NCBI RefSeq assembly: GCF_008806775.1
Contig: NZ_WAEM01000002.1
Coordinates: 186,001 to 250,000, forward strand
Length of the DNA: 64,000 bases
Origin: Flavobacterium luteum
Lineage (GTDB): Bacteria > Bacteroidota > Bacteroidia > Flavobacteriales > Flavobacteriaceae
Reading direction: 5' to 3'
In this document: positions 1 through 64,000 of the stretch, piece after piece
Layout of the letters: every line of letters starts with the position of its first letter
Position numbering within the stretch: the first letter of the stretch is position 1
Notes under the pieces: generated by a model
What the model was told of the DNA's origin: nothing
Seen by the model: only the letters and a program-made list of their open reading frames with translations
The model's database searches: none
Program-made: the position numbers and the translations under genes

Positions 1-973
1 GATTTAAAAGAGGATTATTAACAGCTTCAATCGTATCCATTCCTGCCCTTACTTTCTTTTTATTTTTAATAGCAAATGAGATAAGTTCTTCAAGGTTTTC
101 TCCGTTTCTGAATGATGTCAACAAATCAGTTTCTAAATTAGAGAACAGACAATTTTTTATTTTACCATTAGCTGTCAGTCGAATTCGATTACAGCCATCA
201 CAAAACGGATTTGTAATGGAGCTAATGATACCAAAAGTTCCTAAATATCCCTTTATTTTAAACTCTCGAGCGGTAAAGTTTTTTTCATCTTCTAATTTCT
301 GCACATCCAATTCGCTAAAATTATGTTGCACTTGATTCAGAATTTCTTCCTGAGAAACCATTTTGCTCCTATCCCAATCGTTACCAGCAAAAGGCATAAA
401 CTCTATAAACCGAATGGATAATGGCAAATATTTAGTTAATTTAATAAAATCTATAATTTCATTGTCATTAAATCCTTTTATTAAAACAACATTTACTTTT
501 ACTTTAAAACCGTTATTTAATAATAAATGTAAATTATCAATTACTTTCTCAAATTGATTTCGGAGTGTAATAGAATAAAATTTAGATGCAATTAAAGTAT
601 CTAAACTCAAGTTGATTTTGGTTACATTACTTAGCTTTAAAACATCAATATGTTTGTCTATAAGAATTCCGTTTGTGGTAATCGAAATCTCGGTTTGAAG
701 CGAAGCCAGTTTGGTGATAATATCTGGAAAATCTTTTCTTAGCAAAGGCTCACCTCCTGTTAATCTTATTTTATCGACTCCATTATTAACAAATAATTGA
801 GCAATTGAATAAATTTCGTCAGCAGTCATTAAGCTTTCCTTTGGACTTAATACAATACCATCTGCTGGCATACAATACGAACAACGCAAATTGCATTTCT
901 CTAGTAACGAAATTCGCAAATAATTATGCTTACGACCAAAATCATCCGTTAAAATTGAATTATTTGGTGTCAT
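1..973 (-). CDS. moaA: GTP 3',8-cyclase MoaA (3' end cut by window edge)
   Basis: Radical-SAM enzyme that starts molybdenum cofactor synthesis by converting GTP to 3',8-cyclo-7,8-dihydro-GTP in the cytoplasm. Starting at the ATG at 971-973, the protein shows the N-terminal 4Fe-4S motif CNLRCSYC (Cys27, 31, 34), a GGEP motif, and the second cluster motif CDGCNRIRL with a further Cys (about residues 257, 260 and 274) that binds the GTP-holding cluster. The frame stays open to base 1 at about 324 residues, close to the usual 330, so only a few C-terminal residues are missing. The start overlaps the end of the moaC-moaB gene by 14 bases, so the two are translated from one message. Last visible gene of the Moco operon. 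Confidence 0.95.
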   Translation of the reverse strand, partial: MTPNNSILTDDFGRKHNYLRISLLEKCNLRCSYCMPADGIVLSPKESLMTADEIYSIAQLFVNNGVDKIRLTGGEPLLRKDFPDIITKLASLQTEISITTNGILIDKHIDVLKLSNVTKINLSLDTLIASKFYSITLRNQFEKVIDNLHLLLNNGFKVKVNVVLIKGFNDNEIIDFIKLTKYLPLSIRFIEFMPFAGNDWDRSKMVSQEEILNQVQHNFSELDVQKLEDEKNFTAREFKIKGYLGTFGIISSITNPFCDGCNRIRLTANGKIKNCLFSNLETDLLTSFRNGENLEELISFAIKNKKKVRAGMDTIEAVNNPLLN

Positions 974-1874
974 GGTTATTGCCTTTTAAAATATGAAAAA
1001 CATGCAATACATGAGGAAAAATGGCATCCATTGATTCTTTTGCTCCATTGGTTGAACCTGGCAAAGCCAAAATTAAAGCATTACCTAAAGTTCCTGCTAC
1101 GGTTCTTGACAGCATTGAATAAGGCATACGATCTTGACCATATTTCCGAACCGCTTCTTCAATACCAGGAATTCTAGTTTCTAATAAAGTTTGTAGGGCT
1201 TGCGGAGTGACATCTCTTGGCGAAAGTCCCGTTCCTCCTGTAAAAATGACCAACTGGTTTTCTTTTGCATACCCTTTTGTTCGTTCTTGAATGATGTCTA
1301 TTTCATCAGGAATAATCTCATAATGTGTCGTTTCAACACCATATGATTCTAGTTTTTCTACTATTATTTTCCCCGATCGATCTGCTTTATTTCCTGCAAA
1401 AATAGAATCGGAACATACAAAAACTGCCGCTTTAATTGTTGACGGAAATTGGTCTTTATATGATGATTTTCCTCCTTCTTTACTTAATAACTTTATGGTC
1501 GAAATTTCAATGTTTTTATCGATAGGTTTAAGCATATCATACATCGTCAACGCTACAATTGATGCGCCGTGCATGGCTTCGACTTCAACTCCCGTTTTGT
1601 AGATTGTTTTTACCTTGAAAATAATTTCGACACTTAATTGTTTTATTTCATATTCGACCGAAGTAAACTCAATTGGAATAGGATGACAATCTGGAATAGA
1701 CAAATGGGTATTTTTTACTGCAAATAATCCAGCCGTTTTTGCCATTTCAAAAACATTTCCTTTAGGAACAGTATTATTAACAAGAGCGTCTATCGTAGCT
1801 TGATGACTAACACATACTGTTGCAGATGCAGTTGCTGAGCGGAGTGTACTTACTTTTTGAGTAATATCGACCAT
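960..1874 (-). CDS. moaCB: Bifunctional MoaC-MoaB molybdenum cofactor protein
   Basis: Fusion of two Moco enzymes. Residues 1-145 are MoaC, cyclic pyranopterin monophosphate synthase, with the CHP motif (Cys63-His64), GVEVEAMHGAS at 95-105 and the GGK active-site loop at 134-136. Residues 148-300 are a MoaB/Mog-type molybdopterin-binding domain with GGTGLSPRD at 213-221, the family signature for molybdopterin adenylylation. MoaC acts on the product of MoaA, the next gene, while the Mog-like domain acts after molybdopterin synthase, so the fusion spans two distant steps. It begins immediately (no gap) after the moaE stop. Both catalytic motifs are intact. The fusion form is known in Bacteroidota. 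Confidence 0.93.
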   Translation of the reverse strand: MVDITQKVSTLRSATASATVCVSHQATIDALVNNTVPKGNVFEMAKTAGLFAVKNTHLSIPDCHPIPIEFTSVEYEIKQLSVEIIFKVKTIYKTGVEVEAMHGASIVALTMYDMLKPIDKNIEISTIKLLSKEGGKSSYKDQFPSTIKAAVFVCSDSIFAGNKADRSGKIIVEKLESYGVETTHYEIIPDEIDIIQERTKGYAKENQLVIFTGGTGLSPRDVTPQALQTLLETRIPGIEEAVRKYGQDRMPYSMLSRTVAGTLGNALILALPGSTNGAKESMDAIFPHVLHVFHILKGNNHDTK

Positions 1875-2312
1875 TTATAAAGTGTTTTTTTTCCATACAA
1901 AATCACTATTCTCGAAAAGTTCTTTTCCAAAAATAGGCACATCTGTTTTTATCCAATTGACTATTGCCTCTGTAGCTTCATACACTTGCTTTCTTCGTGT
2001 TGCAGATACAAACACAAATAAACAAATCTCTCCAGCTTTTACAGTACCTAAACTATGATAAATATGCATGCAAATTAAATCAAATTCAGCAAAAGCTTTC
2101 TCTCTAATAACGTTCATAGCTTCGTCAGCCATTTCTTCATAAGCAGAATATTCAATAGCAACAACACTATTTCCATCTATTGCGTCAGCGCGAACTTGCC
2201 CCAAAAATATATTATGGGCGCCAATGGTCATTTTTGACTGATGCTTTGCAATAGATTGTCCAATAAACTCCGAAGATATTGGCCCTTGCATGAAAATAGT
2301 TTTCTTACTCAT
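1875..2312 (-). CDS. moaE: Molybdopterin synthase large subunit MoaE
   Basis: Catalytic subunit of molybdopterin synthase, which inserts two sulfurs delivered by MoaD thiocarboxylate into cyclic pyranopterin monophosphate. At 145 residues it has the usual family length. The C-terminal half carries the ATRRKQVYEAT helix and IKTDVPIFGKE, which contains the lysines that in family members bind substrate and catalyse transfer. It lies in the operon between the moeB-type adenylyltransferase upstream and moaC-moaB downstream, with its partner MoaD two genes upstream. The stop of this gene abuts the start of moaC-moaB. Confidence 0.93.
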   Translation of the reverse strand: MSKKTIFMQGPISSEFIGQSIAKHQSKMTIGAHNIFLGQVRADAIDGNSVVAIEYSAYEEMADEAMNVIREKAFAEFDLICMHIYHSLGTVKAGEICLFVFVSATRRKQVYEATEAIVNWIKTDVPIFGKELFENSDFVWKKNTL

Positions 2313-2330
2313 ACTATTTACTTTTATATT

Positions 2331-3401
2331 TTAAAATACAGAAACGGATTCATTATTTATCATTTTTTCAATAGCATTTGCACCACCAACAACACTTTTA
2401 GCATTATTATAATTATTATTAATAAGAATTTCAACTGCATTTTTACTTCTAACTCCCGACTGACAAAAAACAAAGAAAGTTGTTTCAGTATTTAATTTAT
2501 GCAACTCGAATTCTAATTGGTTTAATGGAATTTGAATACTATTTTTAATTTTTAGTTTCGGATATTCATCTTCATTTCTAATATCAATAAATACCACTTC
2601 TGGATTGTTTATTTGTTTTAATGCTTTTGAAGCTTCAATTTCTATACTTTCAACTTCTGAATATTTATAATCAAATGATGCTTTATGTATTGTACTATCC
2701 GATTTTAAAATGTCAAATTTATGCTGTTCGTTGTTCAAAAAATTATAGACCAACAATTTTCCTGACAATACCTCTCCTATTCCTAAAATCATTTTCAAGA
2801 CTTCATTTGCTTGAAACATTCCGATAATCCCAACAGAAACTCCTAAAACTCCAGCCTCATTACAATTACCTACTGTTATAGATTCTTCTGGAAACAAACA
2901 GCTGTAAGTTGGTCCATTTTTATAATTAAATACTGAAACCTGTCCTTCAAATTTATAAACTGAGCCATAAACAAAAGGTTTATTGGTTACGGAACAAGCA
3001 TCATTTATTAAGCACTTGGTTTTTAAATTATCTGTTCCATCAACAATAATATCATATTTTTCAAATAAAGAAATTACGTTTTTAGAATTTAATTTTTCGG
3101 TAATGGCATTTATTTTTATTAAAGGGTTTAGAGCTAAAGCCATTTCTTTTGCCTCTAGTGCTTTGCTTTTTCCTATTGAATTATTTTTATAAATTACTTG
3201 TCGCTGCAAATTGGTAAGTTCTATAGTGTCATCATCAACAATGCCAATTTCTCCAACTCCTGCAGCCGTTAAATAAGGTAAAACTGCCACACCCAATCCG
3301 CCAACTCCAATTATAAGAACTTTAGCATCTTGCAATTTTTGTTGACCCATTGCTCCTATTTCAGGAAGAATCATTTGTCGGTTGTATCGTATAATTTCCA
3401 T
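2331..3401 (-). CDS. moeB: MoeB/MOCS3-type MoaD adenylyltransferase with rhodanese domain
   Basis: Activates the C-terminal glycine of MoaD by adenylation so that it can be sulfurated. An E1-like ATP-binding domain (GVGGLG at residues 32-37, then DDDTIELTNLQRQ) is followed by a C-terminal rhodanese domain whose active-site loop CQSGVRS has its cysteine near residue 313; such fusions (MoeZ/MOCS3 type) can supply the sulfur themselves. I chose the ATG at 3399-3401 because family members begin at this point (MEIIRYNRQMILPEIG); the frame is open to 3473 but the extra 24 residues overlap moaD and look non-native. The paired CxxC zinc motifs of E. coli MoeB are not visible. Confidence 0.9.
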   Translation of the reverse strand: MEIIRYNRQMILPEIGAMGQQKLQDAKVLIIGVGGLGVAVLPYLTAAGVGEIGIVDDDTIELTNLQRQVIYKNNSIGKSKALEAKEMALALNPLIKINAITEKLNSKNVISLFEKYDIIVDGTDNLKTKCLINDACSVTNKPFVYGSVYKFEGQVSVFNYKNGPTYSCLFPEESITVGNCNEAGVLGVSVGIIGMFQANEVLKMILGIGEVLSGKLLVYNFLNNEQHKFDILKSDSTIHKASFDYKYSEVESIEIEASKALKQINNPEVVFIDIRNEDEYPKLKIKNSIQIPLNQLEFELHKLNTETTFFVFCQSGVRSKNAVEILINNNYNNAKSVVGGANAIEKMINNESVSVF

Positions 3402-3432
3402 AATTTTAGGATTCAAATCATAATTTAAAAAA

Positions 3433-3669
3433 CTAGCCTCCTGCAAATGGCGGTAATAAAGCAACTTCATCATTGTTTTTCAGCATACAATTTTCAGCAT
3501 TTGTAATTATTGTTTTATTAACAGCAATGCTAAAAGTCATAGAGCTCAATTGGTATTTTTTTTCTAAAGAATCTATCAATTGTGATAAAGATAATTCTGA
3601 AAAAAGAAATTCTTCACTCTTACTATTTGTTTTTTCTGCAATTGCACCAAAATATTTTACTGCTATCAT
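3433..3669 (-). CDS. moaD: Molybdopterin synthase sulfur carrier MoaD
   Basis: Small ubiquitin-like sulfur carrier of molybdopterin synthase. The 78-residue protein ends in the required Gly-Gly (LLPPFAGG), the site that is adenylated by the MoeB-type enzyme and converted to a thiocarboxylate. Its ATG overlaps the stop codon of the upstream SUMT gene by four bases (3666-3669), which shows translational coupling. It sits 31 bases before the start of moeB, its activating enzyme, so substrate and enzyme are made together. Confidence 0.93.
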   Translation of the reverse strand: MIAVKYFGAIAEKTNSKSEEFLFSELSLSQLIDSLEKKYQLSSMTFSIAVNKTIITNAENCMLKNNDEVALLPPFAGG

Positions 3670-4463
3670 TCGTTTAGATTTAAGTTTTGATAAATAAACT
3701 CATCATCCGAAAAACTTTCTTGAAAATAGGTTTCTAAATTTGAAATGTTTCTTACCACTTCGCCAATAATAATTATAGCTGGAGACGCTAATTGTTTTTC
3801 TTGTACTAATTTTGCGATGGTGTTAATAGTACCAACTACTTTTTTCTCATTGTTTTTCGTTCCGTTTTGAATAATGGCAACTGGTAAATTATCAGTTCTG
3901 TTTTTTTGATAAATAGAAATAATTTCATCTAATTTATTCATCCCCATCAAAATAACAACTGTAGCCGATGATTGAGAGGCCAAAGCTACATCTTTAGATA
4001 ATTTATGATCCGATGTTGTTCCTGTAATTACCCAGAAACTTTCAGCAATACCTCTTTGAGTCAGGCTAATTCCACAAGATGCAGGCACACCTAATACCGA
4101 TGAAATTCCAGGAACTATAGCAGTTTCTATATGAAACTTTTTGGCAAAAGCTATTTCTTCGCTTCCTCTTCCAAAAACAAATGGATCGCCACCTTTTAAT
4201 CGCACAACATGACCAAATTGCTTTGCCATAGACACAATCAACTCATTAATTTGATCTTGAGAGTAGGCATGACAACCAAAACGTTTTCCTACAAAAACAA
4301 TTTCTTTTGTTTTGGCATATTGTAACAATTCTTCGTTTACAAGCGCATCATACAAAACAACATCAGCACTTTGTAATGCCTTAATAGCTTTTAAAGTAAT
4401 CAGCTCTACATCGCCTGGACCTGCTCCGACTATTGTTAATTTTGGTGTATTTTGACTTTTCAT
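3666..4463 (-). CDS. cobA: Uroporphyrinogen-III C-methyltransferase (SUMT)
   Basis: SAM-dependent methylation of uroporphyrinogen III at C2 and C7, giving precorrin-2 for siroheme or cobalamin. The 265 residues carry the family signatures: VGAGPGDVELITLKA near the N-terminus, YDALV, and VVRLKGGDPFVFGRGSEE. It is a stand-alone methyltransferase without the CysG N-terminal dehydrogenase/ferrochelatase part. Its place inside a Moco operon suggests a link to an assimilatory reductase that needs both Moco and siroheme, such as nitrate/nitrite reduction; no such reductase lies in the window, so this is inference. Confidence 0.92.
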   Translation of the reverse strand: MKSQNTPKLTIVGAGPGDVELITLKAIKALQSADVVLYDALVNEELLQYAKTKEIVFVGKRFGCHAYSQDQINELIVSMAKQFGHVVRLKGGDPFVFGRGSEEIAFAKKFHIETAIVPGISSVLGVPASCGISLTQRGIAESFWVITGTTSDHKLSKDVALASQSSATVVILMGMNKLDEIISIYQKNRTDNLPVAIIQNGTKNNEKKVVGTINTIAKLVQEKQLASPAIIIIGEVVRNISNLETYFQESFSDDEFIYQNLNLNE

Positions 4464-4473
4464 TTCAATTTAT

Positions 4474-4575
4474 TTAATAGGCATTCAATTCATTTAATTC
4501 CTCTAGAGAATTTACATTTTTTAAATGATTCCTTTTATCATTGACAGTTAGGAACGAATTGACACATGCCTTTTT
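4474..4575 (-). pseudogene. 3' remnant of a mobA-like gene
   Basis: The gap between the TSUP permease and SUMT contains a 33-codon open frame without a start codon that ends in TAA at 4474-4476. Its residues include NHLKNVNSLEELNEL, which resembles the C-terminal end of MobA-type nucleotidyltransferases (a 'N(I/V)N(T/S)PEDL..L' tail). A stop lies directly upstream in frame. I read this as the last piece of a molybdenum cofactor guanylyltransferase gene that was deleted from the operon. The call rests on a short C-terminal similarity and on its operon position. Confidence 0.5.
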
Positions 4576-4593
4576 TTATTGCTTAACTTCTTA

Positions 4594-5337
4594 CTAAACG
4601 ATTAACTTTATACTTGCTAAAACTATTACTGTTGCCAAAATATATTTGAGCACTTTATTGGAGAAATATCCACTGCCATAATATGCACCTACAATTCCCC
4701 CAAAAACTGCAATAGGAACTAGATAAAAACTTTGTGTTGGAAATGTGTTTTCACCCATAAAATATCCTGATAAACCTGCAATTGAGTTTACAAAAATAAA
4801 CAAACTAGAAATAGCTGCCGTTTCTTTTAATGTTGCCCATCCCAAAAATAAAAGAATTGGACTTAAAATGACTCCACCACCTATGCCTAACATTCCAGAT
4901 AATAAACCAATCCCAAAACCTATTCCCATAGCAAAAGGAATATTTAAAGTTACATTTTGCTTTTCTGAATTTTTAAAAAAACCAAATAATCGTAAAGCAG
5001 CAATAATTAAAACTATTCCTAAAAGTATTTTGTACAATTTATTTTCTAACGGAATCATTCCTCCAATAAAAGCAGCTGGAACTGAGGTTATGGCAAAAGG
5101 ATAAAACAATTTGACCTTGAAAAAATCTTTTTTGTAATAGAAGAAAAAAGAAATTCCCGATACAAATAAATTGAGCAATAAAGCTGATGGTTTGATAACC
5201 GAAATTGGGAAAGAATATATAGCCATCAATGCTAAATAGCCAGAAGCACCACCATGACCCACACTTGAATACAAAAAGGCAACTGTCGCTAATAATGCGC
5301 CAAATACAATCCAAAATTCATTGTTTGTTATTGCCAT
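4594..5337 (-). CDS. TauE/SafE (TSUP) family membrane permease
   Basis: A 247-residue protein made almost entirely of hydrophobic helices (about eight predicted), with the internal duplication and glycine-rich turns typical of the TSUP family (SSVGHGGASGYLA near the N-terminus and LLSGMLGIGGGVILSP in the second half). Family members export or import small anions such as sulfite, sulfoacetate or other organosulfur compounds across the inner membrane. It follows moeA by six bases in the Moco operon, so a role in sulfur or oxyanion handling linked to a Mo enzyme is a reasonable guess, but the substrate cannot be read from sequence. Confidence 0.85.
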   Translation of the reverse strand: MAITNNEFWIVFGALLATVAFLYSSVGHGGASGYLALMAIYSFPISVIKPSALLLNLFVSGISFFFYYKKDFFKVKLFYPFAITSVPAAFIGGMIPLENKLYKILLGIVLIIAALRLFGFFKNSEKQNVTLNIPFAMGIGFGIGLLSGMLGIGGGVILSPILLFLGWATLKETAAISSLFIFVNSIAGLSGYFMGENTFPTQSFYLVPIAVFGGIVGAYYGSGYFSNKVLKYILATVIVLASIKLIV

Positions 5338-5343
5338 TTGAGA

Positions 5344-6516
5344 TTAATTTATTGGTATTATGCTTACTTCTTGATTTTCTGCTACAATCTCCTTGTCGTA
5401 AGGTATGTAAATCAACCCATTTGCTGTAGCAAAAGTATTCAACATGGCTGAACTTTGACTTTCTAAAACTGTCACGAACTCATCATTATAGAATCCTTTC
5501 AAGAATAGAGATTTTCCAGTCGTGTTTTCGAATGGAGTCGTTATTTTTCTGTTGATTTGATTTAAATGAACTGAATCAAAACCCATCTTTATTTTTAGTG
5601 CATGTTGAACATAAATGTAAAAACTAGTCAATGCAGATGCTGGATTTCCCGGCAAAGCGAAAACAAGGGTTTTAACTTTCTTTCCAAAAAACAAGGGTTT
5701 TCCTGGTTTTTGATTTATAGTATAAAATAATTCTTCTACTCCATTCGACAAAAGTGCCTCTTTTACAAAATCATAATCTCCAACTGAAATTCCGCCAGAA
5801 ACTAAAACCACATCAAAAGAGGAAAGACAATTTTTTAAAATCTTTTTTGTGCTGTTTAAATCATCTTTTACCTTAAATATTTTAATTTTATCAATACCCA
5901 TGCTTTGAAAAGCTGATGCAAGCATCACTGAATTGCTTTCGAAAATTTTACCTTTAGGCAGTTTTTTTCCAGCTTTAACCAATTCGTTTCCTGTAACAAT
6001 TATAACTACTTTTGGCTTTTTGTAGATATTAATTTCTGTAATTCCTAAACAGGCTAAAAAACCTATTGCAGCTGGGGTTATTAGAGTGTTCCTTTCTAAA
6101 ACAAGTTCTTCTTTTTTAATTTGCTCTCCTTTACTTCTAACATTTGCAAAAGCATTCGGCTTTTTTATAATTTTTAAACTTTGTCCATTTCTTTCTGTAT
6201 GCTCTTGCATAACTACGGTATCTAAACAATCAGGAACATATGCTCCAGTAAAAATCCGTATAGCTTGATTTTTTTCAATTTGTTCATTAGAGAAATTACC
6301 CGCTTGTGAAGTACTTACAATATCAAACTGATTAAGTTCGCTGAACAAAAAAGCATAACCATCCATTGCCGATTGTCTAAAAGGAGGCATATCAATTGGG
6401 GAATGGATAGTTTCAGCCAAAATAAAACCAAGTGACTTATGCACTTCAATTTTTCTGATTGGCATTTTACAGCTATTTTCTGTAATAATCGACAAAGCTT
6501 GACTTACTTGAATCAT
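5344..6516 (-). CDS. moeA: Molybdopterin molybdenumtransferase MoeA
   Basis: Inserts molybdate into adenylylated molybdopterin, the last common step of Moco synthesis. Family motifs in order: SPIDMPPFRQSAMDGYA, IFTGAYVPDCLDTVVMQEH, VTGNELV, then the substrate-binding VSGGISVGDYDF and FALPGNPAS. I start it at the ATG at 6514-6516 (MIQVSQAL), matching the family N-terminus and giving 390 residues; the frame remains open upstream to 6567, but that part would overlap the promoter. First gene of the operon, with a good TATATTTG promoter 32 bases upstream. Confidence 0.94.
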   Translation of the reverse strand: MIQVSQALSIITENSCKMPIRKIEVHKSLGFILAETIHSPIDMPPFRQSAMDGYAFLFSELNQFDIVSTSQAGNFSNEQIEKNQAIRIFTGAYVPDCLDTVVMQEHTERNGQSLKIIKKPNAFANVRSKGEQIKKEELVLERNTLITPAAIGFLACLGITEINIYKKPKVVIIVTGNELVKAGKKLPKGKIFESNSVMLASAFQSMGIDKIKIFKVKDDLNSTKKILKNCLSSFDVVLVSGGISVGDYDFVKEALLSNGVEELFYTINQKPGKPLFFGKKVKTLVFALPGNPASALTSFYIYVQHALKIKMGFDSVHLNQINRKITTPFENTTGKSLFLKGFYNDEFVTVLESQSSAMLNTFATANGLIYIPYDKEIVAENQEVSIIPIN

Positions 6517-6547
6517 AGAATTAAAAACTAAGTAAAAATACTTACTA

Positions 6548-6576
6548 CAAATATAAGTAAAAAACAATCAACCCAA
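6548..6576 (-). promoter_or_regulatory. Promoter of the Moco operon
   Basis: On the minus strand TTG (6574-6576), 18 bases, then TATATTTG (6548-6555) fits the Bacteroidota consensus TTG-N17-23-TAnnTTTG. It lies 32 bases before the chosen moeA start and just beyond the terminator of the tRNA gene. Confidence 0.65.
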
Positions 6577-6600
6577 TAAAAAAAGTAGTATTTAACAAAT

Positions 6601-6630
6601 AAAAAACCCATCAATTTGTATTGATGGGTT
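6601..6630 (-). terminator. Rho-independent terminator after tRNA-fMet
   Basis: Perfect 10-bp stem AACCCATCAA / TTGATGGGTT (6605-6614 and 6621-6630) with a 6-base loop, followed on the minus strand by a T tract. It lies eight bases after the tRNA 3' end. Confidence 0.8.
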
Positions 6631-6637
6631 AATCTAG

Positions 6638-6710
6638 TAGCGGGAACAGGACTCGAACCTGTGACCTTCGGGTTATGAGCCCGACGAGCTGCCTACTGCT
6701 CTATCCCGCG
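6638..6710 (-). tRNA. Initiator tRNA-fMet (anticodon CAT)
   Basis: Read on the minus strand, 73 bases fold as a full cloverleaf with anticodon CAT. Three initiator hallmarks are visible: no Watson-Crick pair at 1-72 (C1 opposite U72), an A11-U24 pair in the D stem, and three consecutive G-C pairs next to the anticodon loop (GGG/CCC). The T arm reads CAGGTTCGAGTCCTG. CCA is not encoded. The gene stands alone with its own hairpin terminator. Confidence 0.93.
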
Positions 6711-6824
6711 CTGTTTCGAGTGCAAATATACAACGAATATTGATACTCGCAAGTTAAATTTATAATAAAATTTATAATTTTATACTTTATTGGTTTACAG
6801 AAGTTTATAAATAAATGGTTGAAA

Positions 6825-6853
6825 TAAAAAACCATCACCTTTCGATGATGGTT
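6825..6853 (-). terminator. Terminator of first LRR gene
   Basis: Stem AACCATCA / TGATGGTT (6830-6837, 6846-6853) with an 8-base loop, followed on the minus strand by T5. Nearly the same hairpin follows the second LRR gene at 8105-8128, including the bases between hairpin and stop codon. Confidence 0.7.
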
Positions 6854-6885
6854 CAAACCAATTTATATAAATATTCACCAAAATA

Positions 6886-7737
6886 TTATTCTTCATTAGC
6901 TAAAGCCGAGTTTTTGTCTTTAACTTTTAATACAACTGCTAAACCTTCATTATTAATCATTGTCATATTTAACGTGTCTAATTGTGCTAGATTTTTAGAT
7001 ACAAATCCGCTAAACATATTGTATGATATATTCATCTCTTTTAAATTATTTAGCTTTTCTATATCAAAAGGAACTTGCCCGTCCATTTTGTTATCAAATA
7101 AACTTAAAGTTTCTAATTGAGTTAAATTTGCAATCTCATTCCCTAATTTTCCTATAAACTTATTACTATTTAAAAGTAAGGTTTTTAAAGATTTAAGTTG
7201 GAAAATAGAAGAAGGTATCTTACCTTCTAACTCATTATTAAATAGTGATAAAGTTTTTAAATTCTTTAGATTTCCAATTTCTGAAGGCAAAATTCCTGAT
7301 AATTGATTCATAAATAATTGAATATTTTCTAATGAATTTATACTTCCTATTGACGATGGAATTGAACCTGATAATTTATTAAAAGAAATATTTAACTCTT
7401 TTAATTCTTTCATATTTCCTATTTTCAATGGAATATCTCCAGAAATGTAATTTTTAAATAATATCAAATTTTTCAAATGAATCAAGTTTACAATTTCTGA
7501 TGGTAAAACACCACTTAAATTATTATTTGATAAATCTAATTCTATAACTTTATCATTTTGCACTTTAACGCCAAACCAAGTAGCGACTGGTTTGTTTAAA
7601 TCCCATTGTTTTTTCCATTGATTACCATTAGTTGCAATATAAAGTTTAACTAACGCATCTTTTTCAGAAAAAGAAACATTTGCGCTCATTGTTAGCGTAA
7701 AAAATAATATCAAGAGTATGGTGGCAATATTTTTCAT
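6886..7737 (-). CDS. Secreted leucine-rich-repeat protein (copy 1)
   Basis: A 283-residue protein with an N-terminal signal peptide (about residues 1-20), a cap containing the ALxxLYxATNGxxW type of motif (LVKLYIATNGNQWKKQW), then about eight 24-residue leucine-rich repeats of the plant-like form LxxLxxLxLxxNxLSGxIPxxIGxL. The concave LRR surface suggests binding of protein or glycan at the cell surface or outside. No type IX sorting tail, lipobox or membrane anchor is visible; the C-terminus is short and charged. It is a close paralog of the downstream-mapped gene at 8163-9017, and both share promoter and terminator sequence. Function unknown. Confidence 0.85.
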   Translation of the reverse strand: MKNIATILLILFFTLTMSANVSFSEKDALVKLYIATNGNQWKKQWDLNKPVATWFGVKVQNDKVIELDLSNNNLSGVLPSEIVNLIHLKNLILFKNYISGDIPLKIGNMKELKELNISFNKLSGSIPSSIGSINSLENIQLFMNQLSGILPSEIGNLKNLKTLSLFNNELEGKIPSSIFQLKSLKTLLLNSNKFIGKLGNEIANLTQLETLSLFDNKMDGQVPFDIEKLNNLKEMNISYNMFSGFVSKNLAQLDTLNMTMINNEGLAVVLKVKDKNSALANEE

Positions 7738-7784
7738 AATTATAAATGTTTATTTATTGATGAAGTAAATTTAATAATAAAATC

Positions 7785-7806
7785 CGATTATATACAAATA
7801 TAATCG
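7785..7806 (-). promoter_or_regulatory. Palindromic promoter element of LRR gene 1
   Basis: A perfect inverted repeat, CGATTATAT and ATATAATCG around a 4-base centre, lies exactly 48 bases before the start codon. On the minus strand it contains TATATTTG (7795-7802), a match to the TAnnTTTG -7 box, so a protein bound to the palindrome would cover the promoter. LRR gene 2 has the same element at the same distance. Confidence 0.6.
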
Positions 7807-7854
7807 TTGAAATACATTATTTTATATATATTATAGTATTTAACTTACAAATAT

Positions 7855-7862
7855 TACTTTTG
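7855..7862 (+). promoter_or_regulatory. Possible -7 box for small ORF 7884-8048
   Basis: TACTTTTG matches TAnnTTTG and lies 21 bases before the ATG of the small basic ORF. No TTG -33 element is visible at the usual distance. Confidence 0.3.
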
Positions 7863-7883
7863 GTAATATATTAGATTATTCAA

Positions 7884-8048
7884 ATGAAATCAATAATTTT
7901 AGAATTAGTAATAAAAAAGAAAGGGAAGAATCACTTTATTAAAATAAACAAATTACAATTAAAGAATAATAATTTTAAGGGTAGAAAGTTTGTATTTATA
8001 AACTTAAAAAAAGTTTTGAAATATCTAAAAAAAACTAAAAAATATTAA
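7884..8048 (+). CDS. Possible small basic protein between the LRR genes
   Basis: A 54-codon plus-strand frame (starts MKSIILELVIKKKG, ends YLKKTKKY) in the 425-base gap between the two LRR genes, with about a third lysine and few acidic residues. An open frame of this length is less expected by chance in DNA this AT-rich, and a -7 box lies just upstream. I do not recognise a family. It could equally be noise; there is no ribosome binding site to test, since Flavobacteria rarely use one. The remainder of the gap is featureless AT-rich sequence apart from the palindromic promoter. Confidence 0.3.
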   Translation: MKSIILELVIKKKGKNHFIKINKLQLKNNNFKGRKFVFINLKKVLKYLKKTKKY

Positions 8049-8100
8049 AAAATTTACTAGATCCAACTGTGAGCAATTATACCTCGCTTAAATCAATAAA

Positions 8101-8128
8101 AAAAAACCATCAACTTACGTTGATGGTT
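8101..8128 (-). terminator. Terminator of second LRR gene
   Basis: Perfect 10-bp stem AACCATCAAC / GTTGATGGTT with loop TTAC, followed on the minus strand by a T tract. Confidence 0.75.
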
Positions 8129-8162
8129 CAAACCAATTTAATTATAAATATTCACCAAAATA

Positions 8163-9017
8163 TTAATCTTCATTTGCTAGAGCAGAATTTCTATCTGCTT
8201 TAACAGGTAAAACTATTGCAAGACCTTTGTCGTTAATCATTGTCATATTTAAGGTATCTAACTGTGCTAAATTTTTAGAAACTAAACCACTAAACATATT
8301 GTATGAAATATTCATTTCTTTTAAATTATTTAACTTTTCTAAGTTAAAAGGAATTTGACCATCCATATTATTTTCAAACAAACTTAAATTTTCTAGTAAA
8401 GTTAAATTTGCAACTTCATCACTCAATTTACCAGTCAAATTATTGCTGTTTAGTAATAAAACTCGAAGAGATTTCATTCCATAGACAGAACTTGGGATTT
8501 CTCCTTTAATTTCATTATTAAATAATGAAAGTACTTTCAATTCTTTTAAACTTCCTATTTCAGTCGGCAATTCACCAGAAAGTTTATTCATGAACAACTC
8601 TATCGACTGCAAATTAGTAATCGAACCAATAGACGAAGGAATACTTCCGGTTAGTTTATTAAAAGCCAAATTAAAAGTCTTTAATTGTCTTAAATTACCT
8701 ATTGAAGAAGGTATTATCCCTGAAATTGTGTTTTTGAAAAGATTCAATTTTTGAAGATTTACTAGATTACAAATTTCAATGGGCAATTGCCCAATTAAGT
8801 TATTATTAGAAAGGTCTAGAGCAATAACTTTATCTTTTTGTAATTTAACACCATACCATGATGAAACTGGAGCATTTAAATCCCATTTATTATTCCAGTT
8901 AGTACCGTTAGTAGCATTGTATAACTTTATTAATGCTTCTTTCTCAGAAACTGAAACATTTGCAATTATAGAAGATGAAGCAATTAAAAACAAAAATAAA
9001 ATAGTAATCTTTTTCAT
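8163..9017 (-). CDS. Secreted leucine-rich-repeat protein (copy 2)
   Basis: A 284-residue paralog of the protein at 6886-7737: signal peptide, cap with LIKLYNATNGTNWNNKWDL, about eight plant-like LRR units (for example LTGSIPSSIGSITNLQ), and an almost identical C-terminal stretch (EMNISYNMFSG then VSKNLAQLDTLNMTMIN). The repeats differ more than the two ends do. No sorting tail or anchor is seen. The gene has its own promoter palindrome and terminator, so the duplication copied a complete transcription unit. Probable surface or secreted binding protein, ligand unknown. Confidence 0.85.
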   Translation of the reverse strand: MKKITILFLFLIASSSIIANVSVSEKEALIKLYNATNGTNWNNKWDLNAPVSSWYGVKLQKDKVIALDLSNNNLIGQLPIEICNLVNLQKLNLFKNTISGIIPSSIGNLRQLKTFNLAFNKLTGSIPSSIGSITNLQSIELFMNKLSGELPTEIGSLKELKVLSLFNNEIKGEIPSSVYGMKSLRVLLLNSNNLTGKLSDEVANLTLLENLSLFENNMDGQIPFNLEKLNNLKEMNISYNMFSGLVSKNLAQLDTLNMTMINDKGLAIVLPVKADRNSALANED

Positions 9018-9064
9018 AATAATAGTATTTGCAATTATTTATGCTGTAAATGTATATTTGAAAA

Positions 9065-9086
9065 CGATTATATGCAAATAAAATCG
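9065..9086 (-). promoter_or_regulatory. Palindromic promoter element of LRR gene 2
   Basis: CGATTATAT, 4 bases, ATAAAATCG: the same inverted repeat as before LRR gene 1 with one mismatch, again exactly 48 bases before the start codon. The overlapping -7 box is weaker here (TTTATTTG). Confidence 0.55.
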
Positions 9087-9171
9087 ATTAAATGTAATTT
9101 ATTTAACTTTATTAGGTAATATTTCCTACAATTATTAAATCTCTAAAGATTTAATAAGTCGGGATTTAATT

Positions 9172-9447
9172 TTATAATTCATTAATAGCTTTTGCCAAAT
9201 CGAAATCTTTTATTGTTACACCGTTTGCATCGTGAGTTGTTAATCGAATGGTAACTTTATTGTAGATATTTATCAATTCTGGATGATGATTCTTTTTTTC
9301 AGATAAGACTCCTACTTGAACAATAAACGCTAAGGCTTGCGAAAAATTTTTAAATACAAAATGTTTTTCAATTGCATTGCTGTTATAAAACCAATTAGTA
9401 AGACCTACTAATTCGTGTTTGATTGTTTCTATGTCTAACAATTTCAT
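9172..9447 (-). CDS. 4a-hydroxytetrahydrobiopterin dehydratase (PCD)
   Basis: Pterin-4a-carbinolamine dehydratase, which recycles the cofactor of aromatic amino acid hydroxylases. The 91-residue length is normal and the active-site signature is intact: KKNHHPELINIYNKVTIRL followed by TTHDANGVTIKDFDLA, including the two histidines and the later histidine of the catalytic trio. It stands alone on the minus strand. Downstream (9132-9157) is an 11-bp hairpin, TTATTAAATCT/AGATTTAATAA, without a clear T tract. Confidence 0.92.
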   Translation of the reverse strand: MKLLDIETIKHELVGLTNWFYNSNAIEKHFVFKNFSQALAFIVQVGVLSEKKNHHPELINIYNKVTIRLTTHDANGVTIKDFDLAKAINEL

Positions 9448-9511
9448 TTTTTATTATAAAATTAGGTTAAAAAGGAATAAGTTACTTCAACATTAACTTA
9501 ATTGTTTAATT

Positions 9512-10681
9512 TTGACCAACAGCAATCACGATTTGAAGACTCCGTTAACTTTCGAAATTTACTCAACCACTAAAGAACTTCCTATTACTTGGGATACAAT
9601 AGCTAAAGACAATATCTTCTTAACTAACTCTTATCTTGAAATATTAGAAAAAGCCGCCCCCAAAAACATGACCTGCTTTTTTATCGGACTTTTTAAAAAT
9701 GAAATATTAGTTGGGATTGCACTCGCGCAATTTTTGGATTTAAATAAATTAGAATCCTTTGGCGAAAGAGACAAATGTATAAAAACTATGATTCGGAATT
9801 TTGCCTTTAAAAATTTTAGTTCTCATGTTTTATTTATAGGAAATAATATGTTAACAGGTCAAAACGCCTATGTTTTTTGTAATGATGTAAATAAATTTCA
9901 AGCTCTAAAAACAGTACACCAAGCAGCAAATTCATTAAAAAACCAACTAAAAACGAAAGGCAAGAGAGTACATATTTTGACCTTTAAAGATTTTTATGAA
10001 GATAATCTTGAAAATTTTAATTTGCTAGAATTCAATAACTTTTATAAATTCTCGACACAACCTAATATGGTTTTTTCTGTTGCTGATAATTGGAAAACCG
10101 AAGATGATTATATCAATTCCCTATCTAAAAAATATCGAGATCAATACAAACGCTCACGAAAAAAAGGGGAAGGCATTAAAAAAAAACGGATGAATCTGAA
10201 CGACATCATTGCTAATGAAACTGTTATTTATGAATTGTATTTTCATGTTGCTAAAAACGCGCCTTTTAATACTTTCTTCCTTCCAAAAAATCACTTTAGA
10301 GTTTTTAAAGAATTAATGCACGATAAATTTCTGTTTTACGGTTATTTCTTAAACGAAAAACTAATAGGTTTTAATACTTTAATTAAGAACGGGAAAGTTT
10401 TAGATACCTACTTTTTAGGTTATGACGACACACTGCAGCGCGAAAAAATGTTATATTTAAATATGTTATACGATATGATTTTCTATGCTATAAAAAAAGA
10501 TTTTAAAGAAATTATTTTTGCAAGAACTGCATTAGAAATAAAAAGTTCAGTTGGAGCAAAACCTATAGAAACGTTTGGTTTTATATCACATTCAAACAGT
10601 TTAATTAATCGCAAAATGAGCAAACTATTTAATTATTTAGAACCTAAAACTATTTGGCAGGAACGTAATCCGTTTAAATAA
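9512..10681 (+). CDS. GNAT-fold acyltransferase-like protein
   Basis: A 389-residue cytoplasmic protein. The second half (about residues 195-365) has the FemAB/GNAT-like pattern: a basic region YINSLSKKYRDQYKRSRKKG, then a substrate-handling part with FLFYGYFLNEKLIGFNTLIKNG and YLNMLYDMIFYAIKKDFKEIIFARTALEIK. Similar proteins are commonly labelled peptidoglycan biosynthesis or GNAT family proteins in Flavobacteria; the acyl donor and acceptor are unknown. No ATG is available near the N-terminus, so TTG at 9512 is used; it overlaps a TAATTTTG sequence that also looks like a -7 box, so the true start is uncertain. Confidence 0.6.
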   Translation: MTNSNHDLKTPLTFEIYSTTKELPITWDTIAKDNIFLTNSYLEILEKAAPKNMTCFFIGLFKNEILVGIALAQFLDLNKLESFGERDKCIKTMIRNFAFKNFSSHVLFIGNNMLTGQNAYVFCNDVNKFQALKTVHQAANSLKNQLKTKGKRVHILTFKDFYEDNLENFNLLEFNNFYKFSTQPNMVFSVADNWKTEDDYINSLSKKYRDQYKRSRKKGEGIKKKRMNLNDIIANETVIYELYFHVAKNAPFNTFFLPKNHFRVFKELMHDKFLFYGYFLNEKLIGFNTLIKNGKVLDTYFLGYDDTLQREKMLYLNMLYDMIFYAIKKDFKEIIFARTALEIKSSVGAKPIETFGFISHSNSLINRKMSKLFNYLEPKTIWQERNPFK

Positions 10682-10696
10682 TTATTAGAAATTCTT

Positions 10697-11566
10697 TTAA
10701 GGAATAGCTACTTTTATTCGTTTGGGTGAAATTTTAATATCAAGACGTGTTTTGGTACCGCAGTATTCTCCATCCATTTGAAAGCTAACTGGAGAATTAG
10801 TTGTAATTGTTGCCTTGTCTGTTGAGATAATTTCAATATCATCAGAATTAATTGGCATATTGCCAGTAATGATTTTTCCTAAAACTATTAAATCTAAGTT
10901 TTTCAATATCACTAATTCAAATTTTCCATCATTCATTTCACCATCTGGATTTATGATTATTCCTGAACCATATTTTTTAGCATTAGCTATTACAATCATT
11001 CTTGCTAAACATTCTATAGTTTTATTATTAGCTGTAATTGTCGCTTTAAAAGGCTCTTCTAAATCTATAATAGTTGTTAATATTTGCAAGGCATATCCCC
11101 ATTTTCCTCGAATAAGACTCTTCTCGTAGTTTTTGATAAGTTCAGCATTAAGTCCTAAATCACTTAAATGCATGCTTTTTTCATTATTAATTTCGATAAC
11201 ATCAATCTCTAAATATTTATTTAGGAAAGCAACGCTTAAATTTTCTTCCAGTGTTTCTGGCAAATCTAAATCAGCGGCTAAGCCATTAGAAGAACCCGCA
11301 GGTAGAACACCCAGGATTACATTGTCCTTTTCTATTGCTTCAGCAACCATTTTTATGGTGCCATCTCCGCCAGCAATAATGATTCTTTCTGGACTATAAG
11401 TATCGTAAAGGGATTTTATATTTGCGATATCATTTTTTCCTGAAGTTTTATAAATATACAGTTTGCAATTTACTTTTTTAGCAAAAAGCTTTGTAGCATT
11501 TATAAATTCAGTTTTATCAATTGCTCCAGAAATCGGGTTCACAACCATTACAACATTCTTTTCCAA
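10697..11566 (-). CDS. Diacylglycerol/lipid kinase family protein
   Basis: A DAGK-catalytic-domain protein of the YegS/BmrU/DgkB group, 289 residues. It begins with the family strand VVMVVNPISG, has the nucleotide-binding IIAGGDGTIKMVAEAI (GGDGT at 66-70) and the LPAGSSNGLAADL loop, followed by the C-terminal beta-sandwich. Members phosphorylate diacylglycerol, sphingosine-like bases or related lipids at the membrane face. It is divergent from an APP1-type phosphatase gene, 65 bases between the starts, which suggests a coupled lipid phosphorylation/dephosphorylation pair. Confidence 0.88.
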   Translation of the reverse strand: MEKNVVMVVNPISGAIDKTEFINATKLFAKKVNCKLYIYKTSGKNDIANIKSLYDTYSPERIIIAGGDGTIKMVAEAIEKDNVILGVLPAGSSNGLAADLDLPETLEENLSVAFLNKYLEIDVIEINNEKSMHLSDLGLNAELIKNYEKSLIRGKWGYALQILTTIIDLEEPFKATITANNKTIECLARMIVIANAKKYGSGIIINPDGEMNDGKFELVILKNLDLIVLGKIITGNMPINSDDIEIISTDKATITTNSPVSFQMDGEYCGTKTRLDIKISPKRIKVAIP

Positions 11567-11631
11567 ATTTTAATTTCTTTTATTCATTAAAAATAATTAA
11601 ATTTAAACTCCTATCAAAATTACTACTTTAA

Positions 11632-12597
11632 ATGGAACCAATTTTAAAATTATATCGTGGCTATGCTAATGACCAAGAATTAATTGTGATGGGACATGTT
11701 TTTAAAGCAACTTCAATAAAAGAATATGATTTTCAGAAAAAAAACCTAAAAAATGCTACTTCAATTATTAATATGTTTAGAATAAAAACTCAGTCTAATG
11801 CTGATGTTTATTTAGAACACAATAACTCAAAAATTCATACTAAAACCCTAAAAGATGGCTACTTTAAATTTTGTGTGCCTTTAGATAAAATTAATAATTA
11901 CGGTTGGATAGAATATAAAGTAAGTCTTATATATAACAACAAACCAATAACAACTAAGGAAAGTTACATTCGTCCTCATAAAGGAAATTTAGGAATCATA
12001 TCTGACATTGACGATACTTTTTTGGTCTCTCACACGCTAAATCCTTTTAAGAAATTATATATTATGTTGTTTAGAAACATTAACAACAGAAAAATTTTTA
12101 AGGATGTTGTCTCTCATTATCAAGCTTTGAGTTCTTCAGGAAGGTCTAATAATGACGAGAAAAATGCATTCTTTTATGTTTCAAGCAGTGAATGGAATTT
12201 ATACCGATTTATAACAAAGTTCACGGAAATTCATCAATTGCCTAAAGCGGTTTTATTGTTAAAAGATATTAAAACTAGTTTGACTGATTTTTTTTTTACA
12301 AGAAGGAGCAATCACAATCACAAATTTGAAAAAATTAAACACATTTTGGAGTTTTATCCGAATTTAAAATATGTTTTACTAGGAGATGACTCTCAAGACG
12401 ATCCGTTTTTGTATGAAGCTATTTGCAAAATATTTCCAGTAACTGTTAAAGCTGTTTATATTAGACAAACTGGAAGCCATAAAAAGAAGGCAGCAATTGA
12501 TGCCTTGAACACTTTAGAAAGCTTGAAAGTAGCTGTTTGCTATTTTAAAAACAGTAGTGAGGCTATCACACATTCTAAATCAATTGGAATTATATAA
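11632..12597 (+). CDS. APP1-like phosphatidate phosphatase (DUF2183)
   Basis: A 321-residue protein with an N-terminal beta-rich region (about 1-115) and the DUF2183/App1 catalytic domain of the HAD type: SDIDDTFLVS at 124-133 gives the DxDxT nucleophile loop, FFYVSSSEWNLYRF the second motif, and YVLLGDDSQDDPFLY the acidic fourth motif. Yeast App1 is a phosphatidate phosphatase, so this enzyme may reverse the reaction of the divergent lipid kinase. No signal peptide or membrane helix is visible. Confidence 0.85.
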   Translation: MEPILKLYRGYANDQELIVMGHVFKATSIKEYDFQKKNLKNATSIINMFRIKTQSNADVYLEHNNSKIHTKTLKDGYFKFCVPLDKINNYGWIEYKVSLIYNNKPITTKESYIRPHKGNLGIISDIDDTFLVSHTLNPFKKLYIMLFRNINNRKIFKDVVSHYQALSSSGRSNNDEKNAFFYVSSSEWNLYRFITKFTEIHQLPKAVLLLKDIKTSLTDFFFTRRSNHNHKFEKIKHILEFYPNLKYVLLGDDSQDDPFLYEAICKIFPVTVKAVYIRQTGSHKKKAAIDALNTLESLKVAVCYFKNSSEAITHSKSIGII

Positions 12598-12638
12598 AAA
12601 ATAACCTACTTTGTAATACTAATTTTTATTCAAAAATA

Positions 12639-13847
12639 ATGTTATACGATTTTAATTTTTACTCTTCTCTCCTACTAATCACTTTTACTCAAGGTGTAAT
12701 TTATTGTTTGTTGTTATTAAAAAAAGGAATTCAAACGGAAGATAAATCCAATTTTTGGCTAAGTATATTTGTCTTTTTATGCAGCATGTTTATTGCACCT
12801 TGGATGCTTGGTTTTGCTGGCTGGTATGACAATCAGCCATATCGAGATTTTATGTTCTATATGCCTTTTCAGCATTTATTTTTTATTGGACCAATCATTT
12901 TTTTCTACACGCAGTCACTACTGAATCCATCATTTAAATTTAATAAAAAAAATGCGCTTCATTTAGTTCCAGGCTTACTATATCTTGTTTATAATTTATA
13001 CGTTTTCGTTTACGACAAAATAATCATCAAGGATTATTATTTCTACCAAGATGGCATTGATAAAGATTTTGATGAATGGTATCAGACTATCGGTAAAATT
13101 TCAATGACCCTATATTTTATACTTACAATTAGATATTATAATAGGTATAAAAAATTGATTGTTCAATTAACTAGTAATGCAGATTCAATGTTGTATAAAT
13201 GGATAAAAAATTATTTAATAGCATTTTTAATCATGCTATTGTTACCATATGCTTTTGAAGTTATTAATTATTTCTATCCAAGTACAAATTCATATAAGGA
13301 TGGCTGGTGGTTTTATTTAGCTTTTTCATTGGTGCTCTACTATATTGCTTTAACAGGATATTCGAATGAAGTACATTCTAAAATAGGGTTTAAAATGTCT
13401 GCTTTTGACTCTAAACCAATTTTACTTTTAACTACTTCAGATTCTTTTCCTGATGAAGAAAATATTATTGATATCGATTTTGAGGAGCAAAACGAAAAAA
13501 AATCAGAAGAAGTTGAAATATGGAAAAAGCAAATAGAAAGACTGATTCAGTCTGAAAAATTGTATCAAGATCCAGAATTAACTTTAGCTGAAGTGGCTAA
13601 AAAATTGCAAACTAACACCTCAGTTATTTCAAAAGCAATTAATCAAGGTTTTCAAATGAATTTTAATGACTTCATTAATAATTATAGAATAGAAGCTGTA
13701 AAAGATTTGTTTGCAAAAGGCGAGCATAAAAAATCTACTTTATTAGGAATTGCTTATGATTGTGGGTTCAATTCGAAAGCTACTTTTAATAGAGCCTTTA
13801 AGAAAAGTACCAATTTTTCTCCAAAAGAATACCTAAACACGATTTGA
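12639..13847 (+). CDS. Membrane-anchored AraC-family transcriptional regulator
   Basis: About residues 1-235 contain six or seven hydrophobic helices and the C-terminal third (about 300-402) is an AraC double helix-turn-helix: LTLAEVAKKLQTNTSVISKAI and LLGIAYDCGFNSKATFNRAFK, ending in the typical FSPKEYL. The layout suggests a sensor in the inner membrane with the DNA-binding part in the cytoplasm. It precedes a run of small envelope genes in the same direction, which are possible targets. Signal unknown. Confidence 0.85.
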   Translation: MLYDFNFYSSLLLITFTQGVIYCLLLLKKGIQTEDKSNFWLSIFVFLCSMFIAPWMLGFAGWYDNQPYRDFMFYMPFQHLFFIGPIIFFYTQSLLNPSFKFNKKNALHLVPGLLYLVYNLYVFVYDKIIIKDYYFYQDGIDKDFDEWYQTIGKISMTLYFILTIRYYNRYKKLIVQLTSNADSMLYKWIKNYLIAFLIMLLLPYAFEVINYFYPSTNSYKDGWWFYLAFSLVLYYIALTGYSNEVHSKIGFKMSAFDSKPILLLTTSDSFPDEENIIDIDFEEQNEKKSEEVEIWKKQIERLIQSEKLYQDPELTLAEVAKKLQTNTSVISKAINQGFQMNFNDFINNYRIEAVKDLFAKGEHKKSTLLGIAYDCGFNSKATFNRAFKKSTNFSPKEYLNTI

Positions 13848-13901
13848 TACTTATCAAATAAATCGTGTTTAAATCTTGTATTTACTTACTTTTTATGTTA
13901 T

Positions 13902-13940
13902 TTATAATTTGAGACCTACTTTGTTTGGCTCAAATTATAA
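13902..13940 (+). terminator. 12-bp inverted repeat after the AraC gene
   Basis: Perfect inverted repeat TTATAATTTGAG / CTCAAATTATAA with a 15-base loop, 55 bases after the AraC stop codon. It probably ends that transcript, though the following T-rich stretch is interrupted. Confidence 0.45.
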
Positions 13941-14029
13941 TTTGCATCGTTTTGTTGTTGTTGTTCTCGCAATTTTGCTATATCAAATAACCAGAAATCG
14001 AAATAACGGTTTCATAAAACTTATAAAAA

Positions 14030-14386
14030 ATGAGAACTTCATTAACAACAATTATTTTATCCTTAATTATTACATCTTGTAGTGTATTTGGATCATTAAC
14101 ATCTAACACGACTATTAAACCAAATGACAGTTTTGTTTTAGGAAATAATGAACACGGAACATTTAAAGTAAAACTCAAAAACGTTTCTAATCATTCTCTT
14201 ACATTACTTATGGCTCCTATTGAAGGTGGAACTCATTCGCCAGTTATGGTAAAACCAAATGAAAACGTAACTGTAAAAGCAGAACGCAACACCGCACTTA
14301 TTATAGAAAACAAATCAGATGAAGAGGCTTCGGTAGATTTGTATGTAACAGGTGATACCGGCTTATCAATGGGTTACAAAAAATAA
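14030..14386 (+). CDS. Small lipoprotein of unknown function
   Basis: 118 residues with a short hydrophobic leader ending in a lipobox (LSLIITSC, Cys near 17), so it is probably anchored in an envelope membrane. The mature part is beta-rich with KVKLKNVSNHSLTLLMAP and KPNENVTVKAERNTALIIEN. I do not recognise the family. It is followed 55 bases later by the broken DUF2807 gene in the same direction. Confidence 0.65.
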   Translation: MRTSLTTIILSLIITSCSVFGSLTSNTTIKPNDSFVLGNNEHGTFKVKLKNVSNHSLTLLMAPIEGGTHSPVMVKPNENVTVKAERNTALIIENKSDEEASVDLYVTGDTGLSMGYKK

Positions 14387-14440
14387 AAAGTAATTTCAAT
14401 CATCAAATCAAAAAAAAATTAATTCTTTAAATCAATTATC

Positions 14441-15106
14441 ATGAAAACAATTCTAATTACACTAGCGATGAGTTTAATAACATTTCTATCATCAGCACAA
14501 TTAAAAGGTTCAGGAAAAACAGTAACTAAAACCTATGACTACAATAACTTCGATAAATTATCTTTTGACGATTTAGACGGAAAAATTGAGGTAGAAGTAG
14601 GCAAACCATTTAGCGTTTCTATCACAATTGACGACAATTTAATAAATCTGCTTTCGGTTACAGAGCATTCTGGAAATCAAATTTTAACTGTTTCTCTAAA
14701 AGGAAATAAAAATAACCGAATGTACATTGAAGACACGAAAATTAAAGTAAAAATAACGCTTCCAAATGTTGTTACTTTAAAAAACGATTCTAATGCTTCA
14801 ATGATTGTTACTGGTATCAGTGGAAACTACTTAAAAATAGAAACTTTAGACAATGGAAGTACTACATTAGTTGGAAAAATAGAAAATTTAGAAGTAACAA
14901 ATAGCGGGAACGGAGTTCTAAATGCAAAACAATTAATCGTTTAAAATGCAAAAATCAAAGCAGCGGGAAATGGAAATGTTTACGTTAATGTTAGTCAACT
15001 AATTTCGGCTAAAACATCGGGGAACTGCACCGCTATGAACCTAGGTAAAGCAAAATTTGGAATTGAATCCTCTTCAACAGGTAATTCAAGATTTGTAAAC
15101 AATTAA
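14441..15106 (+). pseudogene. DUF2807 (GIN-domain) secreted protein, broken by a stop codon
   Basis: Starts with a signal peptide (to about residue 20) and the beginning of a DUF2807 beta-helical head domain (KTYDYNNFDKLSFDDLDGKIEV cut short here; then repeating IEVTNSGNG-like turns). After 167 codons there is a TAA at 14942-14944, but the same frame continues without another stop to TAA at 15104-15106 and reads as the rest of the domain (IKAAGNGNVYVNVSQLISA and so on). One substitution would restore a 221-residue protein of normal family length. Either a recent nonsense mutation or a sequencing error. The shortened 167-residue product may still be made. Confidence 0.75.
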
Positions 15107-15117
15107 AATTTATAAAT

Positions 15118-15603
15118 ATGAAACTAATAACTACAATAACGAATCCAATTCTAATGCCTCATTGGCTCTTAGATGTTTTATTAACTATACCACGAATAAC
15201 TTGCGGCTATTTATTAACCGTTGAATTTGGTTCGCCTAAATTTGGTTTGCCTTGGTCCAATCCTGATAATGGTTTAGGATTATTTGAAGTCGCTTTTTGG
15301 TTTCCTCAAGATGTGGCACAATATGGTAGTATCTTTGCCATTGCACCAGTATTCTTTGCTTGGATGGGAGCTTTTGCCGAAGGAGTTGGCGGAATCATAT
15401 TAGCGCTTGGTATTCAAACTCGTATTTCTGGCTTTTTAATAATGTGTACGATGCTTGTAGCCATGTTTATGCAACAATGGAACGAAGGCATCTGGATGAT
15501 GTTACCAGCCATGGGATTTTTATGGATTGGGATGTTCTATATGATTCTCGGATCAGGTCGATTTGGAATCGATTATTTATTCACTAAAAAAACAGTAAAA
15601 TAA
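15118..15603 (+). CDS. DoxX family membrane protein
   Basis: 161 residues with four hydrophobic helices and the DoxX features: an N-terminal helix with RITCGYLLTVEFGSPKFGLP, then AWMGAFAEGVGGIILALGIQTR in the middle (shown to 20 residues or fewer in parts: AWMGAFAEGVGG, ALGIQTR) and a final helix-rich part. DoxX proteins sit in the inner membrane and are linked to redox or sulfur metabolism in some bacteria; the role here is unknown. The stop codon overlaps the ATG of the next gene (TAATG). Confidence 0.85.
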   Translation: MKLITTITNPILMPHWLLDVLLTIPRITCGYLLTVEFGSPKFGLPWSNPDNGLGLFEVAFWFPQDVAQYGSIFAIAPVFFAWMGAFAEGVGGIILALGIQTRISGFLIMCTMLVAMFMQQWNEGIWMMLPAMGFLWIGMFYMILGSGRFGIDYLFTKKTVK

Positions 15604-15962
15604 TGAGAACAATTGCACTATTAACCGCATCAATTTTACTACTTGTAAATACTAGTTGTGTACAAAAAACGTACAAGAAAACCGTCCTTTTTTCACTTGA
15701 TGTTTCGAAAATAAAAAACATCAAAACTGTTGGGATTCGAGGTTGGGACAATCCTTTATCTTGGAACAATGATTATCCAATGAAAGAAATTGTAAAAGAC
15801 AGTTTGTATCAAGCTATTGTTACTGGAAAAACAGGACGAATTTGTACTGAGTTTAAATTTTCTATAAATAACAAGGTTGAACTTGAAGGCAAAGAAAATA
15901 GAAAGGTATATTTTGACGCCAAAAACGATACAACTAAAGTATCTTTTGTTTTTGATAAGTAA
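15603..15962 (+). CDS. Small lipoprotein, coupled to DoxX
   Basis: 119 residues with a lipoprotein signal ending LLLVNTSC (Cys near 19). The mature part is all-beta in appearance, with FSLDVSKIKNIKTVGIRGWD, a W-x-N pattern (PLSWNNDYPM) and a repeat of strands ending TTKVSFVFDK; this looks like a small immunoglobulin-like or starch-binding-type (CBM20-like) fold, but I am not sure. It overlaps the DoxX stop by one base, so the two are co-translated. Confidence 0.7.
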   Translation: MRTIALLTASILLLVNTSCVQKTYKKTVLFSLDVSKIKNIKTVGIRGWDNPLSWNNDYPMKEIVKDSLYQAIVTGKTGRICTEFKFSINNKVELEGKENRKVYFDAKNDTTKVSFVFDK

Positions 15963-15967
15963 TAAAT

Positions 15968-15996
15968 AAAGAGCTTCATTCGAAGCTCTTTTGTTT
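15968..15996. terminator. Bidirectional terminator
   Basis: Stem AAAGAGCTTC / GAAGCTCTTT with loop ATTC between two convergent genes; T tract on the plus side. It overlaps the TGA stop of the DUF4345 gene. Confidence 0.75.
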
Positions 15997-16365
15997 TTTT
16001 AATAGATACGAAGCGTATATTCCAAGTACCAATTCACCAATTGTTCCTAGGACAAAAAGGGTCGATGGCATTCCGTCGGATAGTATAGAAATACTTCGTC
16101 CAAAGGCTAAACCCAGCATAAAAACCATATTGGAGACTGTAGCGATTTTCCAAAAAGCAGGTTTCAAAATTCCGATTATCCAAAGTGCAGAAAAGCAAAG
16201 ATATAATCCCATGATGGCTTTAAAGATATTGGCTTCGTCTATAGAATTTATGGTTATATCAAATAGCAAATCAGGTTGAAAACCATAAACCAAAGCTACT
16301 GGAATGACAATAAATATTGAAATGATAAGATTGAGATTTTTTCTAATCCTTTTTTCATTTTTCAT
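15976..16365 (-). CDS. DUF4345 membrane protein
   Basis: 129 residues with four hydrophobic helices, e.g. IISIFIVIPVALVYG and FMLGLAFGRSISIL, the latter with the GLAFGR motif typical of DUF4345. Inner-membrane protein of unknown function. Convergent with the DoxX/lipoprotein pair. The dispersed repeat copy A lies upstream of it. Confidence 0.75.
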   Translation of the reverse strand: MKNEKRIRKNLNLIISIFIVIPVALVYGFQPDLLFDITINSIDEANIFKAIMGLYLCFSALWIIGILKPAFWKIATVSNMVFMLGLAFGRSISILSDGMPSTLFVLGTIGELVLGIYASYLLKKQKSFE

Positions 16366-16405
16366 AATTCAAAAATAGAAATAATTGTGGTTTGAAAACT
16401 GTATT

Positions 16406-16556
16406 TATAGCCTCGATTGCAATGGAAATCCTTTTTTGATAAAATGTATTTTTTCTTGAAAATTCAGAACGACCAACGGAAGTTCCTGAATTTGCTTAGA
16501 AAAAACCATTTTAGATAAAAAGGTTGTAATGAAAAGCGGGAGATAGCTCCTTAAAA
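16406..16556. repeat. Dispersed hairpin repeat, copy A
   Basis: About 150 bases that recur, diverged, at 49827-49977 in the same orientation. Shared blocks include AAAATGTATTTTTTCTTGAA, CGACCAA near the centre and CATTTTAGA followed by an A-rich run. The element folds as one long interrupted hairpin: outer arms AAAATG/CATTTT, then TTTTTTCT/AGAAAAAA, then AAATTCAG/CTGAATTT, then AAC/GTT closing a GACCAACGGAA loop. It lies 10 bases after the stop of the ABC-F gene. Confidence 0.75.
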
Positions 16557-16566
16557 TGAAAAAACT

Positions 16567-18474
16567 TTACAAATTATCGATTTCTTCTTGAACCAATTCC
16601 CAATCTAAAAGCAATTGGTCTAATTCTTTCTTTTTCTTGTTGTATGCCATAAAAAACTTAGCATCTTCTACGTGTTTGTCGTAATTAGAAGCCAGCATTT
16701 TGTCGTCGTTTTGTATGTCTTTTTCTAACTGCTTGATTTGACTTTCTACCTTACTCAACTTGTTTTGCAAGGATTTTCCTTTTTTCTGATCTTCGTAGGA
16801 AGCTTTGTTGCTTTCTTTAGGAGAAGCTGATTTTTGAGCATCTTTTTTCTCGACTTCACGCATGTTTTCCATGTTGCGCTGCTCTAAGAAATAGTTGATG
16901 TCTCCTAAATATTCTTTGATTTTTTGGTCTTTGAATTCATAAACCAAGTTTGACATTCCTTGCAAAAAATCCCTATCGTGAGATACTAGAAGTAGCGTTC
17001 CTCCGAATTTTTGAAGTGCCGCCTTCAAAACATTTTTAGATTTTATATCCAAATGGTTGGTAGGTTCATCCATTAGCAATACATTGATGGGCTGCAGTAA
17101 CAATTTGCATAATGCCAAACGGTTTCTTTCGCCACCAGATAGGACTTTTACCTTTTTCTCGACATCATCGCCACGAAACAAGAATGAGCCTAGCATATCG
17201 CGTACTTTCATTCGGTTGGTGTCCATTGCGGCATCTTCCATGGTTTGCAGTAGTGTAATTTCGCCATCGAGATATTCTGCTTGATTTTGAGCGAAATAAC
17301 CCAACTGTACGTTGTGTCCCAATTTAATTGAACCTTGATACTCAAACTCATCAACTATGGCTTTGATAAAAGTGGATTTTCCTTGACCGTTTTGCCCAAC
17401 AAAAGCAATTTTGCTTCCACGTTCTACTAATAAATTAATATCTTTTAGTATCACTTTATCGCCATAACTTTTAGTAACATTATCTGCTTCAATAACAACT
17501 CTTCCTGGCTCTTTTGATACTGGAAAAGTAATGTTCATTACTGAATTATCGTCTTCATCGACCTCAATGCGCTCTACTTTATCTAATTTCTTAATTAACG
17601 ACTGTGCCATAGAAGCTTTGGAAGCTTTAGCACGGAATTTTTCGATTAATTTTTCGGTTTCTTCTATTTTCTTGGCTTGGTTTTTTTGGGTTGCCAATTG
17701 TTTTTCGCGAATTTCATGACGTAATTCAAGGTATTGAGAATAGGGTTTATTGAAATCATAAGCCTTACCAAGAGAAATTTCGATGGTTCTATTGGTTACG
17801 TTGTCTAAAAACATTTTATCGTGCGAAACAATTACTACAACTCCTGGGTAATTTCTAAGGAAACTTTCCAACCAAATGATACTTTCGATATCCAAGTGAT
17901 TGGTTGGCTCATCAAGAAGCAATACGTCATTGGCTTGTAATAATAATTTAGCCAATTCTATTCGCATGCGCCAACCACCAGAAAATGTTTCAGTTTGATT
18001 GTCGAAAACTTCTCTTTTAAAACCCAATCCCAAAAGAATCTTCTCAGTATCGCCTACATAATTGTAACCGCCTAATAATTCAAACCGATGGGTATAATCG
18101 GATAAATCTTCGATAATTTGACTGTATTCATCACTTTCATAATCGGTTCTCGTAACCAATTGATGATTGATTTCTTCTAATTTTTTTTCAACAATCTTAA
18201 TTTCAACAAATGCTTCATAGGCTTCTTCAAGAACAGTTCTGCCTTGTTCAAAATCGATATCTTGACGTAAAAAGCCCATTCGAACTTCCTTCTCGGTAGC
18301 AATACTTCCCGAATCTGGTTCGAAATCTTTTGCTAAAATTTTAAGCATAGTCGATTTTCCAGCACCATTTTTACCTACAAGACCAACACGGTCTCCCGCT
18401 CCTAAACGAAATGTTACTTCTTCAAATAAATATGAACCTCCGAACGAAACGGATAAATTATGAATATTAAGCAT
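16567..18474 (-). CDS. ABC-F family ATP-binding protein
   Basis: 635 residues with two ABC ATPase domains and no membrane helices. Walker A motifs GKNGAGKST (near 37) and GQNGQGKST (near 365); ABC signatures FSGGWRMR and LSGGERNR; Walker B LLLDEPTNHLD and LLMDEPTNHLD. The linker between domains is rich in charge (PtIM region) and the C-terminal 90 residues form a lysine/glutamate-rich coiled coil, as in Uup/YdiF-like members. ABC-F proteins act on the ribosomal E site to help translation or protect against antibiotics; which applies here cannot be told. Confidence 0.93.
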   Translation of the reverse strand: MLNIHNLSVSFGGSYLFEEVTFRLGAGDRVGLVGKNGAGKSTMLKILAKDFEPDSGSIATEKEVRMGFLRQDIDFEQGRTVLEEAYEAFVEIKIVEKKLEEINHQLVTRTDYESDEYSQIIEDLSDYTHRFELLGGYNYVGDTEKILLGLGFKREVFDNQTETFSGGWRMRIELAKLLLQANDVLLLDEPTNHLDIESIIWLESFLRNYPGVVVIVSHDKMFLDNVTNRTIEISLGKAYDFNKPYSQYLELRHEIREKQLATQKNQAKKIEETEKLIEKFRAKASKASMAQSLIKKLDKVERIEVDEDDNSVMNITFPVSKEPGRVVIEADNVTKSYGDKVILKDINLLVERGSKIAFVGQNGQGKSTFIKAIVDEFEYQGSIKLGHNVQLGYFAQNQAEYLDGEITLLQTMEDAAMDTNRMKVRDMLGSFLFRGDDVEKKVKVLSGGERNRLALCKLLLQPINVLLMDEPTNHLDIKSKNVLKAALQKFGGTLLLVSHDRDFLQGMSNLVYEFKDQKIKEYLGDINYFLEQRNMENMREVEKKDAQKSASPKESNKASYEDQKKGKSLQNKLSKVESQIKQLEKDIQNDDKMLASNYDKHVEDAKFFMAYNKKKKELDQLLLDWELVQEEIDNL

Positions 18475-18494
18475 AGTTTGTGACTAATGTTACA

Positions 18495-18522
18495 TTGATA
18501 GCAATCTAAAAATGTACCTTTG
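18495..18522 (+). promoter_or_regulatory. Promoter of the DUF983 gene
   Basis: TTG (18495-18497), 17 bases, TACCTTTG (18515-18522) fits the Bacteroidota consensus and lies 16 bases before the chosen ATG. Confidence 0.55.
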
Positions 18523-18538
18523 TTAAAAATAATTGCAA

Positions 18539-18919
18539 ATGTTAAAAAAAGGATCCAAACTAAATAGTATTTTAACAGGAAGTTGTCCTAGATGCCAAAA
18601 TGAAAGCATGTATGTGGATAAAAATCCCTATCATTTAAAGAAAGTGTTAAAAATGAATGAAAACTGCAGTAGTTGTGGTTTAAAATATCAAATAGAACCT
18701 TCTTTTTTTTATGGCGCCATGTATGTAAGCTATGGATTAAATGTAGCACTTGGTGTTGGAACATTTGTAATTACCGCTGTTATGCTTCATAAAAGTTTAA
18801 AGTTTTCTTTTATAAGTATAATTTTGGCGATTATTTTTTTAACGCCGCTCGTTTTGAGATGGTCGAGAAATATATATATTAATATATTTGTTTCCTATAA
18901 TGCAGATACCAAAAAATAA
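18539..18919 (+). CDS. DUF983 zinc-ribbon-like membrane protein
   Basis: 126 residues from the ATG at 18539 (a TTG six bases earlier is also possible). An N-terminal zinc-ribbon pair CPRCQ and CSSCG (about residues 17-48) is followed by two hydrophobic helices and a short basic tail, the standard DUF983 layout. Function unknown; small inner-membrane protein. Divergent from the ABC-F gene and convergent with the FAD oxidoreductase. Confidence 0.85.
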   Translation: MLKKGSKLNSILTGSCPRCQNESMYVDKNPYHLKKVLKMNENCSSCGLKYQIEPSFFYGAMYVSYGLNVALGVGTFVITAVMLHKSLKFSFISIILAIIFLTPLVLRWSRNIYINIFVSYNADTKK

Positions 18920-18920
18920 T

Positions 18921-19967
18921 TTATTTCTTCTTTTCGTATCTTTCTATATTGATATCGTTAGGCAAACTGACACCTGATTCAATTGATTCGAATAATAATT
19001 TTGCAAGAAATGGCCCAAGCATTACTCCTCTAGTTCCTAAACCATTCAAAATATGAATGTTTTTGAATATGTGATGAGTTCCTATCAATGGTTTTCTATC
19101 TTTAACCGTTGGGCGAACTCCAGCAAAATGAGATACAATTTCAAAATCACAGTTAAGAATTTCTTTAATTCTATCTATAAGTTCTTGTTTCCCTTCAGCA
19201 GTTGGTATATTGGTTTTATCTTGCCAATTGTAAGTTGCCCCAATTTTAAACAAACCATTGCCTAAAGGCAAAATAAAAACACTTGTATTTACAATAACAT
19301 CTAAATCTAGCTTTGGAGCTTTAATAATTAACAATTCTCCTTTTGTACCATCTAATGGTAAATGATTAAAATAAGGATTCGAATGCATGCCAAAGCCTTC
19401 AGCAAAAACAACATGTCTTGCTAAAATAGTTTTATATTCTATACCATCAGGATTTGATTTTAGAATGGTATAATCAAAAGACTCATTTAGAAATAAATTA
19501 TTATTAATTAAATAAGATTTATAATTTTCTAATAATAAAGGAACATTTACATAGCCCGTTTGCTTTACTTCTCCAAAATCAAAAGGAGAATCTAAACCGC
19601 ATATTATTTTTGTTACTAGAATTGTTGAAAGAAAAGGAACTAAATTTATTTTGTCTGAAGCTACAAACCAGTTGTTTTGTTCTTCTATAGAAAAGAATTT
19701 TCTAAGTATTGGTATTTTAAAATCTACTTGAATTCCAAGTTTGCTTTCTAATTTAGTATAAAAGCTTGTTAATTCATTGAGCTGTTCTTGAGCATTAGAA
19801 ATAGGTGTAAATCTTTTCAAGATTACTGGATTGTATAAGCCCCCTGCAACTTTAGAAGAAGAATTGCTATCATTATCAATGACTAAAACTGACTTATTAT
19901 TATTTAAAGCAGTTTCTGCAAACGCAATTCCTGCCAATCCTGAACCTATAATTAAATAATCTATCAT
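18921..19967 (-). CDS. FAD-dependent oxidoreductase (DAO family)
   Basis: 348 residues. N-terminal Rossmann motif IIGSGLAGIAFAETAL (GSGLAG at 8-13) with the acidic end of strand 2 (VLVIDND), and the DAO-family C-terminal strand-loop with GLGTRGVMLGP for FAD binding. Likely oxidises an amine or amino acid; substrate unknown. Ends against the DUF983 gene. It follows gldN in the same direction, but a hairpin terminator separates them, so it is not part of the gliding operon. Confidence 0.85.
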   Translation of the reverse strand: MIDYLIIGSGLAGIAFAETALNNNKSVLVIDNDSNSSSKVAGGLYNPVILKRFTPISNAQEQLNELTSFYTKLESKLGIQVDFKIPILRKFFSIEEQNNWFVASDKINLVPFLSTILVTKIICGLDSPFDFGEVKQTGYVNVPLLLENYKSYLINNNLFLNESFDYTILKSNPDGIEYKTILARHVVFAEGFGMHSNPYFNHLPLDGTKGELLIIKAPKLDLDVIVNTSVFILPLGNGLFKIGATYNWQDKTNIPTAEGKQELIDRIKEILNCDFEIVSHFAGVRPTVKDRKPLIGTHHIFKNIHILNGLGTRGVMLGPFLAKLLFESIESGVSLPNDINIERYEKKK

Positions 19968-19974
19968 GGTCTAA

Positions 19975-20008
19975 AATTAAAAAAACTCTTATCAATGATA
20001 AGAGTTTT
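19975..20008 (-). terminator. Terminator of the gldKLMN operon
   Basis: Stem AAAACTCTTATC / GATAAGAGTTTT (19982-19993, 19997-20008), T tract on the minus strand, 21 bases after the gldN stop. Confidence 0.75.
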
Positions 20009-20028
20009 AATATATAATTAAAATTAGC

Positions 20029-20943
20029 TTAGTAATTCCACATGTCTTGTTCGAAATCACGAATCTTATCTTTTACTCTTTCAGATTCTAACAATTGCAT
20101 CTGCGAATTCTCTTTCATGTACTCAGCTATTTCTCTATCGCCATATACATTCTCTTCTTTATAAACAACGGCATTAAAACGTCTTGAATTTAAGAGATGG
20201 TCAAAAGTAATCGGCATTGCAGAGTTTCTATCATTAAAAGCCTTAGCTTCATGAAGAACGTCTCGAACGGCAGGAAAATAAACCCAAAATAGTTCAATGA
20301 AATCTTGATTTTCAGCACCAATCTCTTTTGCTTCAGGAGAAATAGGACAAATTCCTAAAAGCCTGTATTTTAATTCACTTTGACGCTTGTCAAAATACCA
20401 ATATCCTTTAATTTTATAATCAGAAATATCAATAGCTCCTAGCTCTTTTTTATTTATATACTGAGGATCTAAAACTTTTTTTCCTGATTTATAATCTTCA
20501 GGATAGTTATTAATCTCTTCTTTTCCTGCATTAGTAGTGTCAACATAAGTAAATGAGGAACTCATATCCTTAAATGTCTTTTTAGTATTGAAATAACTAT
20601 CAGTATACACCTCAGTAATCTTTTCTTCTTTTATTCCTTTTAATAAAACATCAAATAAAGATCTTCTATCTTTGCCAATATTTGCAGTATCAATTGGATA
20701 ATATAAAGGAAAGTTAATTCTTTCATCTAAATCTATCGTTTCCCACATGGTCTTTCCTAACAATACATCTCGATCATGAACATAACCATAAGCTAAAGGC
20801 TTATCATTATCAGATATTAATTGTGCTGGGGTTTTCTTTCCTATTTCAGAAGGCACTTTTGCATTAAGCAAATTAGACTGAGCAAATGAAGAAAAACTTA
20901 CAAAAACAACAGTTATAACGATTAAAAAATTTCTATACTTCAT
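20029..20943 (-). CDS. gldN: Gliding motility / type IX secretion protein GldN
   Basis: Periplasmic component of the type IX secretion system; with GldK it forms the ring attached to the outer membrane. 304 residues starting with a cleavable signal peptide (MKYRNFLIVITVVFVSFSSF then AQ). The body carries GldN landmarks such as YGYVHDRDVLLGKTMWETID and FDHLLNSRRFNAVVYKEEN. Last gene of gldK-gldL-gldM-gldN. Assigned by order and motifs. Confidence 0.94.
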   Translation of the reverse strand: MKYRNFLIVITVVFVSFSSFAQSNLLNAKVPSEIGKKTPAQLISDNDKPLAYGYVHDRDVLLGKTMWETIDLDERINFPLYYPIDTANIGKDRRSLFDVLLKGIKEEKITEVYTDSYFNTKKTFKDMSSSFTYVDTTNAGKEEINNYPEDYKSGKKVLDPQYINKKELGAIDISDYKIKGYWYFDKRQSELKYRLLGICPISPEAKEIGAENQDFIELFWVYFPAVRDVLHEAKAFNDRNSAMPITFDHLLNSRRFNAVVYKEENVYGDREIAEYMKENSQMQLLESERVKDKIRDFEQDMWNY

Positions 20944-20995
20944 GATTTTAAATTTTAAGTTATGCTAAGACAATAACGTTTTCTAACTTAAATTA

Positions 20996-22537
20996 TTATT
21001 GAATTTCGTAAGTAACTGGAGCTGTTCTTGATAATAAAATATCAGACCCTTCTAGTTTAGTTTTAATATCTGAAATTACAATTAGATCACCTCTTCCTGC
21101 TTTTGCAAGAGCAGCTTTACATTGCGCATTTACTCTATCACCATTAACAATTACAGTAGCTTGACCCGTTACTTTTAAACTGAAAGCTGTAACTCTTAAT
21201 TTTACTTCAAAATCAAAGTCTAACATTTTAGCAGTAATTTGAGATACTTCTAAACGAGATTTAGCTCCTTTAACTGAACCATAATCACCTCCAATACATC
21301 CAGTTGGTGCAGGTATACTTTTAATTCTAAAAACTTTCTTATCTGATACCGTTTTACCATCAGGTAGTTTAGCATTAACATTGATAGCTAATTCAGTACC
21401 AGAACCAGGACGTATTTCGTATTTTCCGGTACCACTTGCTTTAGTCATACCAGGAGCACTAGCAGTAACATCTTTATCTGAAACTCCAGCAAAAGAAATA
21501 GTCATTGGATTGGTAACACCTCTATATACTACATTCATCTTATCTGCAGAAATGGTTGCTGAATTTGGTCTAGGAACCACTACATATTTGCCTTCAAATT
21601 TCAAAGGAACTGGCTTACCATCTTCCATAAAAGAAAAAGTTCCATTAATAGTTTTTTCTCCTACACCACCAGCAGTCATAGAAATAACAGCTTGACCATT
21701 CTCAATTTTTCCAGGCCCAGAGAAACTGGTTGGAACTGTATTAGCGTCATACTTACCTAAAACTACTTTACCTTTTACAGTTTCACCTTCAAAGAATACA
21801 TTTTTCTCTAAAATTACCATTGCTTGGAAATTTTTCAATGAAGCTGCTTGAGCAATTGTATTTCCAATTAACGCATTGTAAATATCTTGTTCAGTAGCAT
21901 GAACATCATTTTCCATACTAGTCAATTTTGCAATCGAAGCTACTGCTGGAAAAGATTCAAAATGATATGATAAATACTTTTTAGAAACACCATCTTTATC
22001 TTTTACATTGTCTAAATTAAATTTAGACTTAATGTTATTAATAATAGGTTGGTATTTAACATCATTTCCAAAAACAGCAATTATATCTTTTTTATAATTT
22101 TCAATGGTTGATATTATCTCTGTCCCTTTTGAAGAATAACCATCACCTTTGAACCAAGTTTGATCGATATAACCGCCCTTATCCATTGCCTCATAGGGTA
22201 ATTTTCCTGTTTTTTCATCTCTTTCAAACTCTTTAGCAACTTCAGTTTTCAAATCCCCTATATAGGCATATAACTTTTTAGAAATTGCCTGTACTTGATT
22301 TGCTTTATCCAAAGGCGCCTTAAAACGAGCTGGTTCATCTTCAGCTTTTTGTTCTAAAGTAGCTAATAAACTTTTATTATATTCTTCAGAAAACTTATTA
22401 ACACCTTCAAACTTCTCATTCATTAAACCGAATGCGGTTAATACTTCTTTTGACATATTTAATGCCAACATTGCGATGAAAACCAAGTACATCAGGTTAA
22501 TCATCTTCTGCCTAGGGGTTAATTTTCCTCCTGCCAT
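20996..22537 (-). CDS. gldM: Gliding motility / T9SS motor protein GldM
   Basis: Rotor or shaft subunit of the GldLM proton-driven motor that powers gliding and type IX secretion. 513 residues: short cytoplasmic N-terminus (GGKLTPRQKMINLMY), one membrane helix (about 14-33), then a long periplasmic part of helical bundle plus three beta domains. The TM helix and the N-terminal PRQKMI motif are as in characterised GldM. 44 bases separate it from gldL, its motor partner. Confidence 0.95.
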   Translation of the reverse strand: MAGGKLTPRQKMINLMYLVFIAMLALNMSKEVLTAFGLMNEKFEGVNKFSEEYNKSLLATLEQKAEDEPARFKAPLDKANQVQAISKKLYAYIGDLKTEVAKEFERDEKTGKLPYEAMDKGGYIDQTWFKGDGYSSKGTEIISTIENYKKDIIAVFGNDVKYQPIINNIKSKFNLDNVKDKDGVSKKYLSYHFESFPAVASIAKLTSMENDVHATEQDIYNALIGNTIAQAASLKNFQAMVILEKNVFFEGETVKGKVVLGKYDANTVPTSFSGPGKIENGQAVISMTAGGVGEKTINGTFSFMEDGKPVPLKFEGKYVVVPRPNSATISADKMNVVYRGVTNPMTISFAGVSDKDVTASAPGMTKASGTGKYEIRPGSGTELAINVNAKLPDGKTVSDKKVFRIKSIPAPTGCIGGDYGSVKGAKSRLEVSQITAKMLDFDFEVKLRVTAFSLKVTGQATVIVNGDRVNAQCKAALAKAGRGDLIVISDIKTKLEGSDILLSRTAPVTYEIQ

Positions 22538-22581
22538 TTTTTCTAGTTAATTTTGATTTATATTAAAAATGTAGTGAGATA

Positions 22582-23217
22582 CTAATTCCCTTTATTACTC
22601 ATTGCAGAAAGCATTCCTCCATAAACATTGTTCAATGAAGACAAGTTTGAGGTTAGCGACTGCATTTGATCTTTTAATTTTAAATTGTTTTCAGCAACTT
22701 CATTGTTGATTTGTGCATTTCTAGAAGCACTTTCCAATTGAATTTTGTACAAACTGTTCAATGATTCCATTTGAGCAGCAGCTAAATTCAATTCTTCACT
22801 GTATTTTTTTGTTGATGCAATAGAATCTACAGTCGGAGAAATCCCTTTTGCAGCTGATTCAAAGTTTTTGATACTAGTACCTAAACTAGTCATCAACTCA
22901 CTATCAATTTTAGCTTCTTTTAACATAGCGTCTAATTTCTGAGAAAGCAAACCTTGAGCATCAGAGTCATCTTTCTTAGATGATTTAGCCTTAGCCTCAC
23001 CACCAGCCAATTCAGGATAAACTAATGACCAATCTAATTCGGTATCAACTGGATCAAAAGCTGATAAACCAAAAATTAAGGCTTCAGTTAAAAGTCCTAT
23101 AATTAATAATGCGCTAGCTCCATGCCAGTGCTGTATTTTAAATAACGCCCCTACGATTACAACTGCTGCTCCCATACCGTAGGAGAAATTCATTACTTTT
23201 TTGCTTAAAAATGCCAT
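22582..23217 (-). CDS. gldL: Gliding motility / T9SS motor protein GldL
   Basis: Stator-like subunit of the GldLM motor. 211 residues: two membrane helices close together (about 12-28 and 34-52) and a cytoplasmic C-terminal coiled coil. The second helix keeps the membrane-embedded glutamate (Glu45 in LLTEALIFGLSAFDP) that in GldL homologues is needed for proton use, and the first helix end has the conserved FKIQHWHGA. Order gldK-gldL-gldM-gldN matches Flavobacterium johnsoniae. Confidence 0.95.
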   Translation of the reverse strand: MAFLSKKVMNFSYGMGAAVVIVGALFKIQHWHGASALLIIGLLTEALIFGLSAFDPVDTELDWSLVYPELAGGEAKAKSSKKDDSDAQGLLSQKLDAMLKEAKIDSELMTSLGTSIKNFESAAKGISPTVDSIASTKKYSEELNLAAAQMESLNSLYKIQLESASRNAQINNEVAENNLKLKDQMQSLTSNLSSLNNVYGGMLSAMSNKGN

Positions 23218-23262
23218 AATAAAAAATTTAATTGGTTAAGTTAATTTGTTGAGTTTAAAAAT

Positions 23263-24678
23263 TTATCTTTTAGGTGCTTTACCTGTTGTAACAGTTCCCA
23301 TATAATCCTGTACGGTTCTAAAACCGATATAACTTCTTGCTGTGTCAGCGTATTCGAAGTCTCGAGTACCTACCTGTAAAAAATAAGCGACATCTTTCCA
23401 CGAACCACCTCGAACGACTTTTCGCATATTTTTTAAATCTCCAACACTTGGATTCATACTAGAAACATATTCGTAAGCACCCGCATCATAAGAAGAATCA
23501 GTCCATTCAGCAACATTTCCAGCCATATTATAAAGATTATAACCATTCGGCTCATATGATTTTGCCTCTACAGTATACAAAGCTTGATCTGCGGCATAAT
23601 CACCTCTATTTGGCTTAAAGTTTGCAAGGAAACAACCTCTGTCATTTTTAGAATAAGGTCCACCCCAAGGAAAGGTACCAGACTCTAATCCCCCTCTTGC
23701 TGAATATTCCCATTCTGCTTCAGTAGGCAATCGGAAAGTATTTATTAAATCCCCTCCTTTCTTTTTAGACTTGATATAAATATTCTTTTTCAGGGTTCTC
23801 CAAGCGCAAAACGCTTTGGCTTGCTTCCAGTTTACACCAACTACAGGATATTGAGAATAGGCTTCATGCCACAAATAATCATTATGCATTGGCTCATTGT
23901 AAGAATATGAAAAATCTTTAATCCAAACTGTTGTATCAGGATAAACTTTTGTTTGCTCTGTTTTGATAAAATCCTTTCTCTTTCCGTTTTTAGCTTTAGC
24001 AGCAGCTTGAATGTCCATCCAAGAATAACGGAATTTTAATTTATTAACATCTATAGTTCTTAGACCATTGAATGATTCTGCAACCGGAAGGTACATAGTA
24101 TCCATTACTTCAGTATAGTATTCATCTGGATATTTAGAAGTATCAGTTATTAATTTAACTTTTCTGTTTAATTTTCTTCCCGCATAAGCATCATCAGCAG
24201 TTCCAACACTATAGTAGTTTTCATACATGTACTTGTCATAGGCAGTCATTTTTGCAGGGTCTGCATCGTTGAAAGCAAAATCAGCAATGCTCCCAGAGCT
24301 TTTTCCTCCTTTACCTTTTGTAGCGCCACCAGCAGTTCCTCCGCCACCAACTTCATCAGCCAAAATTGCTAAACGAACTCGCATAGTTGAATCTTTAACC
24401 CATTCAACAAATTCACGATACTCGCTATTTGTAATTTCAGTTTCATCCATATAAAATGACCTTACAGTAACTGTTTTTGTAGGAGCATCTTGCACATTAG
24501 CTAAATCATCATCAGATTTACCCATAATAAATGCGCCACCAGGTACTAAAGTCATACCAAAAGGCTTCTCGGGATTCCACTTTTTCCCTTTAACTCCAAC
24601 TAATTCACCTTTGTCACCTGATCTGCCACAACCTACCAGCAAAGCTGAAATGACTGTAAAAGCAATTAATTTTTTCAT
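23263..24678 (-). CDS. gldK: Gliding motility lipoprotein GldK
   Basis: Outer-membrane lipoprotein of the T9SS core ring. From the ATG at 24676-24678 (MKKLIAF) it has a lipobox SALLVGC (Cys17) and an FGE-sulfatase-like fold: GGAFIMGKSDDD, RSFYMDETEITNSEYREF, CAWRTL, RLPTEAEWEYSARGG, VVRGGSWKD and GFR near the end. Upstream in-frame codons to 24705 give an unlikely leader, so I reject that start. First gene of the gld operon, 241 bases after the arginase-fold gene. Confidence 0.95.
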   Translation of the reverse strand: MKKLIAFTVISALLVGCGRSGDKGELVGVKGKKWNPEKPFGMTLVPGGAFIMGKSDDDLANVQDAPTKTVTVRSFYMDETEITNSEYREFVEWVKDSTMRVRLAILADEVGGGGTAGGATKGKGGKSSGSIADFAFNDADPAKMTAYDKYMYENYYSVGTADDAYAGRKLNRKVKLITDTSKYPDEYYTEVMDTMYLPVAESFNGLRTIDVNKLKFRYSWMDIQAAAKAKNGKRKDFIKTEQTKVYPDTTVWIKDFSYSYNEPMHNDYLWHEAYSQYPVVGVNWKQAKAFCAWRTLKKNIYIKSKKKGGDLINTFRLPTEAEWEYSARGGLESGTFPWGGPYSKNDRGCFLANFKPNRGDYAADQALYTVEAKSYEPNGYNLYNMAGNVAEWTDSSYDAGAYEYVSSMNPSVGDLKNMRKVVRGGSWKDVAYFLQVGTRDFEYADTARSYIGFRTVQDYMGTVTTGKAPKR

Positions 24679-24780
24679 ATAAATTTGGGTTATGTATGTA
24701 TTCATATTTTGAGGGCGTAAACCTATTTATTTTTTTTTAAAAAAGCAACTATTTATTTAAATATGTGTTAAATAATAACA

Positions 24781-24788
24781 CAAAAATA
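24781..24788 (-). promoter_or_regulatory. Possible -7 box upstream of gldK
   Basis: On the minus strand TATTTTTG matches TAnnTTTG, about 100 bases before the gldK start. No TTG at the usual -33 distance. The rest of the 241-base gap is AT-rich with two ACGATTAA copies (near 24818 and 24840). Confidence 0.3.
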
Positions 24789-24919
24789 ATTTTTAAAATT
24801 TATAAAAAAAACATTTTGACGATTAAGTGCTTTTTTTAACGATTAAATACATCTAAAAACGCATTTATATGTGTTTTCTTACCTTTTTTGGTTTAATCTG
24901 CAAAATTTCAAATTCTTAG

Positions 24920-26071
24920 TTAGATACTATTCTTTCTTTGCATTTTCCACCATCGCTCTGGCAACTCTTGATTACATGCCAGCAAATATTCTTCATAAGA
25001 ACATGGTAATAACGTATTCCTTTTCAATTTATTGTTAGAGGCAGAATTAAAAGATACTTCTAACCACCATCTATCTGTTTTATTACTTTTATAAAAAATT
25101 AATTCTTCATTTTCAAAAGGAATTATATACTTCAAGTAATTTTCTTTACTTCCAAAAGGATACTCATTTGATCTGTAATGAAACCCCTCAATAAAATACC
25201 AAACAATTTGAGCCATCAAAACAGCTTCTTGCTTTGAATTATTATGATTAAAAATTCCAAAAGAAGAAACTTTATCACTTATCCCTGAATATCTTGACAA
25301 AGCACATATCTCTTTACCCGTAAAACCGTTAGGTGTAAATGTAATAAAATTACCTGAATCAGACGATTTTACAGATGTTAAATCTACTACAACGATATCG
25401 GCGTCTCTAAAGACAGGTTCTGCTATAGCAATATTATTAGAAACATCGCCCAATCTGTAAGCATCGAAAAATAATTTCTCAATTAAATCTATTTCTTCTT
25501 GAGAATTATAATAGGTTTGAAACCCAATATTACTGTAGTTAAAAAGATTATTTGGTTCGTTTACAATAATATTGGTTAAGTATGATGAGGCGAATACAAA
25601 TTCATTTTCTTTTCCCAAGTCAAATTTACTATCAATTGCAACTAAATTTACCATCTGTTCTAATTGATCATAGGCTCTATATATGGGATAGGTTAAATCC
25701 TGAGAGCCTCCAATAATAATTGGTAAAATTTTATTTTTGATTAAAGATTCTGAAACTTTTTGAAGTGCAAAATAGGTATCTTCTTTTGTATTTCCAGAAT
25801 TTATATCGCCTAAATCCGCTATTGAAATATCCCAATTTCCTGGAAACAAACTATACAATTCCTTCCTTACATAAAATAAATCGACATCATTTATTGCGTT
25901 GATGTCGCCTCTGTTTTCTATAACGCCAATAATAGCAATTTTAATTTTATCTAAATCTGGGAAATCTGATTTTGTATGTAAAACCATTTTACTCCCCAAA
26001 TGCTGAGAAGAAAGTTCTTTGACAAAATCAAGAATATTGTTATTTAAAGGAGAAAGAAAATCAAATTCCAT
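24920..26071 (-). CDS. Arginase-fold protein with degenerate metal site
   Basis: 383 residues of the ureohydrolase (arginase/agmatinase/formimidoylglutamase) fold. The three metal motifs are recognisable but altered: GGSQD at 121-125 where the family has GGxHD, DSKFD at 147-151 for DAHxD, and VVDLTSV at 228-234 for the SxDxDxxDP strand. Two metal histidines and one aspartate are therefore replaced, so a normal binuclear manganese site is unlikely. It starts 3 bases after the topA stop (same message) and precedes gldK; in Flavobacteria this order is, to my memory, conserved. Possibly a structural or regulatory pseudoenzyme. Confidence 0.8.
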   Translation of the reverse strand: MEFDFLSPLNNNILDFVKELSSQHLGSKMVLHTKSDFPDLDKIKIAIIGVIENRGDINAINDVDLFYVRKELYSLFPGNWDISIADLGDINSGNTKEDTYFALQKVSESLIKNKILPIIIGGSQDLTYPIYRAYDQLEQMVNLVAIDSKFDLGKENEFVFASSYLTNIIVNEPNNLFNYSNIGFQTYYNSQEEIDLIEKLFFDAYRLGDVSNNIAIAEPVFRDADIVVVDLTSVKSSDSGNFITFTPNGFTGKEICALSRYSGISDKVSSFGIFNHNNSKQEAVLMAQIVWYFIEGFHYRSNEYPFGSKENYLKYIIPFENEELIFYKSNKTDRWWLEVSFNSASNNKLKRNTLLPCSYEEYLLACNQELPERWWKMQRKNSI

Positions 26072-26074
26072 TGT

Positions 26075-28576
26075 TTATTTCTTTTTTGTAACTGTTTTTT
26101 TAGCCAAAGGTTTTTTTGCTGCTGCTTTTTTTGCTGGAGCTTTCTTTTCAATCATTTCCTGTACCTGAGCTAATGTTAACTTTGAGGCATCAATATCTTT
26201 ACTTAATTCTATTTTAATTTTACCTTTGGTAATTTCTGATCTTCCCCAACGTGCTTTTTGAACTAGAATACCTTCAGCTTCCCAATTATGAATTACTTTA
26301 TCAATATTTTTTTGAAGTTTGTCTTCTATTATTGTTTCTATATCTTGTTGGGATAAATTATCAAAATTATATTTGGTGCTTACATTAATAAAAATACCAT
26401 TCCATTTAAGAAAAGGACCAAATCTTCCAGTCCCTTTTTGAACACCTTCTCCTTTATATACTGCAATTGGCGCATCAGCTTCAGTTTTTTCGTCAATTAA
26501 AACTTTGGCCCTTTCTAAATCTACATCTAAAGGTTCTTCTCCTTTTGGCAAGGAAACGAATACTTTTCCAAATCTAATAAAAGGGCCAAAACGGCCTAAA
26601 CTCACTTCAACTTCTTCTCCTTTATAAGTACCTAATGCTTTCGGAAGCAAAAATAGATTCAGTGCTTCTTCCAGGGTAATATTTCCAATATTCTGTTCTG
26701 GTCGTAAACTTGCAAATTTCTTTTCTTCGTCATCAACATCTCCTATTTGAGCCATCGCTCCAAATTTTCCTAAACGAACTAAAACCGTTTTGCCAGATTC
26801 AGGATGCTTCCCCAAAATTCTTTCTCCACTTTCTCTATCGGCATTAGCCTCTACATCTTTGACATTAGGATGAAATTTATCGTAGAACTCTTGCATCATT
26901 TTAGTCCAATTGATGTTCCCTTCTGCAATCTCATCAAAATCTTGTTCTACTTTAGCTGTAAAATTATAATCTAATATATTTCCAAAATTTTTCACTAAGA
27001 AATCAGTAACAATTGTTCCAATATCAGTTGGGACCAATTTACCTTTATCAGAACCTGTATTTTCTTTTAAAATTTTATCTGAAACTTTACCCGATTGCAG
27101 TGTTAATTGAGTATAGTTTCTCTCTTGTCCTTCTAGATTTCCTTTTTCGACATAATTTCTATTAATAATAGTAGAAATAGTTGGCGCATAAGTCGAAGGA
27201 CGGCCAATTCCTAATTCCTCTAATTTTTTTACTAATGAAGCTTCTGTATATCTTGCCGCAGGACGAGAATATCTTTCGGTTGCGGTTATGTAATTATTTT
27301 GTAATTTTTCATTAACTTTCATTGCTGGCAACATCCCCTCTTGTTCATCATCGTCATCATCATTCCCTTCAAGATATACTTTTAGAAAACCTTCAAATTT
27401 AATTACTTCTCCAGATGCTGTAAAAACATCATTGTGATTATTTGCCTCTATTTTAACGTTGGTTCTTTCCAATTCAGCATCACTCATTTGAGAAGCTAAA
27501 GTCCTTTTCCAAATTAAATCATACAAACGAGCTTGGTCACGGTCAATATTTACAGAATGACGAGACATGTCTGTTGGTCGAATCGCTTCATGTGCTTCTT
27601 GAGCTCCTTTACTTTTATTTACAAAAGTTCTAGGTTTTGAAAATTCCTTTCCGTACGATTTGATAATCTCTGCTTGAGCGGCTTCCATAGCATCTTTCGA
27701 AAGATTAACGCTGTCCGTTCTCATGTATGTAATCAATCCAGCTTCATATAATCGTTGTGCCAATTGCATTGTAATTCCAACAGGCAAATAGAGTTTACGA
27801 GCTGCTTCTTGTTGCAAAGTTGAAGTTGTAAAAGGACCCGTTGGTGATTTTTTTGTAGGTTTGGTTTCTAAATCAGAAACTTTATAAGACGAGCCAATAT
27901 TCTTATTCAAGAAATCTTGGGCTTCTTTTTTTGTATTAAAATTTTTAGGCAATTTAGCTTTGAAAGACCTTCCAGCTTCATTTGTAAATTCTGCTACGAC
28001 TGAATAAGTCGCTACAGCGTTAAATTTTTGAATCTCTCTTTCTCTCTCAACAATTAATCGCACTGAAACCGATTGAACTCGTCCAGCTGACAATCCGCCT
28101 TTTATTTTTCTCCAAAGTACTGGCGATAATTCATAACCCACTAATCTATCTAAAACTCTTCTCGCTTGTTGCGCATTAACTAAATTGTAGTCAATTTCTC
28201 GGGGGTTATCAATAGCTTTTAATATTGCATTTTTGGTAATTTCGTGAAAAACAATTCGCTTGGTTTTGTTTTTATCGAGTTTCAATTCTTCAGATAGATG
28301 CCAAGATATGGCTTCTCCTTCACGATCCTCATCACTTGCTAACCAAACCATGTCAGCATTTTTAGCTAATGTTTTTAGTTTAGAAACTAATGCTTTTTTA
28401 TCTGCAGAAACTTCATATTTAGGCTTGAATCCGTTTTCAACATCAACCCCAATCTCTTTTGAAGGCAAGTCGGCAATATGACCATAACTGGATTCTACTT
28501 GGTAATCTGCGCCAAGAAATTTCTCGATGGTTTTTGCTTTTGCTGGGGACTCAACTATAACTAAATTCTTTGCCAT
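26075..28576 (-). CDS. topA: DNA topoisomerase I
   Basis: Type IA topoisomerase that relaxes negative supercoils. 833 residues: Toprim domain from LVIVESPAKAKTIEKFLG with DEDREGEAISWHL, catalytic tyrosine Tyr284 in ITYMRTDS, then RPSTYAPTI, and several C-terminal topoisomerase repeats (KFGAMAQIG, RFGPFIRFG, RFGPFLKW). These repeats lack the cysteine quartets of the E. coli zinc fingers. The last 30 residues are lysine/alanine-rich and basic, probably for DNA binding. A TACTTTTG -7 box lies at 28595-28602 on the minus strand. Confidence 0.95.
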   Translation of the reverse strand: MAKNLVIVESPAKAKTIEKFLGADYQVESSYGHIADLPSKEIGVDVENGFKPKYEVSADKKALVSKLKTLAKNADMVWLASDEDREGEAISWHLSEELKLDKNKTKRIVFHEITKNAILKAIDNPREIDYNLVNAQQARRVLDRLVGYELSPVLWRKIKGGLSAGRVQSVSVRLIVEREREIQKFNAVATYSVVAEFTNEAGRSFKAKLPKNFNTKKEAQDFLNKNIGSSYKVSDLETKPTKKSPTGPFTTSTLQQEAARKLYLPVGITMQLAQRLYEAGLITYMRTDSVNLSKDAMEAAQAEIIKSYGKEFSKPRTFVNKSKGAQEAHEAIRPTDMSRHSVNIDRDQARLYDLIWKRTLASQMSDAELERTNVKIEANNHNDVFTASGEVIKFEGFLKVYLEGNDDDDDEQEGMLPAMKVNEKLQNNYITATERYSRPAARYTEASLVKKLEELGIGRPSTYAPTISTIINRNYVEKGNLEGQERNYTQLTLQSGKVSDKILKENTGSDKGKLVPTDIGTIVTDFLVKNFGNILDYNFTAKVEQDFDEIAEGNINWTKMMQEFYDKFHPNVKDVEANADRESGERILGKHPESGKTVLVRLGKFGAMAQIGDVDDEEKKFASLRPEQNIGNITLEEALNLFLLPKALGTYKGEEVEVSLGRFGPFIRFGKVFVSLPKGEEPLDVDLERAKVLIDEKTEADAPIAVYKGEGVQKGTGRFGPFLKWNGIFINVSTKYNFDNLSQQDIETIIEDKLQKNIDKVIHNWEAEGILVQKARWGRSEITKGKIKIELSKDIDASKLTLAQVQEMIEKKAPAKKAAAKKPLAKKTVTKKK

Positions 28577-28594
28577 TGGTTTGTTTTTCTAGGG

Positions 28595-28602
28595 CAAAAG
28601 TA
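28595..28602 (-). promoter_or_regulatory. -7 box of topA
   Basis: TACTTTTG on the minus strand, 18 bases before the topA ATG, matches TAnnTTTG. A -33 TTG is not evident. The 257 bases from here to miaB hold nothing else but the miaB promoter region. Confidence 0.45.
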
Positions 28603-28806
28603 GGAGATTTTTTTAAATATTATCCTTTTGAAGTAATTTTTGACTCATATAAATTAGAAAATTATCTATTCCTGAAAATTTAGTTATAGATTTTTAGCCT
28701 TGATGAAGTATAAAACTATTCTCAAAAACAAAAAAGGTTTTTGTATTAATAAAGTCAATTTAAAAATATCAAATAGTATTTTATGAAAATTTTGTTAAAA
28801 CAAAAC

Positions 28807-28845
28807 TGACACATTGTCATATTTGTCGAAATTGCATTATCTTTG
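28807..28845 (+). promoter_or_regulatory. miaB promoter with TGACA/TGTCA palindrome
   Basis: TGACA-CAT-TGTCA palindrome (28807-28819) followed after 12 bases by TTGCATTATCTTTG (28832-28845). It contains the -7 box TATCTTTG (28838-28845) with TTG at 28814-28816 (21-base spacing), 17 bases before the ATG. The same TTGTCA-N12-TKGCAT layout precedes groES. Confidence 0.55.
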
Positions 28846-28862
28846 CGTTCTGAAAAGATGTG

Positions 28863-30308
28863 ATGGAAAAAATTATTGAAGAAAGTAAGCAAGGTAAAAG
28901 TCTTGTACTGGCGTTTAACCCCGAAAACACTAAAAAACTTTTTATAGAGAGTTATGGTTGCGCTATGAATTTTTCAGATAGCGAGATTGTAGCTTCTATA
29001 TTGTCTGGAAACGGCTATAATACAACAAATAATCTCGAAGAAGCCGATTTAGTGTTAGTAAACACGTGTTCCATTCGAGACAAAGCGGAACAAACTATTC
29101 GCAAACGTTTAGAGAAATACAATGCCGTAAAACGGGTTAATCCAAAAATGAAAGTAGGTGTTTTAGGCTGTATGGCAGAACGTTTGAAAGATAAATTTCT
29201 TGAAGAAGAAAAAATCGTGGACTTAGTTGTAGGTCCAGATTCCTATAAAGATTTACCTAATTTATTGAACGAGGTTGAAGAAGGTCGTGATGCAATAAAC
29301 GTGATATTAAGTAAAGATGAAACCTATGGCGATATTTCGCCTGTACGATTAATGAGCAACGGAATTACTGCACTAGTTTCAATTACTCGTGGTTGCGATA
29401 ATATGTGTACATTTTGCGTAGTGCCTTTTACTCGCGGCAGAGAACGCAGTCGTGAACCCCAAAGTATTATGGGAGAAATTCAAGATTTATGGGACAATGG
29501 TTTTAAGGAAATTACACTTTTAGGTCAAAATGTAGACAGTTACTTATGGTACGGTGGTGGTTTAAAAAAAGATTTTGAAAACGCTACCGAAATGCAAAAA
29601 GTAACTGCTGTTGATTTTGACCAATTACTAGAAATGGTAGCGATTGGTTTTCCTAAAATGCGTATTCGCTTTTCGACTTCTAACCCTCAAGACATGCATG
29701 AAAGCGTGCTACATGTCATTGCTAAATATAAAAATATTTGTAAGCATATTCACTTGCCCGTACAATCAGGAAGCAATAGAATCCTTAAAGAAATGAACCG
29801 CTTGCATACTCGTGAGGAATACATGTTATTAATTGATAAAATTAGAGCTATTATTCCAAATGCTTCGATTAGTCAAGATATGATTGCAGGTTTTCCTACT
29901 GAAACCGAAGATGACCATCAAGACACCATGAGTTTGATGAACTATGTAAAATACAACTTTGGTTACATGTATTCATATTCCGAACGACCTGGCACTTTGG
30001 CTGGACGCAAAATGAAAGATGATGTTCCAGAAGAAACAAAAGCAAGAAGATTGCAAGAAATAGTCGATTTACAACAAAAACATTCTTGGTTTCGTTCGGA
30101 AGAATTTATAGGACAAACGGTAGAAGTTTTGGTTGAAAAAGTTTCGAAAAAATCGGCTGAAGAGTTTTCAGGAAGAAATTCACAAAGTATTACTGTAGTT
30201 TTCCCAAAAGAGAATTATAAAAAAGGTGATTTTGTGAATGTAAAGATTATGAGTTGCACGAGCGGAACTTTAAAAGGAGAAGCTGTTGGATTAAGTGATA
30301 TGAATTAA
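28863..30308 (+). CDS. miaB: tRNA-2-methylthio-N6-dimethylallyladenosine synthase MiaB
   Basis: Radical-SAM methylthiotransferase that modifies A37 of tRNAs reading UNN codons. From ATG at 28863 (a GTG directly before is less likely) it has the three methylthiotransferase parts: UPF0004 domain with ESYGCAMNFSDSE, NTCSIR and LGCMAERLK supplying the auxiliary cluster cysteines; radical-SAM motif GCDNMCTFCVVPF; and a C-terminal TRAM domain. Length 481 is normal for Bacteroidota. First gene of a plus-strand run through groEL. Confidence 0.95.
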   Translation: MEKIIEESKQGKSLVLAFNPENTKKLFIESYGCAMNFSDSEIVASILSGNGYNTTNNLEEADLVLVNTCSIRDKAEQTIRKRLEKYNAVKRVNPKMKVGVLGCMAERLKDKFLEEEKIVDLVVGPDSYKDLPNLLNEVEEGRDAINVILSKDETYGDISPVRLMSNGITALVSITRGCDNMCTFCVVPFTRGRERSREPQSIMGEIQDLWDNGFKEITLLGQNVDSYLWYGGGLKKDFENATEMQKVTAVDFDQLLEMVAIGFPKMRIRFSTSNPQDMHESVLHVIAKYKNICKHIHLPVQSGSNRILKEMNRLHTREEYMLLIDKIRAIIPNASISQDMIAGFPTETEDDHQDTMSLMNYVKYNFGYMYSYSERPGTLAGRKMKDDVPEETKARRLQEIVDLQQKHSWFRSEEFIGQTVEVLVEKVSKKSAEEFSGRNSQSITVVFPKENYKKGDFVNVKIMSCTSGTLKGEAVGLSDMN

Positions 30309-30310
30309 AA

Positions 30311-30388
30311 AAAATGGATAATTGATAATGGATAATTTCTAAATCCGAAATTAAACATCCATTGTTAATTGTCAATTATCAATTGAAT
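30311..30388. repeat. ATTGATAATT-type imperfect inverted repeat
   Basis: The spacer between miaB and the sigma-54 activator gene is filled by GGATAATTGATAATGGATAA (30316-30335) and, downstream, an imperfect reverse copy (TCCATTGTTAATTGTCAATT from 30358). It could fold into a weak AT hairpin. Related ATTGATAATTA units follow the same gene at 31656-31686. Confidence 0.5.
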
Positions 30389-30392
30389 AAAA

Positions 30393-31652
30393 ATGGAAAC
30401 AGTTCAATCAATAAAACAACGATTTGAAATTATTGGGAATGACCCAAAACTCAATCGCGCGATAGAGAAAGCCATTCAAGTTGCTCCTACCGATATTTCG
30501 GTTTTAGTAGCAGGAGAAAGTGGCGTAGGAAAAGAAAATATTCCTAAAATCATTCACGCGCTCTCTCATCGCAAACACGGAAAATACATCGCAGTAAATT
30601 GTGGTGCCATTCCAGAAGGAACCATTGATAGCGAACTTTTTGGTCACGAAAAAGGCGCTTTTACGGGAGCTACAAATACTCGAGAGGGTTATTTTGAAGT
30701 AGCCGATGGCGGAACTATTTTCTTAGACGAAGTAGGTGAATTGCCATTGACTACACAAGTGCGTTTACTTCGGATTCTAGAAAATGGGGAGTTTTTAAAA
30801 GTAGGGTCTTCGCAAGTACAAAAAACTAATGTGCGTATTGTTGCTGCAACCAATGTAAATTTGTTTACTGCAATAGAGAAAGGTAAATTTCGGGAAGATT
30901 TATATTATCGATTGAGTACCGTTGACATAACTTTGCCTCCTTTACGGGAGCGAAAAGAAGACATTCATTTGCTTTTTAGAAAATTTGCTGCCGATTTTGC
31001 TCATAAATATAAGATGCCTCCTTTAAAATTAGATGACAATGCTGTTCAGGTTTTGCAAAAATTTCGTTGGAGCGGAAACATTCGCCAATTGCGAAACGTG
31101 GCCGAACAAATTTCGGTTTTAGAAACCAATAGAGACATTTCTAGTGCTACTTTACAATCCTATTTACCAACAGAAGGAAGTAATTTACCTTCAGTCATTA
31201 AAGATCATCGAAAAGCCGAAAGTGATTTCAGTACCGAAAGAGATATTTTGTATAAAGTGCTTTTTGATATGAAAAGCGATTTGAACGATCTGAAAAAACT
31301 GACTTTAGAATTGATGAAAAACGGTGCAGCAAAAGCACAGGAAATAAATCCGAATTTAATTCAGAAAATATACGGCTCAAAAGAAAATGAAAGTGAAATT
31401 TCATTTGAAGAAGAGCCAAGAACTCCAGTTTTCACAACCCAAAACTCAGAGGATGACTTTGAAGAAAATGATGATAATTACTTATTTGCCGAAACGATAG
31501 AAGAGGAAGAAGTATTGCGTTTAGAACAAAAAGAAATTGAAATGATTAAAAAATCATTAGAAAAAAACAAAGGGAAACGCAAAGCTGCAGCCGATGAACT
31601 CGGCATTTCTGAAAGAACTTTGTATCGAAAAATTAAACAGTTTGATTTGTAA
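30393..31652 (+). CDS. Sigma-54-dependent transcriptional activator
   Basis: 419 residues. AAA+ domain from the N-terminus: Walker A GESGVGKE (41-48), the sigma-54 contact loop GAFTGA (88-93), Walker B GGTIFLDEVGELP, and REDLYYRLSTVDITLPPLRE. The C-terminus is a Fis-type helix-turn-helix (GKRKAAADELGISERTLYRK). There is no receiver, GAF or PAS domain before the AAA+ part, so it belongs to the group controlled by expression or a partner protein. A long acidic linker (about 330-385) separates the domains. Targets unknown; groES downstream has a TGGCAT element resembling a -24 box. Confidence 0.92.
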   Translation: METVQSIKQRFEIIGNDPKLNRAIEKAIQVAPTDISVLVAGESGVGKENIPKIIHALSHRKHGKYIAVNCGAIPEGTIDSELFGHEKGAFTGATNTREGYFEVADGGTIFLDEVGELPLTTQVRLLRILENGEFLKVGSSQVQKTNVRIVAATNVNLFTAIEKGKFREDLYYRLSTVDITLPPLRERKEDIHLLFRKFAADFAHKYKMPPLKLDDNAVQVLQKFRWSGNIRQLRNVAEQISVLETNRDISSATLQSYLPTEGSNLPSVIKDHRKAESDFSTERDILYKVLFDMKSDLNDLKKLTLELMKNGAAKAQEINPNLIQKIYGSKENESEISFEEEPRTPVFTTQNSEDDFEENDDNYLFAETIEEEEVLRLEQKEIEMIKKSLEKNKGKRKAAADELGISERTLYRKIKQFDL

Positions 31653-31655
31653 GCA

Positions 31656-31686
31656 AATTGATAATTAAAAAAATTGATAATTAACC
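31656..31686. repeat. Direct repeat of ATTGATAATTA
   Basis: AAATTGATAATTA occurs twice in tandem (near 31656 and 31671) after the sigma-54 activator stop codon, similar to units before that gene. Confidence 0.45.
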
Positions 31687-31705
31687 ATTGTAATGAATAT
31701 CTTTG
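31674..31705 (+). promoter_or_regulatory. Promoter of lptE
   Basis: TTG (31674-31676), 21 bases, TATCTTTG (31698-31705), ending 17 bases before the lptE ATG. Suggests an internal start in the miaB-groEL run. Confidence 0.5.
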
Positions 31706-31722
31706 TCCTGTTATTTTAGAAA

Positions 31723-32226
31723 ATGAATTACATTAAATCTATACTCTTTTTACTTACCGCCTTTAGCTTCAACAGTTGCTCGGTTTATAACTTTACTGGA
31801 ACTGGGAAAATTGATGCTAAAACTTTTCAAGTAAATTACTTTCGCAATAATGCGCCGTTAATTGAACCTGGAATTGAACGAACATTTACTTTAGAATTAC
31901 AGGATTTAATTCAAAATCAAACCAATTTAAATTTAGTAAATTCAGGAGGCGATTTGACTTATGAAGGTGAGATTATTGATTACAGAATTAGTCCAACAAC
32001 TGCAACCGCAGATCAAAGAGCGGCACAAAGCAAATTAACCATTTCAATAAAAGTTCGATTTACCAATAAAAATAAAGAAGCCGATAATTTTGAGAAAACA
32101 TTTTCATTTTTCCACAATTATACAGGAACTGACCAATTAGTAGGTGCTAAGCTAACAGCAGCATTGGATGAAATTTTCGAAAGAATTACTCAAGATATTT
32201 TTAATGAATCGCTTGCAAAATGGTAA
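31723..32226 (+). CDS. lptE: LptE-like LPS assembly lipoprotein
   Basis: 167 residues with a lipoprotein signal ending FSFNSC (Cys near 19), then the LptE-type fold: FRNNAPLIEPGIERTFTLEL and LVNSGGDLTYEGEIIDYRIS, with two helices at the C-terminus (LTAALDEIFERITQDIF). LptE plugs the LptD barrel that places lipopolysaccharide in the outer leaflet. Identified by the small motif set and the miaB-sigma54-lptE-TPR-secG order that I recall from Flavobacteria. Confidence 0.8.
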   Translation: MNYIKSILFLLTAFSFNSCSVYNFTGTGKIDAKTFQVNYFRNNAPLIEPGIERTFTLELQDLIQNQTNLNLVNSGGDLTYEGEIIDYRISPTTATADQRAAQSKLTISIKVRFTNKNKEADNFEKTFSFFHNYTGTDQLVGAKLTAALDEIFERITQDIFNESLAKW

Positions 32227-32269
32227 ATTTTAGAGTTAATTTGTTCATTGATAAAAACTAGAACTTATT

Positions 32270-33229
32270 TTGAACGTAATTGAATATACTTCCTTAATAA
32301 ATAATCCGAATGCTATAAATGACATTCAGAGTATTACCTTGGAAAAAATTGCGCAAGAATTTCCTTATTTCCAGAGCGCTCGAGCATTATATCTAAAAGG
32401 ATTATACAATCAAAATAGCTTTAAATACAATTATGCATTAAAAATAACAGCAGCCCATACTACAGACAGAACTGTTTTATTTGATTTTATTACTTCGGAT
32501 TCATTTGTAACCATACACAAAGGATTGTACGATAAAAAAGTAGCCGAATTACTAGATATTTCTGTAAATGAAAATGAAATTATTAATGCTGAGAACTCTA
32601 AATTAGAACAAAGAATAAATACAGTAGAGGAATCGATTCTTATTTCTATTAAAAATGCAACTCCAGTTGTAGAAGAAGAAGTTCTTGTAGTAGAAGAAAA
32701 AATTATAGAAAAGGCAGAATACAGAATTCCTTCTGAAAAAGATTATGTTGCTATTGAAACTATTGAAGTAGAAAAAACAAAAGATAGTATTGTCGAAAAT
32801 CTAGAAATAGGTAAACCATTAGTTTTTTCTAAAAACGAAAAACATTCATTTCAAGAATGGTTGCAATTATCTAAGTTAAAACCAATAATTAGAGAAGAAG
32901 AACATACTGAAATAGAAAATGAAAACCCTTCTGAAGTAGATTTCGAGAAGCAAAAAAAAAACGAATTAATTGACAAGTTTATCGAAACTAGTCCTAAAAT
33001 CCCTCCTGTTAAGCATGATTCTCCAATAAATACTTTTGTTTTTGAGCCAAGTATCTCGAATACCTCCTACTTGATGACCGAAACTTTAGCTAGAGTATAT
33101 TTAGAACAAAAAAAATATCAAAAAGCAATTCAAGCATATCAAATATTAATTTTGAAATATCCAGAAAAAAGTAGTTTCTTTGCAGACCGAATTTTAGATA
33201 TTAAAAATTTACAACAAAATAATAAATAA
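32270..33229 (+). CDS. TPR-containing protein of unknown function
   Basis: 319 residues. The N-terminal part (FPYFQSARALYLKGLYNQ) and C-terminal part (ETLARVYLEQKKYQKAIQAY then ILKYPEKSSFFADRI) are helical TPR-like repeats; the middle is an acidic, valine/glutamate-rich linker (residues about 125-240). No signal peptide. The start codon is TTG at 32270, since no ATG precedes the conserved N-terminus. Ends two bases before secG. The role is unknown; its constant neighbourhood with lptE and secG hints at envelope biogenesis. Confidence 0.7.
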   Translation: MNVIEYTSLINNPNAINDIQSITLEKIAQEFPYFQSARALYLKGLYNQNSFKYNYALKITAAHTTDRTVLFDFITSDSFVTIHKGLYDKKVAELLDISVNENEIINAENSKLEQRINTVEESILISIKNATPVVEEEVLVVEEKIIEKAEYRIPSEKDYVAIETIEVEKTKDSIVENLEIGKPLVFSKNEKHSFQEWLQLSKLKPIIREEEHTEIENENPSEVDFEKQKKNELIDKFIETSPKIPPVKHDSPINTFVFEPSISNTSYLMTETLARVYLEQKKYQKAIQAYQILILKYPEKSSFFADRILDIKNLQQNNK

Positions 33230-33231
33230 CA

Positions 33232-33594
33232 ATGAGCACATTTTCAATTTTTTTAGTTTTAATAACAATCGTTTGTTTCCTATTAATCATAGTGGTTATG
33301 GTTCAAAATCCTAAAGGTGGAGGATTATCATCTTCATTAGGAGGATCTCAAATGATGGGTGGCGTACAAAAAACTACTGACTTTTTAGATAAAAGCACTT
33401 GGACACTAGCCACAATACTAATTGCATTAATTTTATTGTCGAGTTTAAGTTTTACAGGAAGCTTAAGCGATAATGACTCTAAAATTATTGACCAAACAGA
33501 TGCAACAACTCCCAAAACAGAAACTCCTGCATCTAAAAACGAGAAAACTAAAACTGACGTGCCAGCTGTACCAGTTGCACCAGTAAAAAAATAA
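33232..33594 (+). CDS. secG: Preprotein translocase subunit SecG
   Basis: Small SecYEG subunit. 120 residues with two membrane helices (about 4-24 and 56-77) and the SecG signature between them: MVQNPKGGGLSSSLGGSQMM, then a DFLDKSTWTLATILIAL helix start. The C-terminal 35 residues form a proline/lysine/threonine-rich tail typical of Bacteroidota SecG. A strong hairpin terminator follows. Confidence 0.93.
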   Translation: MSTFSIFLVLITIVCFLLIIVVMVQNPKGGGLSSSLGGSQMMGGVQKTTDFLDKSTWTLATILIALILLSSLSFTGSLSDNDSKIIDQTDATTPKTETPASKNEKTKTDVPAVPVAPVKK

Positions 33595-33614
33595 TTTCCA
33601 ATTAAAATATAGAT

Positions 33615-33648
33615 AATGCCAGCTTGTCAATGCTGGCATTTTTTTTAA
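33615..33648 (+). terminator. Terminator after secG
   Basis: Stem AATGCCAGC / GCTGGCATT with an 8-base loop and T8 on the plus strand. It separates secG from the groES promoter. Confidence 0.85.
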
Positions 33649-33654
33649 GTAAAA

Positions 33655-33686
33655 TTGTCAGTTATAAAGGGCTGGCATAATTTCTG
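33655..33686 (+). promoter_or_regulatory. groES upstream element TTGTCA-N12-TGGCAT
   Basis: TTGTCA (33655-33660), 12 bases, TGGCATAATTTCTG (33673-33686). Same arrangement as before miaB. TGGCAT resembles a sigma-54 -24 box, but the -12 part reads CTGAA rather than TTGCA. No standard TAnnTTTG lies nearby. Confidence 0.4.
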
Positions 33687-33734
33687 AACCTGATTATTTA
33701 TTAAATTTAACATAACAATAAACATAAAATTATT

Positions 33735-34010
33735 ATGGCTTTAAACATTAAACCGCTTTCAGACCGCGTTCTTATAGAGCCAGTGGCTGCTGAAACTAAA
33801 ACGGCTTCAGGTATTTTTATTCCTGACACAGCAAAAGAAAAACCTCAAAAGGGTACTGTTGTTGCAGTAGGAAATGGCACAAAAGACCATACCATGACTG
33901 TAAAAATTGGAGATTCTGTTTTGTATGGAAAATATGCTGGGACTGAACTAAAATTGGAAGGAAAAGATTATTTAATCATGCGTGAAGACGATATTTTAGC
34001 AATAATTTAA
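33735..34010 (+). CDS. groES: Co-chaperonin GroES
   Basis: 91 residues forming the lid of the GroEL cage. Family motifs: [13 protein letters not shown], a mobile loop [42 protein letters not shown] and the C-terminal [13 protein letters not shown]. Immediately followed by groEL, with a 65-base spacer that contains CCCGAGCGATAGCGAACGG. Confidence 0.97.
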
Positions 34011-34063
34011 CTTTAAGCAATTAACTGAATTAACACCCGAGCGATAGCGAACGGATGAAATAA

Positions 34064-35704
<1,641 letters not shown>

Positions 35705-35727
35705 TTCTAAAATTCCAATGAAAAATT

Positions 35728-35767
35728 AAAATCCGTCTTGAAAAACTTTTCTTGACGGATTTTTTAT
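35728..35767. terminator. Terminator after groEL
   Basis: Stem AAAATCCGTC / GACGGATTTT around a 16-base loop that can pair further (TTGAAAA/TTTTCTT); T tract on the plus strand, A-rich on the other, so it may serve the convergent DedA gene too. Confidence 0.75.
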
Positions 35768-35770
35768 TTA

Positions 35771-36457
35771 TTATGCTTTATCCTGGGGGCTTTTCTTTAG
35801 TAACTTTATTACAACTGGAAAAGTAGAAATTAAAATAATTAATATTATAATTTTTTCGATATGATGTTTTAAATCAATATCAAATTTATTTAAAAACAAA
35901 CCATATAAATAATGTCCTGCGAAAATTAAAATAAAAGACCACAAAAAAGAACTCAATACATTATAGAACATAAACTTTTTTTTATCCATTGTAACAATTC
36001 CTGCTACAATTGGAGCAAAAGTTCTGAAGATAGGAAGAAACCGAGCAAAAATAATTGCCTTACCCCCATATTTTTCAAAGAAATCTTTAGATTGTAAAAG
36101 ATACTTTTTCTTAAACCAAAAGCTATCTTCTTTTTTAAATAAATAATAACCGCTTTTTGCACCAAACCAATACCCAACCATATTTCCTAGTATTCCAGCA
36201 ATAGCTACCAAAAGAGACAATAATGTAACAATTATAAAATCACTTTCAATAGCTGTTGTTACATTTTCTATTAAATCACGGCTGTAAATACCCGCTAAAA
36301 AAAGCAAACTATCTCCTGGTAGAAAAAAACCGGCAAAAAGTCCTGTCTCAGCAAAAATTATAAACAAAACAATATATAAACCTACTTGAATACCGCCAAT
36401 GGTAAACGTAATATAAAATTCAGGATTTAATAATTGTGTCCAATCAAAATTACTCAT
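35771..36457 (-). CDS. DedA family membrane protein
   Basis: 228 residues with about five hydrophobic helices. DedA motifs: ETGLFAGFFLPGDSLLFLAG near residue 35, GNMVGYWFGAKSGY, and FEKYGGKAIIFARFLPIFRT with the basic-aromatic pattern, followed by APIVAGI. DedA proteins are inner-membrane lipid scramblases or flippases (undecaprenyl-phosphate in studied cases). Transcribed alone, convergent with groEL. Confidence 0.9.
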   Translation of the reverse strand: MSNFDWTQLLNPEFYITFTIGGIQVGLYIVLFIIFAETGLFAGFFLPGDSLLFLAGIYSRDLIENVTTAIESDFIIVTLLSLLVAIAGILGNMVGYWFGAKSGYYLFKKEDSFWFKKKYLLQSKDFFEKYGGKAIIFARFLPIFRTFAPIVAGIVTMDKKKFMFYNVLSSFLWSFILIFAGHYLYGLFLNKFDIDLKHHIEKIIILIILISTFPVVIKLLKKSPQDKA

Positions 36458-36564
36458 AAATACGTGTTTGTTTGCTTTTCAGTGCGTGAAAGTATGAATA
36501 ATTTGGCTCAACAACAATTTATTGCTTTACTTTAAAGTTTTATTAACGGTTTAGGAATTTACAA

Positions 36565-36936
36565 TTATTGCCTATCATATTTACAACACGAATGAAGGTT
36601 ATCATAATCCTCATTTGTAGCTTTCACATCCTTAGTATCATGTCCTACTTTTGCAATCGCTTTTTTCACATCTAATACCGAACTTTTTTCCTCATTTAAA
36701 ATTAAACTCAACTCATGAGTTTCTATAGCCCATATAGCCGATTTAACTCCTGGAACAGAAAAAGCAGCTTTTTGAATTCGCTTTTGGCATTGCTCACAAT
36801 TGCCGTTAACTTCAAAAGTGTATTTGGCATTTTTATTCTTTTTAGCTACGCTCAATTCGGCTCCGCCTCGGGTTTCTTGCGCTTGAACTGAAAATCCAAT
36901 AAAAGTTACTAGCAGTATTAAAATTACATTTTTCAT
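36565..36936 (-). CDS. Secreted heavy-metal-associated (HMA) domain protein
   Basis: 123 residues: signal peptide (to about 19), then an HMA ferredoxin-like domain with the metal motif NCEQCQKR (Cys-x-x-Cys) and PGVKSAIWAIETHELSLIL. The tail HSCCKYDRQ adds a Cys-Cys pair and a histidine. Probably binds Cu(I) in the periplasm. It follows the TonB-dependent receptor gene by 54 bases in the same direction, so a joint role in copper handling is likely. Confidence 0.85.
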   Translation of the reverse strand: MKNVILILLVTFIGFSVQAQETRGGAELSVAKKNKNAKYTFEVNGNCEQCQKRIQKAAFSVPGVKSAIWAIETHELSLILNEEKSSVLDVKKAIAKVGHDTKDVKATNEDYDNLHSCCKYDRQ

Positions 36937-36990
36937 TTTTCTATTATTTTAAATATTAATTAATTTTTGATATTGAAATTAGTATTAACG

Positions 36991-39009
36991 TCATTTTATT
37001 TTAAACCTTAAACCCGCATAATACATTTGTCCAAAAATTGGTGCATATACAATTGACGCATCAAAATTTGGTCCAAAAGGATTATCACTGCCAAGAATCG
37101 CTTTTTCTTGTGTATAATTTCCTATGTTTTCTCCACCAACATATATTTCAAAGGTTGATGAAAAAGTTCTAGTAATTTGTGCATTCATTAACGAATAGGA
37201 GGAAGAAAAATCTGGTAATCTATCAACAATAGGATTTGAAGTTGTAATGGGCAATTGTTGTTGGCCAATCCAATTAAAAGTATAATCAAATTTCCATTGT
37301 TTCCCTTTGTTACCGATATGAGTTTCATACTCTAAATTGGCAAAAAAACGATTTCTAGCCAGAAGTGGTTTCTGGAAATTTCCTGAAATGTAATCTGTTT
37401 TCACATCATAAAATTTATATGCTGACCGCCAATTTAAGTGTTTAATTATTTCATAATTGAATTCAATTTGTAAGCTGTTAGCAAATGATTTTCCGTTCAA
37501 ATTATAAAACAACACTTGTTGTGGCGAATTCATAACATCTACAACTGCTTGGTTTTGAAAATCAGTTCTGTAAAAATCAAATCCAATATCAGCCCTTTTA
37601 CCTAAAAACAAAAAGTTTTGAGAAAAACTTATTCCGTAATTCCAAGCTATTTCAGGATTTAATCCGTAAATCTTTCCATTAGAATCTAAAATATCAAATG
37701 ATCTAGAACTAGCTAACAGCTGTTGATTTTCAGCAAAAATATTAGCCAATCGTTTTCCTCTTCCCGCAGAAAATCGTAAAACTCCCTTTTCCCAAGGATT
37801 GTATCTTACATGTAATCTCGGAGTAAGAAATGTTCCTAAACGATTGTGATTATCAATACGCCCACCAAGAATGACGCTAAAATTGTCGGTATTATCATAG
37901 GTATATTCAAAAAAAGCTCCAAAAGCATTGTCAATTCTGCTATAATCTTTGACATTTACAAACTCCTGGTATTTATCGTATGTAAAATTCAAACCCGTTG
38001 CAAATTTATGCATCGTATTACTAATAATAGAGTTGAAAATTAAATTTGAATAATAACTACTTTGCTTAATATTATATTGATTTAAACCAAAATACGACTG
38101 CTGATTGTGATTGTTAAACGCATTCTGAAAACCAACACTTTGGTATGGCATGTCTTTAAATACGTATCCTATTTTAGTAGAAACATCCAATCGTTCAGTA
38201 TTAATTTCGGAGCCCCAAAAATTAGTAGTCCTTTTATCTCTGTTAGGTTCAAATTGCAATTCTCCTGTTTGCTTTTGGTCGTTCATATAGCGAAAGTTAA
38301 TAAAACTTACCAAACCCTTATCGGCATTGTAGTACTGATAACGATTCATAACATTGATTTGTTTGGCTAACGGATTGTCTAAAAAACCATCTTCGTTTCT
38401 ATCCATTTTAGAAAGTCTTGTATTACCATGCAGAAACAAACTACTACTCCATTTATCGGAGATTTTAGTGTTGAAATGGGTGTTCAATTCAAAACGAGAA
38501 TCTGTAGAACCGTAGGCATTTAAGAAAAAAGGGGTATCATTTATTGGTTTGATGAGTTCTGCATTTATCTGACCCGAAATACTTTCGTAGCCATTTACAA
38601 CACTGCCCGCTCCTTTTGTAATTTGAATGCTTTCTACCCAAGTTCCGGGAGTAAAAGATAATCCGTAGGCTTGAGAAGCTCCGCGAACGGACGGAATATT
38701 CTCCTCAGTAATCATTAGATACGGACTTGTTAATCCGAGCATTTTTATTTGTTTTGTTCCTGTTAACGCATCCGAAAAATTAACATCAATAGACGGATTA
38801 GTTTCGAAACTTTCTGCAAGATTACAACATGCCGCTTTTAGTAATTCTTTGCTTGTAACAACTGTTGTGTTACTTGTTATTGTTTGCGACTTTTGAATTC
38901 CTTTACGCTTAGTTACCACTTTGACTTCCTCTAATTTTTCTTGATTCTCTTGAGAAAATGCATTAATCGAAAGTAAAGTCAGTATAAAAAGTATTACTGA
39001 TTTTTTCAT
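36991..39009 (-). CDS. TonB-dependent receptor, probably for copper
   Basis: 672 residues: signal peptide (about 1-20), then directly the plug domain (ELLKAACCNLAESFETNPSI; IKMLGLTSPYLMITEENIP; VNGYESISGQINAELIKP) and a 22-stranded barrel ending in an aromatic C-terminus (YAGLRFKIK). The N-terminal carboxypeptidase-regulatory-like domain common in Bacteroidota receptors is missing. A Cys-Cys pair sits in the plug (near 62-63). Flanked by an HMA protein and a HYC_CC_PP protein, hence the copper proposal; the substrate is inference. Confidence 0.88.
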   Translation of the reverse strand: MKKSVILFILTLLSINAFSQENQEKLEEVKVVTKRKGIQKSQTITSNTTVVTSKELLKAACCNLAESFETNPSIDVNFSDALTGTKQIKMLGLTSPYLMITEENIPSVRGASQAYGLSFTPGTWVESIQITKGAGSVVNGYESISGQINAELIKPINDTPFFLNAYGSTDSRFELNTHFNTKISDKWSSSLFLHGNTRLSKMDRNEDGFLDNPLAKQINVMNRYQYYNADKGLVSFINFRYMNDQKQTGELQFEPNRDKRTTNFWGSEINTERLDVSTKIGYVFKDMPYQSVGFQNAFNNHNQQSYFGLNQYNIKQSSYYSNLIFNSIISNTMHKFATGLNFTYDKYQEFVNVKDYSRIDNAFGAFFEYTYDNTDNFSVILGGRIDNHNRLGTFLTPRLHVRYNPWEKGVLRFSAGRGKRLANIFAENQQLLASSRSFDILDSNGKIYGLNPEIAWNYGISFSQNFLFLGKRADIGFDFYRTDFQNQAVVDVMNSPQQVLFYNLNGKSFANSLQIEFNYEIIKHLNWRSAYKFYDVKTDYISGNFQKPLLARNRFFANLEYETHIGNKGKQWKFDYTFNWIGQQQLPITTSNPIVDRLPDFSSSYSLMNAQITRTFSSTFEIYVGGENIGNYTQEKAILGSDNPFGPNFDASIVYAPIFGQMYYAGLRFKIK

Positions 39010-39086
39010 AAGAAATAGATTTTAATGATTATAAAAAAATAACGCCAAACCATAAAAAAAGGTTTGACTTTAAATAAACATTAAAA

Positions 39087-39491
39087 TCAGGCGTAAAAAA
39101 TATATTGGTGATACAACTTAAAGAGTGGCGGCGCATTTGCATCGCAATAATAAGATGTAATTTTTGAATTTTTGAAATTAGAAACAGAAGAGAAAACAAT
39201 TGGAATCCATTCTTTCATTGTAAATAAATAATCGGAATGAAAAGAAAACGCTTTTATAATTAAATTGTCTGATTTTTGTTGAAAACTAAAAACTTTGTCA
39301 GAACAACAACTATGCTTTTTTAGGGTAATTTTTTTGCAACATCCTTCTTCAAAATTTTGAGCAGGAATTGCTGTTTTTAAAGAAACTGAAGCAATATTTT
39401 TTCCACAATAATGTACATTAAATGCCAATCCTACATTAGAAACTAATAGGAAGAATGCAAGAACAATACTTATATGTTTTTTAAACTTCAT
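39087..39491 (-). CDS. HYC_CC_PP family secreted protein
   Basis: 134 residues: hydrophobic leader (about 7-24), then the family's spaced motifs HYCGKN (near 27), GCCKK (near 50), SCCSD (near 61) and a late PP in ANAPPLFKLYHQY. The cysteine/histidine pattern suggests periplasmic metal binding or a redox role. First gene of the copper-like set, 77 bases before the TonB receptor. The family has no established function as far as I know. Confidence 0.8.
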   Translation of the reverse strand: MKFKKHISIVLAFFLLVSNVGLAFNVHYCGKNIASVSLKTAIPAQNFEEGCCKKITLKKHSCCSDKVFSFQQKSDNLIIKAFSFHSDYLFTMKEWIPIVFSSVSNFKNSKITSYYCDANAPPLFKLYHQYIFYA

Positions 39492-39573
39492 TAAAACAAA
39501 GGTACGGAAAAGAAAAAAGGGTTGTATTAAAATGGTGTTATTTTTTGAAGTTTATTTTTTTAAAGAAAATAAA

Positions 39574-40017
39574 TTATTTGTTTTGTTTTTGATAAAAAAA
39601 TGCAGGTATAAATAGCAATAAAAATAATGGCTGTATCAGAAATCTTCTGATGTAAAATAAAATAAAATTATTTTCGTTGCCAGAGAAATGTAGCATTAGA
39701 AAAAAAGCTGTTATTAAAATGAGGTAAAAAATAAAATACAATATTGAGGTAAATTTTGTAAACTTTAAATCCGAAAAAAGAAAATATATAATTGCTAAGG
39801 AAAATATCGCATTTAAAAAATACCTAAAACTAATTCCTAAAAACAATTTAAATCCATTGTATTCAGGTACTGAAATCCTTAAATAATCTCCTTTAAAATA
39901 ATCTAAAAATGGATCATAAAAAAGTTCCTCTTCAAAGGCTCGAATTGCTACCAAAAACAATATGAGAAGTGAAACAAGAACTATTTTTAATTTATTATTA
40001 CGGATTCTTTCTAACAT
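39574..40017 (-). CDS. Exosortase F system-associated membrane protein
   Basis: 147 residues from the ATG at 40015-40017 (MLERIRNNKLKIVL). About five hydrophobic helices, with the conserved FEEELFYDPFLDYFKGDYL early and a C-terminal RRFLIQPLFLLLFIPAFFYQ. This matches my memory of the small protein always paired with exosortase XrtF. An upstream start to 40134 is rejected because it would run deep into xrtF. The gene overlaps the xrtF stop by 20 bases, so the two are translationally coupled. Confidence 0.8.
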   Translation of the reverse strand: MLERIRNNKLKIVLVSLLILFLVAIRAFEEELFYDPFLDYFKGDYLRISVPEYNGFKLFLGISFRYFLNAIFSLAIIYFLFSDLKFTKFTSILYFIFYLILITAFFLMLHFSGNENNFILFYIRRFLIQPLFLLLFIPAFFYQKQNK

Positions 40018-40594
40018 GCAACGAAAATTTATTAACCCAAATAACCCACAACCCAAACACAACACCATAAATAAATAAAGGAAAAACAACGCCATGCAAA
40101 AAATGTTCTTGTTTAGGATATTGTAACAAAGCAATACACAACAGTGCTATTCGGAATACATTTAAAACATGAATAAGGAAAAATCCTCCAATTATATACA
40201 ATACTGTATGAGTCCATTTTCCAGAAAACGCAACTATAAAAGCTGCAAAAAGAATCATTACACTTAGTGCATTACAACCTTCAACAACTCGAGCTACATA
40301 AATTTGGTTTAGTATTAATTTTACAGAAGCTTCATTTGTATGGGGTATAATACTAGAATCATAACCCAAAAACATCAAAACACAATTAACTTGATTCGCA
40401 ACAAGTTGCGTAAATTCGTCCACTTGAAAAAGAAATGCACTATCGAATTGATTCAAATAATATTGATACAAGAAAGTTACCACAACATAAACCAAGAAAA
40501 ACTTGATTAAAAAAATTAAAAAAGGTCGGTATTGTTCGAAATAGGTTTTCAATAATTTTTTTAACAAATTTAAATAAATTAATATAGTAAGCAA
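39998..40594 (-). CDS. xrtF: Exosortase XrtF
   Basis: Membrane protease-transpeptidase of the exosortase/archaeosortase family, thought to process proteins with a C-terminal sorting tail. 198 residues at most, about six to seven helices. The catalytic triad is present: Cys107 in VVEGCNALSV, Arg148 in NVFRIA and His167 in HFLHGVVFP (numbered from the first possible start). No ATG is available; TTG at 40594 or a later TTG (40567, MLKKLLKTYF) must be used, the later being closer to family length. The protein it processes is not evident in the window. Confidence 0.88.
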   Translation of the reverse strand: MLTILIYLNLLKKLLKTYFEQYRPFLIFLIKFFLVYVVVTFLYQYYLNQFDSAFLFQVDEFTQLVANQVNCVLMFLGYDSSIIPHTNEASVKLILNQIYVARVVEGCNALSVMILFAAFIVAFSGKWTHTVLYIIGGFFLIHVLNVFRIALLCIALLQYPKQEHFLHGVVFPLFIYGVVFGLWVIWVNKFSLHVRKNP

Positions 40595-40598
40595 ATAC

Positions 40599-40606
40599 TA
40601 CTTTTG
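40599..40606 (+). promoter_or_regulatory. -7 box of the GAF-domain gene
   Basis: TACTTTTG, matching TAnnTTTG, 18 bases before the ATG. No TTG at -33. Confidence 0.45.
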
Positions 40607-40624
40607 TTTAAAAAATAAACTCCT

Positions 40625-41080
40625 ATGTCATTTGAAATCTTAAAACCCAAAGTCACAGCCATTTTAATGCAAAACCATATTTCAAGAGACGAAAAATTAT
40701 TTGAAATATGTACCTTATTAAAAAATACTATTGATTACTACAATTGGGTGGGTTTTTATTTTAGAAATGGAGAAAAAGAGGAATTACTTCTTGGCCCTTA
40801 TGTTGGAGCTCCAACTGACCATACTGTAATTCCTTTCGGTAAAGGAATTTGTGGACAAGTAGCGGTTTCGAATCAGAATTTTGTAGTTCCTGATGTTTCG
40901 GATCAAGACAATTATATCTCCTGCAGTTTTACCGTAAAATCAGAAATTGTTGTTCCGCTATTTGTAAATGGAGCTAATATCGGACAAATTGATATTGATA
41001 GCCATGTGTTAAATCCATTTACCGAAGCTGACGAACGTTTTTTAGAGTTTGTGAATCAAGAGATTGCAAAGATGTTTTAG
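40625..41080 (+). CDS. GAF-domain protein, free methionine-(R)-sulfoxide reductase type
   Basis: 151 residues forming one GAF domain with the fRMsr pattern: NWVGFYFRNGEKEELLLGPY, then IPFGKGICGQVA, VVPDVSDQDNYISC and KSEIVVPLFVNG, ending IGQIDIDSHVLNPFTEADE. Two of the cysteines that act in fRMsr are present (Cys76 and Cys100); the usual third one before the IPFGKG motif is not (TDHTVIP there). It probably reduces free Met-R-sulfoxide through the remaining pair, though a sensing role cannot be excluded. Confidence 0.82.
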   Translation: MSFEILKPKVTAILMQNHISRDEKLFEICTLLKNTIDYYNWVGFYFRNGEKEELLLGPYVGAPTDHTVIPFGKGICGQVAVSNQNFVVPDVSDQDNYISCSFTVKSEIVVPLFVNGANIGQIDIDSHVLNPFTEADERFLEFVNQEIAKMF

Positions 41081-41136
41081 AAAAATCAATTAAAATTTCA
41101 CAAATTAATTATTAATAGTTTAAATAAATTTTTCTA

Positions 41137-41166
41137 TTGTAATTCTAAAAATAAAGATTACTTTTG
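41137..41166 (+). promoter_or_regulatory. Promoter of rpsO
   Basis: TTG (41137-41139), 19 bases, TACTTTTG (41159-41166): an ideal match to the Bacteroidota consensus, giving a leader of about 48 bases before rpsO. Confidence 0.75.
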
Positions 41167-41221
41167 CACCGTCTTACAATAGATGTATGACATACATAAT
41201 AATCATTTAAATAATATTAAA

Positions 41222-41491
41222 ATGTACTTAACTAAAGAAGTAAAAGCGGAAATTTTCGCTAAACACGGAGGAAAAGCAGAAAACACTGGAAAATCTGAAT
41301 CTCAAATTGCATTGTTTACATTCAGAATTTCGCACTTAACAGAACATTTGAAAAAAAATCGTCACGATTACAATACAGAACGTTCACTAGTATTGTTAGT
41401 AGGTAAAAGAAGAGCTTTGTTAGATTACTTGAAGAAAACAGAAATCAACAGATACCGTGAGATTATCAAAGAATTGAATATCAGAAAATAA
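41222..41491 (+). CDS. rpsO: 30S ribosomal protein S15
   Basis: 89 residues from the ATG at 41222 (MYLTKEVK); an upstream ATG at 41183 would add 13 residues not found in S15. Motifs FRISHLTEHLKKNRHDYNTE and LVLLVGKRRALLDYLKK contact 16S rRNA. The 5' leader may host S15 autoregulation as in other bacteria, though I see no clear structure. Followed by a terminator and then pnp, the classic rpsO-pnp order. Confidence 0.97.
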   Translation: MYLTKEVKAEIFAKHGGKAENTGKSESQIALFTFRISHLTEHLKKNRHDYNTERSLVLLVGKRRALLDYLKKTEINRYREIIKELNIRK

Positions 41492-41497
41492 TCAATA

Positions 41498-41525
41498 AAA
41501 AAGAGGTGCCCACGCGCCTCTTTTT
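41498..41525 (+). terminator. Terminator after rpsO
   Basis: Stem AAAAAGAGGTGC / GCGCCTCTTTTT with loop CCAC (one G-T pair), T tract on the plus strand. Confidence 0.85.
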
Positions 41526-41564
41526 GTTTTTATATAATTGCAGAAAAAAGTTTAGTTTTTCATT

Positions 41565-41610
41565 GGGTTTTAGACAACAACTACTACAAAAAACAACACA
41601 ACTAGAACCC
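41565..41610 (+). promoter_or_regulatory. Possible pnp leader hairpin
   Basis: GGGTTTTAG (41565-41573) pairs with CTAGAACCC (41602-41610), one G-T pair, enclosing 28 bases; it ends 27 bases before the pnp ATG. Enteric pnp mRNA is autoregulated through a leader stem, so a similar role is possible. Confidence 0.35.
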
Positions 41611-41636
41611 ATGTTTAACTGAAAAGGAAAAAATTT

Positions 41637-43787
41637 ATGATTCCACAATTATTTGTAGAAAAAATCGATTTAGGTGATGGAAGAAGCATCACAATCGAGA
41701 CAGGTCGTTTAGCGAAACAAGCTGACGGCTCTGTAGTAGTTAGAATTGGAAACACTGTTATTTTAGGAACAGTAGTGTCCTCAAGAAAAGCAAGTCCCGG
41801 TATCGATTTCTTACCATTAACGGTAGATTATCGCGAAAAATTTGCTGCAGCAGGACGTTTTCCTGGTGGTTTCTTCAAAAGAGAAGCACGTCCAAGTGAC
41901 AACGAAGTGCTAACAATGAGATTAGTTGACCGTGTATTACGTCCGCTTTTCCCAAGTGATTATCATGCAGAAGTGCAAGTGATGATCCAATTAATGTCAC
42001 ATGATGACAATGTTATGCCAGATGCATTAGCGGGATTAGCAGCTTCGGCAGCTTTAGCCTTGTCTGACATTCCATTTGAAACCTTAATTTCTGAAGCTAG
42101 AGTTGGAAGAATTGATGGGAGATTTATCATTAACCCTTCTCGTGCACAATTAGAATTGTCTGATATTGACATGATGATTGGTGCTTCTACTGATTCTATT
42201 GCGATGGTAGAAGGAGAAATGAAAGAGATTTCAGAAGCAGAAATGGTAGAAGCCATTAAATTTGCACACGAACATATCAAAAACCAAATTGCAGCTCAAG
42301 AGCGCTTACAAGCTGCTTTCGGCAAGAAAGAAGTTCGTACGTATGATCAAGAAAGAACAGACGAGGCTATTCACGCAAAAGTAAAAGCTGCTGCTTACGA
42401 TAAAATTTATGCTATTGCGAGCAAAGGTTCAGCTAAACAAGAACGTACAGCTTCATTTGCAGAAGTAAAAGAAGAAGTACGCGCCTTATTTACAGAAGAA
42501 GAATTGGCTACTGACGGCGATTTAGTTTCTAAATATTTTTACAAGGTAAATAAAGAAGCGGTTCGTAATGTAACTTTAGACTTAGGAACTCGTTTAGATG
42601 GAAGAAAAACAACAGAAATCAGACCTATCTGGTGTGAAGTAAATTACCTACCTTCAGTTCACGGTTCAGCATTATTTACACGTGGAGAAACTCAAGCATT
42701 GGCAACAGCAACTTTAGGAACATCTAGAGAAGCAAACCAAATTGATTCACCATCAGAACAAGGGGAAGAAAAATTCTATTTACACTATAATTTCCCGCCA
42801 TTTTCTACAGGAGAAGCTCGTCCGTTAAGAGGAACTTCAAGAAGAGAAGTTGGTCACGGAAACTTAGCGCAAAGAGCCTTGAAAAATATGATTCCTGCTG
42901 ATTGTCCTTATACGATTCGAGTGGTTTCTGAAGTTCTAGAATCTAATGGTTCGTCTTCTATGGCAACAGTTTGTGCTGGAACATTATCATTAATGGATGC
43001 TGGAATTCAAATGATTCGTCCTGTTTCTGGAATTGCAATGGGATTGATTACTGACGGTGATCGTTTTGCCGTTTTATCTGATATTCTTGGTGATGAAGAT
43101 CATTTAGGAGATATGGATTTCAAAGTAACTGGTACTTCTGAAGGAATTACAGCCTGTCAAATGGACATAAAAATTGACGGATTGAAATATGAAATCATGG
43201 AGCAAGCTTTGGCTCAAGCTCGTGACGGACGTTTACATATCTTAGGAAAATTAATAGAAACTCTTGCTCAACCAAATGCGGATGTTAAAGTTCATGCTCC
43301 AAAAATTATTATGCGTACTATTCCTGGTGCATTTATTGGTGCTTTGATTGGACCTGGTGGAAAAGTAATTCAAGAATTACAAAAAGCCACAGGTTGTACG
43401 ATTGTAATTAATGAAGTTGATGAACAAGGTGTTGTTGAAATTCTTGGAACAGATCCTGACGGAATTGCTAAAGTATTAGCAAAAATCGATTCAATCATTT
43501 TCAAACCACAAATGGGTGAAGCTTATGAAGTAAAAGTAATTAAAATGTTAGATTTTGGTGCTGTAGTAGAATATACTGATGCGCCAGGAAACGAAGTTTT
43601 ATTACACGTATCTGAATTGGCTTGGGAAAGAACAGAAAATGTTTCAGACGTTGTTAAAATGGGAGATGTATTTCAAGTGAAATATTTAGGCATCGATCCA
43701 AAAACTAGAAAAGAAAAAGTATCTAGAAAAGCACTTTTGCAACGTCCTGCTAGAGAAGAAAATAAAATTGTTCCTAAAGGAGAATAA
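41637..43787 (+). CDS. pnp: Polynucleotide phosphorylase
   Basis: 3'-5' phosphorolytic exoribonuclease of the RNA degradosome. 716 residues: two RNase PH domains (first with [20 protein letters not shown]; second, catalytic, with [20 protein letters not shown] and [20 protein letters not shown]), an alpha-helical middle, a KH domain with [13 protein letters not shown] and a C-terminal S1 domain ([15 protein letters not shown]). All as expected. An A/G-rich AAAAGGAAAAAA precedes the start rather than a true SD. Confidence 0.97.
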
Positions 43788-43809
43788 ACTAGATTTAAAC
43801 TTTATAAAA

Positions 43810-43841
43810 ACCCGTTTCATTAGTTTGAAACGGGTCTTTTT
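43810..43841 (+). terminator. Terminator after pnp
   Basis: Perfect 10-bp stem ACCCGTTTCA / TGAAACGGGT with a 6-base loop, then CTTTTT. May serve both pnp and the convergent gene. Confidence 0.85.
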
Positions 43842-43843
43842 GT

Positions 43844-44530
43844 TTAAGATTTAAATTGCCAGTTCAAGAATGGTAATTTTCTTTTGCCGTTTGTATTCCA
43901 TAGCCCAAACTGCATTCCTCTTAAGTTTTTTGAATTATTGAACAAACCTATTTGAACACCGTAATGATTTCTTGAAACATTTGACAATGCTATTTGAACG
44001 CCATTACCATAATCAGTAATATTAGCAATTCCCGAAATACAAACACCATTAAATTTTCTTGTTCCAATAACGCTTCCATTAATAGACAATCCATTCAGTT
44101 CATTAATACCCGTGAGTATTGAAATATTAACACCATTAACACTGGCATTACTCATAAATCCACCGCTACTTATATTTAAGCCGTTAACTTTAAACATCGT
44201 CTGTTCATTTAAATCACTTAAAAAAGTATTTTTTAAAAGTTTATCATTTACACCTGCAAAAATTCCCTCAAATGGAATATTAATTCCAAAAGAAATAAGA
44301 GCTAGAGAAAGAGGACTCGCTTCTAAATTAACTCCATTAATAGTTTGTTGTTTGATTCTTGGACCATCATAGTGACCAACACCAAAAACAAAACCATTCA
44401 CTTTTCCAACTTTTGGTGACATAGGAGATAAACTAAAAACTCTAGTTTTTAACGGGGTTGATTGTAAGGCATCTTGCCCAAAACTTTTGATTGAAACCAG
44501 AACCAAAACCAATACTATAAAATTTTTCAT
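43844..44530 (-). CDS. Secreted protein with LA_2272-type surface repeats
   Basis: 228 residues with a signal peptide (to about 18, SIKSFGQ). From about residue 60 to the end it is built of short beta-helical units of the form xNGVxIxxxxx (NGVNLEAS, NGLNISSG, NGVNISIL, NGLSING, NGVCISG, NGVQIAL, YGVQIGLFNNS, RGMQFGLWN), ending LPFLNWQFK. This resembles the LA_2272 family surface repeat. Probably an exported or outer-membrane-associated beta-solenoid; function unknown. Divergent from a helix-turn-helix regulator that may control it. Confidence 0.75.
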   Translation of the reverse strand: MKNFIVLVLVLVSIKSFGQDALQSTPLKTRVFSLSPMSPKVGKVNGFVFGVGHYDGPRIKQQTINGVNLEASPLSLALISFGINIPFEGIFAGVNDKLLKNTFLSDLNEQTMFKVNGLNISSGGFMSNASVNGVNISILTGINELNGLSINGSVIGTRKFNGVCISGIANITDYGNGVQIALSNVSRNHYGVQIGLFNNSKNLRGMQFGLWNTNGKRKLPFLNWQFKS

Positions 44531-44587
44531 ATTTTTTTAAGTTTAAAATTACAGCACAAACATATTGCTATAATTACAAAATTATTG

Positions 44588-44629
44588 GCGATAAATAATT
44601 AATAAAATTTATATATTTGTGATTATCGC
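44588..44629. promoter_or_regulatory. Candidate operator between surface protein and regulator
   Basis: GCGATAA (44588-44594) and TTATCGC (44623-44629) are inverted arms flanking TATATTTG (44612-44619), a -7 box for the regulator gene, 15 bases before its ATG. Arms on both sides of the promoter suggest autoregulation. Confidence 0.4.
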
Positions 44630-44634
44630 AAATA

Positions 44635-45597
44635 ATGAATAATCAAGAACTATTTTTAAAAGAAATTAGAAAGCAAGTTTTAAGTTCAGCTTCCTTAAAT
44701 GATGAGATTGCTGTTGTGTTAAATTGCAGTTATGATGCCGCGCACCGAAGAGTTTCGGGTAAGAGTAAGTTTTCTATTGATGAAACGTTGCTTTTGGCAA
44801 ATCATTTTAATATTTCGTTAGACAAATTATTTTTGAAAAATGATAAAGTAATTGTTGAAAAAACCATCGAAATTACTTCGTTAAAAGACATGCTTTCATA
44901 TTTTAAAAAATCAGCAGAACGCATTGAACAATTAGCAACTACTGAAAAAGCAACCTTATATTATTCGGCTAAGGATATCCCGTTGTTCTATTTTATGGAC
45001 GGAACGATTATATCAAAATTTAAAGCCTACGTTTGGTTGACATTGTTAAATCCGAATCAATCCAATGTGTCTTTTGAAAATTTTGTTATCGACGAATCCT
45101 TCATGGAACATACTCAAAAACTTAAAAAAATTTATGAGAAAGTTGGTGTAAAAGAAGTTTGGAACGACACAACAATCAACAGTAGCTTGCAACAAATATT
45201 GTATTTTAATGAATCTGGTTTACTGAATTTTAAAAGTGCAACAGCATTGTATTTAGATTTAAAAAGGATTTTGAATTTAATAAAAGACAAATCAAACAAA
45301 TCCAATTCGAATTATTCTATATATTATAATGAGTTGATTTTGCTCAACAACAATATGCTAATTGAAACCAATGAAAAGCTCACGATGTTTATTCCGTATA
45401 CTTTATTAGGTTATTTTATTACGGATAATAAAGAGAGTTGTAAAAATGTGCACGAGTTTTTCAATCAGCAAATTCTAAATTCTAAATCGTTGAATCAATC
45501 AGGAATTAAGGATCAAAATTTATTTTTTAATAAAGCCAACCGAAAAATTGATTATTACATTGAACGATTAAACAATCAAGTTGATTTACTTTTTTAA
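44635..45597 (+). CDS. Helix-turn-helix regulator of unknown class
   Basis: 320 residues. Residues about 20-65 look like a Cro/CI or BetR-type helix-turn-helix (LNDEIAVVLNCSYDAAHRRV then KFSIDETLLLANHFNISLDK). The remaining 250 residues are helical, without membrane segments or a recognised ligand domain, somewhat like TPR-type regulator sensors. Divergent from the surface-repeat protein and with an inverted repeat between them. Targets and signal unknown. Confidence 0.7.
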   Translation: MNNQELFLKEIRKQVLSSASLNDEIAVVLNCSYDAAHRRVSGKSKFSIDETLLLANHFNISLDKLFLKNDKVIVEKTIEITSLKDMLSYFKKSAERIEQLATTEKATLYYSAKDIPLFYFMDGTIISKFKAYVWLTLLNPNQSNVSFENFVIDESFMEHTQKLKKIYEKVGVKEVWNDTTINSSLQQILYFNESGLLNFKSATALYLDLKRILNLIKDKSNKSNSNYSIYYNELILLNNNMLIETNEKLTMFIPYTLLGYFITDNKESCKNVHEFFNQQILNSKSLNQSGIKDQNLFFNKANRKIDYYIERLNNQVDLLF

Positions 45598-45662
45598 TTA
45601 TTTTTGAATTTTTGTAACTTTTTCTCAATCCTTTACGTATAACAACTTGTACACTTAAAAAT

Positions 45663-45669
45663 AAGGAGG
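45663..45669 (+). promoter_or_regulatory. Strong Shine-Dalgarno of rpoD
   Basis: AAGGAGG, a 7-base match to the anti-SD, ends seven bases before the rpoD ATG, an ideal spacing. No other gene in the window has a comparable site, in keeping with Bacteroidota ribosomes that sequester their anti-SD. Confidence 0.8.
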
Positions 45670-45676
45670 CAAAACT

Positions 45677-46540
45677 ATGAGACAACTTAAAATTACCAAG
45701 CAGGTAACAAATCGTGAAACTGCATCATTAGACAAGTATTTACAAGAAATTGGAAAAGTTGATCTTATTACCGCTGACGAAGAGGTAGAATTAGCACAAA
45801 AAATTAAAGCTGGTGACCAGAAAGCCTTAGAAAAATTGACTAAAGCCAATTTACGTTTCGTGGTTTCGGTAGCAAAACAATACCAAAATCAAGGATTAAC
45901 ACTTCCTGATTTAATTAATGAAGGAAATTTAGGATTAATAAAAGCAGCGCAACGTTTTGATGAAACTCGTGGTTTCAAATTTATATCTTACGCCGTTTGG
46001 TGGATTCGTCAATCGATTCTTCAGGCACTTGCAGAACAATCTCGTATCGTTCGTTTGCCATTAAACAAAATTGGTTCTATCAATAAAATCAACAAAATGT
46101 ACGCTTTATTAGAGCAATCTAATGAACGTCCACCTTCAGCTGAAGAAATTGCTAAAGAGCTTGATATGACTGTAAATGACGTAAAAGAGTCTATGAAAAA
46201 CTCAGGCCGTCACCTATCTATGGATGCTCCGCTTGTTGAAGGAGAAGATTCTAACCTTTATGACGTTTTGCGTTCAGGTGAATCACCAAATCCAGACAGA
46301 GAATTAATACACGAATCATTGCGTACAGAAATTGAGCGTTCATTAGAAACTCTTACACCAAGAGAAGCCGATGTAGTGCGTTTGTATTTTGGTTTAGGCG
46401 ACCAACATCCTATGACATTAGAAGAAATAGGTGAAACTTTTGACTTAACGCGTGAGCGTGTGCGCCAAATTAAAGAAAAAGCGATTAGACGATTGAAACA
46501 TACTTCTAGAAGTAAAATTTTAAAAACATATCTTGGATAA
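45677..46540 (+). CDS. rpoD: Primary sigma factor RpoD (SigA)
   Basis: Housekeeping sigma-70 of the Bacteroidota type, 287 residues. It begins almost at region 1.2 ([20 protein letters not shown]) with no region 1.1, then region 2 ([37 protein letters not shown]), region 3 and region 4 ([20 protein letters not shown] then [16 protein letters not shown]). It recognises TTG/TAnnTTTG promoters, seen repeatedly in this window. Start fixed by the AAGGAGG seven bases upstream. Confidence 0.96.
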
Positions 46541-46633
46541 TAATTTCCAAAATTGAAATCTTTAAATTTTTAAATATTTCAATTTATAGTAAACAACAGT
46601 CTGATTAACTGTTCGTTTTTTGATTGATGATTG

Positions 46634-46664
46634 AAACCTCGGCTGATTACCGAGGTTTTTTATT
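46634..46664 (+). terminator. Terminator after rpoD
   Basis: Stem AAACCTCGG / CCGAGGTTT with a 7-base loop and a T tract on the plus strand. Confidence 0.85.
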
Positions 46665-46693
46665 TTAGATCCAAGATTAAATGAGAGTTTCTT

Positions 46694-46740
46694 AACTTTG
46701 AGAACTTTGCGTAAAACCTTTGTGTTCTTTGCGGTTAAAA
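46694..46740. repeat. CTTTG-unit repeat upstream of rpe
   Basis: Four CTTTG units (beginning 46696, 46705, 46718 and 46727) at 9 to 13 base spacing, ending in GCGGTTAAAA. The kind of degenerate CTTTGCG stretch that, as I recall, recurs in intergenic DNA of Bacteroidota; it also supplies the rpe -33 TTG. Confidence 0.4.
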
Positions 46741-46751
46741 TTTTACCTTTG
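46720..46751 (+). promoter_or_regulatory. Promoter of rpe
   Basis: TTG (46720-46722), 21 bases, TACCTTTG (46744-46751), 22 bases before the ATG. Confidence 0.6.
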
Positions 46752-46773
46752 TCTAAACAACATAAACAGCACA

Positions 46774-47436
46774 ATGAAAAATACTATCATCGCTCCATCA
46801 GTTCTAGCTGCCGATTTTGCCAATTTACAGCGCGACATCGAAATGATTAACGCTAGTGAGGCCGATTGGTTTCATATTGATATTATGGATGGCGTTTTTG
46901 TTCCCAATATTTCATTTGGAATGCCAGTTTTAGAAGCAATTACAAAACATGCTAAAAAAACTATTGATGTCCATTTAATGATTGTAGATCCTGATCGTTA
47001 CATTAAAACTTTTGCAGATTTAGGAGCAAACATTTTGTCTGTGCACTATGAAGCCTGCACGCATCTTCACAGAACACTTCAAGCTATAAAAGCAGAAGGT
47101 ATGCAAGCCGGTGTGGTCTTAAATCCTCACACAAGTGTTGGTTTACTGGAAGATATTATCAATGATATTGATTTAGTTTGTATCATGAGCGTAAATCCTG
47201 GTTTTGGCGGGCAATCTTTTATTGAAAACACCTATTCAAAAGTTGAAAAACTGAAAGCAATGATTATAAGAAAAAATACTTCAACTATAATAGAAATTGA
47301 TGGCGGAGTAACCAATAAAAACGCTAAACAATTAGTAATTGCTGGAGCAGATGTTTTAGTAGCTGGAAACTTTGTTTTTAAAGCCGAAAACCCAACGCAA
47401 ACTATTGCAGATTTAAAAGTATTAACAACACTATAA
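46774..47436 (+). CDS. rpe: Ribulose-phosphate 3-epimerase
   Basis: Interconverts ribulose-5-phosphate and xylulose-5-phosphate in the pentose phosphate pathway. 220 residues from the ATG at 46774; the frame is open 18 codons upstream but crosses the promoter. TIM-barrel motifs: IIAPSVLAADFANL, WFHIDIMDGVFVPNISFG, DVHLMI, VNPGFGGQSF and EIDGGV. Metal-binding His and Asp residues are in place. Confidence 0.96.
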   Translation: MKNTIIAPSVLAADFANLQRDIEMINASEADWFHIDIMDGVFVPNISFGMPVLEAITKHAKKTIDVHLMIVDPDRYIKTFADLGANILSVHYEACTHLHRTLQAIKAEGMQAGVVLNPHTSVGLLEDIINDIDLVCIMSVNPGFGGQSFIENTYSKVEKLKAMIIRKNTSTIIEIDGGVTNKNAKQLVIAGADVLVAGNFVFKAENPTQTIADLKVLTTL

Positions 47437-47441
47437 AAATT

Positions 47442-47467
47442 AAAAAATCCCAAGATTGGGATTTTTT
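47442..47467. terminator. Bidirectional terminator between rpe and the CBS gene
   Basis: Perfect 12-bp arms AAAAAATCCCAA / TTGGGATTTTTT with a 2-base loop (GA), sitting between convergent genes and giving a T tract on either strand. Confidence 0.8.
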
Positions 47468-47888
47468 AATTGTATTGCTCCAATAAATATTTGATTAAAT
47501 CGGTCGTGGTTAAAATTCCTACCAACAAACTTCCCTCGCAAACTGGCAACGCATGAAACTCATTATGGGATAAAATTTCTGCGGCTTCTTTAATTGTTGT
47601 TTCTGGAGAAACACTAACCACTTTTTTAGCCATAACTTGCTCTACAGTAAACATATTATAGACTGTTGTGTCAACAATATCGGCATCATCGTCTACAGCG
47701 TCAACAAAAGAAATTCTAAGCAAATCGGTATAGCTTAACATACCAATAATTTTTGATCCGCTTACAATAGGAATGTGTCTGATTTTATTTTTTTTGAACA
47801 ACTCTTCTGCCTTTGTTAAATCATCGGATAACTTAAGCGTGATTACATTTTTTGTCATTATAGATGACACTGGAACTCTATGCTTCAT
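47466..47888 (-). CDS. CBS-domain protein
   Basis: 140 residues made of two CBS domains (about 8-60 and 78-135): SSIMTKNVITLKLSDDLTKA, IRHIPIVSGSKIIGMLSYTD, then VEQVMAKKVVSVSPETTIKE and FHALPVCEGSLLVGILTTTD. CBS pairs bind adenine nucleotides and regulate partners. No catalytic or membrane domain is attached, so the partner is unknown. Confidence 0.9.
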   Translation of the reverse strand: MKHRVPVSSIMTKNVITLKLSDDLTKAEELFKKNKIRHIPIVSGSKIIGMLSYTDLLRISFVDAVDDDADIVDTTVYNMFTVEQVMAKKVVSVSPETTIKEAAEILSHNEFHALPVCEGSLLVGILTTTDLIKYLLEQYN

Positions 47889-48019
47889 GATGTTTAAATT
47901 TTAATTTATACTTTAAAGGTATTCAGTATAAATAATATAAAACATGATGTTTATCAGTTCTCAAAAAAAAGCTCAGAAAGAGTTTAGTATAAATAAAGAG
48001 AATACTATTTGTAAAGAGT

Positions 48020-48103
48020 TTAGTAGTTGATAATCTCTTTTAAAATATAGCCAACCACATAAATAATCAAAAGGAAACAAAAGAAGAGGAAAACAAACTC
48101 CAT
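48020..48103 (-). CDS. Possible 27-residue membrane protein
   Basis: A short frame (starts MEFVFLFFCFLLIIY, ends LKEIINY) encoding one hydrophobic helix with a charged end. A TAACTTTG -7 box sits at 48141-48148 on the minus strand, about 38 bases before the ATG. The 340-base gap between the CBS gene and the T9SS pseudogene otherwise shows nothing. Too short to judge by coding statistics. Confidence 0.4.
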   Translation of the reverse strand: MEFVFLFFCFLLIIYVVGYILKEIINY

Positions 48104-48140
48104 GATTTTTGATTTGTAGGTTAATTTTGAAAGCTTAAAT

Positions 48141-48148
48141 CAAAGTTA
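48141..48148 (-). promoter_or_regulatory. -7 box for the 27-residue ORF
   Basis: TAACTTTG on the minus strand matches TAnnTTTG; no TTG at the usual distance. Confidence 0.35.
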
Positions 48149-48228
48149 GGTATAAATATTTAAGTCTATGTTAAGTTATCAATAATTTTTTATGTAATTT
48201 ACTTGTTATCAGTCCTTGAAAAAAATGA

Positions 48229-48979
48229 TTATTGCTTAACGACTTTAAAAACCTGCTGCTTGGCATCAGATACCACTTTTACAAAATAGTTTCCAGAAAT
48301 TAAATGTGACAAGTCTAGTTTTAACTCTAAACCATTTCCTTTTTGACGGAGTACTTCTTGACCTAAAATGTTATAAATACTGACTTTAGTAAAAATTTTA
48401 TTGGATTTAATCGTTAACACATCTACTAAAAGATTTGGAGTTACTTGCAAATCTTTGAATGCAAATGAATTGTTATTTAAGGGAACCCCCACTTGATAAT
48501 TCAACTCAAAGAAACTATTAACTCCTTTAATGGTTATTTTATTTAACTCATTACTTACATATGTAAATATATTAGATTCTTGAAACACTCTATTGCTTCC
48601 TCCTATTGTAGATTCATTTGAGGCAATTACTCTAATTCTGTCTCTAGTCAAAACACTTGTAAATCTTGGAATTTACACCCGAAATAGTTCCGCTTACAAT
48701 TGCGGTTTTTATTCCAATGTTTATAGGACTCACAAACTAACTAGAAGCATTACTCAATTGAGAAGTAAATACATTTCCTGAATTATATGTACCACTTACT
48801 GTAAATGTAATAACAACTGTTGTACCTTAACAAAATGAATTTAAGGAGACCGAGTAAGTAATTTAATTAACTAGCACTTCTTTTTTTACATCATTTCCCT
48901 GTTTAAAGGATTGCTTGCGGCGTTTATAAAAAAAAACATTGCAAAGTAAAGTCAGCTTGAGAAGTAATTTTAGTTTCAT
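48229..48979 (-). pseudogene. Decayed type IX secretion cargo gene
   Basis: The last 140 codons (48229-48651) are open and end in a type IX sorting tail: a degenerate VTPNLLVDVLTIKS, then KVSIYNILGQEVLRQKGNG and LDLSHLISGNYFVKVVSD. Reading upstream on the minus strand to ATG 48977-48979, a signal peptide (MKLKLLLKLTLLCNVFF) continues in another frame after a T9 run (INAASNPLNREMM), followed by GTTVVITFTVSGTYNSGNVF and IVSGTISGV with three in-frame stops (TAA, TAA, TAG) and another one-base shift near 48672 (GTAAATT). Several frameshifts plus nonsense codons mean it is dead. Secretion would have used the gldKLMN machinery. Confidence 0.85.
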
Positions 48980-49074
48980 AATTTGACACTTAATGATTTG
49001 ATTATAAAGAAGTTTCAAATTTTATAAAAATAATAGTGTTAAAGTTTTTTATGTATTATTAAAACAATAAGTAT

Positions 49075-49109
49075 AAAAAAAACAGCATAAAAAATACTTT
49101 AATGCTGTT
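49075..49109 (-). terminator. Terminator after tRNA-Arg
   Basis: Stem AACAGCAT / ATGCTGTT (49081-49088, 49102-49109) with a T tract on the minus strand, six bases after the tRNA. Confidence 0.75.
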
Positions 49110-49115
49110 TTTTTG

Positions 49116-49189
49116 TGACCTCGGAGGGGTTCGAACCCCCAACCATCAGAGCCGAAATCTGATATTCTATCCAGTTGAACTACGAGGCC
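49116..49189 (-). tRNA. tRNA-Arg (anticodon TCG)
   Basis: Read on the minus strand, 74 bases form a cloverleaf: acceptor GGCCTCG/CGAGGTC (one G-T), D arm GTTCAACTGGATAGAAT, anticodon loop TTTCGGC (anticodon TCG, reads CGA), T arm GGGGGTTCGAACCCCTC cut at its ends. CCA is not encoded. Confidence 0.92.
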
Positions 49190-49272
49190 TTTTTTTTTTA
49201 GATAGTTAGACTTCTTAGATTTTTAGATTCTAAAATGTCTAACAATCTAAAATGTCAAATTATCCTATTTCT

Positions 49273-49722
49273 CTATACCAACAATTTCTTAACTATTGAT
49301 GAAATAGTTTTTCCTTCGGCGGTTCCTCCTAATTGTGCGGAAGCTATTCCCATTACTTTCCCCATAGCAGCAATTCCTGATGCTCCTGTTTCTGCAATAA
49401 TTTTTGCAATTATAGCTTCAACTTCGGCTTCGCTTAGTTGTGCTGGTAAGAATTTTTCGATTACTGCAATTTGTGCTAATTCTGGTTCTGCTAAATCTAA
49501 ACGGTTTTGCTCTGTAAAAATCTTAGCGCTGTCTTTTCTAGTTTTTACTAATTTTTGAAGCAATTTGATTTCATCGGCTTCAGTAATTTCTTCTTTTGAT
49601 CCTGATGATGTTTGGGCTAGTAATAATTCTGATTTTATTGCTCTTAAAGCTTCAAGGGCAACTGTATCTTTGGCTCTCATGGCAGTTTTGATTTCCTCCA
49701 TGATTTGTGATGCTAAACTCAT
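49273..49722 (-). CDS. GatB/YqeY domain-containing protein
   Basis: 149 residues, all helical: the YqeY family with IMEEIKTAMRAKDTVALEAL, IKLLQKLVKTRKDSAKIF, EKFLPAQLSEAEVEAIIAK and MGKVMGIASAQLGGTAEGK. The domain also forms the tail of GatB, where it binds tRNA; the stand-alone role is unclear. It lies downstream of ftsZ in the same direction, after a terminator and the repeat copy B. Both flanks carry short TTTAGATT-type repeats (49199-49260 and 49726-49770). Confidence 0.92.
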   Translation of the reverse strand: MSLASQIMEEIKTAMRAKDTVALEALRAIKSELLLAQTSSGSKEEITEADEIKLLQKLVKTRKDSAKIFTEQNRLDLAEPELAQIAVIEKFLPAQLSEAEVEAIIAKIIAETGASGIAAMGKVMGIASAQLGGTAEGKTISSIVKKLLV

Positions 49723-49826
49723 AATATTTTTAGATTTTAGATTGTTGATTTTAGATTTGTGATGTTTGAAATTCGTTTTGGCTAAATGAAAACTTAGTTT
49801 ATTCGAATTTAAAACGAATCACTGTC

Positions 49827-49977
49827 TAATTGCCCCAGATGGAAGTGGAAAACCTTTTTTAGAGAAAATGTATTTTTTTCTTGAACTTAAAAAGCGACCA
49901 AAGAAGCTCATTTAAGTTTTTAGAAAAAAGCATTTTAGAAAAAAAGCTTGTAACGCACAGCTGGATTAAGGCTCGAC
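49827..49977. repeat. Dispersed hairpin repeat, copy B
   Basis: Second copy of the repeat at 16406-16556. Same order of blocks: GTGGAAAACCTTTTTT, AAAATGTATTTTTTTCTTGA, GCGACCAAAGAAGC, AGAAAAAAGCATTTTAGA. The upper stem pairs AACTTAAA (49884-49891) with TTTAAGTT (49911-49918), and AGC/GCT close the loop GACCAAAGAA (49896-49905). Lies between the ftsZ terminator and yqeY. The remaining bases of this 379-base gap are AT-rich without a feature. Confidence 0.75.
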
Positions 49978-50044
49978 AAATTTAAGGAAATTTACTGAAT
50001 TTAACAACTGATAAATTTGAGATTGTTTCGTTGCTCGCAGTAAC

Positions 50045-50083
50045 AAAAAGCCTGAAAATTTACTAGAAATTTTCAGGCTTTTT
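50045..50083 (-). terminator. Terminator after ftsZ
   Basis: Perfect 16-bp stem AAAAAGCCTGAAAATT / AATTTTCAGGCTTTTT; T tract on the minus strand, 18 bases after the ftsZ stop. Confidence 0.85.
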
Positions 50084-50101
50084 AGCTTTGTTAAAAATTT
50101 A

Positions 50102-52045
50102 TTAGTCTACATTGTCATGAAGAAAAGAATTGTTAGATCGCAATTGCGGATCGTTGTTACTATCAGTTCCTATTGAAGTGCGAGATGCGTTATTAGTTAT
50201 TTGTGTGTTTGAAAGGTCTATTCCCGATCTTTTGTATGCTGGCTCTCTTTCTAATTCGTCCATACGTGATGGGTTGTTGTGAAACTTATAATTGAAATCT
50301 TTTAACTTTCTTCTTCTTTCGTCAGCTCTCAATTTTAAAGTATCTTCGATTGACATATCTATTGGAGAAACCTCTTCGTAAGATGCTGAAAAATTAGAAA
50401 CTTCTTCCACTTTTTTCATCGTAAAATTTAATTCCTCAGCTATTGGCTCAGAAACATTTTTCTCTACTTGTTTTGAATTGAGCAAATCGTTTTCAACTTC
50501 CATATATTCTTCTAACGAATATTTGATGATACCTTTTTCATTCAATTCAGTCATTGGAACCATTTCAACTGCTTGGTTTACTACTATGTTTCTAGTTTCG
50601 TTAGTTAATTCGAATAGAATTTTATTTTCATCAATAGCAGCTGTTTCAATTGTTTTTTCTCTAGTTAGTGGCAAGTCGAAAGAGAATGCAGCTTGCTCAG
50701 GTTCTTTTACAACAATATGATCTATAACTTTAATTTCCTTTACATCAGGAATTACAGGAGCAGAAACCACAAAATCGATTGGTTTTTCAGGCGAAACGAT
50801 TTCGAAAGTAACATCTAAATTTTTGATAAATTCAGATATTATAACCAATTCATTTTCGTTAATTAATGGTTCTTGAACGGCTTGAAAATCATCTTCAATC
50901 AATTCAAAAACAATTTTTTCTTCTGATTTAGTCTCAACTATTTCCGTATTGAATTGAAAAGACTCAACTGTTTTATTGGTTAAATCACGTTCTAATTTAT
51001 GCTCACCATCTAAAGAGTGGATAATTTTTTTTGGTTCAGTATTTACTATTTCGTTTTGTTGTTCGATATTGAAACCTGTTGCAATAATAGTAACTGCAAT
51101 TGATTCTCCAAGAGTTTCGTCCTCTCCAACTCCCATGATAATATTGGCGTTATAACCTGCTTCTGCTTGAATATGATCACTAATTTCTCCTATTTCGTCG
51201 ATAGTAATTTCATTCGAACCAGAAACGATAAGCAACAATACGTTTTTAGCCCCTGAAATTTTATTATCATCTAAAAGTGGAGAATCTAATGCTGAAATAA
51301 TAGCTTCTTTTGCGCGATTTTCTCCCAGTGCGGTAGCAGAGCCCATAATTGCAGTACCGCTATTTGACAATACTGTTTTAGCATCTTTTAAATCAATATT
51401 TTGCGTGTAATGGTGTGTAATGACTTCCGCAATTCCCCGTGAAGCAGTTGCTAAAACTTCATCTGCTTTAGAAAATCCAGCTTTGAAACCTAAATTTCCG
51501 TACACTTCTCTCAATTTGTTGTTGTTGATAACAATTAAAGAGTCTACTTGTTTTCTAAGTTTATCTACACCCAATAGAGCTTGTTCATACCTAACTTTTC
51601 CTTCAAACTGAAATGGTTTTGTAACAATACCCACAGTAAGAATTCCTCTTTCTTTGGCCAATTGTGCAATAACTGGAGCAGCTCCAGTTCCCGTTCCTCC
51701 ACCCATTCCTGCGGTGATAAAAACCATCTTGGTGTTACTGTCTAACATTTTTTCGATTTCCGCAATACTTTCAATAGCAGATTGTTGCCCTACTTCTGGA
51801 TTTGCTCCTGCGCCAAGACCTTCAGTAAGGTTAAGTCCTAATTGAATTTTATTGGGTACAGCACTATTTTGTAAAGCTTGTGCATCAGTATTACAAACAA
51901 TAAAATCAACTCCTTTGATTCCTTGTTTGAACATGTGATTAATAGCATTACTTCCGCCTCCACCTACTCCAATCACTTTAATTACATTAGATTGGTTTTT
52001 TGGTAAATCAAATGAAATACTTCCAAAATCTGAGTTGCTCGTCAT
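50102..52045 (-). CDS. ftsZ: Cell division protein FtsZ
   Basis: Tubulin-like GTPase forming the Z ring. 647 residues: N-terminal GVGGGGSNAINHM, tubulin signature GGGTGTG (115-121), globular part to about 330. Then an unusually long linker of some 270 residues rich in Glu, Val and Ile, and a conserved C-terminal block with ELEREPAYKRSGIDL that probably serves as the partner-binding peptide. The long linker is a Flavobacteria feature. Last gene of the division operon, after ftsA. Confidence 0.97.
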   Translation of the reverse strand: MTSNSDFGSISFDLPKNQSNVIKVIGVGGGGSNAINHMFKQGIKGVDFIVCNTDAQALQNSAVPNKIQLGLNLTEGLGAGANPEVGQQSAIESIAEIEKMLDSNTKMVFITAGMGGGTGTGAAPVIAQLAKERGILTVGIVTKPFQFEGKVRYEQALLGVDKLRKQVDSLIVINNNKLREVYGNLGFKAGFSKADEVLATASRGIAEVITHHYTQNIDLKDAKTVLSNSGTAIMGSATALGENRAKEAIISALDSPLLDDNKISGAKNVLLLIVSGSNEITIDEIGEISDHIQAEAGYNANIIMGVGEDETLGESIAVTIIATGFNIEQQNEIVNTEPKKIIHSLDGEHKLERDLTNKTVESFQFNTEIVETKSEEKIVFELIEDDFQAVQEPLINENELVIISEFIKNLDVTFEIVSPEKPIDFVVSAPVIPDVKEIKVIDHIVVKEPEQAAFSFDLPLTREKTIETAAIDENKILFELTNETRNIVVNQAVEMVPMTELNEKGIIKYSLEEYMEVENDLLNSKQVEKNVSEPIAEELNFTMKKVEEVSNFSASYEEVSPIDMSIEDTLKLRADERRRKLKDFNYKFHNNPSRMDELEREPAYKRSGIDLSNTQITNNASRTSIGTDSNNDPQLRSNNSFLHDNVD

Positions 52046-52115
52046 AATATTGGTTTTTATTCTTGTTATTGTTTTGTTTGTTCTGTTTCTGTTTTTGTTT
52101 CGAATTAGTTAAAGC

Positions 52116-53513
52116 TTATTCCGCATTATCTAAAAACTCTTTGATCTTATCTACATATTTATCAAAAAAAGATCGTCTTATTCTTGTTTCTGTTGAACCT
52201 CCTTGAGTAGTAGTTTCATTTACAAGGACTTCTTCCTCTGCTACTTCAATTTCTTCTTTAAATTGAGGAACTACAGGTTCGAAATAACGTTCTCTTTGTG
52301 GAGATACCTTTTCAGGAACAATAGTTGTTTCGAATTTTATGGCACTTTGTGTCTTATTCTCGATGCTATTCATTACCAATCCAACCGCTGTTGCATATAA
52401 AGGACTAGATATTTCTTCGTCTGAATTTCCTGCTAAATGTTCGTTAGGATAACCAATTCTAGTGTCCATTCCAGTTATGTATTCTACCAATTGTTTGATG
52501 TGCTTTAGATTTGCACCTCCGCCGGTTAATACAATACCTGCAATTAATTTTCTGCGTGGATCTTCATGACCATACGATTTTATTTCAGCAAATACTTGCT
52601 CCACAATTTCTACAACACGAGCGTGTATAATTTTAGAAAGGTTCTTTAAAGAAATTTCTTTGGGCTCTCTGCCTCTTAATCCTGGAATAGAAACAATTTC
52701 GTTGTCTTTATTTTCTCCTGGCCAAGCTGATCCAAATTTTACTTTTAATAATTCGGCTTGCTTTTCTATAATCGAACAGCCTTCTTTTATATCATCGGTA
52801 ATTACATTTCCGCCAAAAGGAATTACTGCGGTGTGGCGAATAATACCATCTTTAAAAATGGCCAAATCAGTTGTTCCACCACCAATATCTATTAATGCAA
52901 CTCCTGCTTCTTTTTCTTCTTGACTTAAAACGGCATCAGCAGAAGCTAGTGGTTCTAAGGTTAATCCTGATAATTCGATTCCAGAGCTTTGAATGCATCG
53001 TCCAACGTTTCTTATGGAAGAAGCTTGTCCTACCACTACGTGAAAACTGCTTTCTAATCTTCCACCATACATCCCTATTGGCTCTTTTATGTCGGATTGA
53101 CCATCAATTTTAAATTCTTGTGGCAATACATGTATGATTTCTTCACCAGGAAGCATTGCCAATTTATGTACTTGGTTGATTAACATATCGATGTCTTTTC
53201 CACCAATTACTTCTTCTGGATTGTCTCTACTGATGTAATCGCTATGCTGAATGCTACGTATGTGTTGCCCTGCAATTCCTACTACTACATCTTTTATTTT
53301 ATAACCCGAATTGTTCTCGGCTTCTTCAATAGCTTGTTGAATGGATTGGATGGTTTGTGTAATATTATTTACCACCCCTCGAGCCACACCGAGGCTTTTT
53401 GATTTTCCTACACCTAAAATCTCTAGTTTTCCGTACTCATTTTTCTTGCCTATCATGGCAACAATTTTTGTTGTACCTATGTCTAAACCTACTGCGATGT
53501 TCTCTTTTTCCAT
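52116..53513 (-). CDS. ftsA: Cell division protein FtsA
   Basis: Actin-like ATPase that anchors FtsZ to the membrane. 465 residues: AVGLDIGTTKIVAMIGKK (phosphate 1), the inserted 1C domain, ALIDIGGGTTDLAIFKDG (phosphate 2), GIVLTGGGANLKHIKQL (adenosine), and a C-terminal amphipathic helix SFFDKYVDKIKEFLDNAE for membrane binding. Seven bases after ftsQ. Confidence 0.97.
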   Translation of the reverse strand: MEKENIAVGLDIGTTKIVAMIGKKNEYGKLEILGVGKSKSLGVARGVVNNITQTIQSIQQAIEEAENNSGYKIKDVVVGIAGQHIRSIQHSDYISRDNPEEVIGGKDIDMLINQVHKLAMLPGEEIIHVLPQEFKIDGQSDIKEPIGMYGGRLESSFHVVVGQASSIRNVGRCIQSSGIELSGLTLEPLASADAVLSQEEKEAGVALIDIGGGTTDLAIFKDGIIRHTAVIPFGGNVITDDIKEGCSIIEKQAELLKVKFGSAWPGENKDNEIVSIPGLRGREPKEISLKNLSKIIHARVVEIVEQVFAEIKSYGHEDPRRKLIAGIVLTGGGANLKHIKQLVEYITGMDTRIGYPNEHLAGNSDEEISSPLYATAVGLVMNSIENKTQSAIKFETTIVPEKVSPQRERYFEPVVPQFKEEIEVAEEEVLVNETTTQGGSTETRIRRSFFDKYVDKIKEFLDNAE

Positions 53514-53520
53514 ACCCTAA

Positions 53521-54243
53521 TTATTTAGTGCACACTACTTGTTGCGTAAACTTCAGATTTATTTTTTTGTATTTGTATAATGAACTGTCTAAAACAGCTT
53601 TTTGAAAAAACGCTTTATAATTATCAAATTTTCGTTCTACATGTATCGCTCTTCCAAACTCAATCTCATAATTAAAAATTCTATTCCTCATTTTTATGTT
53701 TCCATTCGGAGAAATCTGTATCCCGATGATGTTTTTTTTCAAAAATTCATCATCATAAACCAATCGTAATAATTTGTTTAATTCGAAGCTATTTTCCTTA
53801 TTAATTTCTCCTGAAATAATAGGAACCCTAGCGGTAAACTCATCTGACAAGGGCATCCTATTTCCTTGATAGTCAATATAAAATGAACCTTTATCGTTAA
53901 ACACTCTTGCTACAGGTGTTTTTTGTTTTACAACTGCTTTAAGCACGCCATCGATACTCACAAAAACCTCTGATTTTTCGATCATTTTGTTTTTGTTAAT
54001 GGCTTTTTCCAACTTGTTCAAATCTAATTTATCTTTTTCAATGCTTGAGGCATCTTTTTTATTTTCTATTAACAATTTATTAACCGTTTCTTGTTTAATA
54101 AATGGGTTGGAATCGTCTAAGAAAATTACTATGGATTTTGACAATTTTCGATGTTCATTTCGCTTTGAAGTGAATGAAAATAGAAAAATGACCAATGTAA
54201 ACATTAGTACTAATCGAATAGTTGTCCAATTAAATAGTTTCAT
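53521..54243 (-). CDS. ftsQ: Cell division protein FtsQ
   Basis: Bitopic divisome protein: short N-terminus, one membrane helix (about 9-25), then a POTRA-like part (DDSNPFIKQETVNKLLIENK) and the FtsQ beta domain (VARVFNDKGSFYIDYQGNRM; VPIISGEI). 240 residues. Its start overlaps the end of murC by 14 bases, so the two genes are translationally linked. Confidence 0.92.
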   Translation of the reverse strand: MKLFNWTTIRLVLMFTLVIFLFSFTSKRNEHRKLSKSIVIFLDDSNPFIKQETVNKLLIENKKDASSIEKDKLDLNKLEKAINKNKMIEKSEVFVSIDGVLKAVVKQKTPVARVFNDKGSFYIDYQGNRMPLSDEFTARVPIISGEINKENSFELNKLLRLVYDDEFLKKNIIGIQISPNGNIKMRNRIFNYEIEFGRAIHVERKFDNYKAFFQKAVLDSSLYKYKKINLKFTQQVVCTK

Positions 54244-55579
54244 TTAAAGCTGCTTTAATAGGTTTTACTAATTCTCCAATATCTCCTGCTCCAATAGTCA
54301 CAATAATTCGAGCTTCGCTTTTTAAAATAGTTGGTATTAAATCAGTTTTTGAGACTAATTTTTTATTTGGATTTGAAATCTTATCTAATAACCATTTCGA
54401 ATTTACTCCTTCCACTGGCAATTCTCTGGCGGGATAAACATCTAACAGTAGTACTTCATCAAATGCCGCTAAACTTTTGGCAAAATCATCAATAAAATCT
54501 CTTGTTCTGCTAAAAAGGTGCGGCTGAAAAATGGCTAATATTTTTTTATTTGGATATAACTCTCTTACTGCTTGATGCACTGCATTTATTTCTGTTGGAT
54601 GATGTGCATAGTCATCAATATAAACTAAATCATCTGTTTTGATTTGATAGGAGAATCGTCTCCTAATTCCTTTAAAAGACATCAACGCCTTAGCAATGGC
54701 CTCGGTCGGGGAACCATACGTTTTTGCCATTGCTAAAGCCATTAATGCATTTGTCAAATTATGTTTTCCTGGCAATCCAAACTGTAAATCTTTAATGATT
54801 TCTGTAGGTGTTTGAACGTCAAAAATATATTGACTTTTTTCTATTCTAACGTTGAATGCTTTATAAACCGCTTCTTCGTTTACTGCAACTGTAACACCAT
54901 CTAAAAGGAGTCCTTTTGCAACAAATAATTTAGTTTTATCCTCTATTTTATCGGCAAACTCATGAAAAGAGGCTTCAATAGATGCTGCATCGCCATAAAT
55001 ATCTAGGTGATCGGCATCAGTAGACGTCACGCAGGCAATATTAGGATGTAAATGCAAAAACGAACGGTCAAATTCATCCGCTTCGACAACTGTTACCGTT
55101 TTTCCGTTTCCGATTAAGTTTGAATTGTAATTTTCTACAATTCCGCCAATAAAAGCCGTTACGTCGGCACCACTTTCGTATAAAATATGTCCTAAAATAC
55201 TAGATGTTGTTGTTTTACCGTGAGTTCCTGCAACAGCAAAACAAAAAGTGTCTTTGGTTATAATTCCTAAAACTTCGGCTCTTTTTTTAATGTCGTATTC
55301 TCTTTCTATAAAATAATTCCACTCCGAATGGGAAGTTGGAACGGCTGGAGTAATAATAACCAATGTATTTTCCTGATAATATTCTTTTGGAATAGCACTT
55401 ATACTGTCTTCGAAATGAATAGCGATACCAATACTTTCTAATTCTTTGGTTAATTCGGTTTCGGTTTTATCATAGCCTGAAACGTTTTTTCCTATCGATT
55501 TAAAATAACGAGCTAAAGCACTCATCCCGATGCCTCCGATTCCTATAAAATAAACGTTATGTATTTGGTTTAGATTCAT
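54230..55579 (-). CDS. murC: UDP-N-acetylmuramate--L-alanine ligase
   Basis: Adds L-Ala to UDP-MurNAc, the first peptide step of peptidoglycan synthesis. 449 residues: [15 protein letters not shown] at the N-terminus, ATP loop [34 protein letters not shown] and [10 protein letters not shown]. Overlaps murG by 4 bases (55576-55579). Confidence 0.97.
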
Positions 55580-56667
55580 TTTATCAATTTTATTATCTCG
55601 TCAACAATATCTTTTGTCGCATTTGGTTTTGCTATTTTTCTAATATTTCCACTCAATTCCTTTTGCCAATTTTCATTGGAAATTAAACTTTCAAAAGTAT
55701 TTTCAAACTTTTCATCCAATTCACTTTCTTTTAACAATAACGCTCCTTTTTGGTCTACAACCGATTTTGCATTCTTCGTTTGATGGTCTTCGGCAACATT
55801 TGGTGATGGAATAAAAAGCACAGGTTTGCCAACAATGCACAATTCGGAAACCGATGATGCTCCAGATCTAGAAATGATAATATCTGCCGCTGCATACACT
55901 AAATCCATTTTATCAATAAATGCTAGTACTTGTACCTTTTCATGGTCATTAAAATGTTTGTATTCTTCAAAATAAAACTTGCCACATTGCCAAATTACTT
56001 GACAGTTTTTAGAAGTAAAAAAATCCAATTCTTTTGCAATTAACTGATTGATTCTTCTGGCGCCAAGGCTACCGCCCAATATCAAAATTGTCTTTTTATT
56101 GCTATCTAATTTGAAATGCTGAATTGCTTCGTTTTTTTTACTTTCGATATCTATTAAATCCTCACGAACAGGATTTCCAGTTAAAACTATTTTCTCTTTT
56201 GGAAAAAAAAGTTCTAAATTTTCGTAAGCTACACAAATGGCGTTGGCTTTTTTGCTCAATAATTTATTGGTAATACCTGGAAACGAATTTTGTTCTTGAA
56301 TTACTGTTGGAATACCGAAGCTATTGGCAACTTGTAATAATGGTCCGCTAGCAAAACCTCCTGTTCCTATAACGACATCTGGTTTAAATTTTTTTATAAT
56401 AGTCCTTGACTTTATAAGACTACTCACTAATTTAATTGGAAAAAGAGCGTTGTCTAAAGTCAGTCTTCGTTGTAAACCTGCAATCCAAAGTCCTTCTATT
56501 TTATAGCCTGCTTGGGGCACTTTTTGCATTTCCATTTTGTCTTTTGCGCCAACAAATAGAAATTCGGCATCAGGAAAACGCAATTTTAATTCATTAGCAA
56601 TAGCAATTGCAGGATAAATATGTCCTCCTGTTCCACCACCACTTAATATGAATTTTAATTTCTTCAT
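55576..56667 (-). CDS. murG: UDP-GlcNAc--lipid I N-acetylglucosamine transferase
   Basis: Makes lipid II from lipid I at the inner face of the membrane. 363 residues: [31 protein letters not shown], then [14 protein letters not shown] and [20 protein letters not shown] in the C-terminal donor-binding half. 4-base spacer after ftsW. Confidence 0.97.
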
Positions 56668-56671
56668 TCCT

Positions 56672-57973
56672 TTAGGCCTTTTGTTTTTTATTTAGAACGG
56701 CATTCATAGGGTTTTCAGATTCATCTTGAATAGAAAAGGTCTCGTCTTCCATTGCGTTTTCTTTGGCAATTTGCTCGTCAATCATTCGTTTTAAAGTTTC
56801 TTCTCGCTTTTCTTTTTCGACTTTTTCTTCCAAAATTTCTTCGTCTTTCTTGGTAACGCTAATTATAATTCCCAGTGCGATACAAGTCATCCAAATAGAA
56901 CTACCTCCGCTACTAATTAATGGTAGCGTTTGTCCTGTAACAGGTAATAATTCAACAGCAACAGCCATGTTAACCATTGCTTGAAAAATCATTGGGAAAC
57001 CGAGTCCGACCACTAATAATTTTCCGAAAACCGTATTCGCTTTATGGGCAGCAACTATAAATCTAAAAAACAGCAATAAATACATTCCTAGCACTCCAAT
57101 TCCTCCAATTAATCCATATTCTTCTACGATTATGGCGTAAATAAAATCAGAAGAAGATTGCGGCAAAAAGTTTTTTTGAATGCTCTTACCAGGTCCAAGA
57201 CCGTATGCTCCCCCAGAAGCTATGGCAATTTTTGCTTTTTCGATTTGATAATCGTCTTCATCAGGTTTATCACTTGTAAAATTATCAATTCTGGAAATCC
57301 AAGTATCCACACGATTCGGAAAAGCATCTGGAAAAGCCTTGGCTACTACAATAAAAAAAGTCAAAGAAACTAATCCTACTCCAACAACAATTCCAATATA
57401 TTTTAGCGGATATTTACCAACGAAAGTCAACATTAGCACCATACTAAAAATTAACGCAGAAGTAGAAAAGTTAGCTGGTAAAATGAATAGTATTGTTACA
57501 AATACGGGCAACCAAAGTTCCCAAATTGATGATTTAAAAGTGATTGGTGTATCCCGCTTTTTAGATAAATACCTTGCAACAAAAATTAATAGTACAATTG
57601 CTGCTAAAGTTGATGTTTGAAAAGTAATACCAATAAATGGCACTTGAATCCATCGACTGGCATTGGCGCCAGCAATAACAGTTCCTTTTACCATAGTATA
57701 GCCTAATAATATCCAAACTATTGGCAACCCTACTTTTGAAATGGCTCTAAAATAATGATACGGCACTTTATGCACCCAATAAATAATTAAAAACCCAATA
57801 CAAATATGTGCTAAATGTTTCAACAAATACCCTAAAGTATTTCCTGTTCCGTGACCAATATAAGCCAAATTGCTACTTGCACTAAAAACAGGCATAAACG
57901 AAAACAAAGCCAATAAAGCCACGAATGACCATATTACTTTATCTCCTTTTAAACTGTTAATTAGTTCTTTCAT
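56672..57973 (-). CDS. ftsW: Septal peptidoglycan polymerase FtsW
   Basis: SEDS-family glycosyltransferase that polymerises lipid II with its partner FtsI. 433 residues with about ten membrane helices. SEDS landmarks: [47 protein letters not shown] and [14 protein letters not shown] charged cytoplasmic C-terminal tail of about 60 residues ([18 protein letters not shown]) is present. Confidence 0.96.
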
Positions 57974-58044
57974 CTTTGGGTTTTGGGTTACTTATTTTGG
58001 GTTTTGGTTCTATGACCAAACACCTTTTGTCTAGTGTCCTAATT

Positions 58045-59379
58045 TTACAAATTCCTTACAGCTTCTTTAAATTGTCGTCCTCTGTCTTCGTAGTTTTCGA
58101 ATAAATCGAAACTAGCACAAGCTGGAGATAATAATACAGCATCGCCTCTTTCAGCAATTCGTTGTGCCATTTTAACAGCGTCGTTCATCGAATCAACTTC
58201 AATCATTACATCAACTACATTTCCGAATGCATCAATAATTTTTTTATTATCAACTCCTAAACATATAATAGCTTTGACTTTCTCGTGCACTAAAGCCATC
58301 AATTCAGAGTAATCATTTCCTTTATCAACTCCGCCAACAATCCAAACTGTTGGAACATTCATACTATCCAACGCAAAAAATGCAGCGTTTACATTCGTGG
58401 CTTTAGAATCATTGATGTATTGCACATTCTGAATTTTTAGCACTTTTTCTAATCGATGCTCAACACCCTGAAAATTAGACAAACTTTCTCGTATTGTTTC
58501 TTTTCGAATCTGTAACAATTTAGCGACCGAAGTGGCGGCCATTGCGTTTTTCATGTTGTGTTTTCCTTCAAGAGCAATGTATTCTGTCTCCATTATGAAC
58601 TCTTCCTCGTTGATGTTTACTTCCATTTTGTTGTTGTTTAAAAAGGCTCCTTTTTCTAATTTTCTATTCACAGAAAAAGGAATTAATTGGGCTTTAGTTG
58701 TATTTTTTTTTAACCATTCAGAAATTACTTCATCGTCAGCATCATAAATTAAATAATCATTTTCTGTTTGATTCATTGTTATTCTAAACTTAGAGGCAAT
58801 GTAATTTTCATATTTATAATCGTATCGATCTAAATGATCCGGACTTATATTTGTTAAAATAGCGATGTCAGGCTTATACTTAAAAACCCCATCTAACTGA
58901 AAACTGCTCAATTCTAGCACATAATAATCGAACTGCTCTTGTGCGACTTGCCAAGCAAAACTTTTACCAATATTTCCCGCCAAACCCACATTTAAGCCTG
59001 CCGAATTTAAAATATGATACGTAAGCATTGTAGTCGTAGTTTTACCATTGCTACCTGTAATTCCAATTGTTTTAGCCTTGGTAAAAGGTGCTACAAACTC
59101 AATCTCAGAAATTACTGGAATTTTCTTTTCCAATATTTTTTTTACAATTGGAGATTTGTCTGGAATTCCAGGACTTTTCATGACGATATCGGCATTTAAA
59201 ATCTTGTTTTCAGTATGGGTTTCTTCTTCCCAATCGATGCCATGATGCGTAAGAACTTCTTTATAATTGTCTTTTATTTTTCCAAAATCTGAAACAAAAA
59301 CATCATAGCCTTTTTGCTGTCCTAGAATTGCTGTTCCAACACCACTTTCTCCACCACCAAGGATAACCAATCGTTGCAT
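58045..59379 (-). CDS. murD: UDP-N-acetylmuramoyl-L-alanine--D-glutamate ligase
   Basis: Adds D-Glu to the muropeptide. 444 residues: RLVILGGGESGVGTAILGQ at the N-terminus, ATP loop GITGSNGKTTTTML, ELSSFQLDGVFKYKPDIA, HNMKNAMAATSVA and LSPACASFDLFENYEDRG. One base separates its ATG from the mraY stop. Confidence 0.97.
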   Translation of the reverse strand: MQRLVILGGGESGVGTAILGQQKGYDVFVSDFGKIKDNYKEVLTHHGIDWEEETHTENKILNADIVMKSPGIPDKSPIVKKILEKKIPVISEIEFVAPFTKAKTIGITGSNGKTTTTMLTYHILNSAGLNVGLAGNIGKSFAWQVAQEQFDYYVLELSSFQLDGVFKYKPDIAILTNISPDHLDRYDYKYENYIASKFRITMNQTENDYLIYDADDEVISEWLKKNTTKAQLIPFSVNRKLEKGAFLNNNKMEVNINEEEFIMETEYIALEGKHNMKNAMAATSVAKLLQIRKETIRESLSNFQGVEHRLEKVLKIQNVQYINDSKATNVNAAFFALDSMNVPTVWIVGGVDKGNDYSELMALVHEKVKAIICLGVDNKKIIDAFGNVVDVMIEVDSMNDAVKMAQRIAERGDAVLLSPACASFDLFENYEDRGRQFKEAVRNL

Positions 59380-59380
59380 T

Positions 59381-60607
59381 CTATCTTAATTTTAAAGTAA
59401 CTATGGATAAAATAGCCAGAATAATTCCAACAATCCAGAAACGTGTTACTATTTTACTTTCATGATATCCTTTTACTTGATAGTGGTGATGCAAAGGCGA
59501 CATTAGAAAAATTCTTCTTCCTTCACCAAAACGTTTTCTGGTATATTTAAAATAACTCACTTGTAGAACAACTGATAAATTTTCGACCAAGAATATGCCA
59601 CACAATAATGGGATTAACAATTCTTTTCGAACAGAGATTGCTAAAACAGCAATTATTCCGCCAATAGTTAAACTGCCTGTGTCACCCATAAATACTGATG
59701 CTGGATAGGAATTATACCAAAGAAACCCGATTAATGCTCCAGCAAATGCTGCTATAAAAACCGTCATTTCTCCAGAATTCGGTATGTACATGATATTGAG
59801 GTAACTCGAGAAAATAATATTTCCGGAAACGAATGTGAAAATACCTAATGCAACGACCGAAATAGCTGATGTACCCGCGGCAAGACCATCTATTCCATCA
59901 GTCAAATTGGCTCCGTTTGAAACCGCTGTGATGATAAAAATAACTATTGGAATAAAAACCAACCAAGCCCAATTTTCATAGCCTTCACCCGTCCAAGCTA
60001 CTAATTCGGCATAATCAAATTCGTTGTTTTTGAAAAAAGGAATTGTCGTTGCTGTTGACTTTTCTTCAATTGGCGATTGCGAAATCACATTCTCGGTTTG
60101 ATTGATTGCTATTGTTTTAAGCTTCTCTTTTCTAATTGTAACGCCAGGATGCAAATACAATACAGAACCAACGATTAACCCTAATCCTACTTGCCCAATA
60201 ACTTTAAAAATACCTTTTAACCCTTGCTTGTCTTTTTTGAAGATCTTGATATAATCGTCTATAAACCCAATAGTTCCCATCCATAATGTGGTAACAATCA
60301 AAAGAATAATGTAAATATTGTCTAATTTTGTTAATAACAACACAGGAATTAAAGTAGCGATAATAATGATTAATCCACCCATTGTTGGCGTACCTGCTTT
60401 TTGAGTCTGCCCTTGTAATCCTAATTCTCGAACTGTTTCGCCAACTTGTTGATTCCTAAGAAAATTGATGATTTTTTTTCCAAAAACAGTAGAAATCAAG
60501 AGGGACAAAATCACTGCTAATGCCGAACGAAAAGTAATGTACTGAAAGACTCCTGCTCCAGGAACATTAAGTGTTTTGTATAGGTATTCAAATAAATAAT
60601 ACAGCAT
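59381..60607 (-). CDS. mraY: Phospho-MurNAc-pentapeptide transferase
   Basis: Transfers phospho-MurNAc-pentapeptide to undecaprenyl phosphate, giving lipid I. 408 residues, about ten helices, with [40 protein letters not shown] and [11 protein letters not shown]. Longer than the E. coli enzyme (360) owing to an insertion of about 45 residues near 170-215 that precedes [11 protein letters not shown], typical of Bacteroidota. Confidence 0.97.
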
Positions 60608-60675
60608 ATATTTTAGTTTATTTGGTTGGTTTGATTACTCTTTTAACTTCATTTCAGAATAGCGAAATTGCTACC

Positions 60676-62139
60676 TTATTTTTGCAAATTGTTTAACAAT
60701 TCCTTTACTATCTCCATATCGTCAAAATGATGGCGAACTCCTTGAATTTCTTGATAATTTTCATGCCCTTTTCCCGCAATTAATATAATATCATTGGGCT
60801 GAGCCAACTGACAAGCCGCTTTAATTGCTTGTTTTCTATCAATTATAGAAATCGTTTTTTTATAATTTTGAGGCTCTACACCTTTCTCCATTTCTTGAAT
60901 TATGGCTTCCGGATTTTCGGTTCTCGGATTATCCGAAGTAATAATTACTTTATCACTTAAATTGGAAGCAATGTTTGCCATTATTGGTCGCTTGGTCTTG
61001 TCTCTATCACCACCACAACCAACAACGGTAATCAATTGCTCGTTTTTAGTTCGAATGTCATTAATCGTTTTTAAAACATTTTCTAAGGCATCTGGTGTAT
61101 GCGCATAATCGACAATTACTGTAATGTTTTGATTAGAAACTATAAACTGAAAACGCCCAGAAACACTTTCCAATTCAGATAGCAACCGCAATACTTCAAA
61201 ATGATCTAGTCCTAATTCTATAGCAGTTCCGTAAATGGCTAATAAATTATAGGCATTAAAAGTTCCTATTAATCGAACCCAAACTTCATTATCATTGATT
61301 TTTAAAAGCAAACCCGACAATTGATTTTCTAAAATTTGTGCTCTATAATTAGCATACGTTTTTAAAGCATAAGTTACTTTTCTGGCATTGGTATTTTGTA
61401 ACATTACCAACCCATTTTTATCATCGATGTTGGATAGTGCAAATGCGGATTTCGATAAATTATCGAAAAATGATTTTTTTACATCTCTATAATCTGCAAA
61501 AGTCGGGTGGTAATCTAAATGATCGTGAGACAAATTAGTAAAAACACCGCCTTCAAAATGTAATGCTTCAGTTCTTTTTTGGTGCACACCATGTGAGCTC
61601 ACTTCCATAAAACAATATTCCACACCCGCACCATTCATTTGTTTTAAATACTTATTAATAGTAATAGAATCTGGTGTGGTATGGGTAGCTTTATATTCAA
61701 TATCATCAACAATAATTTTTACGGTAGAAAGCAATCCAACTTTGAAACCTGCTTTCTTGAACAGTTGAAACAACAAAGAAGCAACTGTTGTTTTACCATT
61801 AGTGCCCGTAATTCCAATTAATTTTAAGTTTTGAGAAGGATTTCCATAATAATTAGCAGCTATAAATGCAAGTGCTTTATTGGTATCTCTTACTTGAATA
61901 TAAGTAATTCCCTCTTTACAATTTTCTGGAAACGTATCGCAAACTATAGCAATGGCACCTAAACTAATGGCTTTTTCTATATACTCGTGACCGTCAGAAA
62001 CCGTTCCTCTAATGGCTATAAAAACATCGTTTTGAACTATTTTTCTAGAATCGAAATCAATGTTATGAATAGCAATATCTGTTGAACCTTTTACGGCTTC
62101 AATTGCTACTTTGTATAATATGTCTTTAAGAAAAATCAC
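60676..62139 (-). CDS. murE: UDP-MurNAc-tripeptide synthetase MurE (meso-DAP type)
   Basis: Adds the third residue of the stem peptide. 487 residues: ATP loop GITGTNGKTTVASLL, HTTPDSITINKYLKQM, EVSSHGVHQKRTEALHFEGG cut short, VDYAHTPDALENVL. The specificity motif is DNPR (in SDNPRTENPEAI), the meso-diaminopimelate form, as expected for a Gram-negative wall. Its ATG overlaps the ftsI stop by 4 bases. Confidence 0.96.
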   Translation of the reverse strand: MIFLKDILYKVAIEAVKGSTDIAIHNIDFDSRKIVQNDVFIAIRGTVSDGHEYIEKAISLGAIAIVCDTFPENCKEGITYIQVRDTNKALAFIAANYYGNPSQNLKLIGITGTNGKTTVASLLFQLFKKAGFKVGLLSTVKIIVDDIEYKATHTTPDSITINKYLKQMNGAGVEYCFMEVSSHGVHQKRTEALHFEGGVFTNLSHDHLDYHPTFADYRDVKKSFFDNLSKSAFALSNIDDKNGLVMLQNTNARKVTYALKTYANYRAQILENQLSGLLLKINDNEVWVRLIGTFNAYNLLAIYGTAIELGLDHFEVLRLLSELESVSGRFQFIVSNQNITVIVDYAHTPDALENVLKTINDIRTKNEQLITVVGCGGDRDKTKRPIMANIASNLSDKVIITSDNPRTENPEAIIQEMEKGVEPQNYKKTISIIDRKQAIKAACQLAQPNDIILIAGKGHENYQEIQGVRHHFDDMEIVKELLNNLQK

Positions 62140-64000
62140 GATAATTCTAATGTTATAAATGTGTTTTTATTAAAATTTTGTCCAGGCTGAATGGATTGTG
62201 TTTTTACTTTTCCAACTCCAGTTATCTTTACTTTAAGACCTAAATTCCCCAACAAAGACAAGGCATCCATACCAGACATTCCTTTTAAGTTTGGAATGAC
62301 TTTTGCTTTTTGCTTCGAAATTTTCGCATAATAGTTCGTATAATCTTTGTCTTGTTTTACGTTCTTTTTATTCAAATTTTTTATCTCATTTGTAGATGGC
62401 GCATCGGTAAAAATCTTTTGAGCTATTCTTTTAAAAACGGGACCAGCAACATCAGCTCCGTAATAATTATTATTTGAAGTATTAGGTTCGTGAACGACAA
62501 CTATGCAAGAATACTTAGGTGTATCGGCAGGAAAATAACCTACAAATGAAGAAATATAATGTTTTTCGACTCCTCCGTTTTTAGCATAATTAGCTTGGGC
62601 AGTCCCTGTTTTTCCTGCCATAGAAAATTCTTTAGAATACAGTTTTGAGCCAGTGCCTCGCTTTACTACATTTTTTAAAACTTCTTTTAATTTTAAAATC
62701 GTTTCTGATGAGCATACTTTTGGATTAATAATTTCTGTATCGTATTTCTTAATGGTTTTATTCCATTCTTTAATTTCTGAAACAAATTGCGGTTTTACCA
62801 TGACACCATTATTGGCAACAGCATTATAATAAGTCAAGGTTTGTAATGGCGTAATTAAAACCCCATAACCGAAAGCCATCCACGGAAGTGAAATATTTGA
62901 CCAGTTTTTATCACTTGACTGAGGAATATAGGGCTTTCCTTCTCCTTTTATAGGTAATCCTAAAGGTTTATTTAAACCGTAACCGTTTAGATGATTTACA
63001 AATTGAGACGGATTGTCCTTATAGGCATTATATACCGATTGAACCAACACTGTATTTGAAGAAAGCTCAAAGCCTCTTGCTAATGAAATTTTACCGTAAC
63101 CGCCATCATGAGAATCCCGAACTTTTTTTCCTGAATAGATAATTGTTCCACCTTTACTATCATATACTGTGCTTGTATCCGCTTTTTTATCTTCTAAAAG
63201 TGTCATCAAATCGGCTAACTTATAGGTCGATCCTGGCTCATGCGCTTCGGCTATAGCATAATTTGTAGTTTCAAAGTAGGAGCCATCAGTATCTTTTCCT
63301 AAATTTGAAATGGCTTTTATATAACCTGTTTTTGTTTCCATTACCACAACACAACCATGATTGGCGTCAAATATTTCTAATTGTTTTAACAAAGCATGGT
63401 GCGCAATATCTTGAATGTACACGTCGATAGTAGAAATAACATCATATCCGTCTTGAGGGTCTACTTCATTTACATCACGAATGGGCTTCCATTGTCCTTT
63501 AGCAATTTTTTGTTTTAAAATTTTCCCGTCTTTTCCGTTTAAGTATTTTCTAAAAGCCCATTCAATGCCTTTTCCATCTTTAGATCCTGAAGGCGTAACC
63601 CTTTCGTAGCCTATGGTTCTTTCAGCAATTTTCCCAATTGGATGTTCCCGAATTGTTTTTTGCTCAGTAATGATTCCGCCTTTATTTGCTCCTAAATTAA
63701 ATAACGGAAAACTTTTTATTTTCATGTACTGCGTGAAACTTAAGTCACGAGCCACTAAAAAATACCTGTTTTCGGTTGCTCTAGCTTGTCGTAATTCTGA
63801 CTCAAATTTCCCACTAGGTTTACCTAATAATACAGAAAGTGAATCGGCTAATGCTTGAACATTTTTGGTAAAAACTTCTTCTTTTGGAGCAACAGCATCA
63901 AAACGAATAATATAGTTTGGAATTGAAGTCGCTAATAAACTTCCATCTGCTGAATAGATGTTTCCTTTATTAGAAGGAATTATAAAATTTTTAACCGTTC
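62136..64000 (-). CDS. ftsI: Septal penicillin-binding protein FtsI (N-terminus cut by window edge)
   Basis: Transpeptidase that cross-links septal peptidoglycan. The frame is open to the window edge, so the N-terminal membrane helix and some residues are missing; the visible part begins within the PBP dimerisation domain (NKGNIYSADGSLLATSIPNY). Active-site motifs are intact: STYK in EPGSTYKLADLM, SSN in ELSSNTVLV, and KTGT in MAGKTGTAQA. A single PASTA domain closes the protein (KVIPNLKGMSGMDALSLLGN), which E. coli FtsI lacks. Apparent starts inside the window (such as GTG at 63755) are not real starts. Confidence 0.96.
   Translation of the reverse strand, partial: TVKNFIIPSNKGNIYSADGSLLATSIPNYIIRFDAVAPKEEVFTKNVQALADSLSVLLGKPSGKFESELRQARATENRYFLVARDLSFTQYMKIKSFPLFNLGANKGGIITEQKTIREHPIGKIAERTIGYERVTPSGSKDGKGIEWAFRKYLNGKDGKILKQKIAKGQWKPIRDVNEVDPQDGYDVISTIDVYIQDIAHHALLKQLEIFDANHGCVVVMETKTGYIKAISNLGKDTDGSYFETTNYAIAEAHEPGSTYKLADLMTLLEDKKADTSTVYDSKGGTIIYSGKKVRDSHDGGYGKISLARGFELSSNTVLVQSVYNAYKDNPSQFVNHLNGYGLNKPLGLPIKGEGKPYIPQSSDKNWSNISLPWMAFGYGVLITPLQTLTYYNAVANNGVMVKPQFVSEIKEWNKTIKKYDTEIINPKVCSSETILKLKEVLKNVVKRGTGSKLYSKEFSMAGKTGTAQANYAKNGGVEKHYISSFVGYFPADTPKYSCIVVVHEPNTSNNNYYGADVAGPVFKRIAQKIFTDAPSTNEIKNLNKKNVKQDKDYTNYYAKISKQKAKVIPNLKGMSGMDALSLLGNLGLKVKITGVGKVKTQSIQPGQNFNKNTFITLELS

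Follow-up and report, generated by a model that had tools for sequence, protein, structure and literature searches.

Long-stem Flavo-1 repeats of Flavobacterium: a hairpin under selection that may act as DNA

The 64,000-nucleotide stretch of Flavobacterium luteum DNA analysed here (the window) contains two related repeats, copies A and B, each built around a long hairpin, which raises the question of whether selection acts on their fold and, if so, on what kind of molecule. The stems and loop from which the original prediction set out are present in both copies, with the GACCAA loop at 16471 in copy A, enclosed by AAC/GTT, and at 49896 in copy B, enclosed by AGC/GCT. The two copies, their parts and their surroundings in the window are as follows.

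16405..16547, + strand (the Rfam strand): copy A, a long-stem Flavo-1 element (cmscan, RF01705, 53.3 bits)
16430..16526, + strand: long upper hairpin of copy A, 78 nt against 11 RF01705 model positions (alignment and fold)
16460..16493, + strand: apical stem of copy A, with arms AAATTCAG (16460-16467) and CTGAATTT (16486-16493) and the loop AAC-GACCAACGGAA-GTT, conserved in the 38-sequence alignment
16546..16554, + strand: right end of copy A, GCTCCTTAA (flank profile of 141 long forms)
16567..18474, - strand: ABC-F family gene (NF000355, 420.9 bits, cut-off 380), its stop codon just past copy A
41159-41224, + strand: S15-Flavobacteria ribosomal protein leader (RF03161, 64.4 bits)
49828..49971, + strand: copy B, a long-stem Flavo-1 element with degenerate ends (cmscan, RF01705, 48.4 bits)
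49884..49918, + strand: apical stem of copy B, with arms AACTTAAA (49884-49891) and TTTAAGTT (49911-49918) and the loop AGC-GACCAAAGAA-GCT
50045-50083: strong terminator-like hairpin between ftsZ and copy B
50102..52045, - strand: ftsZ (TIGR00065, 358.7 bits), the upstream neighbour of copy B in gene direction

Both copies matched RF01705 on the + strand above its gathering score of 42 (E 9.9e-9 for copy A and 2.3e-7 for copy B), and they are members of Flavo-1, the family that the original prediction had named for comparison. Copy A had RNA folding z-scores of -2.97 on the + strand and -3.64 on the - strand, and copy B of -2.52 and -2.89; these values and the RF01705 scores are beyond chance. 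The copies are identical at 112 of 156 aligned columns. The right end of copy A, GCTCCTTAA, reads on the other strand as a T-tract followed by AGGAGC, while both ends of copy B appear degenerate by eye. R1, a covariance model built from 38 long-form sequences with copy A itself among them, scored copy A at 128.4 bits (G000:C22:202408-202548) and copy B at 108.3 bits (G000:C22:235831-235972).

The window hairpin is the long-stem form of Flavo-1 (RF01705), an already-known scattered repeat of Flavobacterium. The two forms share an outer domain and their occurrence in Bacteroidetes, but the long form adds to the 76-position RF01705 model an inner hairpin that has an internal loop and a conserved loop of its own; this hairpin is of fixed length and replaces 11 model positions. 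Lengths ran from 138 to 146 nt in 141 long forms, which were picked by their loop within an extraction window of roughly 110-170 nt, and the element measures about 141 nt, or about 155 counting the flanking T-tract. The whole element folds into a single long hairpin. Its internal loops are conserved and, read on the Rfam strand, rich in purines; its end loop, conserved too, is GAGC-GACC-NNN-GGAA-GCTC on the + strand of the window. On the anti-Rfam strand the tip is GAGC-TTCC-NNN-GGTC-GCTC, in many cases with TTTCTAA before it and CAAGAAA after it. Rfam types Flavo-1 as an sRNA of unknown function, and the Flavo-1 entry in Weinberg 2010 (PMC2864571) marks it 'y' for RNA and 'n' for both cis-regulatory element and riboswitch. 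Literature searches on Flavo-1 and RF01705 returned no prior description of the long subfamily.

Two copies by themselves are insufficient to prove covariation, so the case rests on an alignment of 38 long forms, from which 8 of 46 had been left out beforehand because they were of odd length, carried an extra insert or were cut. Paired cells made up 92.0% of this alignment compared to 75.6% after shuffling, double changes were found in 28 of 40 pairs, and covariation was 0.448 compared to 0.153 for shuffled alignments and 0.055-0.153 for sliding partners. The observed values were reached in 0 of 500 shuffles, and the number of pair types in 4 of 500; because the long-form sequences are related, these counts are not probabilities. 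The compensatory change around a conserved loop that had been proposed from the window copies therefore extends to the wider set, in which further copies covary rather than fail to, and the proposal of selection on structure is upheld: the fold of long-form Flavo-1 is under selection. Strong covariation by itself, however, need not imply an expressed RNA.

The repeat is dispersed, as had been claimed. RF01705 gave at least 30 matches at E <= 0.001 in the F. luteum genome, 29 of them over the cut-off (150 of 804 candidates scored). With R1, the full-length long forms of this genome numbered at least four (13 candidates scored), namely copies A and B, C37:164289 and C22:157927, the latter two being absent from the 30 RF01705 matches. 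RF01705 matches, counted up to 35 per genome, occurred in 113 of 121 genomes drawn from the same genus, which the named relatives suggest is Flavobacterium, and three single-contig genomes had 64, 81 and 47 matches. The loop pattern, with at most one mismatch, was present in 81 of these 121 genomes, compared to at most one hit per genome for the reversed control pattern; among named genomes it turned up in no fewer than 118 stretches, mainly from Flavobacterium. The same long-form architecture was seen in Profundicola, Brumimicrobium and bins assigned to Schleiferiaceae, Bacteroidales and Bacteroidetes. R1 matched 23 of 247 genomes from across the phylum, of which 15 belong to the genus and 8 do not; among the matches listed, hits of at least 130 nt outside the genus came from G249 alone, a member of the same family. 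On three contigs labelled Chitinophaga pinensis or Lentimicrobium (L233, L301 and L311), the flanks of the element are orthologous to Flavobacterium loci, and these contigs may therefore be misbinned.

Such dispersal invites comparison with known repeats. ERIC and Correia-type repeats are found outside genes as imperfect palindromes of about 100-155 nt, in many copies and in longer and shorter forms. By description the long form is like them, being a long imperfect palindrome in many copies that lies between genes (118 of 119 long forms are outside any ORF of at least 100 aa, and one is inside), but unlike them it has no mobilising transposase that we could find. REP/BIME sequences with their RAYT genes are likewise dispersed extragenic palindromes; REPs carry a GTAG head, which is rare at the Rfam-strand end of long forms (about 1% of 141). 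That Flavo-1 is palindromic and intergenic would fit mobilisation by a RAYT (Y1) transposase in the manner of REP sequences, and the F. luteum genome has four RAYT matches (NF047646), the best of them over the cut-off. That best of the four is accompanied by its own repeats, with no Flavo-1 adjoining, and Flavo-1 was found in 3 of 30 RAYT loci of about 3.4 kb each, compared to about 1 to 2.4 expected from a density-based estimate. At least 31 Flavo-1 matches, counted up to 35 per genome, occur in 11 of the 20 RAYT-less genomes listed (of 28), while G018, G020 and G033 have a RAYT and lack Flavo-1. RAYT genes thus have the repeat beside them at close to the estimated chance rate, repeat and transposase do not co-occur in these genomes, and we regard movement by RAYT as very improbable.

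A RAYT gene (NF047646) at L031:1288-1842 on the - strand has inverted repeats on both sides, at 1209-1240, 1949-1980 and 2073-2104, apparently a REP system that coexists with Flavo-1 in one genome. Two Flavobacterium genomes are among those tabulated in a survey of REP sequences from 2025 (PMC12306157). Two further links were examined by eye. At three sites the sequence breaks next to the element looked like turnover of intergenic DNA, which lends no support to integron-like cassette insertion there, and three viral hits to the loop, considered for a link to phage, are without the long hairpin.

Sites shared between relatives show how the element is kept. In other species as well, a whole or partial long form lies at or just past the stop codon of the ABC-F gene, in 21 of 49 other loci, 15 of the 49 having been fetched because the match extended past the stop codon; by eye, several of the remaining loci have a terminator-like hairpin in place of the element. 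Distances between elements at this site correlate with those between the genes (Mantel r 0.54, p 2e-4, n=20), which indicates mainly vertical inheritance, with some mismatches between the nearest relatives of the element and those of the gene. Excluding the loop, median identity of the element was 0.77 over 246 orthologous pairs; since the loop served to select the elements, losses go unsampled here. At several sites the element stays while the DNA beyond it turns over. F. restrictum has two copies, at unrelated sites with unrelated flanks, that share 94% identity over a stretch coinciding exactly with the element plus T-tract, while versions in its relatives are only 64-77% identical at those two sites, and this is one clear case of sequence replacement between sites. 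No clean empty site was found, and at the ABC-F site relatives were too diverged. TA, which would be duplicated on insertion of an ERIC/Correia-like element, is common at one end of the 141 long forms and present in about half or less at the other. Of the small mobile element that had been suggested, dispersal and one case of sequence replacement stand, while no mobilising enzyme was found and the RAYT association is unsupported.

We then considered how the element relates to transcription and to neighbouring genes. Upstream of long forms, TAnnTTTG, which we take to be the consensus promoter motif of Bacteroidota, was not enriched on either strand (7 of 139, 8.4 expected; 3 of 141, 7.1 expected). 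E. coli-type promoter-like sites, a weak guide in Bacteroidota, numbered 7 around copy A (2.2 expected), five of them on the + strand and three reaching into the element, and 3 around copy B (1.9 expected), all on the - strand. The genes next to 102 long forms (of 119, those with both neighbours) were arranged in tandem in 73 cases, divergently in 17 and convergently in 12. Among these neighbours 117 of 204 were sense to the anti-Rfam strand (p=0.04, not independent), as were 22 of 48 in an earlier sample of 24 long forms. For all forms in the F. luteum genome, 39 of 57 neighbours were antisense to the Rfam strand, so gene orientation around Flavo-1 is not fully random there, and at each of the two window copies the Rfam strand runs antisense to the gene on either side. 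In the F. psychrophilum study PMC9723704, the Flavo-1 hits described lie sense or antisense to transcribed regions alike, and many lie in none, a picture of no consistent transcription.

A cis-regulatory leader or riboswitch was rejected because long forms have no fixed orientation to a downstream gene. An apparent absence from between convergent genes (0 of 24) proved to be small-sample noise in view of the 12 of 102 above, and what looked like a constant distance of about 90 nt from the element to the start codon was traced by eye to the promoter regions lying between the two and given up. No terminator-like site was found within copy A or copy B; the scan, which considers loops of 3-8 only, gave none around copy A and two around copy B, outside the element. 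The flank profile of the 141 long forms is the better evidence, and it shows no run of T after the hairpin on either strand, the sequence there being A/G-rich, which does not fit an intrinsic terminator. Given the weak gene orientation, the lack of terminator-like sites in the copies and the missing T run, the suggestion of a 3'-end processing or stability element was not supported.

Orientation was also compared to the direction of replication, with origin and terminus set by eye from the GC skew of sampled stretches and the direction of rRNA genes. Among the matches listed, 69 of 93 R1 hits of at least 120 nt, from six genomes, pointed along the replication fork (p=3e-6 for departure from one half); the 93 long hits and 57 shorter ones made up 150 of 324 matches. 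Shorter forms, again among the matches listed, lay along the fork in 83 of 147 (150 of 192 matches) and 38 of 57 (150 of 324). The search by loop pattern had given 34 of 40, a bias that the covariance model softened to the 69 of 93. Genes themselves ran along the fork in 562 of 919 cases (61%, four of the six genomes), and compared to this the bias of long forms is only modestly higher (p=0.010). It may reflect a role as DNA, or only that stable hairpins are lost from one of the two template strands.

If the fold is selected, mismatches within the stems may indicate on which strand. Isolated inner-stem mismatches in the 141 elements, read on the Rfam strand, were G.U in 94 cases and A.C in 45; two positions hold 24 of the 94, and without them the ratio is 70:45. 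Per element, G.U was in excess in 61 and A.C in 26. Across 33 orthologous pairs (of 34 chosen), single changes gave 59 G.U and 23 A.C alongside 51 double changes, and 246 dependent pairs gave 398:217 in stems and 115:138 in the outer domain. The outer domain of the elements was reversed, with 10 G.U and 55 A.C, 50 of the latter at two neighbouring positions. Neither the pairs nor the elements behind these counts are independent. As the inner stems favour G.U over A.C there, the Rfam strand is probably, on weaker support, the one whose fold is selected; the predicted fold was more stable on this strand in 36 of 38 long forms as DNA and in 30 of 38 as RNA. The same changes bear on whether the element could be a decaying neutral repeat with no function, its stems kept paired by template switching during replication, a process that can yield compensatory changes according to an argument made in PMC8794818. 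Double changes in the 33 orthologous pairs were mostly isolated (36 of 42 runs were of length one), and together with the single changes they look like stepwise change, which argues against pure template switching. The G.U/A.C asymmetry of the inner stems argues the same way, as do the conserved mismatches of the internal loops, which switching would tend to erase, and we consider a neutral repeat improbable.

The remaining question is whether the selected hairpin acts as RNA or as DNA. For Flavo-1, a candidate RNA in Rfam, this becomes directly testable through the long subfamily, its conserved loop, the hint of a selected strand, the sequence replacement between sites and the absence of promoter enrichment or a fixed gene orientation. 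A structured small RNA, with the Rfam strand transcribed and its hairpin bound by a protein or cut by a double-strand RNase, would account for the covariation, the G.U excess in both counts (94:45 and 59:23), the purine-rich internal loops, the more stable RNA fold of the Rfam strand and the excess of E. coli-type sites around copy A. It sits less well with the lack of enrichment of the Bacteroidota-type promoter on either strand, with the weak neighbour orientation and the antisense position of both window copies to their flanking genes, and with the hits reported in PMC9723704, sense and antisense alike and often outside transcribed regions. The wobble ratio of about 2:1 is also well short of the 22:2 seen in tRNA acceptor stems, a crude control drawn from 35 ARAGORN hits of which at least one is probably false. 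Overall we find an RNA possible but doubtful. The absence of TAnnTTTG enrichment, the weak gene orientation, the fork bias, the G.U excess and more stable DNA fold of the Rfam strand, the sequence replacement between sites and the persistence of the element lead us to favour DNA. Against it, the G.U excess would also suit an RNA and is reversed in the outer domain, the fork bias is only modestly higher than that of genes and weaker in short forms, gene orientation is not fully random in F. luteum, and E. coli-type sites are in excess around copy A. The reading we prefer, and to which we give about an even chance, is that long-form Flavo-1 is a palindromic element scattered between the genes of Flavobacterium and of some other Bacteroidota, similar to ERIC and Correia repeats and probably acting as DNA. 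By analogy with ERIC, Correia and REP-type repeats, the acting form would be a single strand or a cruciform; as a folded nucleic acid it would probably be recognised by a protein, and copies may replace one another's sequence by recombination while being retained at orthologous sites. RAYT was tested as a partner protein, and none was found for long-form Flavo-1. A narrower version of the DNA reading, in which a strand-oriented, fork-aligned hairpin of single-strand DNA is bound by a replication, repair or recombination protein and spread by recombination, so that 'Flavo-1 RNA' is not an RNA at all, seems to us rather unlikely.

Other observations concern Flavo-1 elements at large. In G042, each of the six 16S genes has a short Flavo-1 about 0.66-0.72 kb upstream, with the Rfam strand antisense to the operon, and short Flavo-1 elements are found about 0.6-0.8 kb upstream of 16S genes in four of six cases in G109 and in at least two in G036. 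By eye, palindromic repeats of the GCGAGGTACGAAGCAATC, CTCGATACTCGC and TTCACTGAACTCC types are nested in a loop or arm of Flavo-1; such nested palindromes occur at L006, L009, L019, L028, L029, L030, L051, L074 and L075.
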